Assembly: GCA_902541775.1 (NCBI GenBank)
Contig: CACBSE010000005.1
Coordinates: forward strand, 1 to 60,522
Direction of reading: 5' to 3'
Source of the DNA: an uncultured Litorivicinus sp.
GTDB lineage: Bacteria; Pseudomonadota; Gammaproteobacteria; Pseudomonadales; Litorivicinaceae
DNA: 60,522 nucleotides
The notes beneath the pieces were generated by a model. The model worked only from the letters and a program-made list of their open reading frames with translations, had not been told where the DNA came from and searched no databases. The position numbers and the translations under genes were made by a program. Below are positions 1 through 60,522 of the stretch, piece by piece; position 1 is the stretch's first letter; each line of letters starts with the position of its first letter.

Positions 1-889
1 GTCCTAAGACCAACAGCGTTGTTGCCCAACCATCCGCCATAGCGCATTCCGAATCAGCAACTGTGACTGATGCCAATTGATGGGTCACCGGGCGACCAGT
101 TGAAGGATCGATGGTATGCGAAAAGGCAACGCCGTCAATCTCTCGGTAATTACGATAATCGCCAGAGGTTGCCAGAGCCGCGTTTTTGAGCGACAACAGC
201 TGTTCAACTGCTCGTTCGCCTTTCAGTGGTTTCTCAACAGCAATCTTCCAACCAAAGCCATCTTTATCACCTTTTACCCGGATTTCACCACCAATTTCGA
301 TAAGAAAATTGGCATATCCCTGATGATCAAGGAGCTCGTATAGCTGATCAACACCCAGTCCTTTGGCGATCGCAGATAAATCGAGGTATCGTTGAGATCG
401 TTTCATGATGGCAGCACCTCCGTCCGCCTCGGGAACTCGAACCGAAATAGCAGAAAAGCCGATTTGCGACTGGGCCTCTTCAATGAGTGCATCAGACGGC
501 AAAGTATCATCACCCGCGTCAGGTCCGAATCCCCATAAATTCACGATAGGGCCGACAGTTGGATCAAAAGCACCGTTTGAGATATCTGAAAATCCGAGAG
601 CCTTAGCCGTCGTTATCGCAAACAGATCACTCACTGGAAACCAAGTATTAAGATTCTCTGATTGATTGAATTGAGAAATCTCACTGGTCGGATCATAGGT
701 CGACATTTGTCGATTCACCTCAACCAGCAACGATTCAATCTCAGCCTGTAACGCAGTTTGATCGTGTGAAGCGATCGGCTTGGCAATCACAACTGACCAC
801 GTGGTTCCCATCGTTTTTCCGGAGAGCTTTTGAATCTCAAGCTCTCCCGAACATCCGCTAACCGAGGCCCATACGAAAAATGCCGCCAT
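1..889 (-). CDS. apbE: FAD:protein FMN transferase (partial, C-terminus beyond window)
   Basis: Translation of the minus strand gives an open frame running off the left edge. It begins MAAFFVWASVSGCSG, a lipobox-like start (VSGC), then KTMGTTWSVV, FDPTVGPIVNLWGFG, LDLSAIAKGLGVDQ, IEIGGEIRVKG and HTIDPSTGRPV, the hallmark blocks of ApbE/NosX lipoproteins. ApbE attaches FMN through a phosphoester bond to Thr/Ser of NqrB and NqrC on the outer face of the inner membrane, which fits its place directly downstream of nqrF. The start is uncertain. The ATG at 887-889 lies in the loop of the terminator-like hairpin at 876-904. In-frame ATG (935-937) and GTG (926-928) codons inside the end of nqrF would add a lysine-containing n-region before the hydrophobic stretch and may be the real start. 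Only the last part of the protein is missing. Confidence 0.93.
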   Translation of the reverse strand, partial: MAAFFVWASVSGCSGELEIQKLSGKTMGTTWSVVIAKPIASHDQTALQAEIESLLVEVNRQMSTYDPTSEISQFNQSENLNTWFPVSDLFAITTAKALGFSDISNGAFDPTVGPIVNLWGFGPDAGDDTLPSDALIEEAQSQIGFSAISVRVPEADGGAAIMKRSQRYLDLSAIAKGLGVDQLYELLDHQGYANFLIEIGGEIRVKGDKDGFGWKIAVEKPLKGERAVEQLLSLKNAALATSGDYRNYREIDGVAFSHTIDPSTGRPVTHQLASVTVADSECAMADGWATTLLVLG

Positions 890-904
890 GACGGCGGCAT
901 TTTT
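876..904 (-). terminator. Bidirectional rho-independent terminator-like hairpin after nqrF
   Basis: AAAAATGCCGCC and GGCGGCATTTTT form a 12-bp perfect stem around the 5-nt loop ATGAC. Either strand reads as a GC-rich stem followed by a T run. It lies 17 bp after the nqrF stop codon and covers the most obvious apbE start codon, so transcription from nqr into apbE may be attenuated here. Confidence 0.75.
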
Positions 905-920
905 TAAATCACCCAGCGGG

Positions 921-2141
921 CTAGCCACCGAAGTCATCCAACATGATGTTATCATCTTCAACCCCAAGATCTTTCAACATCTTGATAACTGCAGCATTCA
1001 TCATTGGGGGCCCACACATATAGTATTCGACATCTTCAGGTGCCGGATGGTCCTTCAAATAATTTGCAAGCACCACGTTATGGATAAAGCCAGTTTCACC
1101 TGTCCAGTTATCTTCGGGCTGAGGATCTGACAAGGCGAGATGCCATTCAAAGTTCTCATTTTCCTTCGCTAATTGATCATACTCATCTTCATAAAAGACT
1201 TCTCTCAGTGAGCGAGCGCCATACCAAAACGAGATCTTCCGCTTCGAGTTCAAACGCTTTAACTGATCAAAAATATGTGAACGCATGGGCGCCATGCCCG
1301 CACCACCACCAATGAACACCATTTCATTGTCAGTATCTCTGGCAAAAAACTCACCAAATGGACCGAATACATTGATCTTATCGCCAGGCTTCAGATTAAA
1401 GGTATACGAACTCATTTGCCCTGGAGGGAAGTCAGTTCCTGGAGGAGGCGTTGCAATTCGAATATTAAACTTAACCACGCCTTTCTCCTCGGGATAATTC
1501 GCCATTGAGTAGGCTCGAACAACAGTTTCGTTAACCTTTGATTCGATATCAAAGAAGCCAAAGCGCTCCCAATCCCCACGGTACTCGTCCTCGACGTCGA
1601 AATCAGAGAATTTCACATGATGCGGTGGCACCTCAAGCTGGACGTAACCGCCCGCCCGAAAGTCAACATTTTCTCCCTCAGGGAGCTGCAAGGTTAACTC
1701 CTTGATGAACGTGGCAACGTTGGGGTTGGATACCACTTCACATTCCCAGCGCTTCACACCAAACAGCTCAGGCTCAACCTCGATGTTCATGTCTTGCTTA
1801 ACAGCAACTTGACACGATAAACGCCAGCCTTCTTTGACCTGACCTTTGGTAAATGCAGACGCCTCGGTCGGCAGGATATCGCCTCCGCCCGACTTAATAA
1901 TACAACTGCACTGCTGACAAGAACCGCCGCCTCCACACGCAGAGGGTAGATAAATCCCAGCATCAGCGAGTGTATTCATAAGTTTACCGCCGGCGGCGAC
2001 TTTGATGCTCTGATCCGGGTTGTCATTAATCGTGATCGTAACATCCCCAGTTGAGACGAGCTTTGAACGGGCGGCAAGAATGATTGCAACGAGGCCGATG
2101 ACGACCACGGTAAACATCATAACCCCCAGAACAATGGTCAT
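921..2141 (-). CDS. nqrF: Na+-translocating NADH:quinone reductase subunit F
   Basis: NqrF takes electrons from NADH through FAD and a [2Fe-2S] centre into the sodium-pumping complex. The protein has an N-terminal membrane helix ([20 protein letters not shown]), a ferredoxin domain with the cysteine cluster [12 protein letters not shown], the flavin motif RAYSMANYP, the NAD-binding loop [12 protein letters not shown], and MCGPPMM near the C-terminus. The end, DDFGG, is typical of the family. I chose the ATG at 2141 because related proteins begin with M-(S)TIxLGV; a GTG three codons upstream is also possible. It is the last nqr gene, 21 bp after nqrE, and is followed by a terminator hairpin. 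Confidence 0.97.
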
Positions 2142-2162
2142 ATTTTCCACTTTCTATGCTCC

Positions 2163-2777
2163 TTAGAGTGATACGCCAGAGAAAGACATGAAGCCGAGTG
2201 ACATCAGTCCAACTGTAATAAACGTAATACCCAATCCCTTGAGGCCATCCGGTACGTCCGAGTACTTCAATTTCTCGCGCACACCTGCCAATGCGGTGAT
2301 CGCGAGAGCCCAACCAACGCCTGCGCCTAGGCCGTAGACGACAGACTCGCTAAAATTATATTCACGTTCGACCATAAACAGGGATGCACCCAAGATTGCA
2401 CAGTTCACGGTAATCAGCGGCAGAAACACACCGAGCGCGTTGTAGAGTGCAGGAACATATTTATCCAAAAACATTTCAAGAATCTGAACTAGGGCTGCAA
2501 TCACACCAATGTATGACAGCAAGCCCAAAAAACGCAGATCGACGCTCGCCAACTCAGGTGAGATCCAGGTCAATGCACCTTCTTGGAGCAGACCAGTTAG
2601 GATCAAATTGTTGACCGGGACTGTGATGGCTAGTACGACGATGACGGCAACACCAAGACCAACAGCGGTTTTAATATCCTTTGATAACGCCAAAAAAGTA
2701 CACATTCCTAGGAAGAATGCGAGCGCCATGTTCTCAATGAAAATCGCCTTAACGAAGAGGCTGATAAAATGCTCCAT
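2163..2777 (-). CDS. nqrE: Na+-translocating NADH:quinone reductase subunit E
   Basis: This is an integral membrane subunit of the sodium pump, about 204 aa with six hydrophobic segments. It begins [21 protein letters not shown], and a later segment reads [15 protein letters not shown], the NCA(I) block that carries one of the conserved cysteines thought to bind an intramembrane iron centre with NqrD. It starts one base after the nqrD stop and is translated in the tight nqrABCDEF operon. Its length matches the usual family size. It resembles RnfA/RsxA, but the flanking nqr genes settle the assignment. Confidence 0.97.
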
Positions 2778-2778
2778 C

Positions 2779-3438
2779 CTAGGCCTCCTTCATCTTACTA
2801 TTCGGCGCGATCTTAAATTCGTCCACTTCGACCTGTGAGGTCTTCCAAGCGCGGATACCCCAAATGATAAAGCCAATGATAAAGAACGCAGATGGCGGGA
2901 GTAACATCATTCCGTTGGTGTAATACCAACCACCTTCAGTTATCTTGGTCAGAATCTCAACACCGAACAAGGAGCCTGACCCAAACAACTCGCGGATGAA
3001 GCCAACGACCATCAGAATAGCGCTGTATCCCAGCCCGTTTCCAATCCCATCAATAAACGACTCGACTGGACCGTTTTTCATTGCGAAGGCTTCGGCGCGT
3101 CCCATGACGATGCAGTTGGTAATGATCAAGCCAACAAATACTGATAGTTGTTTCGAGATCTCATAAGCGAAAGCTTTCAAGATCTGATCAACCACGATTA
3201 CCAGGGATGCGATGATGGTCATTTGTACGATAATACGAATCGAGCTTGGAATTTGTGACCGAATCACAGAAACAAATAAACCAGAGAATGCGGTCACCGC
3301 AATCACCGCCAATGACATAACAAATGCGACAGACATACTTGAAGTTACAGCAAGTGCCGAACAAATACCCAGCACCTGAAGGGCAATTGGGTTATCGTTG
3401 ACGACCGGGTCGAACAAAAGCTCCTTGGATTTCGCCAT
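2779..3438 (-). CDS. nqrD: Na+-translocating NADH:quinone reductase subunit D
   Basis: A 219-aa integral membrane subunit beginning [20 protein letters not shown], the standard NqrD opening. The segment [17 protein letters not shown] holds the conserved TNC cysteine that pairs with that of NqrE around the intramembrane iron centre, and the block [12 protein letters not shown] is typical. The start codon overlaps the nqrC stop (TAATG), which implies translational coupling. It is paralogous to RnfE/RsxE; gene order identifies it as NqrD. Confidence 0.97.
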
Positions 3439-4202
3439 TAGATCTGCCCTTGTTTCACATTATCCAAAAACGGCTTGAACCCCGCATCCGACATCCAAAA
3501 TTTAACGAGATTATCAACGCCCCGCGAGGTTATCGTTGCCCCTGATAATCCATCAACTCCATAACTATCTGAGCGATCGGCACCACCCTTCACCAAGCGC
3601 AATGCCACTGCGTCACCATCATAGACTTGCTTTCCGGTCCACTGCGCTTTCCAGTTTGGATTATCAACCTCACCACCCAAGCCAGGCGTCTCCGCATGCT
3701 CATAGAAACCCAAGCCTGCCACTGTATTCGCATCGCCCTCAAGCGCCATGAATCCGTACAGTGTTGACCACAGACCGTATCCATGAATTGGAAGGATAAT
3801 CTTCTCGATCTGGCCACCAGACTCAATGAGATAAATTTTTGCGACCTTCGCTTGCCGCTTGATTAGAGCTATGTCTTCCTCACCCGATAATACACGGTTC
3901 ATTGATGGATCTTTGGCTGCTTTACGTTGGTCGTAACCATCAGGATCCATTCCTTCAACATACTCACCGGTTTCCAGATTCACAAGGCGTGTCGAGACTA
4001 ATTCAAATTGTTCTTGGACTGTTTGTTGCGGATCATACAGTCCCGCAGCCTGCAAGATATTCATTTGCATATTGGCTTGTTCGTTGACTGCTTGTGCTGG
4101 ACGTAAAATAACAGCCGAAGCACTCACCACAACGGAACACACCAAGCACAGCAACAGTGCAACCGTTATCGTCTTCTGTATCGATTCGTTACTGGACGAC
4201 AC
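3438..4202 (-). CDS. nqrC: Na+-translocating NADH:quinone reductase subunit C
   Basis: NqrC is the periplasm-facing subunit with covalently bound FMN. It has one N-terminal membrane helix ([22 protein letters not shown]) and, near residue 223, the flavinylation motif [10 protein letters not shown], whose Thr receives FMN from ApbE. The start is a GTG at 4200-4202 preceded by GGGAGC, giving [10 protein letters not shown] as in other NqrC proteins. A longer reading upstream would run through the end of nqrB and is unlikely. The start overlaps the nqrB stop by 14 bases and the stop overlaps the nqrD start. The length of about 254 aa is normal. Confidence 0.96.
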
Positions 4203-5421
4203 TACGCAGCTCCCTTCGTTTAATATTCGCCTGAACCACAAAGTGATCGATCAGAGGCGCAAACAGGTTACCGAACAAAATCGCGAGCATGATTCCTTCC
4301 GGGAATGCAGGATTCACGACCCGGATCAGCACCGCCATCAATCCAATGAGACCGCCATACCAATATTTGCCCGCATTTGTCATAGATGCAGAGACAGGAT
4401 CTGTCGCCATAAACATCATACCGAATGCAAACCCACCAACCACGAGATGCCAATACCAAGGAACACTGAACATTGGATTGGTGTCTGAACCGATCACGTT
4501 AAACAGAAGCGATGTCAGTACCATTCCTAAGAACACGCCAAGAACAATCCGCCAGTTGGCGATACCCATCACCAGAAGCACAGCACCTCCGATGAGAATT
4601 GCGAGCGTCGATACCTCACCAATCGACCCGGGTACGTTACCAACGAACGCGTCAAACCATGTGAAATTTGATATCACTTGATTCGCTGATGCCAGTGCGT
4701 CCACCCCACCTTGCGCCATCATGCCGAGAGCTGATGCACCCGTGTAGCCATCGGCTGCAACCCAAACCGCATCGCCCGAGATCTGCGCTGGGTATGCGAA
4801 ATACAGAAAGGCACGACCCGTCAACGCAGGGTTTAGGAAATTCTTACCAGTACCACCAAAAACTTCTTTGCCGACAACCACCCCAAAGGTAATCCCAAGC
4901 GCAGCCTGCCAGAGCGGCAAGTCTGGTGGGCACGTTAAGGAGAAAAGAATCGATGTCACGAAGAAACCTTCGTTCACCTCATGTCCGCGAACCGAGGCAA
5001 ACAACACTTCCCAAAAACCACCAACGATGAATACGGTCGCGTAAATTGGCAAGAAGAAAGCGAAACCATAGACCAAATTCGACCACGTCGATGGATTCTT
5101 CCAATATTCAGCGCCGGCGAGGCCTTCGATAAACGCGCCACGCAGTCCATCCGGTGCGATTGCTCCGGCAGCGATCGCTTCTGAGGCATTCTGCCCCAAG
5201 AAAAATGCACCAAAGAAAATCGCCGGGAAAGTACAAAACCATACCGTGATCATGATGCGTTTCAAATCAATCCCATCACGCACGTGTGCGGTCGACTTCG
5301 TGGTCGTCCCTGGCGCATAAAAAATGGTATCTACAGCCTCGTAGAGCGCATAGAACTTCTGATATTTTCCACCTGGGTGGAAATTTGGTTCGATGCGGTC
5401 GAGATATGCGCGTAGTGACAT
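4189..5421 (-). CDS. nqrB: Na+-translocating NADH:quinone reductase subunit B
   Basis: NqrB is the large membrane subunit, with ten predicted helices, riboflavin and a covalent FMN; it forms the sodium path. Recognisable blocks are [33 protein letters not shown], and [31 protein letters not shown]. The FMN-attachment motif reads [11 protein letters not shown], so the attachment position (about residue 230, codon 4732-4734) is Ser (TCA) where the classical Vibrio enzyme has Thr. The ATG at 5421 follows GGAG and lies two bases after the nqrA stop; the TTG two codons earlier is not needed. All other family features appear intact. Confidence 0.96.
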
Positions 5422-5423
5422 CT

Positions 5424-6755
5424 TCAACTCTCCAACTCGATTGTCGTTAAATTATCCCTAAGAATTGGTCCATATTCGTATTTGCCTGGACACACGTAAG
5501 TGCACAGCGCAAGATCTTCTTCAGCGAGCTCAAGCGCCCCAAGCTTTACCGCCATGTCCGTATCGCCAACGATTAACGAACGCAACAACTGTGTTGGCAA
5601 AATATCGAGCGGCATTATTTTTTCGTAAGTCCCAACTGGCACCATGGCTCGCGGCGAACCGTTGGTGTTAGTCGTAAAGTCTACTAATTTAGTGGGTACT
5701 AATTTCGACAAATAAATCCCCATTACGGAATGCTTGTTGGTCCCGGGCGATAACCACCCGAATGGCACGCGGTGCGTCCCCTCTTCGAGCACCGAAATTT
5801 GTTGGTGATAACGACCAAGATAGCCATAGAAGCCGGCAGATGTGCGACCGCCTAAGATCGACCCTGAAACAATCCGATGTGACCCATCGATCAACTCACC
5901 AGTGGTCAACTCGTCTAAAGATGCACCGACTCGAGTCAGAACCAAGCGAGGAGACTTCACCGAGGGTCCCGCCAAACTCACAACCCGCTCTGTCGCCAAA
6001 ATACCTTCTTTCAACAGACGGCCAATAGCAATCACGTCTTGCGCGGAAACATGCCATACTTCTTTACCTTCACCGACTGGATCAAGATGATGGATATGAG
6101 TCCCAACCAGTCCCGCAGGGTGCTTACCGGAAAATGTTTCGACTTGTGCTGGCCCGGCATCAAACGAGGCCTTCGGATCACGGCAAACAAAGATCGTGCC
6201 TTCTGTTAAATTCGAGATGACTGAAATACCGTCAACAAAGGCTGCAGGTTGCCGAGCGATCGCAAGTGCCTGATCGGCGGCTAGTGGGTTGGTATCCATT
6301 GCGTTCACAAATATCGAATGTGGAACTGCGTCAATCGCAGGAATCTTTTCATAAGGCCGACGACGAATTGCGGTCCATAGCCCACTTTCGACCAACTCAT
6401 CGACAACTACTTCGCGCGTCAACGCGCTGAGATCCTGATGCGCTTTAAATTTGACAGCGGTGTCTTTTCCGTCGAGCTCAACCACCACTGATTGAAAGAC
6501 GCGACGCTCTCCCCGATTGATCTCGACCACTGTCCCAGATCCTGGGGCTGTGAACATGACGCCTTCGTTCTTCTTGTCGGAGAACAGTGGTTGACCCAGT
6601 TTTACCCTATCGCCCTCCTTCACCAACATTGTGGGCTTCATTCCAGGATAATCAGACCCAATCAAGGCAACACGGGTGACCGCTTGACTGTCTCCGACTT
6701 CCTGCTTTGGTGATCCTTTGATGGGTAAATCTAACCCGGTTTTGATCTCGATCAT
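5424..6755 (-). CDS. nqrA: Na+-translocating NADH:quinone reductase subunit A
   Basis: First gene of the nqr operon, encoding the cytoplasmic subunit that binds ubiquinone. The start [17 protein letters not shown] and the blocks [36 protein letters not shown] and DPLE-like [17 protein letters not shown] are typical of NqrA. I use the ATG at 6755 since related proteins begin M-I-(K/E)-IKxGLDLP; an in-frame extension of 20 residues upstream is non-homologous. The length of 443 aa is normal. A TATAAT box lies about 85 bases upstream of the start codon. Confidence 0.96.
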
Positions 6756-6840
6756 CGAGTCCATTCCTACCTTGAATTTGTGACCCTTTTGGAAGGTTTT
6801 CACGTAATAGCGCAAAGACCAAAGTGGATTGAGGAGCCAG

Positions 6841-6846
6841 ATTATA
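6841..6846 (-). promoter_or_regulatory. Candidate -10 box of the nqr operon
   Basis: The minus strand reads TATAAT here, 85 bases before the nqrA start. No strong -35 is seen 16-18 bases upstream (best is TGGCGA). The rest of 6756-7066 shows no gene. Confidence 0.4.
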
Positions 6847-7066
6847 AGAAGACTTGCACTGATTCGCCAGACTCAAACCAACATTTCGACCATTTTTTCG
6901 CACCTGCAAAAAAGAAAATTGGATGCACTGACAATGCTGTAAGACATCACCGACAGATTCACTGCATCATGCTTGTTTTGTTCTAACCACAATCGAGGGA
7001 AGAGCGCGACGAATTTGACACATTGACAATAAACCCGCTATCGCAAAGGCTGGCGCGGATATTCAA

Positions 7067-7753
7067 CAGTCCAAACCTGCGTCGTCTCCTTCACCGTCCG
7101 GCGAGTATATCATCTTCGTTGACGAGTCGACGGATGCATGTATGGATCCAATTGATCCGTGATTCCCGATGTTGAATCTTGTGTTCTGTACTATCCGAAA
7201 AGACCATTACCTCGACCACGTCGTACCCAACTTAAAAGCACTCAAATCAGAGATGCGCCGGAAAACTAGCGTCCTTGCGCGGTTGCGCGATTAGTCGATC
7301 TAGCAACGCTGGATGATCGAACTGCTTGCCTGGATCGATCAAATCGAAACCTCAGTGGTCAGTGCATGTATCGGGAAGGTCGCATTATTGAGGCATTATG
7401 CGCATCCGTTTGATCCCTATGATCTCTCCATTCGCTTTAGCCTCGCACGTACCCGCCAATTTCTAGCGCTGAATCACCAAGCTCACAGATGCACTCAACT
7501 GATTTTCGAAAGCCGTGGCGAACGTCACGATCGTGCCGCACAGATCGAATTCCCACAGATTCTTACACGAGCCAGTCCGCTCGGACACCACCAGCGAGAT
7601 TTTAGTCGATTCCCGATCGAGCCCGTATTTATCTCAAAACAATCAAATCTTGCAGGTCATCAACTGTGCGGCCTGCCTGCTCGCCCACTTGCGAAGTGGA
7701 GTTTTGACTCGAATTCCATTCAACGACCAGTGCAAATGATCGAACCGACATAA
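7067..7753 (+). pseudogene. Degraded DUF3800 gene
   Basis: One reading frame gives SGEYIIFVDESTDACMDPID, then a TGA at 7160-7162, then FPMLNLVFCTIRKDHYLDHVVPNLKALK, two further in-frame TAG codons near 7289-7305, and then a long open tract. That tract contains YAHPFDPYDLSIRFSLAR, LIFESRGE and KQSNLAGHQLCGLPARPLAK, ending in MIEPT. These blocks match DUF3800 proteins (FVDESGD start, HExxIRK centre, FE(A/S)RGKKED, KSNSxGLQLADLxARP end), a family with an RNase H-like fold of unclear role often found near mobile elements. The three stops lie in the correct frame, so the gene decayed by substitution. No intact start codon is visible. Confidence 0.72.
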
Positions 7754-7815
7754 ATCGCACATAAGGTGTTCCTACAAACAGAATGGCAACGACCGACGCG
7801 ATCGAGACCCGGCCC

Positions 7816-8142
7816 CTATTTCAATGGATACACACGAGTCAACCCCTCGGCAAACGACTCACATGCTCCTCGATAACCACTCCAACTGGTTTTTCGAACA
7901 ATCCCATCCATATCAGCCCAAACTTCAACATTACAGGGCTCGATGTGACTTTCTTTGAACCAGCGATATCGAGTTCGGTCGGCATCGTCGCTTGTCTCAG
8001 CTGGTTGGCCAAGCGCATCGACGAGATGACTCACGTTTTGACTCATCGCAAAATTGAGACCGCTATTCATCCGATCAATCGCTTGAGACGCACACCCAGC
8101 GAGACCCAAAATCAAAGCACCACCTATCAGCCACTGTTTCAT
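7816..8142 (-). CDS. Small lipoprotein of unknown function
   Basis: The 108-aa product begins with a clear lipoprotein signal, MKQWLIGGALILGLAGCAS (lipobox LAGC), so it is probably anchored in a membrane on the periplasmic side. The mature part (NVSHLVDALGQPAETSDDADRTRYRW) resembles short bacterial lipoproteins of the SmpA/OmlA-like kind, in which a G-x-P segment is followed by a Tyr-Trp strand, but I cannot assign a family. A GGAGG sequence precedes the ATG. It is divergent from the sugar dehydrogenase gene at 8240. Confidence 0.75.
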   Translation of the reverse strand: MKQWLIGGALILGLAGCASQAIDRMNSGLNFAMSQNVSHLVDALGQPAETSDDADRTRYRWFKESHIEPCNVEVWADMDGIVRKTSWSGYRGACESFAEGLTRVYPLK

Positions 8143-8239
8143 TGTCGTATCCTCCTTTCAATCGCAGCAAAAGCTTACTGCGTCCACTTGAAAATCGATA
8201 GCTCGATCAGCATATTCCCACCGGTCTGGTGGAGTTCCA

Positions 8240-9334
8240 ATGTTTTCTTACACGCGATATTGCTTACTCATTTTGGCACCTGTTTTTTTGGTGTTTAGCA
8301 TCGCTGTCAGCGGCTCGCCACGGGTTGAAGTGGTTGCAACTGACTTCAATCGACCATGGTCAATCACGTGGATCAACAAGACCCAGGTCCTGATCTCTGA
8401 ACGCTCTGGACAATTAATCCATTTAGATCTCACTTCGAATGATCGCACTGCTATTCGCAACGTCCCACCTGTCACCGCAGTCGGCCAGGGTGGTTTACTG
8501 GACGTGCAAGTCACGACCCTCGGGGACACACTTTGGGTTTATCTGGCGCTGTCAGGTGTTAACGATAACCAAACAACAGGCACTGAGCTCTGGCGCGCCC
8601 GGTTACACAACAAAGCACTTACGGATATCACTCAGCTCTATACCATGTCTTTGACAACTACATCTGGCCGTCATTTCGGGGGTAGGATCGCTCTGACCGA
8701 TCAACACGTATTTTTAACGATTGGGGATCGTGGAGAACGCGAACGAGCCCAAGATATTTCAGACCCAGCCGGTTCGATTATCCGACTCAACCTTGATGGC
8801 AGCATCCCATCTGATAATCCAATCTTCGCAGCACCAAATGCCCGCCCAGAACTTTATTCTGTGGGGCACCGAAATCCTCAAGGCCTTGCTTTCGATTCCA
8901 AGGGCCATCTATATGCTCACGAACATGGTCCCCAAGGTGGTGATGAAATCAACCGTATCGAAGCTGGCCTCAATTATGGTTGGCCAACGATTACCTATGG
9001 ACGCAACTACGGGATCGGCACCGCCATCGGAGAGGGTGCCGAAAAAGAAGGGCTCGAACAACCTCTCATCTACTGGAGTCCATCCATTGCCCCCTCGGGC
9101 ATGACATTTTATTCAGGAAAACAATTTCCCGAATGGAAAAATAATTTGTTCGTGGGGGCACTCAAGGCGCAAATGCTTGTGCGACTGGCTTTTGAGAACG
9201 GTAGACTCAAGCGAAAAGAGCGCTTGTATCGCGGCGAGTATGGACGCATCCGGGATGTTCGCGAGGGCCCCGACGGCGCACTTTACTTACTGACTGATTC
9301 AACGCGTGGACAACTGCTTCGAATCACGCCTTAA
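8240..9334 (+). CDS. PQQ-dependent sugar dehydrogenase family protein (YliI-like)
   Basis: A 364-aa exported protein: the N-terminus (YCLLILAPVFLVFSIAVSG) is a signal peptide. The mature part follows the glucose/sorbosone dehydrogenase beta-propeller family, with VATDFNRPWSITWI, LISERSGQLIHLD, GQGGLLDVQ, GGRIALT, SDNPIFA, SVGHRNPQGLAFD, EHGPQGGDEINRIEAGLNYGWP, and SIAPSGMTFYSG. Relatives such as E. coli YliI (Asd) oxidise aldose sugars in the periplasm with PQQ. No PQQ synthesis gene is in the window. GGAG precedes the ATG. The stop overlaps the convergent hydrolase gene by 11 bases. Confidence 0.88.
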   Translation: MFSYTRYCLLILAPVFLVFSIAVSGSPRVEVVATDFNRPWSITWINKTQVLISERSGQLIHLDLTSNDRTAIRNVPPVTAVGQGGLLDVQVTTLGDTLWVYLALSGVNDNQTTGTELWRARLHNKALTDITQLYTMSLTTTSGRHFGGRIALTDQHVFLTIGDRGERERAQDISDPAGSIIRLNLDGSIPSDNPIFAAPNARPELYSVGHRNPQGLAFDSKGHLYAHEHGPQGGDEINRIEAGLNYGWPTITYGRNYGIGTAIGEGAEKEGLEQPLIYWSPSIAPSGMTFYSGKQFPEWKNNLFVGALKAQMLVRLAFENGRLKRKERLYRGEYGRIRDVREGPDGALYLLTDSTRGQLLRITP

Positions 9335-10127
9335 AGTCGCGATGCTGAGTCATTACAGGAACCGACGAACGAACTGATTGTACGCGATCCAAGATAAGAT
9401 CGACCGTCAGTACACCGGGCTCATCGGATAACTCGCCAAGGCAATCTCCCCACGGATCGTAAACGACAGAATGCCCGTAGGTTTCGCGCCCTTCGGTTGT
9501 CCTACCACACTGCCCTGCGGCAACCATAAAACAACCATTTTCGATTGCGCGAGCACGCAACAAGGTTGACCAATGCGCCTGACCCGTGGTCTTCGTAAAT
9601 GCAGCAGGCACCACCACAAGATCAGCACCTGCTAACCCATAATGACGATAGAGTGCAGGAAAGCGAAGGTCGAAACAGATGGAGAGACCCACTGTCCAAT
9701 CCTGAATAGATGTCATGATGGGACTTGAACCCGCGTCGAAAAGTACGCTTTCTCGATAACTTTCTCCCGAAGTCAAATCCACGTCGAACAGGTGAATTTT
9801 GTCGTAGGTCGCCTGAATCACTCCCTGTGGGTTGATCACCAAGGTTCGGTTTTTAACACCTTGGTCAGTGGCCATAATCAATGATCCGACAATGAGCGTT
9901 ACTGCATGATGAGCCGCATAATGTCTCAAGCGATGGACCTCGGGTGCGTCAATCGTTAGGGCCTGCGCTCTCGAAATTGCCTGATTTGAAGACAAACACA
10001 ACGCGCACTCAGGTAAAAGAATGACGTCAGGTTCTGCTGTCACCGCTTCATCCATCAGAGGGTACAGCCTGCCCTCAGAGATTGCCAAGTCAGGCTCAGC
10101 GGTATACTGGATACAACTTATGCGCAT
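9324..10127 (-). CDS. Carbon-nitrogen hydrolase (nitrilase superfamily, Nit1/Nit2-like)
   Basis: A cytoplasmic amidase-type enzyme of 267 aa. The catalytic triad of the superfamily is visible: Glu in LLPECALCL, Lys in TYDKIHLFDVD, and Cys in GLSICFDLRFP. A second conserved Glu probably lies in the C-terminal half (ENGCFMVAAGQCG context). The pattern KIHLFDVD and CFDLRFP is that of the Nit1/Nit2 branch, whose members hydrolyse deaminated glutathione or omega-amides; the exact substrate cannot be read from the sequence. It is monocistronic in this window and convergent with the sugar dehydrogenase gene. Confidence 0.88.
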   Translation of the reverse strand: MRISCIQYTAEPDLAISEGRLYPLMDEAVTAEPDVILLPECALCLSSNQAISRAQALTIDAPEVHRLRHYAAHHAVTLIVGSLIMATDQGVKNRTLVINPQGVIQATYDKIHLFDVDLTSGESYRESVLFDAGSSPIMTSIQDWTVGLSICFDLRFPALYRHYGLAGADLVVVPAAFTKTTGQAHWSTLLRARAIENGCFMVAAGQCGRTTEGRETYGHSVVYDPWGDCLGELSDEPGVLTVDLILDRVQSVRSSVPVMTQHRDFKA

Positions 10128-10240
10128 GAATCCTCCAGTTACTGAGGATAACAGAGATGTGAATGTACACCCTATCGATCTCTAAGCGAGTGACTTTGAT
10201 GCGTTGCAGACGGATAACATCGCCGACCAGCGCACTCTCT

Positions 10241-12091
10241 TTAGGGGACATCCAAGCCGGTCACTTCAACCCGCACACCCCGCTCGGTGTTTCCAATTGA
10301 AACCTGGGCTCCCATCGACTCAGCAATCAAGCGAACCACATAGAGTCCTAGACCTAAATGAGACCCTGTAGAATCATTCCGAGTCCCGGAAAACATTTGA
10401 AAGGCATCGACACGGTTGTGTACTTGAAGCGGTGAACCGGTGTTCTCAACCCAGACTGAAACCGCATTGATGTGGTCGCGAATACCCACAGTAACCAAAC
10501 CACCAACGGGCGTAAAATCTCTGGCGTTGTCGAGTAATTTATCCAGCATTTGCTCAAACCGCAGGTCATTTCCCAAAATCATCACTGGATCAAGTGGCGC
10601 ATCCAGTCGCCACTGGCGATCCACTACCGTGCGTTGCATGCTTTCAACAGCATCTCGAGTCACTCGCGCAACATCAAAAACGCGCTGATCTTCATCGCGG
10701 AGTGCCTCTTCAAGACTTGCAGCCTCAGTGACCTTTGCAAGTGTTGATTCCAGCTTTTGGATCCCTCGCTCAGCTGTCGTACGCAAGCGAGCCTGTTGCC
10801 CTGGATCTTTTTCGTCAGATAACAATTCCAAGCTTGTCTGAACCGTGCTCATTGGATTACTCAATTCATGTCGAAGCGTTCGAGGAATCCGCTCAAGAAA
10901 TGCTGTGTATCTCGCCAAATCTCGAAGAACTTGCTGTACATCGCGACTCAAGTCACCAACTTCATCAGCGGTCCGCGCATCAGTCAACGCCGGTTCACTC
11001 GAGAACCGACCACGGGTATCAAGATACGATTTTAATTCTCGCCGAAGTCGCGTGATCCGTTCGGCGAGTCGTCCTGAATAGATCGATAAACCCAAAATTA
11101 GAAGAATCAATACACCAAGCGTTTGCCACGCGAGTGTCACTAATGCTTGTTGTGCCGCACCCACAATTTCACTGGTCGGTGCCGCGATCAGGATCGAGTA
11201 CGGTCCTGTTTCTGTACTTAGTGGTACATTCAACCGAATATCTTGTTCAGTAATTGTCACATCGCGGGTCCATGCATCTGACACCAATAAAGACGGCATT
11301 TCGTCCGGCGCTGTGGTTTTGGCAATGACTTGACCATCCGAATCAATCACCATGATTTGACGCGTCTCACCTGCTAGTCGTCTCGCTAACTGCTGCACTT
11401 TCGCATTCAACGGCTCGATTCCAAATCGGTACCGTCTCTCGATCGGCTCAATCCAATTGTGATCGTATTGAATGAAATCAATCTGTCGGCTCAGTACCTG
11501 AGACACAGGCATCCCCCACTCAAGTCGATACCCACCATAAATTTCCCACCAGTAGGCCCGAACTCGTGGTTTCGAATTCAGGAATAACGGATCACTAGAG
11601 ACTGAAGCGTCAAATCCACCAGAGGCTTCTGCAGCTAAAATGACCTCCTCGACAGATGATCTGCCGGTCAATCGCAAACGAACTGCGTCGAATGGGACTG
11701 CTGCAGATCGTCCAAATAACGGCTCGCGATAAAACCGAGTTGAATCTTTAACCTCAAGTGCAAAAACAATCTGATCATCAAATTGGCCAACCTTCACTCG
11801 GATTCGATCATCTGCTAGTGCATCGGCGGTGTTGGGCCATTCATCGAAAAAACCGTCAATCACAGGTGCTCGACGCATTGGTTCGGGAACAATTCGTAAT
11901 CCAGCGATTGTCTCTGGACGACTCAGGATGTCGAGTTCAGGTTTTAAGCTCTCCGCAAGGACACGCAAGGCTTCAGACTGTGCTTCAGTGGCAAAATGCT
12001 GCAGCTTTTGAAATGTTTGGTAACCGAGCCACGGAACCAGCACGAAGACAGGAACAAACAGAAATAGCTTGATCCGTAAACTGAGTTTCAT
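10241..12091 (-). CDS. Sensor histidine kinase, PdsS-like (dedicated sortase system type)
   Basis: A membrane kinase of about 616 aa. It has an N-terminal membrane helix (LRIKLFLFVPVFVLVPWLGY) and a large periplasmic region with PVIDGFFDEWP and FALEVKDS, resembling a CBM9-like fold. A second helix (ALVTLAWQTLGVLILLILGL) is followed by a HAMP-like linker, the phospho-acceptor box RTLRHELSNPMS, and an ATPase domain with LLDNARDFTP and GLGLYVVRLI. The periplasmic IDGxxDEWP feature and the neighbouring PdsR-like regulator and OmpA-like protein match the proteobacterial dedicated sortase signalling set (PdsS). The ATG overlaps the regulator stop (ATGA). The stimulus is unknown. Confidence 0.8.
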   Translation of the reverse strand: MKLSLRIKLFLFVPVFVLVPWLGYQTFQKLQHFATEAQSEALRVLAESLKPELDILSRPETIAGLRIVPEPMRRAPVIDGFFDEWPNTADALADDRIRVKVGQFDDQIVFALEVKDSTRFYREPLFGRSAAVPFDAVRLRLTGRSSVEEVILAAEASGGFDASVSSDPLFLNSKPRVRAYWWEIYGGYRLEWGMPVSQVLSRQIDFIQYDHNWIEPIERRYRFGIEPLNAKVQQLARRLAGETRQIMVIDSDGQVIAKTTAPDEMPSLLVSDAWTRDVTITEQDIRLNVPLSTETGPYSILIAAPTSEIVGAAQQALVTLAWQTLGVLILLILGLSIYSGRLAERITRLRRELKSYLDTRGRFSSEPALTDARTADEVGDLSRDVQQVLRDLARYTAFLERIPRTLRHELSNPMSTVQTSLELLSDEKDPGQQARLRTTAERGIQKLESTLAKVTEAASLEEALRDEDQRVFDVARVTRDAVESMQRTVVDRQWRLDAPLDPVMILGNDLRFEQMLDKLLDNARDFTPVGGLVTVGIRDHINAVSVWVENTGSPLQVHNRVDAFQMFSGTRNDSTGSHLGLGLYVVRLIAESMGAQVSIGNTERGVRVEVTGLDVP

Positions 12092-12780
12092 CCAGGCGGA
12101 GACTCCCACCGATATCCGGTGCCGTAAACGTTCACTAATGCGTCAAAAGCCTGATCGATCAGTTTTAGCTTCCGACGGATGTGTTTGATGTGCGTGCTCA
12201 ACGTATTGTTAGTGACGACAGTCTGCCGTGTCCGCTCAGCCAGTTGATCAAAGGTGAGGACTGCCCCTTCAGCGCGCATCAGCGCCTCGAGAATTGCAAG
12301 CTCAGTGACGGTTAAACTCACAGGCTGACCGTGGAAGGACACTTGAGCGCGATCTGGATCAACAATCAGACTTCCGTCGGTCAGCACTGTTTCCATTACA
12401 TTACGCGCTCGATTCGCTCGCTTGAGAACAGCCGCAACCTTTTCAACCAGTAAAGCCGTTGAAATTGGTTTCGTCAGATAATCCCAAGCGCCTAAGCGCA
12501 GGCCAAAGATTTGATCAATTTCATCAGTGCGACTAGTTAGGAAAATCACTGGCAGGCCTGGATAGCGATCCAATAACCACTGACAAATTGTGAAGCCCGC
12601 ATCAGGATCACGGCCGAGGTGAATATCTAGTAAAACCAAACTAGGCTGCCCAAAAAACGCATGCTTAATTTCCTCAGCCGACTCATACCCTGAAACCGTA
12701 AACCCCTTCTTACTGAGGGCGTACGAATAATTCGCCAACTGATCAACATCGTCCTCGACTACCACGATATGTGAATTCAT
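12088..12780 (-). CDS. Response regulator, PdsR-like winged-helix type
   Basis: An OmpR/PhoB-type regulator of 230 aa. The receiver domain has the acidic pair VVEDD, the phospho-accepting Asp in VLLDIHLG, a conserved Thr/Ser in IFLTSRT and Lys in YLTKPIS. The winged-helix output domain contains LTVTELAILEAL, NNTLSTHIKHIRRKL and VNVYGTGYRW. The segment VVxxNTLSTHIKxIRRK followed by FDxxVxVYGxGYRW is the pattern I associate with the dedicated sortase system regulator PdsR. The start at 12780 follows GGAGGCGCG. It forms a coupled operon with the kinase gene and lies downstream of the OmpA-like gene. Confidence 0.82.
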   Translation of the reverse strand: MNSHIVVVEDDVDQLANYSYALSKKGFTVSGYESAEEIKHAFFGQPSLVLLDIHLGRDPDAGFTICQWLLDRYPGLPVIFLTSRTDEIDQIFGLRLGAWDYLTKPISTALLVEKVAAVLKRANRARNVMETVLTDGSLIVDPDRAQVSFHGQPVSLTVTELAILEALMRAEGAVLTFDQLAERTRQTVVTNNTLSTHIKHIRRKLKLIDQAFDALVNVYGTGYRWESPPG

Positions 12781-12796
12781 CGCGCCTCCTATTAGC

Positions 12797-13021
12797 TCAA
12801 ATGTCAGTTGTTCTCGTGCCCGTAACCTCACCATACCGCGTTTTTGGCTCGATATGATATTCGGTATGGTCTCGTTGAATTTCCATGATGACTTCACGGA
12901 CTGCATCAGTTTGATCTCCTATGACTTCAAGACGAACGACTCGCATCGTCTGACGATTGAAAGGAACAAGGGGTGCATCCACACCCCCGCTTCCATCAAC
13001 GTACGGAATAAAGACCTTCAT
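12797..13021 (-). CDS. Small unknown protein between OmpA-like and regulator genes
   Basis: The 74-aa frame begins MKVFIPYVDGSGGVDAPLVP and contains VVRLEVIGDQTDAVREVIMEIQRDHTEYHIE. It overlaps the end of the OmpA-like gene by 26 bases and ends 16 bases before the regulator, so it sits inside an apparently continuous operon. No signal peptide or membrane segment is seen, and the composition is that of a soluble alpha/beta protein. I do not recognise the family. A role in the signalling pair is suggested only by position. Confidence 0.55.
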   Translation of the reverse strand: MKVFIPYVDGSGGVDAPLVPFNRQTMRVVRLEVIGDQTDAVREVIMEIQRDHTEYHIEPKTRYGEVTGTRTTDI

Positions 13022-13697
13022 TGACTGGTTTCCCATCAAAACTGAGTTGAATATCGACCCGACGGTCAAGCGCGTAATACCGATTTTGACCGTCTGCTAA
13101 AGCTTCTTGTTCCCCTCGCCCTTCTGTTCGGATCAACAAGGGCGATGCACCAACCTCTTGTAAAACCTGCCCAACAGATGCAGCGCGAGCTTCGCTCAGA
13201 TATTGGTTGTACCGTTCTGATCCTCTCGCATCTGCATGACCGATCAGCCTGACAGTCAAACCGTCAATCGAATGTGATGCTTTTGCGACAGCTTTAAGTG
13301 CTTGCCGGTATTGCCCAGCAGTCATCGCCGAGTTGATATCAAAATGTACTGCAACCGATAAGTCAGAGAGCAGTTCGTGCAATGCGGCCATTTCGGTCTG
13401 GGTCTTTGCGTGCTTAGCATTCACCAAAGCAAGCTGTGAACGTGCCTTTGAAATCTCTTGGTTAAGATTGGCGAGTTCCTGATTCTTACGAGCCAAAGCG
13501 CGCTCTTGTACGACATCGTGGCCGATCAGAGCCCCCAGTGTTCCACCAACGACCACCCCCACAGGACCGGCAATCGCTGCGCCAACAGCTGCCCCGGATC
13601 CAAATCCAACATGCTCAGGCATCTTCGATTCGGTCGTCTCTGCATTCACAGCGCTCACCGCGAATGCCAAAGTTGTTGCAATCATAATTTTTTTCAT
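12996..13697 (-). CDS. OmpA-family protein, PdsO-like
   Basis: A 233-aa exported protein with signal peptide MKKIMIATTLAFAVSAVNA. A glycine-rich membrane-active segment (GFGSGAAVGAAIAGPVGVVVGGTLGALIGHD) precedes a coiled-coil stretch (ARKNQELANLNQEISKAR) and an OmpA peptidoglycan-binding domain with VHFDINSA, LIGHADARGSERYNQYLSEARA, and GRGEQEALADG. The Gly-zipper plus coiled coil plus OmpA arrangement beside a PdsR/PdsS pair is that of the sortase-associated protein PdsO. The start follows GGAGGAGACCCAA. The first gene of its operon, it is separated by 131 bases from the small membrane-protein pair upstream. Confidence 0.8.
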   Translation of the reverse strand: MKKIMIATTLAFAVSAVNAETTESKMPEHVGFGSGAAVGAAIAGPVGVVVGGTLGALIGHDVVQERALARKNQELANLNQEISKARSQLALVNAKHAKTQTEMAALHELLSDLSVAVHFDINSAMTAGQYRQALKAVAKASHSIDGLTVRLIGHADARGSERYNQYLSEARAASVGQVLQEVGASPLLIRTEGRGEQEALADGQNRYYALDRRVDIQLSFDGKPVNEGLYSVR

Positions 13698-13828
13698 TTG
13701 GGTCTCCTCCGTTTTCGATGACTGCATTAGACGCGAAAAGCAAAACAACAGATGGGAGAAATTGGGGTGAGATTGTGGAGAAGAGATGAAGGTTGTGTAG
13801 ACACATCCGTCTCGTAATACCTCAAGCG

Positions 13829-13978
13829 TCAGTTCGCGATACTGGCGATAACAATGATTAAACCAAATAAAATTACTCCACCGACTATGGTAGCCCAGAC
13901 CCCTTTGAATATGATTTGCCGGACAGGTGGGTAAAGGACGACTAATCCAATAACCAGACAAATAAGTAGCAACCCCAT
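13829..13978 (-). CDS. 49-aa two-helix membrane protein
   Basis: The frame reads MGLLLICLVIGLVVLYPPVR, then a short polar turn and GVWATIVGGVILFGLIIVIA, that is, two hydrophobic helices. Its ATG overlaps the stop of the DUF2905 gene by one base (TGATG), indicating coupled translation. It is too short for family assignment, but the coupling and the clean helix-turn-helix hydrophobic pattern support a real gene. Confidence 0.5.
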   Translation of the reverse strand: MGLLLICLVIGLVVLYPPVRQIIFKGVWATIVGGVILFGLIIVIASIAN

Positions 13979-14175
13979 CATCTGAAAAGATTAAGAACGA
14001 GGGACACAACAATACTGATTACGATGCAGGTGACAATCGGAAAGAAAAACGATGTATCACCAGATTTGAATGCAATGTCACCGGGCAATCTGCCGAAGGG
14101 TAGTTGCTTCAAGTGGGGGTAGAGCAATCCTGCGACTACCAAAACTACCCCTGCACCGATAAGTAAGTTTTGCAC
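13978..14175 (-). CDS. DUF2905 family small membrane protein
   Basis: The 65-aa product has two membrane helices (LLIGAGVVLVVAGLLYP and FPIVTCIVISIVVSLVLNLF) flanking the conserved loop FGRLPGDIAF, the signature of DUF2905. The function of the family is unknown. It is the first gene of a coupled pair with the 49-aa membrane protein. The region upstream (14176-14560) holds no gene I can support and would have carried the original promoter of the tRNA-Gly gene before the integration event. Confidence 0.85.
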   Translation of the reverse strand: MQNLLIGAGVVLVVAGLLYPHLKQLPFGRLPGDIAFKSGDTSFFFPIVTCIVISIVVSLVLNLFR

Positions 14176-14560
14176 TCGTTACTTCACTCCCTGCTCACAA
14201 TGCGACTATTTACAGTATAATCGCTACCAGGTGACACTGTGGTGCTTTTACTGTGTCTGACACCTGTGAAGACGACATTCGCTTGGATTTACAGGCCCCG
14301 TTGTCGACATCATTTGCGCATCACATCAGGTTGTTAAGATGACACTTTTTAAAATCCCGTGTGTTGCAGAGGCGATATACATGTATCTGGCGCCGGGGGT
14401 GGACCATGCGTACCCCGTTTGTAATTGACCGAATAAGAGCATACGACTAAACTTTCCGCTTGATCGTTATCCCCAAAGAACAGCTGGTTGTGCCATAGTT
14501 GGGCCAGCGTATTCAAAAGTCAGAGATTCTGGTATTTAAATCGGAAACATTACGATTAAA

Positions 14561-14611
14561 CAATAGCTTGCGGGTATCGTATAAAGGCTATTACCCCAGC
14601 CTTCCAAGCTG
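14561..14611 (+). repeat. Left attachment site: 51-bp direct repeat with 5' half of tRNA-Gly
   Basis: The 51 bases from CAATAGCTTGCGGG to CCAAGCTG are identical to 25608-25658. They comprise 9 bases of leader and the first 42 bases of tRNA-Gly(TCC), through the anticodon stem. After this the left copy diverges (AAAAAATC) while the right copy completes the tRNA. This defines the left end of an integrated element. Confidence 0.9.
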
Positions 14612-14682
14612 AAAAAATCTCTTCTCCATCATTTGATCATTCATTAAATTAAATTAAATCAATAACTTAAAAATATGTAGAT

Positions 14683-14743
14683 GTATGCCTATGGTATGCT
14701 TAACGCTATTTTTGCTAGTCTCCGTATGCTCACGGTATGCTTA
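14683..14743 (+). repeat. Two copies of a GTATGC-type repeat upstream of the integrase
   Basis: GTATGCCTATGGTATGCTTA (14683-14702) and GTATGCTCACGGTATGCTTA (14724-14743) are near-identical doublets of the motif GTATGC. A third copy, GTATGCTTACGGTATGCTTA, lies at 25543-25562 inside the other end of the element. Position and repetition suggest arm-type integrase or excisionase binding sites. The second copy runs up to the integrase ribosome binding site. Confidence 0.65.
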
Positions 14744-14757
14744 TTTGGAGGCAAATC

Positions 14758-16389
14758 ATGACATCACGGACAAAACGAGTCCCAGTCAAAAGTATAAAAG
14801 AAATCAATATTTTAATTCCAGAGACCACTGACTACAAAAACCCAGTTGATGGCGCCGATTGTCTGTATGTCAAAGTGGCCCGCAATGGAACCAAAAAGTT
14901 TGTTACTGCAGTTACCGTCTCTAAGCGTATTCAACTCCCAGCAGGCCAATCACGGCAGAAGAGTTTGACTCATGGCTTAGTCAGTCAATTTACGCTCCCT
15001 CAAATCAAACGTCTCCATACCGAAGCCTACGCCAAACTCAAACGAGGCGAAGATATCCGTGAAGAGCTGATCAAACAGGAATCTGATTTAGAACGCATCA
15101 ATGTGTTATCCCAGCCAATCATTGAATTGAGCATTGATCGTTTGGAGCGCCGGCTTGCACGAGACGAAATCAAATCAGGTGACAATGATCGTTTGTACAC
15201 ACGCAAGGTTGAGGTGGTCATCGGTAATACGAGCTTTATGGAGTTCGGACAACGCCATGCTGATGCGCTCGCCAAAGCTTACCCGGTCACGCCTGAGAGC
15301 TGGACAACAGCCGACAAAGTAAAAAAGCTCATCATCAAGGTCTACAACGATCTCTCATCTGATACGCGAATAGAGCTTAAAAAAGATATCCCGCACTATC
15401 TTGAAAAGGCATTTGGGCGTATCAAACAGCGAAAACGCGGAGATCAAGTGATTGAACCTGAGCACATCAGTGAGATGTGGTTCAAAATGCTGGAAGCGGA
15501 TGTCAATCCACTATTCAAAGATGCCTTTGTCTTCATGTTACTCACAGCGGAACGAAGATCCGCTTCGTATAAAACCAAGATTAGCCAAATACAGTATGAA
15601 AATGATGCTCCTCAATGGCTGGTACTCAATGCCAAGCGGGACCAATCCGGTGATCGCATCAATCTATTCCATCCGATAGGAATGCTCGCCCTACTGGTGA
15701 ATCGACTGATCAAGCAGGCAGAAGACACTGGCGCTGAATATCTGTTCCCTTCACAAAAAGGATCTGGTTGCTTAACAGACATCAGACCCCTTGTAGATGC
15801 GATTGGAGGGATTGGACCCATGGAGATTAGAACCACTCCCCATAATCTGAGAAGAACCACAGCGAACTTGGGTCGTGTTGTCCTAGGGTCAACACAACTG
15901 GCTGAAGAGCATATCCTCCATTTCAAATCGCATATGACAGGCTCAACTGAGAGCTACTTCGCAAATACCGCCAAAAGCTTCGCCAAGACACGGTCTGCGA
16001 CCTTCAAAAGTGTCTACAGCTATTTAGATGATCTGATATTGAGCTCCGGCATTTATATGTATCTCGCAACAGGTTGGGAAGATGCTGAATTCGTTGACGA
16101 GATACAAAGACAAAATCCAGATAGAGAAATCTGTCGCGACTTCATGTCTGTTGGAGGTCGTTGGTTACACTTCTCAAATCAAGGTTCTCCGGAGCAGATT
16201 GGGAGTTTTGATGACCATGAAGATTTCTTTGACAACGCATATATCTGGAGTCCGGTTGCTAGCTTTTGTGCCGGGATAGACAAATACGTCAAGCTGAGTG
16301 ACAGACCGTTACTTCAGGAGACAATTCGCTTGGGTTGGTCTAATTACGGAGATCCAATTCCACGAAACTTAGATGAAGAGATTAGTTAA
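14758..16389 (+). CDS. Tyrosine recombinase (integrase) of the tRNA-Gly element
   Basis: A 543-aa tyrosine recombinase. Catalytic residues fit Arg266/267 in LLTAERRSAS, His362-x-x-Arg365 in HNLRRT, His392 in SHMTGST and nucleophile Tyr400 in ESYFAN. About 140 residues follow the tyrosine, a longer tail than in lambda-type integrases. I chose the ATG at 14758 because GGAGG lies 7 bases upstream; the ATG at 14737 lies within the repeat. The gene begins 147 bases inside the left attachment repeat and reads into the element, as expected for the enzyme that inserted it. Its upstream region contains two of the element's repeated GTATGC sites, suggesting autoregulation or arm-site binding. Confidence 0.92.
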   Translation: MTSRTKRVPVKSIKEINILIPETTDYKNPVDGADCLYVKVARNGTKKFVTAVTVSKRIQLPAGQSRQKSLTHGLVSQFTLPQIKRLHTEAYAKLKRGEDIREELIKQESDLERINVLSQPIIELSIDRLERRLARDEIKSGDNDRLYTRKVEVVIGNTSFMEFGQRHADALAKAYPVTPESWTTADKVKKLIIKVYNDLSSDTRIELKKDIPHYLEKAFGRIKQRKRGDQVIEPEHISEMWFKMLEADVNPLFKDAFVFMLLTAERRSASYKTKISQIQYENDAPQWLVLNAKRDQSGDRINLFHPIGMLALLVNRLIKQAEDTGAEYLFPSQKGSGCLTDIRPLVDAIGGIGPMEIRTTPHNLRRTTANLGRVVLGSTQLAEEHILHFKSHMTGSTESYFANTAKSFAKTRSATFKSVYSYLDDLILSSGIYMYLATGWEDAEFVDEIQRQNPDREICRDFMSVGGRWLHFSNQGSPEQIGSFDDHEDFFDNAYIWSPVASFCAGIDKYVKLSDRPLLQETIRLGWSNYGDPIPRNLDEEIS

Positions 16390-16402
16390 AGCTCTTGGAT
16401 AA

Positions 16403-18724
16403 TTAGGATGCTTCGTCGTACAGATGCTTCTGAAAATCAACGAATGTCTTTTGTATCTCTTGAATGCTTCCTAAGGTCTGCTGTGCATCAGGAACACTTC
16501 CATACTTTGCGGATAACACAACATCTAACCTCTCAAGATCGAGCTCGTCGACCCCTTGATTTTGATAGTTCCTGAGTACATACGAAACAAACTCTCTCTG
16601 TTCTTCATTTAGCAAATTCAAAATATTGTCTTGTGCGTCAGCAACACGCTCAGAACGCGTCTTCACAGGACGGAGATAAACGATGTACTCAAGCACATCA
16701 AACAGATCAGAATCCTCTGCCTCAATCAGGCTTTGGAGTTTCTCCAAATCATCTTTATGACAGCCCGCGCCATCCAACTTCTTCATTAGATCGCGACGCG
16801 TCATCGGGTTAGACCAAAGCTTCCTGAGATTATCTTCGCTCTCCAAAACATCGGGTAGCTTCAGAACATTAAATAGATGCTTCAGAAAATCCTCTGCACT
16901 CACTGGTCGGCCATCTACATAAAAGTAGGTATCACGCATCACCTTCACTTGACGGACCTTACCATCAGCTAACTTGATCTTGATCTTAGGATTAGGCTCA
17001 GGTGGATCTTCTGGGTCATCTTTAGGATCGAGGGGATCAATTGGTGGATCAGGATCGACAACAGGGTTTACTGGTGGATCTGGAGCTATCGGCTCACCAT
17101 CCCATTCAGGATCGTTGAACAAGAGGTATGCGTTCACAAAATCAATGATCGTGAAGAAGTTCTTACCTTCAAATAGACGCGTCCCACGACCAACAATCTG
17201 TTTGAACTCAATCATGCTGTTCACTGGACGCATCAAAACAATATTCCGGACGTTGCGGGCATCAACGCCGGTTGTGAGCTTCTGACTCGTTGTCAAAATG
17301 GTAGGGATGGATTTCTCATTATCCTGAAACTGCTTCAGGTAGGTATCGCCAATGTTCCCATCTTTGGCAGTGACTCTGACGCAGTAATCAACTCTCACAC
17401 CGGGTGATTCTTGATTAATGAGATCTCTCACCAAAGCCGCGTGAGCTTGATTGGCACAGAAAACAATCGTCTTCTCATCAGCATTGATCGCAGCGAGCAT
17501 CTCCTTCACTCGCTCTCGCTCCCGCTGCTCAATTACGATGACACGGTTGAAATCTTTTTCCGTATAAACTCGTCCGTCATCTACCTCGCCTTCAATAACT
17601 TCGTCATCATCTGAATAGACATACTCATCCATCGTGGATTGAATGCGCTTTAACTTAAATGGCGTAAGAAATCCGTCCTCAATCCCTTCCTTTAAACTGT
17701 ACGTAAAGACCGGCTCACCGAAATACGCATAGGTATCCGTATTGTCTTTTCGCTTGGGAGTAGCCGTCAGACCTAAGTGAACAGCACTAGAGAAATGATT
17801 GAGGATATCTCGCCACGAACTTTCATCATTGGCACCACCACGATGACACTCATCAATGATTACTAAGTCAAAGAAGTCAGGTTCGTATTGGCCAAAATAA
17901 GGAGCATCATCCTCGCCACTCATAAACGTCTGAAAAATAGTGAAGAAGACACTTCCATTTTTAGGGACTTCGCCTTTCTTCGCGATATCACTGGGATTAA
18001 TACGAACGAGTGCAGCAGGGTCAAACGCTCCGAAATCCAAATACGCCTGACTAGCCAGAATGTTCCTATCAGCAAGGAACAGAACACGAGGCTGACGTTT
18101 ACCGTCTTTTTGTTGCGTCCAACGGCTCTTGAACAACTTCCAAGCAATCTGAAAGGCAATGAACGTTTTGCCTGTTCCGGTAGCAAGGGTTAGAAGCACT
18201 CGCTGTTTATCATTGGCAACTGCCTCAACAGCTCGCTGCACAGCTAACTCTTGATAGTAGCGAGCTTGGCGAGTTCCATTCATATCCTCAAACGGAACTG
18301 AATTGAATTTATCTAACCAATCATTGATTTGCCCGAAGGTACGATCCCACAGCTCATCTGGAGTGGGGAATTCACTGACAAGACCCTCTGTATTAGCGTG
18401 ATGATTGATGGCATAGATCTGTTTGCCATTAGTGGCGAAGCTATTCTGTAATCTCAGCTTCTGGGCATAGAGCTTGGCTTGAGCAACTCCTTCTCCGACT
18501 TCCAACTCATCACTCTTTGCTTCAATAACAGCGAGCTTCACACCCTTGTATTCCAGCACATAGTCAGCGATCAGCTTTGCTCGCCTCTGCCCTCCACAGA
18601 GGATCTGGCCTTCATTGATTTGATACTCACGACGAACCCTTATCTGCTTTTCAGCATCACTCTTCCAGCCAGCTGCGATAAGCTGAGGGTCAATTAGTTC
18701 TGCGCGAGTATCAGCTTCGTTCAT
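16403..18724 (-). CDS. hsdR: Type I restriction enzyme R subunit
   Basis: The motor and nuclease subunit of a type I restriction system, about 773 aa, the EcoAI/EcoEI size class. An N-terminal PD-(D/E)xK nuclease is visible in IADYVLEYKGVKLAVIEAKSD. The helicase has Walker A LATGTGKTF, DEAD-box IIDECHRGG, SAT-like LTATPKR, and motif VI QIVGRGTRLF. A proline/aspartate-rich linker (PDPPVNPVVDPDPPIDP) joins a C-terminal EcoEI-type domain. The start MNEADTRAEL at 18724 overlaps the hsdS stop by 14 bases. It is the last gene of the hsdM-hsdS-hsdR operon, which converges on the integrase gene. Confidence 0.95.
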   Translation of the reverse strand: MNEADTRAELIDPQLIAAGWKSDAEKQIRVRREYQINEGQILCGGQRRAKLIADYVLEYKGVKLAVIEAKSDELEVGEGVAQAKLYAQKLRLQNSFATNGKQIYAINHHANTEGLVSEFPTPDELWDRTFGQINDWLDKFNSVPFEDMNGTRQARYYQELAVQRAVEAVANDKQRVLLTLATGTGKTFIAFQIAWKLFKSRWTQQKDGKRQPRVLFLADRNILASQAYLDFGAFDPAALVRINPSDIAKKGEVPKNGSVFFTIFQTFMSGEDDAPYFGQYEPDFFDLVIIDECHRGGANDESSWRDILNHFSSAVHLGLTATPKRKDNTDTYAYFGEPVFTYSLKEGIEDGFLTPFKLKRIQSTMDEYVYSDDDEVIEGEVDDGRVYTEKDFNRVIVIEQRERERVKEMLAAINADEKTIVFCANQAHAALVRDLINQESPGVRVDYCVRVTAKDGNIGDTYLKQFQDNEKSIPTILTTSQKLTTGVDARNVRNIVLMRPVNSMIEFKQIVGRGTRLFEGKNFFTIIDFVNAYLLFNDPEWDGEPIAPDPPVNPVVDPDPPIDPLDPKDDPEDPPEPNPKIKIKLADGKVRQVKVMRDTYFYVDGRPVSAEDFLKHLFNVLKLPDVLESEDNLRKLWSNPMTRRDLMKKLDGAGCHKDDLEKLQSLIEAEDSDLFDVLEYIVYLRPVKTRSERVADAQDNILNLLNEEQREFVSYVLRNYQNQGVDELDLERLDVVLSAKYGSVPDAQQTLGSIQEIQKTFVDFQKHLYDEAS

Positions 18725-20009
18725 CACGAGCCATTGCCTTACGAGCGATTCTCTCACACACTTCGTCCCAATAAGGTGTGTCCATCGCCGCCTCAGCCCT
18801 TTCCTGACGGAGATCCCAATCTTCCCTGAAGCTGTTCTTATGTTCGCTAGACCCCTCTGGGGGCGGTTGAAGTTCTTGGGCGAGGATTGCTGATTTTAGC
18901 CTCCTCAGTGCATTCAGTTTTTGCAAAACTATTACTCTCAATGAGCGTATCTCTGATTCAGCTCGTGAAAACTCCTTATACAACTCAGATTGCAGACCAA
19001 GCGGCGGTAGTCTGAGAGGAATTTTCTTCACTGTCTCTTGGTTGATTTTTACCATCGATGGATTCGCCCCTTTTGCATTCTCCTCGATGAATTGTCGCGT
19101 TAACGTCGTCATCAAATACTGATGAACAAATTGGACAGATGCCAGCTGCTCGTTAACTCTCATTTTCATTATTAAATCTGGGTACATCACCGGATTTTTG
19201 ATGCCATCAACAATGGCTACATGCCCAACTAATTTTCTTGTATTCGCTCTAGTAATCAATAAATCGCCATTCTCTATCCAGTATGATGCTTCTGCATCCA
19301 CAGATGCTTGAGTGAAAATAGAGTCATTAGGGGTAAATTCGTTGCCCGTAACAGCAGACAGAGTGAGAAGTGGTGTCCCCTCATCACTTTGCAGTTCTTT
19401 TGGAGGCGACTTTCCATTCTTCGGCTGAGAGCTCAATACTTCGCTCAGTACATACTTTTTCCATTCGACCCCCGTGTCATTGTCTGTAGAGAACAGTATG
19501 TCCCTATGTCTTTGAATCGATACTTTTAACGATTCAAGTGTAGCAATTGATGCATTATTCAGCTTTTCTATCTCCGCAAAAGCTTCATCAAGCTTGGCAA
19601 CGATGCGCTGTTGTTCTGCGAGTGGGATAATTGGAAAAGGTAATGTAGCTATGTCCTTCGCGTACACATGTGGCTGTGCCGCACCAGAACGAAAGTTGTC
19701 GTAGATATACTGCTGCTGAGATAAAAGGTAATAATAAACGAACTGAGGTAATTGATTTTCATCTTTTGGTTCGACAGTAGAACAGTCAGAAGCAAAGATT
19801 TCTTGTTCCCACTTATTGACAAATCCAGCACTTGCACCAGAACCACTAACAGTTATGCAGTTTGCTTCTCTGTTTGCGTGATTATTGTAATAGGTAGGTT
19901 TTGTTCCTCCACCAACAACTGGAACACTACCTTCAACCGTTTGTTTCTTTGTTATTGTTGTGCCTCGTCTTACTAGGCATACATCACCAAGCTTCGCTGT
20001 CCGCCACAT
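18711..20009 (-). CDS. hsdS: Type I restriction-modification specificity subunit
   Basis: HsdS chooses the bipartite target sequence for the methylase and nuclease. The 432-aa protein has two target-recognition domains separated by a helical spacer (PLAEQQRIVAKLDEAFAEIEKL), with a second spacer at the end (SRAESEIRSLRVIVLQKLNALRRLKSAILAQEL). The first TRD begins WRTAKLGDVCLVRRGTT and the second EWKKYVLSEVLSS. The ATG overlaps the hsdM stop by one base (TGATG). TRDs are too variable to predict the site. Confidence 0.94.
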   Translation of the reverse strand: MWRTAKLGDVCLVRRGTTITKKQTVEGSVPVVGGGTKPTYYNNHANREANCITVSGSGASAGFVNKWEQEIFASDCSTVEPKDENQLPQFVYYYLLSQQQYIYDNFRSGAAQPHVYAKDIATLPFPIIPLAEQQRIVAKLDEAFAEIEKLNNASIATLESLKVSIQRHRDILFSTDNDTGVEWKKYVLSEVLSSQPKNGKSPPKELQSDEGTPLLTLSAVTGNEFTPNDSIFTQASVDAEASYWIENGDLLITRANTRKLVGHVAIVDGIKNPVMYPDLIMKMRVNEQLASVQFVHQYLMTTLTRQFIEENAKGANPSMVKINQETVKKIPLRLPPLGLQSELYKEFSRAESEIRSLRVIVLQKLNALRRLKSAILAQELQPPPEGSSEHKNSFREDWDLRQERAEAAMDTPYWDEVCERIARKAMARDERS

Positions 20010-21463
20010 CACAGCAACTCCTTAATTGCTTTTAGTGCTTCAGCAGCTTGCGCATCAAGTTCTTCAATCTCAGCAATGATTTCCTGCGGTGTTCTGTTAT
20101 CAACTTCTTCAACACGATTAGGATTGTTCACAGTCAAATCCCACGTCTCTGTATTGATATCGGCTATATCCACCAACCAACTGTTGTCGCTCTCCAATTG
20201 CGCCTTAGCCATCTGGACGAATTCAGCCATATCACTTTCATTCAATGGATTTGTTTTTCCCATATTCCTGCCAACGTTCAGTTGGTAGTACCAAACATGA
20301 TCTGTTGGTTGACCTTTCTCAAAAAATAGAACGACTGTCTTCACTCCAGCGCCAATGAATGTGCCACCGGGCATATCAAGTATTGCGGTAACGTTGCACT
20401 CTTCTAATAACTGCTTACGCAGAGCGATGCTGGCATTGTCAGTGTTGCTCAGAAAGGTATTCTTGATGACTACCCCTGCTCGCCCGCCAACTTTCAGCAT
20501 CTTGATGAAATGCTGAAGGAATAGATAAGCAGTCTCGCCTGTCTTCACTGGGAAATTTTGTTGCACCTCAACTCGCTCTTTTCCCCCGAATGGTGGATTG
20601 GCAAGCACAACTTCGACTCTATCTTTTTGCTGAACATCAGCAAGATTCTCTGAGAGTGTATTGGTGTGAACAATATTGGGCGTCTCTACACCATGCAGGA
20701 TCATATTCATGATCCCTATCACATACGCTAGAGACTTTTTCTCTTTGCCGAAAAACGTATCGCGCTGAAGAAGTTCATACTCAGCAGCAGTCAATTCTTT
20801 GCTCTGTCGCATCCAACTGTAGGCTTCACAAAGAAAGCCTGCACTGCCGACGGCGCCGTCATATACCTTCTCGCCAATGCGTGGATTGACGACCTCCACA
20901 ATGGCTTTTATGAGTGGTCTTGGAGTGTAATACTCGCCTCCATTCTTACCAGCGTTGCCCATGTTCTTGATCTTGTCTTCATAGAGACTGCTCAGTTCAT
21001 GCTTGTCGTCATTACTGAGGAATTTGAGCTCATCAATCTTATTGAGTACCTCACGCAATGCATATCCACTCTGGAGCTTATTACGTAGCTCAGAGAAGAC
21101 TTCACCGATTTTGTATTCAATAGTCTTCGGGTTATCTGCTGATTGCTTAAAACCTGCCAAGTGGGGAAACAGCTGAAGATTCACAAAATCTCTCAGGTCA
21201 TCACCCGTCACGGCGACATTATGATCTAGAGCACCATCTGATCGCTTAGGACAAGCCCACTCACTCCATCGGAAACTGCCATCAATGATCCTCTGATAAG
21301 TGGCCCCATTGAGCTGTGCTGCAACCTCCTTATCAGACTCGTAGTCATCAAGATATTTGAGGAAGAGAACCCAACTCGTTTGCTCAATGTAGTCCAGCTC
21401 GCTACTGCAACCAGCATCTTTCCAAAGGGTGTCATCAATATTCTTAAAGGCTTGTTCGTACAT
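20009..21463 (-). CDS. hsdM: Type I restriction-modification methyltransferase subunit
   Basis: The 484-aa N6-adenine methylase. An N-terminal HsdM domain (LWKDAGCSSELDYIEQTSWVLFLKYLDD) precedes the catalytic domain with GGEYYTPRPLIKAIVEVV, the AdoMet-binding block YDGAVGSAGFLCEA and the catalytic motif NPPFGGKE. The glycine-rich block reads DGAVGSAGF instead of the more common DPACGTGGF, a notable change in motif I although the fold pattern is kept. It is the first gene of the operon hsdM-hsdS-hsdR in the integrated element. Confidence 0.94.
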   Translation of the reverse strand: MYEQAFKNIDDTLWKDAGCSSELDYIEQTSWVLFLKYLDDYESDKEVAAQLNGATYQRIIDGSFRWSEWACPKRSDGALDHNVAVTGDDLRDFVNLQLFPHLAGFKQSADNPKTIEYKIGEVFSELRNKLQSGYALREVLNKIDELKFLSNDDKHELSSLYEDKIKNMGNAGKNGGEYYTPRPLIKAIVEVVNPRIGEKVYDGAVGSAGFLCEAYSWMRQSKELTAAEYELLQRDTFFGKEKKSLAYVIGIMNMILHGVETPNIVHTNTLSENLADVQQKDRVEVVLANPPFGGKERVEVQQNFPVKTGETAYLFLQHFIKMLKVGGRAGVVIKNTFLSNTDNASIALRKQLLEECNVTAILDMPGGTFIGAGVKTVVLFFEKGQPTDHVWYYQLNVGRNMGKTNPLNESDMAEFVQMAKAQLESDNSWLVDIADINTETWDLTVNNPNRVEEVDNRTPQEIIAEIEELDAQAAEALKAIKELL

Positions 21464-21552
21464 TCAACTGCTCACTCAATACAAATCGTTCACTGGATAA
21501 TCAATCTACAGAATCTAATGAACTTTTGGGTCTTACACAGATCTAAAGATAC

Positions 21553-21771
21553 ATGAGAGATACACTTTTACTGGCATTAACTTTCTCAATCACGATGACC
21601 GTCGGTCTTCATCTCAATGCAGAAGATCCTCCTGTATTGATCAAACATAAACTATACACATGCTCATCACTTTCTGGGGTCACTAAAGTGATAGAAGGAG
21701 AACACAGACGGTACATCGGCGAATGCTCATTCGGAGGGTACTTCGTACATGGGCCTGCAGTAAAAATGTAG
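21553..21771 (+). CDS. Small exported protein of unknown function
   Basis: A 72-aa product beginning MRDTLLLALTFSITMTVGLHLNAED, a plausible signal peptide with cleavage after LNA. The remainder has two cysteines (YTCSSLSG and GECSFGG), suggesting a small disulphide-bonded periplasmic protein. There is no recognisable family. It lies on the opposite strand to hsdM in the element, 30 bases before another unknown gene. The ribosome binding site is weak (AAAGA). Confidence 0.4.
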   Translation: MRDTLLLALTFSITMTVGLHLNAEDPPVLIKHKLYTCSSLSGVTKVIEGEHRRYIGECSFGGYFVHGPAVKM

Positions 21772-21800
21772 AATGAAGTTATTGAGTCATTGGATTTGAA

Positions 21801-22190
21801 GTGAAACCTAGAAAATTCTACTACGAAGAGACACACTATTTCGGCAGTGTTTACTTGATTAAATGGAATTCTCAGACAGGCTTGGAATTACAAGATACTT
21901 CTCCCTGTATTCCATTTTCGGTTCATGCTTCAACGATTCTTCAGCCTAACGACGACGACTGGCGAAAAGTCGAAACTTCTATTAAAGCATTAGCATTGAT
22001 GCCAAAAGAACCAAAAGTACCTGTTTGCGACGGTTTTGAGGTCCACTGCCATATAACTTTCCGGAATAGGCTTCTAAAGTTCTTAATCATCAATCCTGAA
22101 TTTAGGGGATTCACGGAGCTTAGAGATTTGCTTAACCGATTCACGATATGCTCAGACTATCCAAATGGATTATTGGAAAGCGATCTATAA
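21801..22190 (+). CDS. Unknown protein of the element, 129 aa
   Basis: The product (MKPRKFYYEETHYFGSVYLI) is soluble, with no signal or membrane segment. The central part EVHCHITFRNRLLKFLIINPEFRGFTELRDLLNRFT is compatible with an alpha/beta fold. The start overlaps no other gene; the stop is three bases before the truncated Mrr-type endonuclease start, so the two may have been co-transcribed. No family is recognised. Confidence 0.45.
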   Translation: MKPRKFYYEETHYFGSVYLIKWNSQTGLELQDTSPCIPFSVHASTILQPNDDDWRKVETSIKALALMPKEPKVPVCDGFEVHCHITFRNRLLKFLIINPEFRGFTELRDLLNRFTICSDYPNGLLESDL

Positions 22191-22193
22191 TCA

Positions 22194-22322
22194 ATGAAAA
22201 ACTTCTACCGCATCATGCTAGGCGCAAAAAGTAAATTTGCCTCAGAGTGTTTTGACGGTGGATTTATCGGCACTGACTTCCTATCAAATATAGAGTTAAC
22301 AGATCATTACGACGACTTGTAA
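22194..22322 (+). pseudogene. Truncated N-terminus of an Mrr-type restriction endonuclease-like gene
   Basis: The 42-aa frame begins MKNFYRIMLGAKSKFASECF and continues DGGFIGTDFLSNIELT before a stop. The pattern FYRxMLGxKSxYAxECFxGGFIGxDF followed by DLT is the opening of a family of restriction-endonuclease-related proteins (an N-terminal domain ahead of an Mrr_cat nuclease domain). The usual continuation (about 250 further residues) is missing because the frame runs into the end of the convergent polymerase-like gene. This is a broken remnant, or less likely a free-standing domain. Confidence 0.55.
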
Positions 22323-23758
22323 TCTGGTTGCCTCAATCCTCTAAACGCATCTAACCGATGGTCTTGTCGAGTATCAAGTGCGGCCAAGATATTTTGTATT
22401 TCAAGTGTGTCGCGTATGGGGGAATCACTTCGGTAGAAAATAACCCCCTTGTCTTTGAGACTTGGCGCAGAGCCATACCGGTCAATAAACAGCTCACTCA
22501 TTTTTTTACGAAGATCTTCCTCGTATCCGTGATGAACGATGAAACTATCGTGCACCGGAAGGCAAGGCACACCTATGTTCGCAAAGTGGTGGAGTACACC
22601 TGTCGCTAAAACACTGTCCTCATGCATTAACCATAGACCGGCACCTTTACAAAAGCGTTGCTGGATGGGTGCATGAACTTGGTAGATACGCTCTTTAATC
22701 TGCTCCCAGTTAAGTAGCTGATCAAAGTATTTAATCTTCACACCCCTTGGTGGTGCCTCTGGATCTTTCTTTGCATTGATCAGAGCATTAAATAGTATTT
22801 TGGATAGATCCCTGTGTTGAGGTCCAAGTATGCGGCTATAAGGATCCTCAGGCAGTATGAGCCCTTCATCCGCATACAAGATTGCTGGATGCAAACTACT
22901 GTAGTCGATCTCTATCGTAGCCTTGCCATCAATGACTAGATACTTCCGATACTCTCTAGGGATGGTCTGCCACCAACCTCCGTAATAACGCCCACCGGTA
23001 TTGAATTCAGTGTCATGGAATACACGATAGACCTGCTTTTCATTGAAACGAATAAATCGTGGTCGATCCTGTTTTCTATGCTTCATCAACGCTTTATCCA
23101 AGTCTGCCCACTGGTCATCGGTTAAATCCAAATCGACCCAAGTTTTATCCAGTACCCTATTCAGTCTTTGTATATCTCGACTAATCTGCTCAGACTTTGC
23201 TGTTGGGACGAAAGGGATCTTCTCAGTCCTAGGTTCCCGTGCAGATATGTCGCCTTGTTTGCGCTTTTGAACACGCAGAGGGTAAGGGTTGGGCAATAGG
23301 ATAGGATCTACGACCAGATCATCTAGTTTGCCGTCAAAGCCAACATCTGCAAGCTGAGCAAGAAACCATATTTTGAATTTTGAAGTGAGCCGGTACTTCG
23401 TATTGTCAGAATGACCAGTATTCCGATCTAACCAACCCTTGGTGGTGACTTGGACATACCCTGCGTCAATCAGCTTACAAAAGGCTCGCTTTATGTAAGT
23501 GTTGTATTTGAAGTTCTCTGAGTTGTATTGATTGGTAGAGCTATAACGGTTCTTATCCAGCGACATACTGGTAGTGACTTCACTACCATGAATAAGCGGC
23601 GGTAAAGCCTTCAACACGATATGTTCTAAAGATCTAGCTACTTCGGGAAGAAGCTTACCTGCACTCCGCTTAATGTGACCATGGCTGTCAGGTACCTGTT
23701 CTATTTGACGAGCAAGTTGTTGGTAGCGGAGAGTCAAATTAGCTAGGTAACTATTCAT
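22307..23758 (-). CDS. Compact protein with family-A DNA polymerase palm motifs
   Basis: A 483-aa protein I do not recognise by name. The C-terminal half carries the three motifs of family-A DNA polymerases: motif A IEIDYSSLHPAILYA (Asp285), motif B HRDLSKILFNALINA (Arg316, Lys320, Phe323), and motif C LPVHDSFIVHH (His403-Asp404). No 3'-5' or 5'-3' exonuclease domain is present. Residues about 90-135 (KRAFCKLIDAGYVQVTTKGWL, TKYRLTSKF) resemble a winged-helix DNA-binding domain. The layout would suit a replication initiator or polymerase of a mobile element. It lies on its own on the minus strand, with a 464-base non-coding region upstream (23759-24222). Polymerase activity is inferred, not shown. 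Confidence 0.7.
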   Translation of the reverse strand: MNSYLANLTLRYQQLARQIEQVPDSHGHIKRSAGKLLPEVARSLEHIVLKALPPLIHGSEVTTSMSLDKNRYSSTNQYNSENFKYNTYIKRAFCKLIDAGYVQVTTKGWLDRNTGHSDNTKYRLTSKFKIWFLAQLADVGFDGKLDDLVVDPILLPNPYPLRVQKRKQGDISAREPRTEKIPFVPTAKSEQISRDIQRLNRVLDKTWVDLDLTDDQWADLDKALMKHRKQDRPRFIRFNEKQVYRVFHDTEFNTGGRYYGGWWQTIPREYRKYLVIDGKATIEIDYSSLHPAILYADEGLILPEDPYSRILGPQHRDLSKILFNALINAKKDPEAPPRGVKIKYFDQLLNWEQIKERIYQVHAPIQQRFCKGAGLWLMHEDSVLATGVLHHFANIGVPCLPVHDSFIVHHGYEEDLRKKMSELFIDRYGSAPSLKDKGVIFYRSDSPIRDTLEIQNILAALDTRQDHRLDAFRGLRQPDYKSS

Positions 23759-24222
23759 GTATTTCGGCCTCCGGCCTGCATACTCAGTAGAGTTATCAAA
23801 TCATACCCAACTATCGTTCAAACCCCTGCCTTTCAAATCAAATCAATCCAAGCGCTGTCTATGAGGAATTTGTGCGCCATATGGCTCACACGTTAGGTGC
23901 TATTGCTACATCTACCAATCGGGTATTTTCCTCTCCAACAGTGGTTTACAGATTCAAATAACTGATCTGTGAATGAGATCATGAACAGTATCCATGCGGG
24001 GTGGTATGGCCCTCGCGCCCCTGCGGATAAATTCTCACTTCAATACCTTCTGATTAAGACATTGAATCCTTCATAACCCAATCAATCACCAATTTATTAG
24101 TCTCGACATCCAATCAATCAATGTCATAACGTTACGTAGCCAGAATCTCAGGTAATCTTTCTTGGCTGAATTAACAATTTTCGTAAGGAAAGGACGAAAA
24201 AGTTTGCTGAGTTGGGGGCTTT
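23759..24222. other. Intergenic region of the element, no gene seen
   Basis: This 464-base A+T-rich divergent gap separates the polymerase-like gene from the next unknown gene. It must hold promoters for both. Because a replication-type gene lies beside it, it is the first place to look for an element origin, but I saw no convincing iterons. Confidence 0.3.
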
Positions 24223-24804
24223 ATGACAGAAGCAGTCACACCAAGTATTGATGCCCTAGTTTCTGCTTTTGAAAGTGGGAAGCCCGTCGTCGATTTATTG
24301 GCTGAACTAAATAGAAACACAGAAGACGCTCTTCTTGCGCACATAGGCTACGAAGAGATGGCTGAACTAAATTGCATAAATGTGTCGCATCAGCGCGATA
24401 TTTTTATAACAGGCGACGACATCACAGAGTATTACGAAAAGGAGTATCTTTTAGGCCTAAATGATCAACAAATTCTCTCCTTTATAGTAGAGCGCCAAGG
24501 CTGTCTAGAGGAAGCAGATGGAGGCGCTGTATTTCACTATTTACCAATATCCAATTCCTGCATTGGTTTCTTAAGTGAAAGCGGCGGCCAAGGCGGCCCA
24601 ATATTGAGCAACTTGCTTATTGGTCGCGCAGAACAAGACGTTACTGCTCAATTGGTCGAGGATGGTTACCTTATCCATACAGTTGATTTGAGCGCTTCAG
24701 AGAGAGCAGTTCTCATACAGAAATTCAATACATTGGTTCGTGCCCGGCTGTCAGGAAAACTGGAAAAATTTGTTAATTTCATAAAATTTCTTCGTCGTAA
24801 GTAA
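24223..24804 (+). CDS. Unknown protein of the element, 193 aa
   Basis: A soluble acidic protein (MTEAVTPSIDALVSAFESGK) with a basic C-terminus (KFLRRK). The stretch GYEEMAELNCINVSHQRDIFITGDDITEYYEK and the segment LSESGGQGGPILSNLLIGRAEQD are distinctive, but I cannot place them in a family. No signal peptide or membrane helix is seen. It is separated by 92 bases from the next gene on the same strand. Both are cargo genes between the polymerase-like gene and the right attachment site. Confidence 0.6.
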   Translation: MTEAVTPSIDALVSAFESGKPVVDLLAELNRNTEDALLAHIGYEEMAELNCINVSHQRDIFITGDDITEYYEKEYLLGLNDQQILSFIVERQGCLEEADGGAVFHYLPISNSCIGFLSESGGQGGPILSNLLIGRAEQDVTAQLVEDGYLIHTVDLSASERAVLIQKFNTLVRARLSGKLEKFVNFIKFLRRK

Positions 24805-24896
24805 TGTAATTTCAAGTTTAAGGACGACAACATCTCATCTGAAATCGTTCCTGAGATTCCTTATGAAAAATACTGACCGAAACACAGTGGCTAATT

Positions 24897-25448
24897 ATGA
24901 TGAAAACAGCTCTTATTCTTTATTATGATGAAATATCCTACTCCTCCGTCGGCTACGGGCTTTGTACCCCGGACGAATTTCAGATCATTAGAAACTGCTT
25001 GAAAGCTTCGTATGCTGAAACATTGCAACAAGCAAGAGACGCTCTAAACGATGACGAGTACTTCGTTGAACTCTTGAATGGCGTATACGACCAGTTCCGG
25101 ATTAAAGATAACTCAGTGATCGTTCTTGAAACAGCTGATTTTGACCCCGCATTTGATTACGAAGATTTGGATTTAAGTGGCCCCAATCCACTACATATGA
25201 GTTCGGGATTGGAATGGTTCTTGGAAAGTTTCTTTAACATTCCTCAGAAGAGCGAGCTTTGGACAAAAACCCTGATATCCAAATTAAACGCGACGCCTAC
25301 TGAGTGGGGACATTTGACATGCGAATCGCCAGAGGTAATTCAGAAAGTACTTATGAAAGCTGGATACAAGCCCACCATCATTGAAGGAAAGTTCGACTGG
25401 ACAGAAGTCGGTAACGTGGATCAAATTTTAGAAAGCGTAAAAGCCTAG
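24897..25448 (+). CDS. Unknown acidic protein of the element, 183 aa
   Basis: The product (MKTALILYYDEISYSSVGYG after a doubled start Met) is acidic, with DDEYFVELLNGVYDQF, LETADFDPAFDYEDLDLSGP and a C-terminal segment EVIQKVLMKAGYKPTIIEGKFDWTEV. Strong negative charge and small size are common in immunity or antitoxin-like proteins, but no family is recognised and this is only a suggestion. It is the last gene before the right repeat. GGCTAATT precedes the start, so the ribosome binding site is weak. Confidence 0.55.
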   Translation: MMKTALILYYDEISYSSVGYGLCTPDEFQIIRNCLKASYAETLQQARDALNDDEYFVELLNGVYDQFRIKDNSVIVLETADFDPAFDYEDLDLSGPNPLHMSSGLEWFLESFFNIPQKSELWTKTLISKLNATPTEWGHLTCESPEVIQKVLMKAGYKPTIIEGKFDWTEVGNVDQILESVKA

Positions 25449-25542
25449 GTCGAAACTTTACCCTGTCTGCATTAAGAAATTGACTCGCTTTTCTTAAAAG
25501 CTATACTTCCCAACCTCGATAAGCGATGACATGAAACCAAAA

Positions 25543-25562
25543 GTATGCTTACGGTATGCTTA
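25543..25562 (+). repeat. Right-end copy of the GTATGC doublet
   Basis: GTATGCTTACGGTATGCTTA matches the doublets at 14683-14702 and 14724-14743 with few changes. It lies 46 bases inside the right 51-bp repeat. Together the three copies look like arm-type recombinase sites at both ends of the element. Confidence 0.65.
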
Positions 25563-25576
25563 TATGGAATCTCAGA

Positions 25577-25605
25577 TTGAGCTAAAGTTAATTAATTATT
25601 TTAAA
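25577..25605 (+). promoter_or_regulatory. Candidate promoter for the rebuilt tRNA-Gly gene
   Basis: TTGAGC and TTTAAA are separated by 17 bases and end 11 bases before the tRNA. The sequence is upstream of the 51-bp repeat and so belongs to the element, suggesting that the element supplies a promoter to the tRNA it interrupts. Confidence 0.4.
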
Positions 25606-25607
25606 AT

Positions 25608-25658
25608 CAATAGCTTGCGGGTATCGTATAAAGGCTATTACCCCAGCCTTCCAAGCTG
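25608..25658 (+). repeat. Right attachment site: 51-bp direct repeat inside intact tRNA-Gly
   Basis: Identical to 14561-14611. It covers nine bases of leader and the first 42 bases of the tRNA. The crossover must lie within this block, so the 5' part of the present tRNA gene came from the element and the 3' part is the chromosomal original. Confidence 0.9.
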
Positions 25659-25691
25659 GTGATGGGGGTTCGATTCCCCCTACCCGCTCCA
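25617..25691 (+). tRNA. tRNA-Gly (anticodon TCC)
   Basis: A complete cloverleaf: acceptor stem GCGGGTA/TACCCGC, anticodon stem CCAGC/GCTGG around loop CTTCCAA (anticodon TCC), T-arm GGGGG-TTCGATT-CCCCC, discriminator T and encoded CCA. It closely resembles E. coli glyT. It marks the right end of the integrated element. Confidence 0.97.
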
Positions 25692-25744
25692 CTTCAGCCT
25701 TCACAGGCTTCATAAGCTACTGAAATTGTTTCATAAACCTACTT

Positions 25745-26246
25745 AGGCTGCGTGTTACCGACAGAATGATGAAATAGGTCATATCGTTGCCCTTATCTCT
25801 CACACTAATATGCGTCTAGCAGAAGCTGTTGGCTTACATCAGGATGACTTAGTGCTAGATACTGACGTGCCTTGCATACAAGTCCGTCAACACGCTTGGA
25901 GACTTCTAAAGACATCGACTAGTCATAGAGTCATACCCCTTGTTGGGGCGTCTCTATGGGCGGTTCAGCGTATAAAGCAGAATGGCTCTGATTACGCTTT
26001 CCCACGCTACACAGATTGCACCAAATGCAACAGCAATTCTGCATCTGCCGCACTTAATAAGTCGCTAAAGCAAGTAGCAGGGTCAGGAAACGTCATCAAC
26101 AGCTTTAGAGACAGACTCGGGGCCGTGTCAGCACCGTCCGACATGATAGACCAGCCAGGTGGTTGGAATCTCCAGAGTGTCGGACAAGGCTACGGGGGGG
26201 CTATAGCGTCGACATACTGGCGAGATGGATGCAGAAGATGGAGTGC
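25745..26246 (+). pseudogene. Integrase relic 1 (tyrosine recombinase C-terminal part)
   Basis: The frame contains MRLAEAVGLHQDDLVLDTDVP, LKTSTSHRVIPLVGASLWA, YAFPRYTDCTKCNSNSASAALNK, and SAPSDMIDQPGGWNLQSVGQGYG, the core of a phage-type integrase distinct from the one at 14758. The HxxR box is damaged (INSFRDRLGAV, shortened). A run of seven G near 26195 shifts the frame, and the expected tail (DILARWMQKM) continues in another frame. The N-terminal half is missing. It sits just after the 3' end of tRNA-Gly, the usual place for an integrase of an element using the tRNA 3' end, and so records an older insertion. Confidence 0.75.
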
Positions 26247-26252
26247 TTAGAT

Positions 26253-26546
26253 TTACTCAGTCACACCTTCTATAATCATAAAATCAGTGTCAGAACATTC
26301 CTCTCTGACAGCTTTTGCAGCCTGATACTCGTCACTATGGTAAAAAACATATGCAGCCTCTTTGCTCTCAAACTCAATCATCATAACGATGCCACTTACA
26401 TCGCCTTCAAGTCTGTCAGCACTTGGGCCACGAGCAAGAACTTTACCGCCATATTTTTTAATTGTTGGCCCTGCCATGCCAGAAAATTGTTCAAACTTGT
26501 CTTGGTCCGTGACCCTGATATTTGCAACTACATAACCTTTCGCCAT
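26253..26546 (-). CDS. DUF1330 family protein
   Basis: A 97-aa dimeric alpha/beta-barrel protein. MAKGYVVANIRVTDQDKFEQF, YGGKVLARGP and IEFESKEAAYVFYHSDEYQAAK are the standard DUF1330 blocks. No enzymatic role is known for the family. The start at 26546 is chosen because the homologous part begins there; 17 upstream codons are non-homologous. It is caught between two integrase relics and may be residual cargo of a lost element. A second DUF1330 gene lies at 47119. Confidence 0.88.
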   Translation of the reverse strand: MAKGYVVANIRVTDQDKFEQFSGMAGPTIKKYGGKVLARGPSADRLEGDVSGIVMMIEFESKEAAYVFYHSDEYQAAKAVREECSDTDFMIIEGVTE

Positions 26547-26691
26547 CGAACACCCCGCAATGTTAAATACTAACCATGTCAGGTATCGAGGTAGCACATA
26601 AAATACCTACATACCAGTCATATCCGTAAAGATATTTGAACGTTTAATCAACAGACAAAAAGGAACTTGGATTAAGAAGCATTGTTTACGG

Positions 26692-26823
26692 GCGTTCACA
26701 GCTGTGAACGCTCCGACTGACATGATTGACCAGTTAGGTGGTTGGAGTCTTCAGAATGTTGATCAAGGCAATGGGGATGGATATGAGACAGCCCAACTAG
26801 GAAAAATACTCAACACCATTTAA
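26692..26823 (+). pseudogene. Integrase relic 2 (extreme C-terminus)
   Basis: The 43-codon frame reads NAPTDMIDQLGGWSLQNVDQGNGDGYETAQLGKILNTI and stop. It matches the last part of phage-type integrases (PSDMIDQxGGWSxxSVGQGYGDGYxLxxLxxxL) and is similar to relic 1 at 26133-26190. The active-site Tyr position reads Asn (QGNGDG), so it could not be functional even if complete. Confidence 0.65.
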
Positions 26824-27330
26824 GAATCTGCTACCACCATCAGAGTCTGAGTAGTTTTATGTAGACTTATGAGGCACTTAGGTGTGCTTAAAGGTGACCT
26901 AATGGTATCCCGAACAGCTATTGATAACTTGATACGACACCATAAGCCACTCACATCTACGTAAAATCAAAGACTTACACATCATCAGTTCATCTACAAC
27001 GGCACCGTTTTGTCTACTCATTTGTCTTCTGTCCAAACTGCTCGATCCCTAGCCTACTGTCCTAGGCAAGGTGGGCTGTTTAGATCCATCGGGAGGCGCT
27101 GGGCAGGCTTAAAAGTGTTCGTGGTAACTGCTGAGGCATTTAAAAGAGTTAGTCTGGTCTGCTATGGGTGTGTACCAGTCGTTTGTTAAACGCTGATATC
27201 CGACATTCAATTTAGGCGTTTACACGCTAGATAGCGTCTCTTATATCTCCATCAGCCATAATAAGTTATCGTAGTCCATGGCTGTGCCTTTATCTCCATG
27301 GGCTGACGCTCTGTATTTAGAGGATTATCT
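26824..27330. other. Intergenic, no gene seen
   Basis: About 500 bases without a supportable gene. A 31-codon open tract near 26869 (ATGAGGCACTTAGG start) is too short to call. This region is likely residue of earlier insertions at the tRNA. Confidence 0.3.
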
Positions 27331-27936
27331 ATGAAAATGTCGAATAATATATTGTCAGTGGTCGGGGCTTCATTAGTGGCTGGTTTTTTAACTACGCATG
27401 TAAATGCGGATGAAGCCACTGTCTGGACAAAGATTCAATCCAATCCTGACACTGCAGTATTTGCTGGATATGCGAACGAATTGGGGCTGGCTGAAGCTCT
27501 CAATACGCAAAATCTCATTATCCCATGGACTTTATTTGTACCGAATAATGGTGCGTTTGCTAAGTTACCTCCACAAATCAAGAGTAAGCTTGCCAATGAT
27601 GATCAGTTTAAAAGAAAAATCATAACGTCCCATATGGTATTGGGTGCGTCAGTTTCTGCCGACGGTATGGGTGCTGGTGATGCGCTTACGACCCTAAGTG
27701 GCGACAGTCTTGACTTGATCAAGAAAGATAATCTTTACATTAAGGATGTGGTAGTCACTACAAAAGATCTTGTGGGTTCCAATGGCGTGGTACATCTAGT
27801 TGAGTGCGTGATGTTTGTCCAACCAAGTGTCGACGACGATAGATTAACAGCCTCCCAGAAGGCGCAGTTTGAGCAAACTGCTTGTTGTTTGGCGGAGAGC
27901 CTGGGCGATCTGCACCATCAAGCCCTGCTGAAGTGA
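27331..27936 (+). CDS. Exported fasciclin (FAS1) domain protein
   Basis: A 201-aa secreted protein. The signal peptide (MSNNILSVVGASLVAGFLTTHVNA) is followed by one FAS1 domain. The conserved H1 block is TLFVPNNGAFAKLP, and the H2 block is GSNGVVHLVECVMF. FAS1 proteins mediate adhesion or matrix contacts. Here the tail carries a CC pair (FEQTACCLAESLG). GAGG precedes the ATG. It stands alone, with long non-coding stretches on both sides (27937-28330 shows only a weak inverted repeat AGGAGCT/AGCTCCT near 28030). Confidence 0.82.
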   Translation: MKMSNNILSVVGASLVAGFLTTHVNADEATVWTKIQSNPDTAVFAGYANELGLAEALNTQNLIIPWTLFVPNNGAFAKLPPQIKSKLANDDQFKRKIITSHMVLGASVSADGMGAGDALTTLSGDSLDLIKKDNLYIKDVVVTTKDLVGSNGVVHLVECVMFVQPSVDDDRLTASQKAQFEQTACCLAESLGDLHHQALLK

Positions 27937-28330
27937 TATTGATCTAACCCTCTTATTAAATCCGAAGGCGTGTGCTGAGTCGGGCTTTGTTGCACGCCAG
28001 TGCTAAACAGTTCCTAAACTTTTTAAAATAGGAGCTACTGCACGGAGCTCCTTAATCTTTCCCGTTACCCACAAGAGCTTGGGAGATTTGCTATGCATAA
28101 AACAGAGCAGGCCTAAGAACCGACACCAGTTCATTATATTCCCGCAATACACATCATTCTTGAATCTAGATACAGGGACATCAGAGCTATTGAGTTAGAT
28201 AAAAGCTCTCAGTACCGACTGTTATGATATTTCAGTAGTAAGAGTTTAAAGCCTTTTGCAGCCCTTAATATCCAGAAATAAATATCTGTAATTAGAGGCT
28301 GATAACGCACACCCAAAGTCACACTCTTTA

Positions 28331-28609
28331 TTAGGAAAATACAAACATAATAATTCCAAAAATCAAAAGGAGACAAAGGAAAATCAATCCTAACCTAGAC
28401 TGAGAGGTCAATTGAGCTTGGAGTTCTCGGATCATAGTAAGATGAATTTGATTTAATTGTTTTTCATCTTCTACTCTCTTTTTTAACTCCGCGATTTCCC
28501 TATCTTTAACTTCAGCTGATTTCTTAAGATCCTCGACAGCCTTGTCACTATCGCTAGAGGCATCATTTTGCTCGGCCAATGCTAATCCCTCACTTCCTAA
28601 ATATTGCAC
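28331..28609 (-). CDS. Small coiled-coil protein with C-terminal membrane anchor
   Basis: The 92-aa product begins MQYLGSEGLALAEQNDASS, continues with a long charged coiled coil (KKSAEVKDREIAELKKRVEDEKQ), and ends in one hydrophobic helix (LGLIFLCLLLIFGIIMFVFS), a tail-anchored layout. No family is recognised. Confidence 0.5.
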   Translation of the reverse strand: MQYLGSEGLALAEQNDASSDSDKAVEDLKKSAEVKDREIAELKKRVEDEKQLNQIHLTMIRELQAQLTSQSRLGLIFLCLLLIFGIIMFVFS

Positions 28610-28733
28610 CCACGAGAATTGGTTGGAGCTCTATCGTTGTTTTACAAACCTCAATAATTACCATAAATACTTTCTAGCCTGGTTGGTCGATGTCCATTTT
28701 CGCATGTTGATAAATGACTGATCGTTCATAAAG

Positions 28734-29036
28734 TCAGTAGCCACCGCCCCCTCCATCATTCTGATTTCTCTCTCTTTCAAGGGCTTGTGCTTTTTGATGT
28801 TCTATACGATTAGCATCGAGGATGTCTGGTGTCGCGCATTGTGCCGCGTTGCGTTTTTTGAGCTCTGCGAGGATGTTTCGATTGCCAAAACTAACGCTGG
28901 TGGGCGAAGTCACTCTCTCACAGAGCGTTGCCGTCGACGTCTTGAGGATCTCTTCCGGGGTCAGACTGCATCCAACGAATGCGAAAGATAGTGTCGCGAG
29001 CACGCTCAATGACAGAGTTCGGGGGAAGCGGTGCAT
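28734..29036 (-). CDS. Small lipoprotein of unknown function
   Basis: A 100-aa product beginning MHRFPRTLSLSVLATLSFAFVGCS, a lipoprotein signal with lipobox FVGC. The mature part has LCERVTSPTSVSFGNRNILAELKKRNAAQC and a glycine-rich end (NDGGGGGY). I chose the ATG at 29036 since GGAG lies nine bases upstream and the lipobox fits; the frame stays open further upstream without a good start. No assigned function. Confidence 0.6.
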   Translation of the reverse strand: MHRFPRTLSLSVLATLSFAFVGCSLTPEEILKTSTATLCERVTSPTSVSFGNRNILAELKKRNAAQCATPDILDANRIEHQKAQALERERNQNDGGGGGY

Positions 29037-29228
29037 CTTGATCTCCGTTTTCGTCAGCCAGATAGAGTTTGCTACGAGCCTGCTGGTTTTCCAGTCTCCG
29101 GCAAACGTCGCACTCATCAAAACAATAAGGGCCGCGATCCAAATCCCAACTCCGTGTTCGAACAAATAAAGAATTCAGTTTATTGAGATTGATCCGATAA
29201 ATTAATCAAGCATTATGAGGAAATATTT

Positions 29229-29666
29229 GTGCGTAGGTTAGTGATTATCATCTCGATACTTCTGATCGCTGGATGCTCAGCCATTGATGTATCTCAAAAG
29301 CAGCAGCCAATCGAAATACTCGAGACTAATCCAACAAACTACAGTAGCGCCTACAATCAATACATCGCCATCGCGACCTATTTTGGACAACAGGCTGATG
29401 TGCCCTACATCGCAAGATTTCGTGCGAAAGAAGGCCTTCCGAGCGATTTCAAAAAATCATTTGCCTCCTTATCGAATCTTAGTACCTCAGCGGTCTTCGC
29501 CTATTTCGAGAAATACCCCGAATTTGTCGTGGGAATGCAGGCTTATCTCAACGCAATTATCCGTGGTGGATACATCTCTCACGATACCGGCAAACGGTTA
29601 CTTCGCAACGCCCTCCAAGGATCCATCAAAAGCCTCAAGACCACACCCTTACCCACTTTGAATTAG
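29229..29666 (+). CDS. Lipoprotein of unknown function, 145 aa
   Basis: A GTG start preceded by GAGG. The signal MRRLVIIISILLIAGCSA has lipobox IAGC. The mature part (SAYNQYIAIATYFGQQADVPYIARFRAKEG, FAYFEKYPEFVVGMQAYL, GGYISHDTGKRLLRNAL) is mostly helical. No family recognised. It lies between other small exported-protein genes in the decayed zone. Confidence 0.6.
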   Translation: MRRLVIIISILLIAGCSAIDVSQKQQPIEILETNPTNYSSAYNQYIAIATYFGQQADVPYIARFRAKEGLPSDFKKSFASLSNLSTSAVFAYFEKYPEFVVGMQAYLNAIIRGGYISHDTGKRLLRNALQGSIKSLKTTPLPTLN

Positions 29667-29716
29667 CTAACGAGTCTGACTTACCGCGCAGTCACTGAGC
29701 TTAGGCGAGATCCACA

Positions 29717-30039
29717 TTGGCATACATACTCGCATCTTTATCTGCATCGCGGATCACGAACGACTTTCGCGCCAGTGCTGATCGATCTTTAACCACACAG
29801 GAGATAAAGCAATATTTCTTCGAGGACTACTTCTGCCAGCTTATCTCAGCCCCAGCATTTGTCGAAACCCAAATGACCGCTCGAGAACAGGCTCACATGG
29901 AAAGGCTACCCGTTGGTTTAAGAATTTTATTGAGACAATACCCGAGAAACAGGCAGCCACGTTGGAACGTCGTAACTATTGTTTCAAACTGCCCGAGGAA
30001 CAACGTCAAACGGAGTGTCACAAAAGCCAAAGTCGATAA
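29717..30039 (+). pseudogene. Probable frameshifted gene of unknown function
   Basis: The first frame reads SLTTQEIKQYFFEDYFCQLISAPAFVETQMTAREQAHMER and then turns into low-quality basic sequence. From about 29895 another frame gives HGKATRWFKNFIETIPEKQ and ATLERRNYCFKLPEEQRQTECHK before a stop at 30037. The two parts together look like one protein split by a frameshift. No family is recognised. Confidence 0.35.
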
Positions 30040-30087
30040 ACCTGAAAAACCGCCGTTGCGAAGAATCAAGCCACACTCTTGGCCTTG

Positions 30088-30317
30088 TTAAACCCGCCCC
30101 AGCATACCAATGATTCCCGCGATCGCACAGAAAAACTGCAGCAATAAAATGCCGAGAAGACCCCCAAGTAGGCCCATAATCCGATTGAGCATGCAGAGAT
30201 TAGCAATAGGGCGAATCCTGAAAACTCCAGGCCCGTATTGGATGCGACAAGTAACGAATACACGATTGCCGTGAGGACGCTAAACCATTCAAGCAATTGA
30301 GTCACCGTTATTTTCAT
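30088..30317 (-). pseudogene. Frameshifted small membrane protein, PnuC-like
   Basis: The frame begins MKITVTQLLEWFSVLTAIVYSLLVA, continues NTGLEFSGFALLLISACSIGLWAYLG, and then loses hydrophobicity. In the next frame the sequence continues LGGLLGILLLQFFCAIAGIIGMLGRV and stop. Together they make a three-helix protein like the small PnuC-related proteins of about 75 aa seen in marine bacteria. The shift is close to the G run near 30166. Confidence 0.5.
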
Positions 30318-30496
30318 GACAAACCTGTGACAAAAACATGGCACATTAGACCCAGTGGACTGATTACTGCAACCGATGGTAGGCGGAAAAAAACCTCACA
30401 GAAGCCCTAAAGACGAATCAATCACGCATTAAAAAAACGTGACTCAAGTACTGAGACATATATTCATCGTCAATTACAAGATACTTCAATCACGCC

Positions 30497-31057
30497 TTAG
30501 CGCTGCACCACCCGGAAGCTAAATTCTTTGTGGACCTTAGCTCGTTTCTGCTGCTTTAGCAGGCCCATCGACAACCCATAGACTCCAGCGCACTTAGTTC
30601 CTGGATGTGGGTCGAAAGCTAGTCGGCTTTGTAAGTCTGCAAATAAAAGACTTATCAACATTGCACCTGGATCAAGCCGTTCATAAATTTCAACGAACTG
30701 GCCGGTACCCGGCTGGAATTCAAATTCGAGCTCACACTCTAAAACGTGCTCGGGTTCGCGCACCACAATGGTGTTCTGACCTATGGTAAGAGGCAAATAC
30801 CGCGCGCCGCCAGCCTTGAAGAAGGCAACTGAAGCACCATTTATAAGCACTTCAGCATCTTGGTTCTCCCAGAGTTTGAAACCACTGGTTCTGAAGACGA
30901 GCAGAGAATGTTTACTACCGTGAGGAAGAACAGCATTCATCGAGGTGGTACTGACCTGATTCTTGGAGTAGCCAGATTTGACGGGCTCAAAGGCGCATCC
31001 GGTACCAAAAACGAGAATGAGTAATGTTGTTAGCCAACTAACGTAGGCAATACGCAT
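30497..31057 (-). CDS. Lipoprotein of unknown function, possibly DUF2846-like
   Basis: A 186-aa product with signal MRIAYVSWLTTLLILVFGTGC (lipobox GTGC). The mature domain (SLLVFRTSGFKLWENQDAEVLINGASVAFFKAGGARYLPLTIGQNTIVV) resembles the DUF2846 layout, where a short beta-rich domain displays an 'R...V.ING..V......G' pattern, but the match is not strong. The start at 31057 is five codons into a longer frame. The region 31058-31404 upstream is non-coding apart from the palindrome at 31237. Confidence 0.55.
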   Translation of the reverse strand: MRIAYVSWLTTLLILVFGTGCAFEPVKSGYSKNQVSTTSMNAVLPHGSKHSLLVFRTSGFKLWENQDAEVLINGASVAFFKAGGARYLPLTIGQNTIVVREPEHVLECELEFEFQPGTGQFVEIYERLDPGAMLISLLFADLQSRLAFDPHPGTKCAGVYGLSMGLLKQQKRAKVHKEFSFRVVQR

Positions 31058-31236
31058 CAAAACGTGTTCCAAAAATCAACCTAAAACAGAGATTTACATG
31101 AACTTCTTCAGAACACAAATGTTTTTTTAGGAAAAGCGACGGATTTCCAAATGATTTTTCATATTGATCGACACCTGACAGCCACTAAATCCGAGTGAGC
31201 AGTCGTCGTGATTTTAAAAAACACAATACGTGACCT

Positions 31237-31257
31237 TGACTCAAACGCTTTGAGTCA
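31237..31257 (+). promoter_or_regulatory. Perfect 9-bp-arm palindrome upstream of copA
   Basis: TGACTCAAA-CGC-TTTGAGTCA is a perfect inverted repeat 148 bases before the copper ATPase start. It does not match the classic CueR operator (ACCTTCC...GGAAGGT), so the regulator is unknown. TTGACT at its left edge could be a -35 box. Confidence 0.4.
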
Positions 31258-31404
31258 TTGCGCGATGGTCGCATGACAGTCAAGTGCTATTATGGCATCA
31301 GCCAACACGGCCTGCTTCAGATTTAGTGGCAACTTCGTCACAATCGACCATCGGATCCAGAGCGAGGCTCGTTGAACCATTAACCGAGGCGCAAGAACAC
31401 CGTC

Positions 31405-33717
31405 ATGCATCACTACGTACTTCAAATCAAAGGGATGACCTGTGGAGGTTGCGCGGCCTCGGTCCAGCGGAAACTCGAGACACGTTCCGAGATTGACAGC
31501 TGTGTAGTGAATTTTGCCACCGAATCAGCACGAATCGAATGTCACAAGACGCTTCACCCAAAGCAACTCATCGATTGGATCCGTCGCATTGGTTTCAGTG
31601 TGAAAACCCAACATCAGATATTCAGAGGGTGCAGCGATAAATTCAATGACAACGATCTGAGATCTTTATTAGAAAGTGATCCCCATGTGATTGGTTTTCA
31701 GCTCAATCCACAGCTTCAACGTCTTGATTTCACCACCCTGCCTGACGTGAATATGAGTGCCTTGAATCAGGCGCTCAAAGAACGTGGTTACGTTGAAGTC
31801 ACAACACAGGATCGTCATCCGCCAACTGACGATCCAAACGATGATCGCGGTGTTTGGATATCCGCCTGCCTGGCTGCACCGCTCGTCATACAAATGATCG
31901 CGATGTGGCTTGGTTGGAACTGGCATCTACCAGTTGGTCTCGAATGGGCACTTGCGACCCCCATTCAGCTCTATTTCGGACGTCGGTTTTACCAAGGGAC
32001 TCTGGCCGCGCTGAAACGCGGTGAGGCAAATATGGATACCTTGGTTGCACTCGGAACTTCAGTGGCCTACAGCTACAGTCTCTATCAATGGGTAACGCTC
32101 GGATCGGAGGCAACCGGTCATCTCTACTTCGAAGCATCAGCAGTTGTCATTACACTGGTTTTGCTTGGCAAGACGATCGAAAATCGAGCCAAACAAAGTG
32201 CGCGCTCTGCCGTATCTTCACTCTTCGCACTGCGGCCGAAAACAGTCACCTGCTTGCGACAGGGAAAGGAAGTTGAACTTACTCTCGATGAGATCGTCTC
32301 CGGAGACGTACTGGTTTTCCGTGCAGGTGAGCGAATCGGGGCAGATGGTGTTGTGATCAAGGGTGAGGCGGATATCGACGCCTCAGCTATGACTGGAGAA
32401 TCACTCCCTGAATATCGGACAACAGGAGATTCCGTGATTTCAGGGACACTGCTTGTAAACGGAACCATCCGCGTAAGCGCTGAGCGGGTTGGCGAGGCTT
32501 CGACCGTATCGCAGGTCGCCGAACTCGTAAAAAATGCGCAGATGGGAAAAGCAACAATCCAAAGGTTGGTTGATCGTATCAGCCGAGTGTTTGTGCCCGT
32601 GGTTCTCCTTCTATCAGCTGTCACGTTCATCGGCTGGGTGACCTTTGGGACAGAGATCGACTACGCCATCGGCGCCGCAATTAGTGTTTTAGTGATCGCC
32701 TGCCCCTGCGCACTAGGCCTGGCAACTCCAACGGCCCTGGTCGCGGGCACCGGACTGATCGCAACCAAGGGGATCCTGATCAAAGACATTGAGACGCTTG
32801 AGTCACTTCCGGAGGTCGAAGTCGTTGCATTCGATAAAACGGGAACACTCACCCAGGGTGAACCCAAAGTGAAACACATCCAATCCCTCGATGTGCATCC
32901 TGAGAAATTCATCCAACACCTCGTTCAGGTTGCACGCGAATCGACTCATCCACTCGCTCAATCCATTGTTCGAAGTCTCGATAATTCATCGATTCCCGCC
33001 GTTATCGTAGAGGAGGCCGTCACATCGCCAGGCAGGGGAATATCAGCGATGATAGACGGCATCACCTATCGCCTTGGTCAGCTTAATTTTGTAACTGACG
33101 ACGCAACTGATGTCGCAATAATGGGTCAATCCACCACCAGCTATTTAAGTCAGAACGGGAAGGTACTTGGCCATGTTGAATTCTTAGACACAACTCGTGC
33201 CGAGGCAAAATTGGTCGTCAATGCGCTCAAATTAGACAACAAACGCACCATCATACTCACAGGCGATAATGAACAAATTGCCAACGCGCTCGGTAGCGAA
33301 CTTGCGGTCGATCAGGTCCACTCCAGACTGACTCCAAACCAGAAGATTGACGTCATTGGATCCTATCAATCACGAGGACAACGAATCGCCATGGTTGGTG
33401 ACGGAACCAACGATGGGCCCGCACTGGCGCGAGCAGATGTTGGAATCGCGATGGGGAGCGGGAGTGAGATTGCACTCAAGTCAGCGCCGGTTGTGCTCAT
33501 GCGGCCCGATCTTCGACTTATTCCAAAGGCGATTCACTATGCACGAAAAACTCGTCAAGTCATCCGACAAAACTTATTTTGGGCATTTGGTTACAACGTT
33601 CTCTGTATTCCGCTTGCCATGTCCGGGCTTCTGACACCATCCATCGCTGGTGCGGCAATGGCTCTTTCGTCAGTCAGTGTGGTGGTCAATGCACTTCGAC
33701 TGAAATATTCTGCCTAA
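31405..33717 (+). CDS. copA: Copper-transporting P1B-type ATPase (CopA-like)
   Basis: A 770-aa heavy-metal pump in the inner membrane. The first metal-binding domain has GMTCGGCAAS. A second HMA-like region (residues about 75-135) has lost its cysteines. The pump core shows MTGES (actuator), the ion-binding CPC in VIACPCALGLATPTAL, phosphorylation site DKTGTLTQGE, the HP pair in ESTHPLAQS, LTGDN, and the hinge GDGTNDGPALARADVGIAMG. The CPC with MALSSVSVVVNALRL at the last helix indicates Cu(I) export. The ribosome binding site is weak. No cueR or other copper gene is adjacent; a palindrome lies at 31237-31257. Confidence 0.94.
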   Translation: MHHYVLQIKGMTCGGCAASVQRKLETRSEIDSCVVNFATESARIECHKTLHPKQLIDWIRRIGFSVKTQHQIFRGCSDKFNDNDLRSLLESDPHVIGFQLNPQLQRLDFTTLPDVNMSALNQALKERGYVEVTTQDRHPPTDDPNDDRGVWISACLAAPLVIQMIAMWLGWNWHLPVGLEWALATPIQLYFGRRFYQGTLAALKRGEANMDTLVALGTSVAYSYSLYQWVTLGSEATGHLYFEASAVVITLVLLGKTIENRAKQSARSAVSSLFALRPKTVTCLRQGKEVELTLDEIVSGDVLVFRAGERIGADGVVIKGEADIDASAMTGESLPEYRTTGDSVISGTLLVNGTIRVSAERVGEASTVSQVAELVKNAQMGKATIQRLVDRISRVFVPVVLLLSAVTFIGWVTFGTEIDYAIGAAISVLVIACPCALGLATPTALVAGTGLIATKGILIKDIETLESLPEVEVVAFDKTGTLTQGEPKVKHIQSLDVHPEKFIQHLVQVARESTHPLAQSIVRSLDNSSIPAVIVEEAVTSPGRGISAMIDGITYRLGQLNFVTDDATDVAIMGQSTTSYLSQNGKVLGHVEFLDTTRAEAKLVVNALKLDNKRTIILTGDNEQIANALGSELAVDQVHSRLTPNQKIDVIGSYQSRGQRIAMVGDGTNDGPALARADVGIAMGSGSEIALKSAPVVLMRPDLRLIPKAIHYARKTRQVIRQNLFWAFGYNVLCIPLAMSGLLTPSIAGAAMALSSVSVVVNALRLKYSA

Positions 33718-34067
33718 TCGAAGCTCCGAAAGGTGCTTGCAGTCGTCACGATGCCGGTGATCATTAAAACGCCACCGATTGGAGTGATCGCCCCCAAGAG
33801 CGGGGTATCAAACAAAACCAACAGGTATAACGAGCCCGAAAATACCAAAAGACCGACAACCACCAATCGATATACCCAATCCGAGGTTTGAAACGACGTC
33901 CGGGCAATTGCAAGTAGGAAAAGACTGATCCACACATGGTAGCGATCCGCAGTGTCCCAAGTTTCAAGCCGCTCAGGTGTGACCGAAGCTTGAAGGCCAT
34001 GGGCTCCAAACGCACCGAAAATAATGGCTGTCGCCAATAGCCATAGTCCAGTCTTCATGTAAGCCAT
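33714..34067 (-). CDS. DUF423 family membrane protein
   Basis: A 117-aa product with four membrane helices and the family motif FGAFGAHGL after the first helix. The run HVWISLFLLAIARTS and the C-terminal ITPIGGVLMITGIV also fit DUF423 (YgdD-like). Function unknown. The end overlaps the end of copA by four bases, and the start overlaps the stop of the next upstream membrane-protein gene. Confidence 0.87.
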   Translation of the reverse strand: MAYMKTGLWLLATAIIFGAFGAHGLQASVTPERLETWDTADRYHVWISLFLLAIARTSFQTSDWVYRLVVVGLLVFSGSLYLLVLFDTPLLGAITPIGGVLMITGIVTTASTFRSFD

Positions 34068-34309
34068 TCAAAGACACCCCAAATCAACCCACCGAGCAAC
34101 ACTACGATCAGGCCGGCAATAATCAGCATGGTTTGCAACCAGTCTTTGATCATTGCTTCGATTAATTCACGCGTCGTTTGTGTGCCAAATGCGATCCAAC
34201 TGACCACCAGTGAAATCGGAAAGAATGCGAGAACCAGCATCGAAATACCGGCAAATTCATAGAATTGCATCGCTAAAAAACGGTTTTGGCGGGGGAACTC
34301 TTGTGTCAT
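34055..34309 (-). CDS. Small two-helix membrane protein of unknown function
   Basis: 84 aa from MTQEFPRQNRFLAMQFYEFAG. Two hydrophobic segments (ISMLVLAFFPISLVVSWIAFG and MLIIAGLIVVLLGGLIWGVF) flank a short amphipathic loop. The stop overlaps the DUF423 start. Translation of the longer upstream frame (to 34402) would run into the rhomboid gene, so the internal ATG is preferred. No family recognised. Confidence 0.55.
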   Translation of the reverse strand: MTQEFPRQNRFLAMQFYEFAGISMLVLAFFPISLVVSWIAFGTQTTRELIEAMIKDWLQTMLIIAGLIVVLLGGLIWGVFEWLT

Positions 34310-34373
34310 GGTGATAGTGTGCCATGTCTTGCCGGTAACGTCTGTCGCAACTAGTCTATCCGATGGATAGACT

Positions 34374-35033
34374 TTAATTGGAAGGTAACCGGTAGCGATC
34401 AATAAACCATGGCATCAAAAAATAACCCGCCACGAAGCCACCAAGATGTGCCTGCCATGCAATCTGGCCTCCCATAAAAACGTGCAGTAAGACGTGAATC
34501 ACAATCAGGCTGATGATCACTGACGCTATTGAACGGCCCGGACGTCCGAGTCTTTTCAGTTCAGCGCGCGATACTTGTAACCAAAATCCAATTAAACTGA
34601 AAACCACGCCGGATGCGCCGATCATGGGAGCAGACGTTGATTCTAGTAATCCAAACATCACGCCACTGCTGATCGCCCCAACCAACATGGTCAGAAGCGT
34701 CAAACGTAAGCCAAAATACACAGCCAGCGTTTTCCCCAAGGCAATAAAAATCACCGTATTCATAAGTACATGAATCGTACCAGCATGCAAAAATGCATGG
34801 GTGATCAACATGGCATAAGACTGACCAAGAAATAGCGCCTGATCCACGGTGCCCGGTGGAAACAGAAAGTCCCAAAAGGCACCATATGAAATCATCAAAC
34901 TTCGCAGATCCAATACACCGAACCATCCTCGATCGGACAACTGTGCCAAGCCCTCCAAGAACAGCATCAAACCGGTGAGCCACCACAGTGTATTTGGCGT
35001 CTTTGGACCTCCAAAGACGGAAACTATCTGCAT
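34374..35033 (-). CDS. Rhomboid family intramembrane serine protease
   Basis: A 219-aa polytopic membrane protein. The catalytic dyad is present: Ser in MIGASGVVFSLIG and His in WQAHLGGFVAGYF. The oxyanion-hole motif reads HVLMNTVIFIALG (HxxxN). Rhomboids cleave transmembrane substrates within the bilayer; the substrate is unknown. The ATG at 35033 is used (a TTG precedes it). It stands 65 bases from the next small membrane gene on the same strand. Confidence 0.9.
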   Translation of the reverse strand: MQIVSVFGGPKTPNTLWWLTGLMLFLEGLAQLSDRGWFGVLDLRSLMISYGAFWDFLFPPGTVDQALFLGQSYAMLITHAFLHAGTIHVLMNTVIFIALGKTLAVYFGLRLTLLTMLVGAISSGVMFGLLESTSAPMIGASGVVFSLIGFWLQVSRAELKRLGRPGRSIASVIISLIVIHVLLHVFMGGQIAWQAHLGGFVAGYFLMPWFIDRYRLPSN

Positions 35034-35164
35034 CAAACTTATCCCATCAGTCAGGGTTGAGGATACCTCGACTGTGAGATCGGGTCGAGTGATCGCATGT
35101 CAGTATCAAATCTTGCTATCCTGCTTCCCTCACATGTGATTATCGACAGGATTCTAGGCATTCT

Positions 35165-36835
35165 ATGGCACAGTTCGTTTACACCATGAATCGGGTGAGC
35201 AAAATTGTTCCCCCAAAACGCGAAATCTTAAAAGACATCTCCCTTTCTTTTTTCCCTGGCGCAAAAATTGGGGTCCTCGGTCTCAATGGGTCAGGGAAAT
35301 CGACGCTTTTGAAAATCATGGCTGGCCTCGATAACGAAATTGACGGCGAAGCACGCCCACAACCGGGAATCAACGTCGGCTATCTCCCACAAGAACCGCA
35401 GCTTAATCTTGAACAATCGGTGCGGGATGCAGTCGAAGAAGGTGCTGGTGAAATCAAACAGCTCCTTACACGATTTGATGAAATTTCAGCCGCTTTCGCA
35501 GAACCTATGTCTGACGATGAGATGAATGATCTCTTGATGGAGCAAGGTGAACTGCAAAACCAAATCGATGCGGTCAATGGATGGGAATTAGATCGAATCC
35601 TAGAACAGGCTGCCGATGCATTACGTCTACCACCGTGGGATGCAACCATTGAACATCTTTCAGGTGGTGAGAAACGTCGCGTCGCTCTGTGTCGGCTTTT
35701 ATTACAAAAACCTGACATGTTATTGCTCGACGAACCAACCAACCACTTGGACGCCGAGTCAGTGGCTTGGCTTGAACATTTCTTGGTCGATTTTGAAGGC
35801 ACGGTGGTTGCCGTCACGCATGATCGCTACTTCCTTGATAACGCTGCAGGTTGGATTTTAGAGCTTGACCGTGGCCGCGGCATCCCGTTTGAAGGGAACT
35901 ATTCAACTTGGCTTGAAGCCAAGGAAAAGCGCCTCGAGCAAGAACAGAAGTCAGAAGAAGCACGTCAAAAGACAATCAAAAGTGAACTTGATTGGGTGCG
36001 CCAAAATGCCAAAGGTCGCCAAGCCAAATCGAAGGCGCGTCTCAAAGCATTTGAGGAACTGCAGAGCCAAGACACACAAAAACGCAACGAAACCCAAGAA
36101 ATCTACATCCCGCCAGGACCACGACTCGGCGATAAAGTGATCGAATTCAGCCATGTCAACAAGGCATTCGATGACAAAATGTTAGTCGAAGATTTGAGTT
36201 TCTCAGTTCCGGCAGGCGCCATTGTTGGAGTCATCGGTGGTAACGGTGCAGGTAAGTCAACGCTCTTTAAGATGATCACCGGCCAAGAATCTCCCGACTC
36301 GGGAACTGTTAAACTAGGTGACACGGTTGAACTTGCCTACGTCGACCAGTCCCGTGATGCATTGGATGGATCAAAAACCGTTTGGGCGGAGGTGTCCGAT
36401 GAACAAGACATGATTACCGTCGGCAACTACTCAATCCCCAGCCGTGCGTATTTAGGCCGGTTTAACTTCAAAGGCGGTGATCAGCAGAAGTTTGTTAAAG
36501 ATCTGTCAGGGGGTGAGCGAAACCGACTCCACCTTGCAAAAACCCTGAAGCAAGGCGGTAACGTATTACTCCTTGACGAACCGACCAACGATCTTGATGT
36601 GGAAACACTGCGTGCTCTCGAAGAAGCGCTGCTCGCCTTCCCTGGCACAGTGCTTGTAATCTCTCACGATCGTTGGTTCTTAGATCGGATCGCAACACAC
36701 ATTTTGGCCTACGAAGGTGATTCACAGGCGATTTTCTTCGAAGGTAACTACACAGAATATGAAGAGGATCACAAGAAACGTTTGGGTGGAGAAATCATCC
36801 CGACACGCGTGAAATATCGCCGACTCGCTGATTAA
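35165..36835 (+). CDS. ettA: Energy-dependent translational throttle protein EttA
   Basis: An ABC-F protein of 556 aa that binds the ribosomal E-site. It starts [24 protein letters not shown], typical of EttA. The two ATP-binding cassettes have Walker [10 protein letters not shown] and GGNGAGKST, signatures [13 protein letters not shown] and [13 protein letters not shown], and Walker [12 protein letters not shown] and [11 protein letters not shown]. The linker includes the basic PtIM-like helix ([18 protein letters not shown]). The C-terminal end [19 protein letters not shown] is also typical. Its stop overlaps the start of the EamA gene (TAATG). Confidence 0.97.
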
Positions 36836-37734
36836 TGGATCGCACCTGGCCGTATGTAGTGCTGCTACTCCCGCCTCTCTTTTGGGCAGGAAACTTTATC
36901 GTCGGTCGGGCATTCGCGTCAGATATCGGAGCGATCACTATGTCCTTTTATCGCTGGGCATTCGCGCTGTGTTTGCTCCTACCTTTTGCCTTCAAACGAG
37001 CTCAATCAGAACTCTCACTGATCATCAAGAATCTACCGATCTTGACTATTCTCGCACTCCTATCGGTGGCGAGCTTCAATGTTCTTCTCTATATCGGCTT
37101 ACGAGATACAGAGGCCACTAATGCACTGTTGATTAACTCATCTATCCCTGTATGGATTGTGCTCTTTGGCGTTGTATTCTTTGGCGATACTCTCAGTCCG
37201 CGACGTGGGGCTGGAATTCTCGTCTCACTAACTGGTGTCGCCTACCTGATTTTGAGCGGACAAACCGGTCAGCTCACCGTGAACCCTGGTGACCTGTGGG
37301 TGATTTCATCATCAATCGGCTGGGCATTCTACTCACTGACCCTTCGGAAAAAACCAAGGAAGCTGTCAGGTCTTAGCTTTCTCACATACATCGTTTTTTT
37401 TGGAGTTTGCTTTAATGGGTTGTTATTAGGTATCAACCCATTTAACGAGCCGCCACTTGCTCTGACACTCGAGACCTTTTACGCAGTCGGCTACGTTGCA
37501 ATATTTGCCTCACTCGGAGCCTATATCTGCTGGAACTACGGAGTCGGACAACTTGGCGCACAAGTCGCTGGCCAATACATTCACTTGATGCCTTTTTATG
37601 GAGTCATCCTGGCATACATCTTTTTAAACGAATCCCTCACATCAAATCACTGGATTGCTGGCGCACTCATCGCCACCGGTCTTTTCCTTGCACTCAGGGA
37701 ACCCAAATATGCGATGGTATCCAAATCCGATTGA
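36835..37734 (+). CDS. EamA/DMT-family transporter
   Basis: A 299-aa inner-membrane protein with ten hydrophobic segments, beginning LPPLFWAGNFIVGRAFA. The paired EamA domains are visible (first GxxYxxLxSGQ region, then GWAFYSLTLRKKP and SLGAYICWNYGVGQLGAQVAG...FYGVILAYIFLNE). Such carriers export amino acids, nucleosides or other metabolites; the substrate cannot be assigned. It begins at the last base of the ettA stop and overlaps the aminotransferase gene by 26 bases, so the four following genes form one operon. Confidence 0.9.
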   Translation: MDRTWPYVVLLLPPLFWAGNFIVGRAFASDIGAITMSFYRWAFALCLLLPFAFKRAQSELSLIIKNLPILTILALLSVASFNVLLYIGLRDTEATNALLINSSIPVWIVLFGVVFFGDTLSPRRGAGILVSLTGVAYLILSGQTGQLTVNPGDLWVISSSIGWAFYSLTLRKKPRKLSGLSFLTYIVFFGVCFNGLLLGINPFNEPPLALTLETFYAVGYVAIFASLGAYICWNYGVGQLGAQVAGQYIHLMPFYGVILAYIFLNESLTSNHWIAGALIATGLFLALREPKYAMVSKSD

Positions 37735-38848
37735 GCGTCGCGTACACGCGAGCCTCAAATGGTCCACATTCCCTGACGCTGAAATTCCGCTGTGGGTCGC
37801 CGATATGGACTGTGCACCGCCGCCTTGTGTCAGCGACACGGTCAATCGTTCGTTAGAACACGGAATCTTTGGCTACGGTATCGAGCCCAAAGGCTTTAGG
37901 GAGGCCTGGGTCGATCACTTACACAAGACACATCAATGGACTATTGATCCTGACTGGATTGTGCCTATTGCTGGCGTCGTTCCGGGGATGCGGTTCGCGC
38001 TCATGGCACACCCAGATATTCAGCAAATTCTGACTCCGACACCCGCTTACCCATATTTTAAGACCGTTCCTTCGATTGAAAACCGGATCGAACATCCGAT
38101 TGCACTGACCCGTGTGGGCGAAACCCTCGAACCGTCACTTGCTCAAATTTCGAAAACACTGGAGACACTGACTGAACCCTCAGCCATTCTCTGGTGCAAT
38201 CCGCACAACCCAGGTGGTAAGGTCTATTCGAAACAATTCATCGAGGCACTCGTTGCAACAGCATCCAAACGCAACACGCTCATCGTCAGTGATGAAATTT
38301 GGGCTGATCTGATCCTCAATGACAAGCCACACATACCATTGGGTCTCTTTGCATCAAATGACCAGCCAACAATCACTTTGATGGCTGCCACCAAAACATT
38401 CAATGTGGCAGGCTTCGGTTGCGCTGTTGCAATCATTCCCGAGCCAAACACGCGCGCTCGGTACCTCGAAACACAGATCGCAATGCCACACGTCGCCCCG
38501 CTAGCATACGCAGTCACAGAGTCCTGCCTTCGATATGGTTGGCAATGGCATAGTGAATTACTGACCGCGTTAAAGCACAACCAAAACACCTTGATCGATT
38601 GGGCCAAGAGTCATCCAGAACTTGAAGTGACCACAGGTGATGCGACCTTCCTCGCCTGGATCGAATCACACAATCAAATGGATTTACCGGAGCGTTTCGC
38701 TGCGCAAGGTGTCAGACTGTCGCCAGGACGCCCTTTCGGTTCAGACACTGCTGTTCGCTTGAATTTTGGTACCGATCCCACCACCTTACACGAAGCGCTT
38801 CGCCGAATGGACACGGTACTCCCGTCAAACCGCAAGGAACACTCATGA
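37709..38848 (+). CDS. PatB/MalY-type C-S lyase (PLP-dependent)
   Basis: A fold-type I PLP enzyme of 379 aa. It starts MRWYPNPIERRVHASLKW, followed by IPLWVADMDCAPPP, the PatB/MalY hallmark. WCNPHNPGGKVYS contains the Asn that holds the cofactor, and the Schiff-base Lys lies in AATKTFNVAGF. These enzymes split cystathionine or other cysteine S-conjugates. The start at 37709 overlaps the EamA gene; the stop overlaps the next gene by four bases (ATGA). A role in sulphur or methionine metabolism together with the neighbouring permease is possible. Confidence 0.9.
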   Translation: MRWYPNPIERRVHASLKWSTFPDAEIPLWVADMDCAPPPCVSDTVNRSLEHGIFGYGIEPKGFREAWVDHLHKTHQWTIDPDWIVPIAGVVPGMRFALMAHPDIQQILTPTPAYPYFKTVPSIENRIEHPIALTRVGETLEPSLAQISKTLETLTEPSAILWCNPHNPGGKVYSKQFIEALVATASKRNTLIVSDEIWADLILNDKPHIPLGLFASNDQPTITLMAATKTFNVAGFGCAVAIIPEPNTRARYLETQIAMPHVAPLAYAVTESCLRYGWQWHSELLTALKHNQNTLIDWAKSHPELEVTTGDATFLAWIESHNQMDLPERFAAQGVRLSPGRPFGSDTAVRLNFGTDPTTLHEALRRMDTVLPSNRKEHS

Positions 38849-39888
38849 TCGAAAAACGCCCACTGGGGAAAACTGGAATCGACGTCACATCCATTTGTCT
38901 TGGTACCATGACCTGGGGTGAACAAAATACCGAAGCCGAAGCGCATGAACAGTTGAGTTATGCCTGTGATGAACGTGGAATTAACTTCATCGATACCGCA
39001 GAACTGTATCCCGTTCCACCCAAAGCAAACACCCAAGGGCGGACAGAACAATACATCGGATCCTGGTTGAATCAGCGCGGTCATCGTGATGACCTTGTGA
39101 TTGCCACCAAAGCCTGTGGTCCAGGTGAATGGGTCAACTATTTCAGAGGCGGTCCACGCCACACCAAAGGCCATCTCGATGCTGCAATCGACGCATCGCT
39201 GGCTCGACTGCAAACCGACTATGTCGATTTATATCAACTCCACTGGCCCGATCGGCCGACCAATTTTTTCGGTCAACTCGGATACACCCACGTGGACAGT
39301 GCCGATGAAACACCAATTGATAAGATTTTGACCGCACTTGAAGCCCTTGTCGTCAGCGGCAAAATTCGTGCGATTGGTCTCTCTAATGAAACACCTTGGG
39401 GTGTCCTAACATTTCTTGAAATCGCGCGCCGTGAGGGCCTTCCTGTGGTCGCATCGATTCAGAATCCCTATTCACTCTTGAATCGAACGTTCGAGATTGG
39501 TTTATCTGAAATCGCGCACCGGGAGTCTGTTGGCTTATTGCCCTACTCCCCACTAGCCTTTGGGGTGCTGTCTGGCAAATATCTGGGTGGCAAACGTCCC
39601 AAAGGTGCCCGCTTGACACTGTTTGATCGCTTTAGGCGCTACTCTAATCCAGAAGCAACGTGGGCAACTGAAGCCTATGCAGCGCTCGCATCTGAGCACG
39701 GTCTATCGCTCACTGAAATGGCACTCGCGTTTGTGACTTCTCGACCGTTTGTGACCTCCAACATCATCGGTGCAACGACAATCGAGCAATTGAAAGAAAA
39801 CATTGATACACACGACCTGACACTCTCAGATGCGATACTCGATGGTATTGAGGCAATCCACACCAGCCAGCCGAACCCATCACCTTAG
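38845..39888 (+). CDS. Aldo/keto reductase, Tas-like
   Basis: A 347-aa NADPH-dependent reductase. The catalytic tetrad is visible: Asp in FIDTAELYPVP, Tyr in AELYP, Lys in VIATKACGPG, and His in LYQLHWPDRP. The N-terminus KRPLGKTGIDVTSICLGTMTWG matches Tas (YeaE-type). The C-terminal cofactor region reads NIIGATTIEQLKENI. Physiological substrate unknown. Translationally coupled to the PatB-like gene upstream. Confidence 0.92.
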   Translation: MIEKRPLGKTGIDVTSICLGTMTWGEQNTEAEAHEQLSYACDERGINFIDTAELYPVPPKANTQGRTEQYIGSWLNQRGHRDDLVIATKACGPGEWVNYFRGGPRHTKGHLDAAIDASLARLQTDYVDLYQLHWPDRPTNFFGQLGYTHVDSADETPIDKILTALEALVVSGKIRAIGLSNETPWGVLTFLEIARREGLPVVASIQNPYSLLNRTFEIGLSEIAHRESVGLLPYSPLAFGVLSGKYLGGKRPKGARLTLFDRFRRYSNPEATWATEAYAALASEHGLSLTEMALAFVTSRPFVTSNIIGATTIEQLKENIDTHDLTLSDAILDGIEAIHTSQPNPSP

Positions 39889-39897
39889 GGAATGACC

Positions 39898-40761
39898 ATG
39901 ACGCCACGTCGCAGCGCACTTTTCATGCCAGCCCACAACGAACGTGCCATCGCCAAGGCACGAATGCTCGACTGTGACGTGGTGATTTTGGATCTCGAAG
40001 ATGCAGTGGCTCCCAGTACCAAAGAGAGTGCTCGGAATACCGCCAAAGCCGCCATTCACGATGGTGGTTTCAATCCGCGCGAGATCGCTGTTCGCGTGAA
40101 CGGGATCGGAACCGAATGGCACACCAATGATATGAGTATGTTCACTGATGCCCCCTTGGATGCCCTCGTGGTTCCGAAAGCCGAATTGCCGGCTGATATT
40201 ACTCAACTCGGTGAATTCATGGACGGCCTTGGTTTCAGTCCTGACGTCGAACTCTGGTTGATGGCTGAGACGCCAGCAGGAGTCTTCAATGCACGGGAGC
40301 TCTGCCGAGCACATCCCCGTGTGGGCGCACTCGTCGTTGGAACATCCGATTTGGCGAACTGTTTGCGAATTCCATCGTCGCTTGAACGTGAGGGATTATT
40401 GTTTGCACTCTCACATTGCGTGCTTGCTGCACGCGAAGCCAATGTCGATGTTTTGGACGGTGTCTGTTTAGATCTCGCCAACCCAGAGATTTATCAGGTG
40501 CAATGCGAACAAGGGCGGCAACTCGGCTTTGATGGAAAAACCTTGATTCATCCGTCACAAATTGCTACAGCAAACAAAGTCTTCGCGCCGTCTTATAATG
40601 ACATCCAGCGAGCGAGTGAGATCATGACCGCATGGAATGAAGCACTCACTCGGGGCGACGGGCTCTGTGTGCTCGATGGAAAAGTGGTTGAGAATCTGCA
40701 CGCAGACGAAGCAGGACGAATACTCGCCCTTCATGAGGCGATTCGGGAACGCTTACTCTAA
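39898..40761 (+). CDS. HpcH/HpaI-type CoA-ester lyase (CitE/malyl-CoA lyase-like)
   Basis: A TIM-barrel enzyme of about 287 aa. Diagnostic blocks are RSALFMPAHNERAIAKA, VVILDLEDAVAPSTK, AVRVNGIGTEW (catalytic Arg), VVPKAE, LMAETPAGVFNA (metal-binding Glu), GTSDLANCL and FDGKTLIHPSQI. Relatives cleave citramalyl-CoA, malyl-CoA or beta-methylmalyl-CoA, often acting as a thioesterase. The ATG at 39898 has AGGGA seven bases upstream; the ATG at 39892 is too close to it. It closes the operon and overlaps the convergent transglutaminase gene by nine bases. Confidence 0.91.
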   Translation: MTPRRSALFMPAHNERAIAKARMLDCDVVILDLEDAVAPSTKESARNTAKAAIHDGGFNPREIAVRVNGIGTEWHTNDMSMFTDAPLDALVVPKAELPADITQLGEFMDGLGFSPDVELWLMAETPAGVFNARELCRAHPRVGALVVGTSDLANCLRIPSSLEREGLLFALSHCVLAAREANVDVLDGVCLDLANPEIYQVQCEQGRQLGFDGKTLIHPSQIATANKVFAPSYNDIQRASEIMTAWNEALTRGDGLCVLDGKVVENLHADEAGRILALHEAIRERLL

Positions 40762-41607
40762 CGGCGTGACATCCACAGACACTTCAAGGGCGTGTTGACT
40801 ACCACCAGTCATTAAGCCTTTTAGCGGCACAACATCACCATAATCGCGTCCCCAAGCAAGTGTCACGTGGCGTTCAGACGGAAACAGTCCATTGGTTGGA
40901 TCAAAGTCAATCCAGCCAGTCCCGGGGACAAAGACACTGACCCATGCATGCGATGCATCGGCACCCATCAGCTTTGGTTGACCTGGCGGTGGGTCGGTTT
41001 CTAAATAGCCTGACACGTAGCGGCAAGCCACTCCCTTTGATCGCAAGGTGGCAAGCATCAAATGTGCAAAGTCCTGACACACGCCACGCTTTTCAGATAA
41101 AACAAGACCAACAGGTGTCTCGAGATCACTGAAATTCTGATCGTAAACAAACTCATGAAAGATCACTTCATTAAGCGCGTTGGTGGATTCGAGGAGGCCA
41201 CGACCGGCTGCAAAAAATTCAGATGCGAATCGCTGAATCTCTGGATGCCCCATCGGTACATAAACACTTGGCCGGCAATAGAGGCGCGTTTTGGCTGGAA
41301 TTACCGACTGATCATCCCACGCAATATCACGATCCAAATCAACACGCGTCGGTCGCACTTCAACCTCAGACTCAGCCAATACATTGAGCTCTGTATGCAC
41401 CTCGTCTATCGAGAATTGAGACACCCGGTTACCAAATAAATCTTGACGCTCATGCACATCCTCAATGAGCGGCAAGATCGTTAAACGCGCACTCAATACT
41501 TGCTGATTGAGGGTATCCCGAGGGAGCAATATTGCATGGCTGTGGCACAGGCTCACGGGCTGACCATATTGATAACGATTTCGGTGTCGCACACGATATC
41601 GCATCAA
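40753..41607 (-). CDS. Transglutaminase-like protein of the ATP-grasp/alpha-E cluster
   Basis: A 284-aa protein with the N-terminal beta domain RHRNRYQYGQPVSLCHSHAIL and a papain-like transglutaminase core: catalytic Cys in KRGVCQDFAHLML, His in DASHAWVSV, Asp in WIDFDPTNG. Such proteins are predicted to act as peptidases on products of the neighbouring ATP-grasp/alpha-E protein. The start overlaps the end of that gene by four bases. The pair is a recognised conserved neighbourhood in proteobacteria, predicted to make or process a small peptide or amide of unknown nature. Confidence 0.9.
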   Translation of the reverse strand: MMRYRVRHRNRYQYGQPVSLCHSHAILLPRDTLNQQVLSARLTILPLIEDVHERQDLFGNRVSQFSIDEVHTELNVLAESEVEVRPTRVDLDRDIAWDDQSVIPAKTRLYCRPSVYVPMGHPEIQRFASEFFAAGRGLLESTNALNEVIFHEFVYDQNFSDLETPVGLVLSEKRGVCQDFAHLMLATLRSKGVACRYVSGYLETDPPPGQPKLMGADASHAWVSVFVPGTGWIDFDPTNGLFPSERHVTLAWGRDYGDVVPLKGLMTGGSQHALEVSVDVTPLE

Positions 41608-44024
41608 CTCACCTTGACCAGTTGTTGCGGTACATCCGCGTGACTGAAGTACGCAAGCGTAATCGCCTCACTTAAGCTCGAGAGCGTCTCAATCTGTTGA
41701 TCCAAAATATCAAATAACGGCTTCTTCGGTGACCCTTGAATAGTCATAAGATCATCTGTCTGTGCCATCTGAAGCCCAGCATGAATACGGAAAGCGAGTT
41801 GTTGGAGCTGCGTCTTCCGACCGCCTAACTGCTGAACGGGCAGTGCCTGAACTAAGCTCTCGAGATGCGCGGTTAAGTAACCGATTGCGCGAGGCGTCTC
41901 GTCATCCAGTAGCAGAAGATCCAATATGGCTGTTGGATGTAATCGTGTTCTATAGCGACGTCTGTACGTCATCACAGTATCGGTCACCTCAAGAACAAAC
42001 TCCCAATGGTTGATGTCCTGGGGTTTCAACGTCTGGAAGGCATGGTTCAACAGCGTCAATGTCTTACTCGTCCTCTCCAGATATCGGCCAATATTCATAA
42101 ACCGATGGGCGAACGTGCGACTCATGGTGTCATTATTCAAACCAGAGAAGGTGGCCAACTGCATGAGAATCGAATCCACTTGATCAAGCAACCTTCCTGC
42201 ATCAGCGTGCTTCATCCAACCAATCCGCTCTATCATCTGCTCTAAATTGACAAGCGCACGCCACGCATCATCACTCAAATAATCGGGAGTCGCCCGGGCA
42301 TTCCGCATGATGGCCGTAATCAACTCATCCAAACCACCCGGTGCTGTTCGTGTAAAAATCAGTTGATGGATTTCCGATGCAGCATCTTCGAAATTGATCT
42401 CATCAATCTTCAACTGCGTACCCAAAAGCCAGAGCGCTGCCTGTTGCCGCTCGATACGAACATCGATAGCGCCGGCCAACACTTCTCGCACCAAGCGTGT
42501 CAGCCCATCGGCACGCTCAACATAACGACCGAGCCAAAACATGGCATCAGCAACGCGACTGGGTGTCATCGACTGGTCGACTGGGCCCAGTGCCGGCGCG
42601 TCCATTTCAGCGAACATAGAGAGTTGATTATCAGGCTCCGTCCCCATAATCCAGAGGTCTTTGTAACGCTCAGGTGTGTTGGGACGCAGTTGTGCCCAGG
42701 ACGCATCATGGTTGCATGACGCAAGACCACCAGGCATAACATCGACTTTCTGATCCTGGGATTGCGCGGTGTACATGCGCAGTACCGCAAAGGATTCGCG
42801 TCGCGCAGTCCCTTCAGCAACAGGAACTTTCTCCAAATCGACCGATTGCCATGCGACCCAACTCGATGGATCGGCAGAAATCCTTGCTTTTAGTATGTTT
42901 CGTTCGGCATCAGGAAGGTCTCTGACGACGAAGGATTCACCAGCCGGAAATGCGGAGGCATGACGGACCAAGATATTCGGCCATAGCGATTCGAACTCCT
43001 CTCGCTCATCGGCATCGCCAAGCCAGAGCGCCGGCAGCGTTTTCAGTATCGATTCCTCACCAAGTAGCTTCTGGCAGAGCCCTTCCAGTCGGCCCATCCA
43101 AAGTGGCGAATCGATCACACCAGAACCGGGGACATTTCCCATGCGAACACCACCTCGACGTACAGCATCCATAAAGCCGGGAGTGCCTTGCCGACTTGTA
43201 CTATTGAGCTCTAAAGGATCAATGTTTTGGTCAATGACCCGGCGCAAAACACCAGAGACTGGACGAAGGCCACTTAAGGTTTTCAACATCAGTCGGTTGC
43301 TACGGACCGTCAGATCGTCGCCTTCAGCAAGCGTGAAACCCAAGTGGTTTGCTAGAAAAGCATGCTCAAAATAACTTTCAACGGATTGTCCTGGAGTCAT
43401 CAAGATCGATAAATCTTGGTCACGTCCATCCGAACGTAAGAACTGTCGCAGCATCCGAAAGAAGCCCGATAATCGCTTAACTGACATCTGACGTAATAAA
43501 TAACCCATCACGCGCGATATAATCAGTCGGCGCTCAAGTACGTAACCGAGACCCGCTGGTGCTCGTGTACTCTGCCCCAAAACGAACCATTGGCCACCCT
43601 TATCACGAACTAAATCGTGCGCCAAGAAGCTGACCCATGGCGTTTGCGGATTCAATCCATGCGCTTCGATGAGATATTCGGGATTGGAGAACAATAAATC
43701 TGCCGGCACTGAGCCATCGGCCAATAAATGACGCTCACCGTAAATATCATTCAATAACGCTTCAAAAAAACGCATCCGTTGCGAGAGACCCCGAGCCAAA
43801 TGTTCAAAGGTGGGCTCACTCATCAAATACGGCACCACATCAAGTTGCCCACGACGATTTTGGCGGTGCTTGGACGTATGCGCCTGATAGGTCAATCCGT
43901 TTTCTTTTAAACGACGCTCGACCTCTTCGGACCAGCGAGCTTGCTGATTACCCTCGTCATAGTCGAGCGCTGAAAATAGGGTTTCCCAGGCGGCATCAAT
44001 GGATTGGGTGGTTGAATCAGACAT
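41604..44024 (-). CDS. Fused circularly permuted ATP-grasp and alpha-E domain protein
   Basis: An 806-aa fusion. The N-terminal two-thirds (MSDSTTQSIDAAWETLF, QRMRFFEALLNDIYGERHLLADG, LFSNPEYLIEAHGL, LGYVLERRLIISRVM, ILKTLPALWLGD) is a circularly permuted type-2 ATP-grasp. The C-terminal third (SRVADAMFWLGRYVERADGLTRLVR, RYLERTSKTLTLL) is the alpha-E domain. In many genomes these are separate proteins. The enzyme is predicted to form an amide bond using ATP. The ATG at 44024 is used; a GTG two codons earlier extends it. Confidence 0.9.
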   Translation of the reverse strand: MSDSTTQSIDAAWETLFSALDYDEGNQQARWSEEVERRLKENGLTYQAHTSKHRQNRRGQLDVVPYLMSEPTFEHLARGLSQRMRFFEALLNDIYGERHLLADGSVPADLLFSNPEYLIEAHGLNPQTPWVSFLAHDLVRDKGGQWFVLGQSTRAPAGLGYVLERRLIISRVMGYLLRQMSVKRLSGFFRMLRQFLRSDGRDQDLSILMTPGQSVESYFEHAFLANHLGFTLAEGDDLTVRSNRLMLKTLSGLRPVSGVLRRVIDQNIDPLELNSTSRQGTPGFMDAVRRGGVRMGNVPGSGVIDSPLWMGRLEGLCQKLLGEESILKTLPALWLGDADEREEFESLWPNILVRHASAFPAGESFVVRDLPDAERNILKARISADPSSWVAWQSVDLEKVPVAEGTARRESFAVLRMYTAQSQDQKVDVMPGGLASCNHDASWAQLRPNTPERYKDLWIMGTEPDNQLSMFAEMDAPALGPVDQSMTPSRVADAMFWLGRYVERADGLTRLVREVLAGAIDVRIERQQAALWLLGTQLKIDEINFEDAASEIHQLIFTRTAPGGLDELITAIMRNARATPDYLSDDAWRALVNLEQMIERIGWMKHADAGRLLDQVDSILMQLATFSGLNNDTMSRTFAHRFMNIGRYLERTSKTLTLLNHAFQTLKPQDINHWEFVLEVTDTVMTYRRRYRTRLHPTAILDLLLLDDETPRAIGYLTAHLESLVQALPVQQLGGRKTQLQQLAFRIHAGLQMAQTDDLMTIQGSPKKPLFDILDQQIETLSSLSEAITLAYFSHADVPQQLVKVS

Positions 44025-44083
44025 GCACACTGGTTTCTGACAAAAGGGCTTCGAGTCTACCCTCTTGTCTCAATTACGGGTAG

Positions 44084-44977
44084 TCAAACTACTGAGTGCA
44101 TTGAGTCGCTCAGCGTACGCATGAACTTCAGCATAGCCTGAATTCTCGGAACCCGAGCAGTCGTTGGATGTGATACTAAGAAAAATTCACGACTGAAGCG
44201 AAGTTCCGGAAGCACAGACACAAGCCCCGTGTCATGATCCAGCAAGAACTCGTGCAAGACACCGATGCCAAGACCTGAGCGGACGGCTTCAACCTGACCA
44301 ATCGGAGAATAAATGGCCAGATTCGATACCCATTCACTCGCTACCTGCCTCGCGATATTGAGCCGTTCGCTAAAGAGCAAGTCCTCAACGTAACCAATCA
44401 ACCGATGATTCAGTAACTCGTCAATCGTCGTTGGCATTCCGTAAGCGGTCACATAAGACTCGCTCGCATATAAACCTAAATCATAGGTACCCAAAAGTTC
44501 TGAATGCAATTGGCCCTCATTTGGAAGCCCCACCATCACGGCAATATCCGCTTCCCGACGAGACAACGAGAACCCTGGCGTTTGCGGGACAATTTCGACA
44601 TTGAGATCTGGATGCTCGTGCAGCAAGGTTGCGAGATTTGGGGTCAGCACTTTTAACGCAAAGCCTTCGGGCGCTGCAATCCGGACTGTTCCAGACACTG
44701 ACTGTCCACGGGCCTCGAAGATCGAACCGGCCGCCTCAATTTCGGCCTCAGCGCGCTCCAAATATTCGACCAATCGACTCCCTTCATTGGTTAATTGCAT
44801 CCCTTTACTATGACGTAATAATAATCTTGTGCCAACGCGATGCTGCAGCTGATTTAAATGACGAGACAAGGTCATTACAGAAACCCCCAGGTTCTCAGCT
44901 GCACGCCCCAACTGACCGGCACGCGCCACAGCGAGCAAGTATCGTGCATCTTCCCAGTTGAGTTGCTTGTGCTTCAT
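44084..44977 (-). CDS. LysR-family transcriptional regulator
   Basis: A 297-aa regulator. The N-terminal helix-turn-helix is LNWEDARYLLAVARAGQLGRAAENLGVSVMTLSRHLNQLQ, followed by the LTNEG linker. The effector domain contains LKVLTPNLATLLHEHPDLNVEIVPQT. It is divergently transcribed from mmsA across a 107-base gap that holds a palindrome (44987-45006), which supports control of mmsA and itself. Start chosen as MKHKQLNWED. Confidence 0.92.
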   Translation of the reverse strand: MKHKQLNWEDARYLLAVARAGQLGRAAENLGVSVMTLSRHLNQLQHRVGTRLLLRHSKGMQLTNEGSRLVEYLERAEAEIEAAGSIFEARGQSVSGTVRIAAPEGFALKVLTPNLATLLHEHPDLNVEIVPQTPGFSLSRREADIAVMVGLPNEGQLHSELLGTYDLGLYASESYVTAYGMPTTIDELLNHRLIGYVEDLLFSERLNIARQVASEWVSNLAIYSPIGQVEAVRSGLGIGVLHEFLLDHDTGLVSVLPELRFSREFFLVSHPTTARVPRIQAMLKFMRTLSDSMHSVV

Positions 44978-44986
44978 CCGCCCAAG

Positions 44987-45006
44987 ATACAACATATTTG
45001 TTGCAT
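44987..45006. promoter_or_regulatory. Candidate LysR operator between lysR and mmsA
   Basis: CAACA-TATT-TGTTG is a perfect 5-bp-arm inverted repeat with partly symmetric flanks (ATA...CAT), ten bases from the regulator start and 79 from mmsA. It resembles the T-N11-A class of LysR sites. Confidence 0.4.
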
Positions 45007-45084
45007 CAAAAACATCATATTTTCCATTGAATCAACATTTTTAGAGGCATTTAATACTCGATGTTTAATGTTAAGAGGTGCACG

Positions 45085-46584
45085 ATGACTGTGTTAGGTA
45101 ATTTTATTGGCGGCAAACAAACCGCTTCAAACTCGGGGCGTACAGCAACTGTGTTTAACCCTGCAACAGGTGAAAAGTGCTTCGACGTCGCCCTGTCATC
45201 GGCCGACGGAACACGCACTGCTATTGCAAATGCACAAGATGCGTTTGTCTCGTGGAGCAAGGTAACCCCTCTGAATCGGGCGCGTGTGATGTTTAAGTTC
45301 AAAGAGCTTGTTGAAAAACACGCCAGTGAACTTGCAGAACTGATTACTTCGGAGCATGGAAAAGTATTTTCTGACGCCAAAGGCGAGTTGACACGTGGTC
45401 TCGAGGTTGTTGAGTTTGCGTGTGGTATCCCTCAACTTCTTAAAGGTGAGCATAGCCTGAACGTCGGACGTGACGTCGATAGCTACAGTCAAATGATGCC
45501 GATGGGCGTCTGTGCAGGCATCAGCCCGTTCAACTTTCCAGCCATGGTGCCAATGTGGATGTTCCCAGTAGCCATCGCATGTGGAAACACATTCGTTATG
45601 AAGCCTTCTGAAAAAGATCCATCAACGCCGCTTCGTTTAGCCGAGCTTCTGAAAGAAGCCGGTCTTCCAGACGGTGTATTTAATGTCGTCAATGGTGATA
45701 AAGAATCTGTGGACGTACTCCTAACAGATGAACGTATCCAAGCAGTCAGCTTCGTTGGCTCAACACCAATAGCTGAGTACATCTACTCAACGGCAAGTGC
45801 ACATGGAAAGCGCGTGCAAGCGCTCGGTGGTGCAAAGAACCATATGGTGGTCATGCCTGATGCGGATCCTGGTCAAGTCGTCAGTTCGCTGATGGGTGCG
45901 GCTTATGGTTCGGCAGGAGAACGCTGTATGGCGATCTCGGTTGCTGTTTGCGTCGGTGACGAAGTCGCTGACAAGCTAATCAATGATCTAAGCACTGAGA
46001 TCGCTGGAATGAAAGTCGGTGCTGGCATGGATCCAGATGAGCCTCATATGGGCCCACTGGTCACGCGCGAGCATGCAGACAAGGTACTTGGCTACATCGA
46101 TCAAGGTGTTTCTGAAGGCGCCGCACTGGTCGTCGATGGCAGAGATTTTGTTGTTATAGGCAATGAAAATGGGTATTTCGTCGGTCCAACATTGTTTGAC
46201 CACGTTAAACCTGGTATGCGCATCTATCACGAAGAGATCTTTGGCCCTGTTCTGTCTGTCGTTCGTGTGAAGAGCTACGAGGAGGCAGTTCAACTGATCA
46301 ATGATCACGAATACGGTAATGGTACAGCCATTTTCACCCGTGATGGTGATACAGCCCGTCAGTTCACTGAAACCGTGCAAGTTGGCATGATTGGTGTCAA
46401 TGTGCCAATTCCTGTACCAATGGCATTCCATAGTTTTGGAGGCTGGAAACGAAGTCTGTTTGGACCTTTGCACATGCATGGACCGGACGGGGTGCGCTTC
46501 TACACGCGCATGAAAACCATTACTGCGCGCTGGCCGACTGGCCTACGTGCTGGCGCCGAATTCTCAATGCCTACAATGAAGTAA
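45085..46584 (+). CDS. mmsA: CoA-acylating methylmalonate-semialdehyde dehydrogenase
   Basis: A 499-aa enzyme that oxidises methylmalonate or malonate semialdehyde to propionyl- or acetyl-CoA in valine, beta-alanine and inositol catabolism. Blocks: LGNFIGGKQTASNSGRTATVFNPATGE, YSQMMPMGVCAGISPFNFPAMVP, KPSEKDPSTPLRLAELL, FVGSTPIAEYIY, catalytic Cys in SAGERCMAISVAV, and the C-terminal KRSLFGPLHMHGPDGVRFYTR, which with GERCMA identifies the family against ordinary aldehyde dehydrogenases. The ATG at 45085 follows AGAGG; the longer frame is not needed. It ends in a strong terminator. Confidence 0.95.
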   Translation: MTVLGNFIGGKQTASNSGRTATVFNPATGEKCFDVALSSADGTRTAIANAQDAFVSWSKVTPLNRARVMFKFKELVEKHASELAELITSEHGKVFSDAKGELTRGLEVVEFACGIPQLLKGEHSLNVGRDVDSYSQMMPMGVCAGISPFNFPAMVPMWMFPVAIACGNTFVMKPSEKDPSTPLRLAELLKEAGLPDGVFNVVNGDKESVDVLLTDERIQAVSFVGSTPIAEYIYSTASAHGKRVQALGGAKNHMVVMPDADPGQVVSSLMGAAYGSAGERCMAISVAVCVGDEVADKLINDLSTEIAGMKVGAGMDPDEPHMGPLVTREHADKVLGYIDQGVSEGAALVVDGRDFVVIGNENGYFVGPTLFDHVKPGMRIYHEEIFGPVLSVVRVKSYEEAVQLINDHEYGNGTAIFTRDGDTARQFTETVQVGMIGVNVPIPVPMAFHSFGGWKRSLFGPLHMHGPDGVRFYTRMKTITARWPTGLRAGAEFSMPTMK

Positions 46585-46587
46585 ACG

Positions 46588-46615
46588 AAAAAAGCGGCCT
46601 GACAGCCGCTTTTTT
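46588..46615 (+). terminator. Rho-independent terminator of mmsA
   Basis: AAAAAAGCGGC-CTGACA-GCCGCTTTTTT: an 11-bp stem with a 6-base loop and a T run, starting three bases after the mmsA stop. Confidence 0.85.
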
Positions 46616-46754
46616 CTGATCCTGATAGCCCAGCGCTGAGGCGTATATGGGCCTATGAGTACGACACTCTTCTCTTTAGTGCTCTCGGCCGAACCTAACT
46701 CGAGCTAACTGAAGTTCAGACGCCCCAACAGATGATACCTATCTATGTTTGATA

Positions 46755-46979
46755 TTAAGACAGTTTTCGAACGATAAAATAGGTGATTGCATTCCCGACA
46801 GGAGCCAGCGTAATAACAGCTAAGGCAGCTATCGGCCAGCCGAATAGCCAACCTTTCACCCATCGCACGACAAAATCATCGCTGAAACCAACATTTAACC
46901 AAGTAATAAATCCGGTGACGAAGAAAACCACGATGAATGTCATCACTATTGGCCCTATGTACTTAGCATATCTTTCCAT
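46755..46979 (-). CDS. DUF2798 family membrane protein
   Basis: A 74-aa product with two membrane helices. YIGPIVMTFIVVFFVTGFITWLNVGF and VKGWLFGWPIAALAVITLAPVGNAITYFIV fit the DUF2798 layout. Function unknown. It lies alone, followed by the DUF1330/GYD group on the same strand. Confidence 0.82.
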   Translation of the reverse strand: MERYAKYIGPIVMTFIVVFFVTGFITWLNVGFSDDFVVRWVKGWLFGWPIAALAVITLAPVGNAITYFIVRKLS

Positions 46980-47118
46980 CTGATCTTCAAGTCCTACTGA
47001 TTTACTACAGAGCCTACCCTTTGCGTTGTGGCATTCATCGAACTAGATACGCTCTAAAAACTCCGGTAGTTGTTAGCTAGCTTTCAAATCCAACAGCACT
47101 TTGAACCTGCCTCGTTAT

Positions 47119-47418
47119 CTATCCTATAAACGCGTCGATAATCACAAGAGTCCTTTCGATGTAAGGGGCCGCATTAGTTACGAGTTGCTGATATTCGGAA
47201 TCGTTATACCAATCTTCAGCGTGTTGACGTGATGGAAACTCAATCACGATCAACCGATCGTAAGGGAAAGAGTTCTCTATATCAGTTTTGTAACCACCTC
47301 GAACTAGAAACGTCCCATGATATTTTTCTACCAACACACCTACGTGGTCTTGATAAGAAGATTTATATCCAGCCGGATCGTTGACTCTGACATTGGCTAA
47401 CACGTATGCCTTGGACAT
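47119..47418 (-). CDS. DUF1330 family protein (second copy)
   Basis: A 99-aa product starting MSKAYVLANVRVNDPAGYKSSY, with HGTFLVRGGYKTDIE and VIEFPSRQHAEDWYNDSEYQQL, the DUF1330 pattern of a dimeric alpha/beta barrel. It differs clearly from the copy at 26253, so it is not a recent duplicate. The role is unknown. The ATG at 47418 is chosen since homology begins there. Confidence 0.9.
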   Translation of the reverse strand: MSKAYVLANVRVNDPAGYKSSYQDHVGVLVEKYHGTFLVRGGYKTDIENSFPYDRLIVIEFPSRQHAEDWYNDSEYQQLVTNAAPYIERTLVIIDAFIG

Positions 47419-47624
47419 CACCGAATCACCCCTATTAACCAGGTCGCTTTGCATTCAGCCGAAATGTTTCCGGAGCACCGCTAGTCCAATACATTTACAG
47501 TGTAATGGTCAGCAACCATAAGCAAACTAAAATTCCAAGTTTTCAAAGAAATGACCAAGGGCGCAAGAAGTTTGTTTTATCCGCAGTAAATTAGCCGTCA
47601 TCGTCTTTGTCGCTGCCTAAATTT

Positions 47625-47960
47625 TCAACTCGCACCCAGTGAAGAAGGCGTTTTATAATTAGCGAGTGCTGCACTAGCCAAGGTAGCAGGTTCTTTCAAG
47701 TCGACCTCCTCCAGCACATGCACGTTAAAAAGCGATCCCGATGCCATTGTGGCCATTTTAATAGCTAATATCTGCTCACTAGTACCTCGACCTATTGCAA
47801 CGAAATCATGTTCGCCCTTCGTAAGAAAAAAGTCTAAAAGTTCGGCTCCTACGGCCTCTGAAATCATCTCTGCAGCTACTCGTCTATTCTGGTCAGGTTG
47901 GCTGATGAACCCTTTCATTGCCTCGGGTGTGTAATTCCCATATATTATGAATTTATCCAT
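47625..47960 (-). CDS. GYD domain protein
   Basis: A 111-aa protein (MDKFIIYGNYTPEAMKGFISQP, LLDFFLTKGEHDFVAIGRG, MASGSLFNVHVLEEVD), a GYD/PF08734-type ferredoxin-like fold. The name-giving GYD is here GEHD. Members are small, often found alone. No substrate known. Its neighbours on both sides (DUF1330 and a two-component cluster) are on the same strand. Confidence 0.8.
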   Translation of the reverse strand: MDKFIIYGNYTPEAMKGFISQPDQNRRVAAEMISEAVGAELLDFFLTKGEHDFVAIGRGTSEQILAIKMATMASGSLFNVHVLEEVDLKEPATLASAALANYKTPSSLGAS

Positions 47961-48014
47961 TATTTCTCCTTCGGTACTTTATTTAAGCTTTATTCCCATC
48001 TTTCGGCCAACCTC

Positions 48015-50216
48015 TCAAGCTGTGAGGAGTCGATTCACCTCCGCAACCAATTGAGCGCGTCTAAGTGGCTTTGATACATAGCCTGAGAAGCCTTGGCTTA
48101 AATAATTTTCTTTATCGCCCTCAACAGCATTTGCTGTGAGAGCAATCACTGGAATCTCTGATTTAGCACCCTCCATTTTTCTTATCATGAGAGTTGCTTC
48201 CAATCCACTCATCACAGGCATCTGGATATCCATTAATACAATGGAAAGGTCATCACAGCTCTGGATAAACTCCACCGCTTCAGCTCCGTTGTTTACGATG
48301 CTGAAATCCAAACACCCTAGTTTTTGTAGGACCTTCCTAATCACGAGTTGATTAGTGCTGTTATCTTCGGCGACCAATATTTTTAAGCCCGCAAAGTCGC
48401 CTTCTGGTTCGGTGTGACCAGCACTTCTGCTTGCTGAGCCAAGATTACTAACATCGCCAAACATGCAACTCGATACCACTGATTTAAGCCTATCTTCCTT
48501 GACAGGTTTACTGAGCATACGAGTAACGTCCAATGCTTTCATCTCATCTGTTAAGCCTGAACTCGACAACATGATTATCGGCACGGTCATTTTCTTGTTA
48601 CGAATTTCCCGACAGAGATCTAATCCACTTAGTTCGGGCATATTTAAATCTGTAATAACAAGATCCAGGTGAACTTTCTTTGATTCCAGATCATTTATCT
48701 TTTCTAGAGCTTGTGAAGCTCCCATCGCCTCAACCACCGTAGCACCAGCTCGCGACAATGGGCGCTTAATTATCGTCCGGTTGAGCTCAATGTCATCTAC
48801 AACAAGGATACATTTACCTGCTATTTGAAGTTCGCCGGTAGCTCCAGTGGTTTGGCTAGAGTCTTGATCCTCAATGCATTGGAGCTTAAGTTCTATAGAT
48901 GTAGTGGTGCCCTGACCAAGAACCGAGGACACATCGATTTTACCGTGGAATGCTTCAACTAGATTTTTTACGATGGCCATCCCCAGTCCAGTACCGCCGA
49001 AACGACGAGTAATAGATGTATCCGCCTGAGAAAATTTCTCAAACAATGTTTTGACACCTTCTTCATCCATACCTATACCGGTGTCAATCACTGAAATTCG
49101 AATCAAATCTTGAGATGGATTTTCCAATTTAATTTGGACAAAACCGGTCTCTGTGAATTTCACAGAATTACCTGCGATGTTATATAAAATTTGCGAGATA
49201 CGGACCGGATCACCGACCACTTTGCTCGGAAAGTCTGGGTCTATCTCCAAAATAATCTCGATATTTTTTTCATGCGCTTTGATCGAGAGGTTATCTGCTG
49301 TTTTAGCTAACTCCGATTTCAAACAAAACGGGACTTCCTCATAAGTCATTTGCCCTGCTTCGATCTTTGATACATCTAATATGTCGTTGATGATCCGAAG
49401 TAAGTTTTCAGCACTACCTAAGAGAGTTTCGGTATACCCCAACTGCTCCTCATTTAAACCAGTGTCTTTAAGTATTTCGGCAATCCCGATCACACCATTC
49501 AGAGGAGTGCGTATCTCGTGACTCATATTTGCCAAAAATTCAGATTTAAAATTAGCTTGCTCAATCGCCGCAATGCGCTGCTTTTCCAACTCCGCTGCCA
49601 AGTTTTGTCTTAGCTTTGACTCCAATTCCATCTTTTTAAGTTGGTAGCGCGCCGTTTTTGAGGTCTCCAGGTGCACAATTTCGCGGTAGGCTATTTGAGC
49701 TAGGTTCTCAAGCGCTTTTACCTGCTCATCGGACAAACCCGACTGCTGGGTAAAATCAAGAGCACAAACAGATCCTAGCGCTTCGTTGTTCTCAGTTTTA
49801 ATTGGTACCCCCGAATAAAATTGGATATTCGGATGCCCACGAACGTTAGGATTTTCTTTGAATCTCGGATCAGATAATGGTGAGATCACTTCAAAATGCT
49901 GGTTACCCGCCACAGTGTAATTACAAAAAGCGTCGTGTCGCGGCATCGTCTGTGAAACCGCATCCATCTGTTGGTCACCTGAATCAGAAAGTTGATGGGC
50001 TAAAATGATTTGCTTATCATTAGAAATTATTGTCACCGCGACCATTGAAGATTGGGTAATTAGCGCCGCCAGCTCGCAGACTTTTTCGAGGATTTCCGAC
50101 TTCGGGAACTGCTCCAGAGACAACTCAGCTATACGTTTGATCCGCGCTGCTTCATTTTCAGGGATTGGAAAATCGGGATAAGTCCAATTCGACAACCAAT
50201 CAGTTGTGTTCACCAA
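48015..50216 (-). CDS. Hybrid sensor histidine kinase (GAF-HisKA-HATPase-REC-REC)
   Basis: A 733-aa cytoplasmic hybrid kinase without membrane segments. The N-terminal GAF domain ([27 protein letters not shown]...[22 protein letters not shown]) precedes a coiled coil, the phospho-acceptor box [18 protein letters not shown], an ATPase domain with [17 protein letters not shown], and two receiver domains (LVVDDIELN...[13 protein letters not shown] and LVAEDNSTN...[12 protein letters not shown]). The separate Hpt and receiver genes just upstream complete a phosphorelay. No DNA-binding output is encoded in the cluster, so the final target is elsewhere. Confidence 0.93.
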
Positions 50217-50252
50217 GAAGACCTCCAGTTCAATCTAACACCCTGAGCTGTT

Positions 50253-50570
50253 TTATTTTTTTAAATCGGCCACTACCCGCTCAACCATATCAATCAGCCG
50301 ATTTTTATCTTCTTCAGAAAGACCTCGCGTCTTAGCTCCTTGCTCAACGTGAGCCGCTAGCTCAGCACACTGCAGATACCCAAAGTTTCCACATGTGGAC
50401 ACGATTTTGTGCGCATTCTTTGCGATTAAATCAAGGTCGTCCGACAGCAACCCAGCCAACAAATCCTCAATATCGGTAACGGCTTCCACTAGAATCTCGT
50501 CGAGATCTTCCTGATCAAAATCGCCAAAATTATCATCCCAAAAGTCTTGATCAAACCATGGTTCACTCAT
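50253..50570 (-). CDS. Histidine phosphotransfer (Hpt) protein
   Basis: A 105-aa helical protein with the phosphorylatable His in IAKNAHKIVSTCGNFGYLQCAELAAHVE, the Hpt pattern (HxxxGxxxxxG, here HKIVSTCGNFG). An acidic N-terminus (WFDQDFWDDNFGDFDQEDLDE) comes before it. It sits 36 bases before the hybrid kinase gene and would pass phosphate between receivers. Confidence 0.85.
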   Translation of the reverse strand: MSEPWFDQDFWDDNFGDFDQEDLDEILVEAVTDIEDLLAGLLSDDLDLIAKNAHKIVSTCGNFGYLQCAELAAHVEQGAKTRGLSEEDKNRLIDMVERVVADLKK

Positions 50571-50574
50571 CTTT

Positions 50575-50985
50575 TTATTGTCCTATCAACTGCATGGCCT
50601 TCATGCCTATCGCAGATTTTGAGAGTGGCTTGTATATGAAATTCGAGATCTGACGCTCAGCATACGCCTGACGAGTTGCTTGTGATTTATCGCCAGTGAA
50701 CACACAAACCGTAGCATGCTGAATGTAAGCGGCAATCTCATCAATAATTTCGTAGCCATAGACGTCGTCAATGTTGTGATCCAGAAGTATTAAATCAAAG
50801 CGACGCGCTGTGAGCTCTTTTATAGCCTCAATAGCATCATCGGCGACATGAACCTTGTAGCCAAGATCGTGACAAGCTTGGCCAGCTAACTTCAACGCCA
50901 CTTTATCATCGTCGATAACCAAAACCAGCTTCTTCAAAACTAAAGCTCCCGACTCTTTACGCCCTACTAAATTGCTTAATCCCAA
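50575..50985 (-). CDS. Single-domain response regulator
   Basis: A 136-aa receiver: acidic VIDDDKVAL, phospho-Asp in LILLDHNIDDVYGYE, Thr in CVFTGDKS, Lys in NFIYKPLSKSA. There is no output domain. The start is uncertain: the frame opens at 50985, but the domain begins at about LKKLVLVID, and a TTG near 50937 could be used. It lies four bases upstream of the Hpt gene. Confidence 0.85.
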   Translation of the reverse strand: MGLSNLVGRKESGALVLKKLVLVIDDDKVALKLAGQACHDLGYKVHVADDAIEAIKELTARRFDLILLDHNIDDVYGYEIIDEIAAYIQHATVCVFTGDKSQATRQAYAERQISNFIYKPLSKSAIGMKAMQLIGQ

Positions 50986-51353
50986 AGACTGTGAATGACA
51001 CGCCCATTATTACAAAATTCAACTGTCAGTCCGCGTTTGGCCATTTCTTCAACAACAGGAGCAAACATAGCAGCTTCCGTCCAATGATGACGTAGCCCCT
51101 GTTCAGTTCGGTATAGCTCAGTCAGCACAAACTGATAACCACCAACTCGATCTGAGTCCATATCAAACGGATCTGCAATCCTCAAATTTTTCGCCCACCA
51201 AAAATGGACTAGTTCTAACTCACCAGACTGCTGAGATTTTTCTACCATAAACTCGGCATGAATGTTCGCAAATTCGATGAATTCATCATGCATTTCATCG
51301 GGAACACCCCACACCCCCGTGAGGGCCACTAAATCCAAATATTGATTAGCCAT
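50976..51353 (-). CDS. Unknown protein at the head of the phosphorelay cluster
   Basis: A 125-aa soluble protein from MANQYLDLVALTGVWGVPDE. The sequence (FANIHAEFMVEKSQQSGELELVHFWWAKNLRIADPFD, YQFVLTELYRTEQGLRHHWTEA) suggests a ferredoxin-like alpha/beta fold related to the monooxygenase-like barrel proteins, but I cannot name a family. GAAGAG precedes the ATG. It overlaps the receiver gene and is the first gene of the kinase operon, so it may supply the signal. Confidence 0.6.
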   Translation of the reverse strand: MANQYLDLVALTGVWGVPDEMHDEFIEFANIHAEFMVEKSQQSGELELVHFWWAKNLRIADPFDMDSDRVGGYQFVLTELYRTEQGLRHHWTEAAMFAPVVEEMAKRGLTVEFCNNGRVIHSLWD

Positions 51354-52041
51354 CTCTTCTCGCCTTCCCAATTCTTGCACCACGAGCTTTCCCCGTATCA
51401 CGAAATCAACTACTAATAGCTACCCGACTAAAAAGTTGACAACGCTCAATATCGGATCACGATCTTCTGAGGCTGCTCATGAGTTTCACTTAAGCTTAGG
51501 TATACACCGAACGGGGAACGTGAACAAGGTGAACATCGTTAAGGTGGGCGCTTGGCAGTGATATATACAACCCAAACGATAAAGAACTGTCTGATCCCGT
51601 AGCCCGTAGATGTCTTCGGACAGGATGAAATCAACAGTTGACGGAGAGGTAGTCCGCCTAATACATATTATAAACTATTGATTTAATATGTTTTATTTAA
51701 ATATATTTTATTTGTGTCCCACAATCTGTACCACACTTGGTGTAATCGCTCGCCCGCGCGAGTTATGACAGAAAAGAGATCATGGCTAGTGGGGTAGAAC
51801 TCTTCCAACAACTTGACCTCTTGTTCGAATTATTAGAGTAACCACCGCCGTGGCTACCGTAACTGGTTTCTTAATATTTTTCTGCTCAGTCTTTAGATCT
51901 GAATTTGACGGTCAGTGATCTAAATGTCCCTAAAGTCGCGGCGTCAAGAGGAAGGAACCTTTAAGACAGATCTTTTGGTATTCCCCCGTAAACATTCGAA
52001 ATCATTAACATTGACCACATCGAAAAAAGATAGATTTTAGA
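51354..52041. other. Non-coding region, no gene seen
   Basis: About 690 bases without a supportable gene. A strongly A+T-rich stretch (51665-51715) ends at GTGTCCCACAATCTGTACC, and a 19-codon open tract follows (51783). It resembles the edge of a lost insertion but nothing is proven. Confidence 0.3.
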
Positions 52042-52746
52042 TCAACGAGAAACGTTAGTATCGGCAGGAAATGGAACCATTTCTGATGAATCAATCATTC
52101 CCAGATCAAGTCCGACACGATAGAAACTGGATACTGAAAACTCACTCAACGCACTACTAGTATGCGCAACGGTTAACTCACCAGAGATCTTCTTACACGC
52201 AACTTTGGTGATTTCCTGAAGTAATGCAAAATCTCGATAGTAGTCAGGAAGTTTATCGTTTCCCTCTGCAAGTCGTTTCACTGTCTTATTCTGCAGATAC
52301 TCATCAACGACTTTTGTAATCGATACCACGATCTTCGAGTCCTCTCGATGTAATCGGTTTCTCAACACGGAATAGGAGATCTCGTGTGACACCCTGTATC
52401 GATCAGCATTTGGAGCATGGTATGAAGCAATCGAGGGATCGAGATACATAAGAATCCGAGGAATACCAAGACGGTCACTCATGATGCGTGTGATTGCAGA
52501 AATACCCCTCTCTTCAAGAGGATCTCCCTGCGTCACCAGGATAGGAGGTTTCTGAGGTGGAGTTTTTTCCCAATGCTTTCGCAGTTGATCATGGATTGTT
52601 GAGGCAACCACCGAGGGATCTCTGATGTCATATCCGCCCATCCCCTCGATTACAAGGGGATGACACTCCGACAGTTTCTGAAGACCCTCCTGTGAACCAC
52701 CCTTAATCAATTCGTCATCTCTTTCTACTTTTCCAAGTACCACCAT
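52042..52746 (-). CDS. Unknown protein, 234 aa
   Basis: A soluble protein from MVVLGKVERDDELIKGGSQ; the frame remains open 12 codons further up. Recognisable stretches are LVIEGMGGYDIRDPSVVAST, ILVTQGDPLEERGISAITRIMSDRLGIPRILMYLD, and SYHAPNADRYRVSHEISYSVLRNRL. The His/Asp/Tyr-rich middle could be an active site, but I cannot match a family. It overlaps the end of the zinc-ribbon gene, with which it is probably co-transcribed. Confidence 0.6.
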   Translation of the reverse strand: MVVLGKVERDDELIKGGSQEGLQKLSECHPLVIEGMGGYDIRDPSVVASTIHDQLRKHWEKTPPQKPPILVTQGDPLEERGISAITRIMSDRLGIPRILMYLDPSIASYHAPNADRYRVSHEISYSVLRNRLHREDSKIVVSITKVVDEYLQNKTVKRLAEGNDKLPDYYRDFALLQEITKVACKKISGELTVAHTSSALSEFSVSSFYRVGLDLGMIDSSEMVPFPADTNVSR

Positions 52747-52894
52747 ACTGACAGGTGTCTTCGTGAGTGCTTTTGATCTCACTCAAACATTGACCACACA
52801 AAAATCTCCAATCAGGCGACTCACCGTAACGGCACCGGAACAGACTGTCCTTTGGTTGATTGCATTTGTGACACTCTTTAATTCTCACTCTCAT
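52715..52894 (-). CDS. Small zinc-ribbon protein
   Basis: A 59-aa protein from MRVRIKECHKCNQPKDSLFRC. It carries four Cys pairs or singles: CHKC, FRC, and LCGQC, plus a later single, with WRFLCGQCLSEIK, fitting a treble or zinc-ribbon fold. It ends inside the next gene (32-base overlap with the preferred start at 52746), so the two are linked. No family assigned. Confidence 0.5.
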   Translation of the reverse strand: MRVRIKECHKCNQPKDSLFRCRYGESPDWRFLCGQCLSEIKSTHEDTCQYGGTWKSRKR

Positions 52895-53075
52895 GGCGTG
52901 AGTCTGACACATGCTCGTGTGTGCCAACACTGAGAAACAATTGTTCACTAAAGACTCTCTGTATATACCAACTAATACAGAGAAAATATGGATTCACCCT
53001 CAGACCTCGTGATCTTCTGTATAAACACAGCACTCAAACGATAATTCCAGTGAAACATTAGTCCGTTGTGAGCGC

Positions 53076-53543
53076 TTAATAGGGGTCGTGCTCCCGTATT
53101 ATCGCCATGATTGCTATTCCTCCTTCAACCTTTTCAACCTCAGCCGTCATCACAAATTCTGGCTCTAGCTGTTTTATTGATAGATTCACGACTTCCTGGA
53201 GCATGTCCTCAGTCAAGAACTGTGTCTGTGCTGGTGGAATTCCTATTGTCACACTGAGAAATTCAGGTTTGGTGGGAGTCCTATAGTTGGGCCGTACGAT
53301 CAAGTACCCGTCAGGCGTCTGAATAGCCATCCCATAGCCGTCCTTGGAATTACCGAGCGCCTGTCCGATCCCCTGAGTCTGAACAGCCATCACATTTGCA
53401 TTCCAGTCGCTCACAGACATCGTGAACATCTGCGCAGCATCATCCTTGCTGTAGATACCTTCTGCGGATGCAGAGTTCGCAAAGGCAAAGATAAATGCCA
53501 ATGAAGCAAATAGAGAAGAAAATAGGCCTTTAATCGATCTCAT
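53076..53543 (-). CDS. Exported protein of unknown function
   Basis: A 155-aa product with signal peptide SLFASLAFIFAFANSASAE. The mature part (GIYSKDDAAQMFTMSVSDWNANVMAVQ, GYGMAIQTPDGYLIVRPNYRTPTKPEFLSVTIGI) is probably a periplasmic alpha/beta protein. No family recognised. GGAG is present upstream of the ATG. The gap 53544-53713 shows no gene. Confidence 0.62.
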   Translation of the reverse strand: MRSIKGLFSSLFASLAFIFAFANSASAEGIYSKDDAAQMFTMSVSDWNANVMAVQTQGIGQALGNSKDGYGMAIQTPDGYLIVRPNYRTPTKPEFLSVTIGIPPAQTQFLTEDMLQEVVNLSIKQLEPEFVMTAEVEKVEGGIAIMAIIREHDPY

Positions 53544-53713
53544 CTTGGCACTCCTTATGCTTCGACACTGCTATTTCTCCTTCATACGGCTTTCCAATCA
53601 TTCCACGCTGAGATTTGTTTGATTGATTTCCACTTATCATCCGCTGTCTTTTCCGCTAACAGCCCAAGCGCGTTCATGTGACCCAAATTAGCTACAGTTG
53701 CAAATGGGTTTTC

Positions 53714-54841
53714 TTACTTTAAAAACAATCTACAACTCTCCTGTGTTAATCCCCTTGCTTCAGCATGCTGCGACCAAGCACCGGGAGTGCTGTCCCACTC
53801 CTGAATCGCTAGTTCGCAAACTTCTTTGGTAGAAACCGAAAAATCAACAGAAATAGGCGGTGGTTCTGCTTTAGCCAAAGAGAAAAAATTTATAGGGTTC
53901 GTTTTAGCCCTCTTGCATATTTTCCGCCCAAAATCAGATGCTGCATGACTGTAATTCTCCCATGGTATAGACGCAGATGTGGTAGTTACCTCAGCGGTCA
54001 AAAAGTCACAGGTATTTTTCGAAACGATATCTGAACAGTTTTTGCTAGTGCCAAAACGGCTTATTTGGATTAACGAATCGGGGGTATCGAGATTTACATC
54101 GCCCCGATAAAGTCCAAATTTGTGAAGGATGCCGTGACTCAAAGTGGTATTTGGACCTTTGTGGCTTATGACCTTCTCGCCATTAAAGAGCATTATAAAC
54201 TCGCCATCGTGTCCCTTACTTGGAAGAAATTTTAAGTCAATCTGATTAGTTGTTTCTTCAAGATCGGCCATTGGTGCGAGTTTAAACCGTGTCGCCCTAT
54301 GCTTCATATTGGAATTGTTTTCGCCGCAAAGATAGAAGACCTCATAATTAAGATAGAAAGTGAAAGTGAGAAAACCGCTTTGATTCTTGAGTTGAGCAAC
54401 TGGATTCCAAGCTCCACCATCACGATTCGCAGCAATTATTTGCAAATATTTGTCAGACCCAGAACCTCGGTTATCTAAGCCGGCTGGGATTCTAAACCGA
54501 TAGGTAAGAAAATATGGCTGATTTAAGTTGTACTTTTTCTTTTTGTCTCGCAACTCCCAACGCTGATTACGCTCACCTGTTCGATCCCAATCGGCTTTAC
54601 CGCCCTCATCGTTATATGAAAGGGAAATTTCCGCAAATGGTTCGTCATGAATATTTACGCGGCTAACAATGTCGCCAGACTTTGCGTTCCTTGAACTAGG
54701 AACCAGCGATCGTGAATCACCCACCGCAAACTCTTTTAAAATTTTTGCACCGCTTGAACTAGAAGTATTGAAATTGCTGGCATGAGTGCTCTCGAGTCCA
54801 ACAACTATCACCAAAAAAAATATGATCGCTATGTTTTTCAT
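53714..54841 (-). CDS. Exported polysaccharide lyase-like protein
   Basis: A 375-aa secreted protein with signal NIAIIFFLVIVVGLESTHAS. The middle (PYFLTYRFRIPAGLDNRGSGSDKYLQIIAANRDGG, AQLKNQSGFLTFTFYLNYEVFYLC, LSHGILHKFGLYRGD) follows the beta-jelly-roll layout of heparin lyase I-type proteins (PF14099). Catalytic residues cannot be confirmed by eye. The C-terminal part after about residue 270 is unlike that family and has five cysteines, perhaps a disulphide-bonded extension. If active it would degrade an acidic polysaccharide outside the cell. Confidence 0.5.
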   Translation of the reverse strand: MKNIAIIFFLVIVVGLESTHASNFNTSSSSGAKILKEFAVGDSRSLVPSSRNAKSGDIVSRVNIHDEPFAEISLSYNDEGGKADWDRTGERNQRWELRDKKKKYNLNQPYFLTYRFRIPAGLDNRGSGSDKYLQIIAANRDGGAWNPVAQLKNQSGFLTFTFYLNYEVFYLCGENNSNMKHRATRFKLAPMADLEETTNQIDLKFLPSKGHDGEFIMLFNGEKVISHKGPNTTLSHGILHKFGLYRGDVNLDTPDSLIQISRFGTSKNCSDIVSKNTCDFLTAEVTTTSASIPWENYSHAASDFGRKICKRAKTNPINFFSLAKAEPPPISVDFSVSTKEVCELAIQEWDSTPGAWSQHAEARGLTQESCRLFLK

Positions 54842-55014
54842 ACTTCGTTCCCCAGCATTTCTTACCCAGCAATAATTAGATCAGAGTCTCTAAAAAAGCT
54901 CTCAGATTTATCTTACCGTATGGAGTAATGTAGGCTGTCGAGGCTAGATCCAACGGTAGGTATTTTAAGATAACAATCACACTAGCTTTTTAAAACAACG
55001 GATCGAGGTTTGGG

Positions 55015-55209
55015 TTGGCCAAATTCAAGACAAAAAATGTAGAACTTTTCCATAGGTCGATGGAGTTCATGAAGACCGACGATTTTGAGTCATTCAGGGC
55101 TCTTATAGATCAGTTGGCGCCAGATGACAGAGAAGAAGTATTGCAGATGTATAAGAAGGCGTACCACTACCTCAAGACTGGAAATCCAAATGTGCCTTCG
55201 CTCCAATAG
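55015..55209 (+). CDS. Small helical protein, 64 aa
   Basis: The frame starts with TTG (GAGG upstream): MAKFKTKNVELFHRSMEFMK, then DDFESFRALIDQLAPDDREEVLQMYKKAYHYL. Predicted helical and charged. No family recognised; the start and existence are uncertain. Confidence 0.35.
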   Translation: MAKFKTKNVELFHRSMEFMKTDDFESFRALIDQLAPDDREEVLQMYKKAYHYLKTGNPNVPSLQ

Positions 55210-55535
55210 TGGATCTTATTTCTTGTAACCAAGCACTCATTTTCATTCGAATCGCACCAACATAACTGCGTTATGATCAGGATTCGCTGGCTTGAATATT
55301 TGCTAGAGCAACAGGGAGCTAGTCTGACTTCTGATGTCAAGTTCAAGGCTGGCCAATAGATTCAAGGTATTAACGCTCTGATTGATCTCTATTCGAGGTT
55401 GGAGAAAATTACCAAACATAGTCACAAAGCACGGCCTACTACTATAAATTTTGTGAATCCGCATCATGAGTATTGAGGACTTATCGCTGCAACTGAACCA
55501 AAGGTATAACTTGTTATACTGTGTCTTGACCATGT

Positions 55536-56021
55536 TTGGCTACACTGATGATTGCGATGACTAACTTCATAGAACCATCTGAAAAATATAAATCAATCCT
55601 TCTCATCGTTATTTTTTTTATGGCCGATGTTGCGTCGGCTAGCATCAAAGGTAAGTTCGACGGTACTGGTATGATCTGTCCAGCCGAAAATGCCATCGCT
55701 AGCCGCGCTGAAAAAGCACACGGTTGGTCACCTGAGACACTTGTATTTTGGTTCGATCAAGGCATCGTAGCAAGACTTAAGAGCTACCAGGAAAACCATT
55801 ATTCAGACCTTCATAATAACCCACAGTCAGCAAATTATTATGCAAATGACGAAGAATTATGGTTTGATCTGGGCTACACGTTTTCCATAAATTTACAAAC
55901 ATTACAGTTGTATTCCATTATCTCGATGGGAGGTAATACAACACTGAGAAATAAAAAATGCCAGTTCCTTACGGGAGATACTTTCTGGAATATATTGAAA
56001 TTTGACAAGCCGTGGGATTAG
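55536..56021 (+). CDS. Unknown exported protein
   Basis: The 161-aa frame has an internal hydrophobic signal (YKSILLIVIFFMADVASAS) likely cleaved after ASA, giving SIKGKFDGTGMICPAENAIASR. Later, WSPETLVFWFDQGIVARLKSYQENHY and KCQFLTGDTFWN. The true start is probably the ATG a few codons downstream (MTNFIEPSEK). Two cysteines may form a disulphide. No family recognised. The next 420 bases (56022-56441) show no gene. Confidence 0.5.
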   Translation: MATLMIAMTNFIEPSEKYKSILLIVIFFMADVASASIKGKFDGTGMICPAENAIASRAEKAHGWSPETLVFWFDQGIVARLKSYQENHYSDLHNNPQSANYYANDEELWFDLGYTFSINLQTLQLYSIISMGGNTTLRNKKCQFLTGDTFWNILKFDKPWD

Positions 56022-56441
56022 CGCGGAAGATTCCAGATCGCTAGAGCCTGAGACTTTCGATATTTCAATCCCTTGGTAGCAATTCAATCACAATTTGAGT
56101 GTTGTATACCCCGTCCTTATCACTTGGTCTTACCGCACCGTCGGCAGCTCGGTAAAAGCCAACCCTTCCTCTAAAAAAATCGAAAGCAATGATTTTTTTC
56201 CTCTTCTTGAATAAAAATTCAGCTTAGCCATAGCCACTCGTTGAATAGCTCGAAGACCCTGTTGCTTACCTATATGATGCCTCATTCGTCAAAAAAAGAA
56301 GCTTTGTTTACGTAGCCTCTAGCGCACAATCGGCATGGGATTCGGTTGCCTGTTAGAAATAAGTTAAATCTCGGACCCTTTCGAGTAAAGAATGCCAATC
56401 GATTACATTCAAATATTATTATTTATGAAAAAATCTTAGTC

Positions 56442-57413
56442 TTATTTCACCTTGGCGGCTTTGAGGAGCAGAACAGCAAAACGTTTTTCGGTATCGCACC
56501 AACAGTGGCTTAATTCCCAGCCCGCTTTTTCAGCAAGTCTTGAAAAATCTTTGACAGTATATTTATGGGAGGTTTCGGTGTGAAAGCTTTCACCTGCTGC
56601 TACCTTATATGCTTTGCCGGAGATTTCAAACGTCTGATCTACTGTAGCGACTAGGTGCATTTCGATTCTTGCCGGATTGGTTAGATAGCGTGCCTCGTGA
56701 GCAAAAGCGCTTGGATCAATTGCAAGACCGAGTTCGCGGTTAATACGCTTCAAAAGATTACGATTAAATTCAGCCGTAACACCTTCCGGGTCGTCATAAG
56801 CGGAAATCAATACATCAGGCGATTTATCAAGATCGACGCCAATCAAAAATGTAGCCTCATCGCCCAAAATTGTGTGGCAGTGCATCAACAAGGATTGCAC
56901 CTCAGCCACCTCTAGGTTACCAACGGTCGAGCCTGGAAAAAAACCTAACCGATTACGATGTGGAGGCAACGAAGGTGGTAATTGAAACTCCATTGTAAAG
57001 TCAGCAACCAACGCCACGACGGGTAACGATGGTAGTTTGCTGGATAGCCTAGCAGCCGCTTGACGCAGGTATTTTGCCGAAATATCCACAGGCACGTAGC
57101 CCGCTGGCCGATCAAGAGCCCTGAGTAGAGGAAATGTCTTTCGGCTCGATCCACTCCCCAATTCTATCACTAACCGGTCACGGCCAATGGCTCTGGAAAT
57201 TTCCTCTAAGTTGTCATCGAGAATTTTGATTTCAGTTCGCGTCAAGTAATAACTTGGAAGCTGGGTGATGTCTTCGAAAAGTGCTGAGCCACGTTCGTCA
57301 TAAAACCAAATAGGTGAAATACGATGCTCGGGTCGTTCTAGTGCCTCAACAAGTGCCTCTCCTAGTGTTTGCACATTGCTGCCCAAATTCGTTTTTGAAC
57401 TAGTTGAAAACAT
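56442..57413 (-). CDS. egtD: L-histidine N-alpha-methyltransferase (hercynine-forming)
   Basis: A 323-aa SAM-dependent enzyme that trimethylates the alpha-amino group of histidine to hercynine. Family signatures: ISPIWFYDERGSALFEDITQLPSYYLTRTE, AdoMet loop LVIELGSGSSRKT, GYVPVDIS, FFPGSTVGNLE, GVDLDKSPDVLISAYDDPEGVTAEFN, and the C-terminal FHTETSHKYT, which holds the Glu/Ser that contact the histidine amino group in characterised EgtD. It lies two bases after the fused permease gene, as the last gene of a four-gene operon. No EgtB or SenA/B/C gene is inside the window. Confidence 0.93.
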   Translation of the reverse strand: MFSTSSKTNLGSNVQTLGEALVEALERPEHRISPIWFYDERGSALFEDITQLPSYYLTRTEIKILDDNLEEISRAIGRDRLVIELGSGSSRKTFPLLRALDRPAGYVPVDISAKYLRQAAARLSSKLPSLPVVALVADFTMEFQLPPSLPPHRNRLGFFPGSTVGNLEVAEVQSLLMHCHTILGDEATFLIGVDLDKSPDVLISAYDDPEGVTAEFNRNLLKRINRELGLAIDPSAFAHEARYLTNPARIEMHLVATVDQTFEISGKAYKVAAGESFHTETSHKYTVKDFSRLAEKAGWELSHCWCDTEKRFAVLLLKAAKVK

Positions 57414-57415
57414 AC

Positions 57416-58930
57416 TTAACCTGCCTCAAGTTTTGTTGGTGTTGTGCGCAAACGTAGTTGCCAACGAATAGTGCGCGCTAGCGAGTCAACACCAATGTTT
57501 AGCAGTGCGGTAATAAATATCAGTACGAGAGCTCGATCAAAGCGTAGTTCTTGAATAGCGCTATCGACGTAGAATCCAAGTGTCGTAATACCTAATATCC
57601 CAAGAATTGCCGTCTCACGCATGATTATTTCCCAACGATATAGTAAAAAAGATAGGAACGATCGATAAAGTCGGGGTACTACCTCATAGGTGTAGCAGTT
57701 AAAGCCACCGACAACGTCAGGTCTAAGTCTGAGGGTGCTACTTTGACGCCCAATGAGATGGCCAATGATGGCACCGTTGTGAATAACTAATGCTACTGCC
57801 GCCGGTAGCATAGACGGTCCCCAAAGTTGTAGTAGGATATACGCTAGCAGATACTCAGGCACTGAGCGACCAATTATCAAAAGTCCATGCCCAGGCACCT
57901 GACGAAAACGGTCGACAAACAATCGAGAAATTAAAGGGAAAGTCAGTAAAGCAACGATTCCAGTGCCCACCAGCGCAATTTGCGTGAGCACGAGCGTGGT
58001 AACAATGCCAGGTAATGCTTGATACAATAGTAAATCGCCTAACCACGATGCCAAACCCGCAACACCCTCACCATTACGTAGTGGCGAGGGAATGATATCC
58101 ACAGTAAAAAACCGTGTGGCATTGCCCCACACAATAGGCAAACCAGCGCCTAGAAAAAAAGGAGCAGCTAGTAAGTAGAGAACGACTAGTTTTGGTCGTA
58201 ACCATAGTCTAAGGCTTCCGATAGTTATTAAAAATATAAGCAATATCATTCCGACTTCACCATATTGGCCCTCGGCGTAAGAACTCTCCAGGTAAAATCC
58301 TAGCGTTGGCATACCGACAAAACCAAGTACAGCGCTTGAGCGCATACCGCACTCAAAGCGATAACTAGTGTAGCTGGTAAGGTGCGCCCAAAGATCAGGC
58401 ACGCGCGCATACCAGAATATTGAAATTAGACCACTATGAGCTGATAGAGCCTCCACTGCACCGCGATCACCTTCTTCAAGAATTTCGCTATATACTCGCC
58501 CGAAGGTCGCCGCGTAAGGTAGTGCTATAGCTAAAACGCCAGTGATGGGGTGTAGACCAAAAAACTGCAAAAAAATAAGTGCCCAAAACAGTTCATGGAT
58601 GGAGCGAACGAATGCACAAAAAATTCGCACGACTCGGTAATGAAAAATCAAGGCCAAACCCATACCCAAAACAGCCGCGGCGCCTACGCCAGTGAACGCA
58701 AAGGCTAGTGTTCGAGTTAGAGCAACAATCGCCGTATCAAAAGTTGCAAAATCAGGCTGTATTAAACCTCGGCCAAAACGAGCTAATTCGCTCCAGGGCG
58801 CAGTTGATCGAATTTGGAGATCAGCCAGCCAAACACAAACTAGTGCAATTCCGAGTAGCCATAAGCTGGTGCGCACCAACGGTGCTGACAGCACACTCCA
58901 GCGCTTGTGTTCCGGTCTAGTAGAGCGCAT
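57416..58930 (-). CDS. Fused two-domain PhnE-like ABC permease
   Basis: A 504-aa inner-membrane protein that repeats the BPD_transp domain, so one chain supplies what is usually two PhnE copies. The first half has IHELFWALIFLQFFGLHPITGVLAIALPYAATFGRVYSE; the second repeats it with GRSVPEYLLAYILLQLWGPSMLPAAVALVIHN (EAA-type loops ARVPDLWAHLTSY and VPRLYRSFLSFLL). The start ATG at 58930 overlaps the ATPase stop by 14 bases. The architecture is typical of phosphonate- and oxyanion-type uptake systems. Confidence 0.88.
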   Translation of the reverse strand: MRSTRPEHKRWSVLSAPLVRTSLWLLGIALVCVWLADLQIRSTAPWSELARFGRGLIQPDFATFDTAIVALTRTLAFAFTGVGAAAVLGMGLALIFHYRVVRIFCAFVRSIHELFWALIFLQFFGLHPITGVLAIALPYAATFGRVYSEILEEGDRGAVEALSAHSGLISIFWYARVPDLWAHLTSYTSYRFECGMRSSAVLGFVGMPTLGFYLESSYAEGQYGEVGMILLIFLITIGSLRLWLRPKLVVLYLLAAPFFLGAGLPIVWGNATRFFTVDIIPSPLRNGEGVAGLASWLGDLLLYQALPGIVTTLVLTQIALVGTGIVALLTFPLISRLFVDRFRQVPGHGLLIIGRSVPEYLLAYILLQLWGPSMLPAAVALVIHNGAIIGHLIGRQSSTLRLRPDVVGGFNCYTYEVVPRLYRSFLSFLLYRWEIIMRETAILGILGITTLGFYVDSAIQELRFDRALVLIFITALLNIGVDSLARTIRWQLRLRTTPTKLEAG

Positions 58931-59567
58931 CAAGGTCGTGGGTATTGACCGCCCTGCTAGGTGCATCTAAAGCAATAGTACCGTCTTGAATGCCAATTAG
59001 TCGATTGGCATAACGACGGGCCAAATCGAGATCATGCATCGCAATGATGGTGGTAGTGTTCTGTTTGATAAGCGCTTGCATCACCGCTTCAGAGCGTGGC
59101 CCATCTAGCGCGGATACCGGCTCGTCGGCCAATAGCACGTCGGCATCTTGAAACAATGAGCGGGCAACGGCCACACGCTGACGTTGGCCGCCCGAAAGTT
59201 CGCCGACTCGGCTCCAAAGGGTTGACGCCATGTCCAATTGTTCTAATACGGCCGTCACTGCTCGAATTTGAGTGCGAAATGGTCGAATTAAATTGATTAG
59301 ATTATACGCGCCCGAATGCGCAGCTAATTGCCCCATGTAGACATTATGAAATACGCTAAGCGTATCCACCAATCCTAAGTTTTGGGGGATGAGAGTGATG
59401 TCACTACGGCGGCGATCATACAGTAAGGATAACAACGTGGTTTTGCCCGCACCGCTGCGTCCCACCAACGCTATGTGTTCACCTTGTTGAACATGCAAAT
59501 TAATCGGCCCTAAAACCTGAGTACCACCGAAATCAGCATAAGCTTGATTGAGAATTAACGGGCTCAT
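58917..59567 (-). CDS. PhnC-like ABC transporter ATP-binding protein
   Basis: A 216-aa ATPase. Walker A VGRSGAGKTTLL, Q-loop LIPQNLGLVDTLSVFHNVYMG, signature ELSGGQRQRVAVARSL, Walker B VLLADEPVSALD, and H-loop IIAMHDLDLA. The VDTLSVFHNVYMG segment is characteristic of PhnC-like subfamilies. The ATG overlaps the binding-protein stop by one base (TGATG). Confidence 0.93.
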   Translation of the reverse strand: MSPLILNQAYADFGGTQVLGPINLHVQQGEHIALVGRSGAGKTTLLSLLYDRRRSDITLIPQNLGLVDTLSVFHNVYMGQLAAHSGAYNLINLIRPFRTQIRAVTAVLEQLDMASTLWSRVGELSGGQRQRVAVARSLFQDADVLLADEPVSALDGPRSEAVMQALIKQNTTTIIAMHDLDLARRYANRLIGIQDGTIALDAPSRAVNTHDLDALY

Positions 59568-60421
59568 CAGTCGATTAAACCAACCTGCTGAGCGGTTCGC
59601 TTTATAGGTGCATAATCAGAGTTCTGCGCGGGAATAAAGGCACTTCGTGCGAAGCTCTTCAGTAACTTGGGATCATCCATCGCCAGCAGGGCCGCCTTAA
59701 CTTTATCGGAAAATCCGGCACCAAACTGCTCATCTACGTCTCCGCGAATACTCCACTGGTAATTGGGATAGGCTGGCGTCTTCCAAATAACTTTGACAGC
59801 ATCAGTATCAATACTGCCTGCGGCCAGCTCACGTTCCCAGACGGCATAATTAATAGCACCAATATCATAACTTCCACTCTCCACTAAGCGCAAAGTACGA
59901 CTGTGATTACCGCTGTAACCGACTTTTTCGAACACTTTATCTGGTGACTCGCCAAACCGCTCGGTCAAATAAAACTCTGGGATCAATCTGCCTGAGGTTG
60001 AGCTTTTCGAGCCGAAAGTCATTGTCATGCCGCGCATGCTCTTATCAATGACATCACCAGCTTGAAGACCGGTGCTTTTGTGAGCGATCAAGTAAGTCCA
60101 AAACGCTTGATCTTCAAAGCCTTGAGCCAAGGCTAGCGAATTGGGTACTGTCGAGCGCGCTTGGACGCCAGATAATGCACCAAACCAAGCGAGCTGAACT
60201 TGGCCATTTCGAAATGCGCTAACTGCAGCAGCGTAGGACTTTACAGGCACATAACTAACCTCAATATCAAGAGTCTTTGATAAATACTCGCTCATTGGGC
60301 CGAAACGTTCTTTTAACTTGCTTTCATCCTCATCAGGAATAGCCGTAAAAACTAGCACCTCGGCATGAACGTGCAAAATAAGGAGAAGGTTAAGCGCAAA
60401 AGCGCGCCAAAAGTATCTCAT
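59567..60421 (-). CDS. PhnD-like periplasmic binding protein (possible selenate/oxyanion type)
   Basis: A 284-aa periplasmic protein with signal RYFWRAFALNLLLILHVHAE. The mature start VLVFTAIPDEDESKLKERFGPMSEYL and QLAWFGALSGVQAR are PhnD-like. The pattern also resembles proteins annotated as putative selenate ABC transporter binding proteins, but I cannot separate that from phosphite or phosphonate binding by eye. The start at 60421 is used: AAAGGAT lies seven bases upstream; the longer ATG is not needed. It opens the transporter-egtD operon. Confidence 0.85.
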   Translation of the reverse strand: MRYFWRAFALNLLLILHVHAEVLVFTAIPDEDESKLKERFGPMSEYLSKTLDIEVSYVPVKSYAAAVSAFRNGQVQLAWFGALSGVQARSTVPNSLALAQGFEDQAFWTYLIAHKSTGLQAGDVIDKSMRGMTMTFGSKSSTSGRLIPEFYLTERFGESPDKVFEKVGYSGNHSRTLRLVESGSYDIGAINYAVWERELAAGSIDTDAVKVIWKTPAYPNYQWSIRGDVDEQFGAGFSDKVKAALLAMDDPKLLKSFARSAFIPAQNSDYAPIKRTAQQVGLID

Positions 60422-60460
60422 AGGATATCCTTTTATTAACATCTAATTTTGATTTGAATT

Positions 60461-60522
60461 TTAATCACCCGCAGGTGCGAAACCCGGCAATAATATCGTT
60501 CCGCTCTGGCAAGAAAAAGTTA
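60461..60522 (-). CDS. Possible C-terminus of an upstream gene (partial)
   Basis: On the minus strand the last 20 codons read TFSCQSGTILLPGFAPAGD and stop (TAA), ending 39 bases before the binding-protein ATG. The tract is open to the window edge, so it may be the end of another gene of the same operon. No family can be named from 19 residues. Confidence 0.35.
   Translation of the reverse strand, partial: TFSCQSGTILLPGFAPAGD

Follow-up and report, generated by a model that had tools for sequence, protein, structure and literature searches.

At the right edge of the window, by which we mean the whole stretch of 60,522 nucleotides analysed here, which is also the entire contig C5 of a genome estimated to be 61% complete, lie four minus-strand genes and the cut end of a fifth (Table 1). 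The four encode a PhnD-like binding protein (SBP), a PhnC-like ATPase, a fused PhnE-like permease and EgtD; the first-pass annotation had placed them where we find them, and the profiles agree with its naming, including the likeness of the binding protein to putative selenate carriers. It had also flagged a partial frame near 60461 as a possible missing gene, and this proved real: positions 60465-60521 hold the C-terminus and stop of SenA, and the encoded peptide, NFFLPERNDIIAGFRTCG, agrees at every residue with the SenA C-terminus of L032, the locus from genome AG-905-C17. The close relatives of the genome are Litoricola-like marine Gammaproteobacteria, some of whose public records carry the name Litoricola, and the OM252 bacterioplankton have been joined to Litoricola by GTDB (PMC8269220).

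Table 1. Genes and gene parts at the right edge of the window
Feature	Position	Strand	Remarks
senA 3' end (selenoneine synthase)	60465..60522	-	final 57 bases, truncated at the end of the contig; encodes NFFLPERNDIIAGFRTCG (last 18 residues, then the stop)
TIGR04553 'putative selenate' binding protein (SBP)	59567..60442	-	388.6 bits against a cut-off of 250
PhnC-like ABC transporter ATPase	58917..59567	-	216 aa; profile resemblance to PhnC
Fused tandem PhnE-like ABC permease	57416..58966	-	516 aa; TIGR01097 matched twice along a single chain
egtD, L-histidine N-alpha-methyltransferase (hercynine synthase)	56442..57413	-	323 aa; TIGR03438, 353.8 bits against 290.9

Gene content and spacing

The SBP and ATPase genes share a single base, and the ATPase and permease genes overlap by 50 bases if the listed permease start is taken or by 14 if the start is the internal ATG used in relatives; this ATG, at 58930 (MRSTRPEHKRW), is the likelier start since it matches those relatives. 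Only 2 bases separate the permease gene from egtD. The window EgtD conserves all eight of the matches to Y39, Y56, G161, N166, Y206, M252, E282 and S284, which we take to be in the active site of M. smegmatis EgtD. The transporter genes do not reach the equivalog cut-offs of the phn families (PhnC 173.4 bits against 266.1, PhnE 193.9 against 216.7, PhnD 137.6 against 261.1), and these scores, together with the sen genes found upstream, led us to reject a plain phosphonate operon. The identical gene set is kept in the same order in at least four other genomes at 74-99% identity, so the arrangement goes beyond chance. Elsewhere in the window, the protein encoded at 53714-54841 weakly matches a polysaccharide lyase family (PF14099; 36 bits, cut-off 29.9).

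The locus beyond the contig edge

Five loci in relatives (L032, L033, L034, L036 and L097) share a seven-gene order: a selD fusion, senB on the opposite strand, senA, and then the genes for the SBP, ATPase, permease and EgtD. In L032, SelD scores 290.4 bits against a cut-off of 125 and carries an N-terminal TIGR03169 oxidoreductase domain, SenB scores 383.3 against 300, and SenA scores 475.9 with NF041186 against 420; full-length SenA passes its cut-off in the relatives L032/G020, G021 and G018. The senB gene of L032 (L032:7652-8650) overlaps the 3' end of selD on the opposite strand and starts 26 bp from senA, a spacing into which two divergent promoters would scarcely fit, and the divergent senB-senA pair is seen again in most sen loci examined.

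The window genome itself holds the other half on contig C51 (5,705 bp), where we find selD (293 bits, cut-off 125), senB (382.9 bits, cut-off 300) and, at the very end of the contig, the first 52 positions of the SenA model. We consider it very likely, from the order in relatives, that C51 and C5 are neighbours joined through senA, of which the window genome has assembled both ends only, with ~1.08 kb (about 1,083 bases relative to L032) missing between the two contigs. The forecast of the first-pass annotation that senA, senB or senC would lie past the right edge is thus largely borne out, both in every close relative with an intact locus and, for selD, senB and the start of senA, on C51. What it had named as contrary evidence, upstream phn or ptx genes in a genome devoid of selenium genes, is not what the DNA holds, as sen genes lie upstream in the relatives and selD and senB on C51.

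Identity to AG-905-C17 is 99.6% for C51 and 96.3% for the window part. Along window:56444-60522, compared with L096, the identity to AG-905-C17 is a mosaic in which ~2 kb of near-100% identity, covering the ATPase and permease genes, lies between stretches of 93-95%, and the DNA flanking the locus matches AG-905-C17 in patches only. The mosaic suggests recent recombination inside the locus; with the unequal identities of the two contigs, it makes either a strain mixture or recombination possible.

Loci with egtD, the TIGR04553 transporter or both recur in other families. The pairing of the transporter with sen genes does not hold everywhere: when 369 genomes were sampled evenly across the class, 22 further SenB loci came to light, 20 of them with SenA, 17 with SelD, seven with EgtD and six with the TIGR04553 SBP. 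An early impression that Marinobacter is without senA was wrong, since the gene lies elsewhere in the genome in four Marinobacter-type genomes. Two Marinobacter-type genomes, G083 and G142 (L135 and L133), have SenA, SenB and the transporter, while EgtD was not found in them, and so hercynine may be imported there or SenA may use another acceptor.

Selenoneine or ergothioneine as the product

Tuna and other marine animals contain selenoneine, a selenium antioxidant. The first-pass annotation had named both a selenoneine and an ergothioneine locus as possible and had inferred the former, which the gene content favours. EgtD is the first enzyme of the ergothioneine pathway, and an ergothioneine locus, in which the hercynine made by EgtD goes on to EgtB, could also appeal to the 289-318 bits that SenA reaches with the EgtB model. 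However, no protein passes the EgtB cut-off of 360 in any of seven congeners (this genome and six others, one of them 99% complete), the one long match of the EgtB model in locus-bearing genomes is to SenA, a protein that scores above the cut-off of its own family, and the adjoining genes are those for SenB and SelD. On these grounds we rejected an ergothioneine operon, which we now regard as very improbable, and the absence of an above-cut-off EgtB from the seven congeners supports selenoneine as the predicted product. SelU is present in the window genome, and SelA was not found in it or in the six congeners; judging from the assembly, selenium would be used here for tRNA selenouridine and by the sen locus.

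Association of the transporter with selenium genes

We surveyed 146 relatives for the transporter, counting TIGR04553 and SelD above curated cut-offs. The SBP is present in 34 of them, and all 34 have SelD, which is found in 80 of the 146 overall (Fisher p ~3e-11, uncorrected for relatedness). In 24 of the 34 genomes the SBP gene lies no more than 5.4 kb from selD, selU or senB; the other ten SBP genes are without a known selenium gene within 10 kb on their contig, and one of these is the gene of the window genome, where the assembly splits the locus. All 11 SenB genomes among the 146 relatives have the SBP, at 145-1,465 bp from senB in the ten that carry both on one contig. The SBP gene adjoins selU in 13 relatives of the same order, and in Methylobacterium, an alphaproteobacterium, it also adjoins sen genes. 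A selenium substrate for the transporter is therefore well supported by gene context, by SelD in every SBP genome and by the 24 close neighbourhoods. A genomic survey of 2015 proposed YedE as the selenium transporter and left the TIGR04553 family unmentioned (PMC5322559).

The binding pocket and a phosphorus ligand

Among solved structures, the AlphaFold model of the SBP (pLDDT 90) best matches PhnD1 proteins from picocyanobacteria in complex with phosphate, methylphosphonate or phosphite, at 37-39% identity. Selenite has a pyramid of three oxygens, like phosphite, and this shared shape leads us to favour selenite over selenate as the putative ligand. Pocket residues reported for Prochlorococcus PhnD are Y46, F90, the STS motif at 126-128, H158 and Y206 (PMC5700983), and the SBP keeps all of these residues, and with them the oxyanion cradle and tyrosine cap. 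Since the pocket is so nearly that of phosphite and phosphate binders, a phosphorus ligand is still compatible with the sequence taken by itself, and the transporter might then take up phosphite, phosphate or a small phosphonate, its place in a selenoneine locus being a coincidence. The nearest structures and the kept pocket agree with such a role, but the scores below the phn cut-offs do not, nor does the distribution of TIGR04553, which is confined to SelD-bearing genomes among the relatives searched, usually beside selD, selU or senB, and which adjoins sen genes in Alphaproteobacteria too.

One pocket position also argues against phosphorus. The residue of PhnD that interacts with protonated phosphite, D205, is replaced in the SBP by N227 (window:59762-59764), and Asn stands there in most of the Litoricola-Marinobacter branch; in HtxB, whose pocket differs elsewhere, the corresponding change D206N abolished phosphorus binding (PMC6629693). 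Weighing all this, we consider phosphorus import unlikely and retain selenium as the probable substrate. The position does not provide a pocket signature dividing sen-linked from selU-linked SBPs, and none was found: Asn at 205 tracks the Litoricola-Marinobacter branch, and the sen-linked SBPs of Methylobacterium keep Asp at this site, but have Asp for Asn at position 176.

Origin and decay of the locus

The sen-type SelD is 67% identical to the SelD of Marinobacter and only ~31% identical to that of locus-free congeners. In the SelD tree the sen-linked proteins cluster (94/95), with those of Litoricola and Marinobacter as sisters, and the native SelD stands far away. The native selD is intact, near selU, in the locus-free congeners; in the window genome it is a relic (L160:6365-7283, that is, G000:C8:6365-7283) with stops, a frameshift and a deletion of residues ~155-538. 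Relics with differing break points occur in G018, G013 and G012, and none in G021 (L163-L166). Genomes with the sen locus have thus either a degraded native selD or none. On the simplest reading the incoming locus would have brought a selD along, and the native copy would have become dispensable, several times over. With the native selD reduced to a relic in the window genome, the product of the sen-locus selD probably also feeds SelU for tRNA selenouridine. In G012 (L166), which is 88% complete, SelU passes its cut-off and SelD above cut-off was not found anywhere, which would make this SelU either an orphan or the mark of an assembly gap.

The locus itself has decayed in two genomes, where relics (L124:2648-4438 in G012 and L126:7922-9670 in G017) hold C-terminal senA and N-terminal SBP fragments in the original order, with the end of the permease gene in G012. 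Beside them egtD is intact, with a dN/dS of ~0.25 between the two genomes, as in locus-bearing pairs, and by this measure it is under purifying selection. Such survival is what one would expect if hercynine were the end product, with EgtD used for something else and its position beside the sen genes secondary. The placement of egtD runs counter to this idea, as the gene follows the permease gene by 2-12 bp in intact loci and directly adjoins senA in another family, and we hold a hercynine end point to be quite unlikely, with selenoneine preferred.

Proposed pathway and significance

We are highly confident that the window holds the right-hand half of a selenoneine (sen) locus complete in itself, in which uptake, activation, precursor supply and assembly all appear to be encoded together. 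The SBP, ATPase and fused permease would import a selenium oxyanion, most likely selenite, which would be reduced to selenide in the cell, a step for which a dedicated gene was not seen. The selD-fusion product would turn selenide into selenophosphate, SenB would join selenophosphate with a UDP-sugar to give a selenosugar, and EgtD would trimethylate histidine to hercynine. SenA would then bring the selenium of the selenosugar together with hercynine, and breakdown of a selenoxide would yield selenoneine. The SelD, SenB and SenA steps are assigned here through curated family models, and the chemistry of SelD/SenC, SenB and SenA is established for the Variovorax enzymes (PMC10702425, PMC10891094, PMC10903977); the pathway so assigned is the already known SenABC pathway.

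A broader proposal has three parts: that PhnDCE-type transporters of the TIGR04553 kind are dedicated selenium (probably selenite) importers which travel with selenophosphate pathways, that marine selenoneine has one of its microbial sources in the free-living ocean bacteria of this group, and that a locus with its own selD displaced the native selD. We judge this proposal as a whole to be evenly poised between right and wrong. A whole locus including uptake in a marine lineage provides named genes to seek in seawater metatranscriptomes, the TIGR04553 system is a candidate selenium-specific ABC importer that lends itself to direct testing, and the putative replacement of the native selD by that of the sen locus is a small natural experiment. 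Together, egtD and the TIGR04553 transporter would mark a selenoneine locus.

Comparison with known systems

NCBI's TIGR04553 entry proposes the same selenium role as a hypothetical equivalog, to which gene context adds support here; its label reads 'putative selenate', whereas the fold points to selenite, or another pyramidal oxyanion, no less than to selenate. The phosphite binders PhnD1 and PtxB are alike in fold, in the STS-His oxyanion cradle and in the tyrosine cap, and the SBP differs from them by the change of D205 to Asn in the Litoricola-Marinobacter branch and by its selenium gene context. Ergothioneine egtBD operons have EgtD in common with this locus, which is without EgtB and has SenA in its place. 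The closest likeness is to the senABC cluster of Variovorax paradoxus, where SenA, SenB and a SelD-type selenophosphate synthase are likewise encoded together and serve the selenosugar route (PMC10702425, PMC10891094, PMC10903977). The locus described here differs from that cluster in having a dedicated ABC transporter and egtD, which run in the same direction as senA, in the N-terminal oxidoreductase domain of its SelD, and in the position of senB on the other strand.
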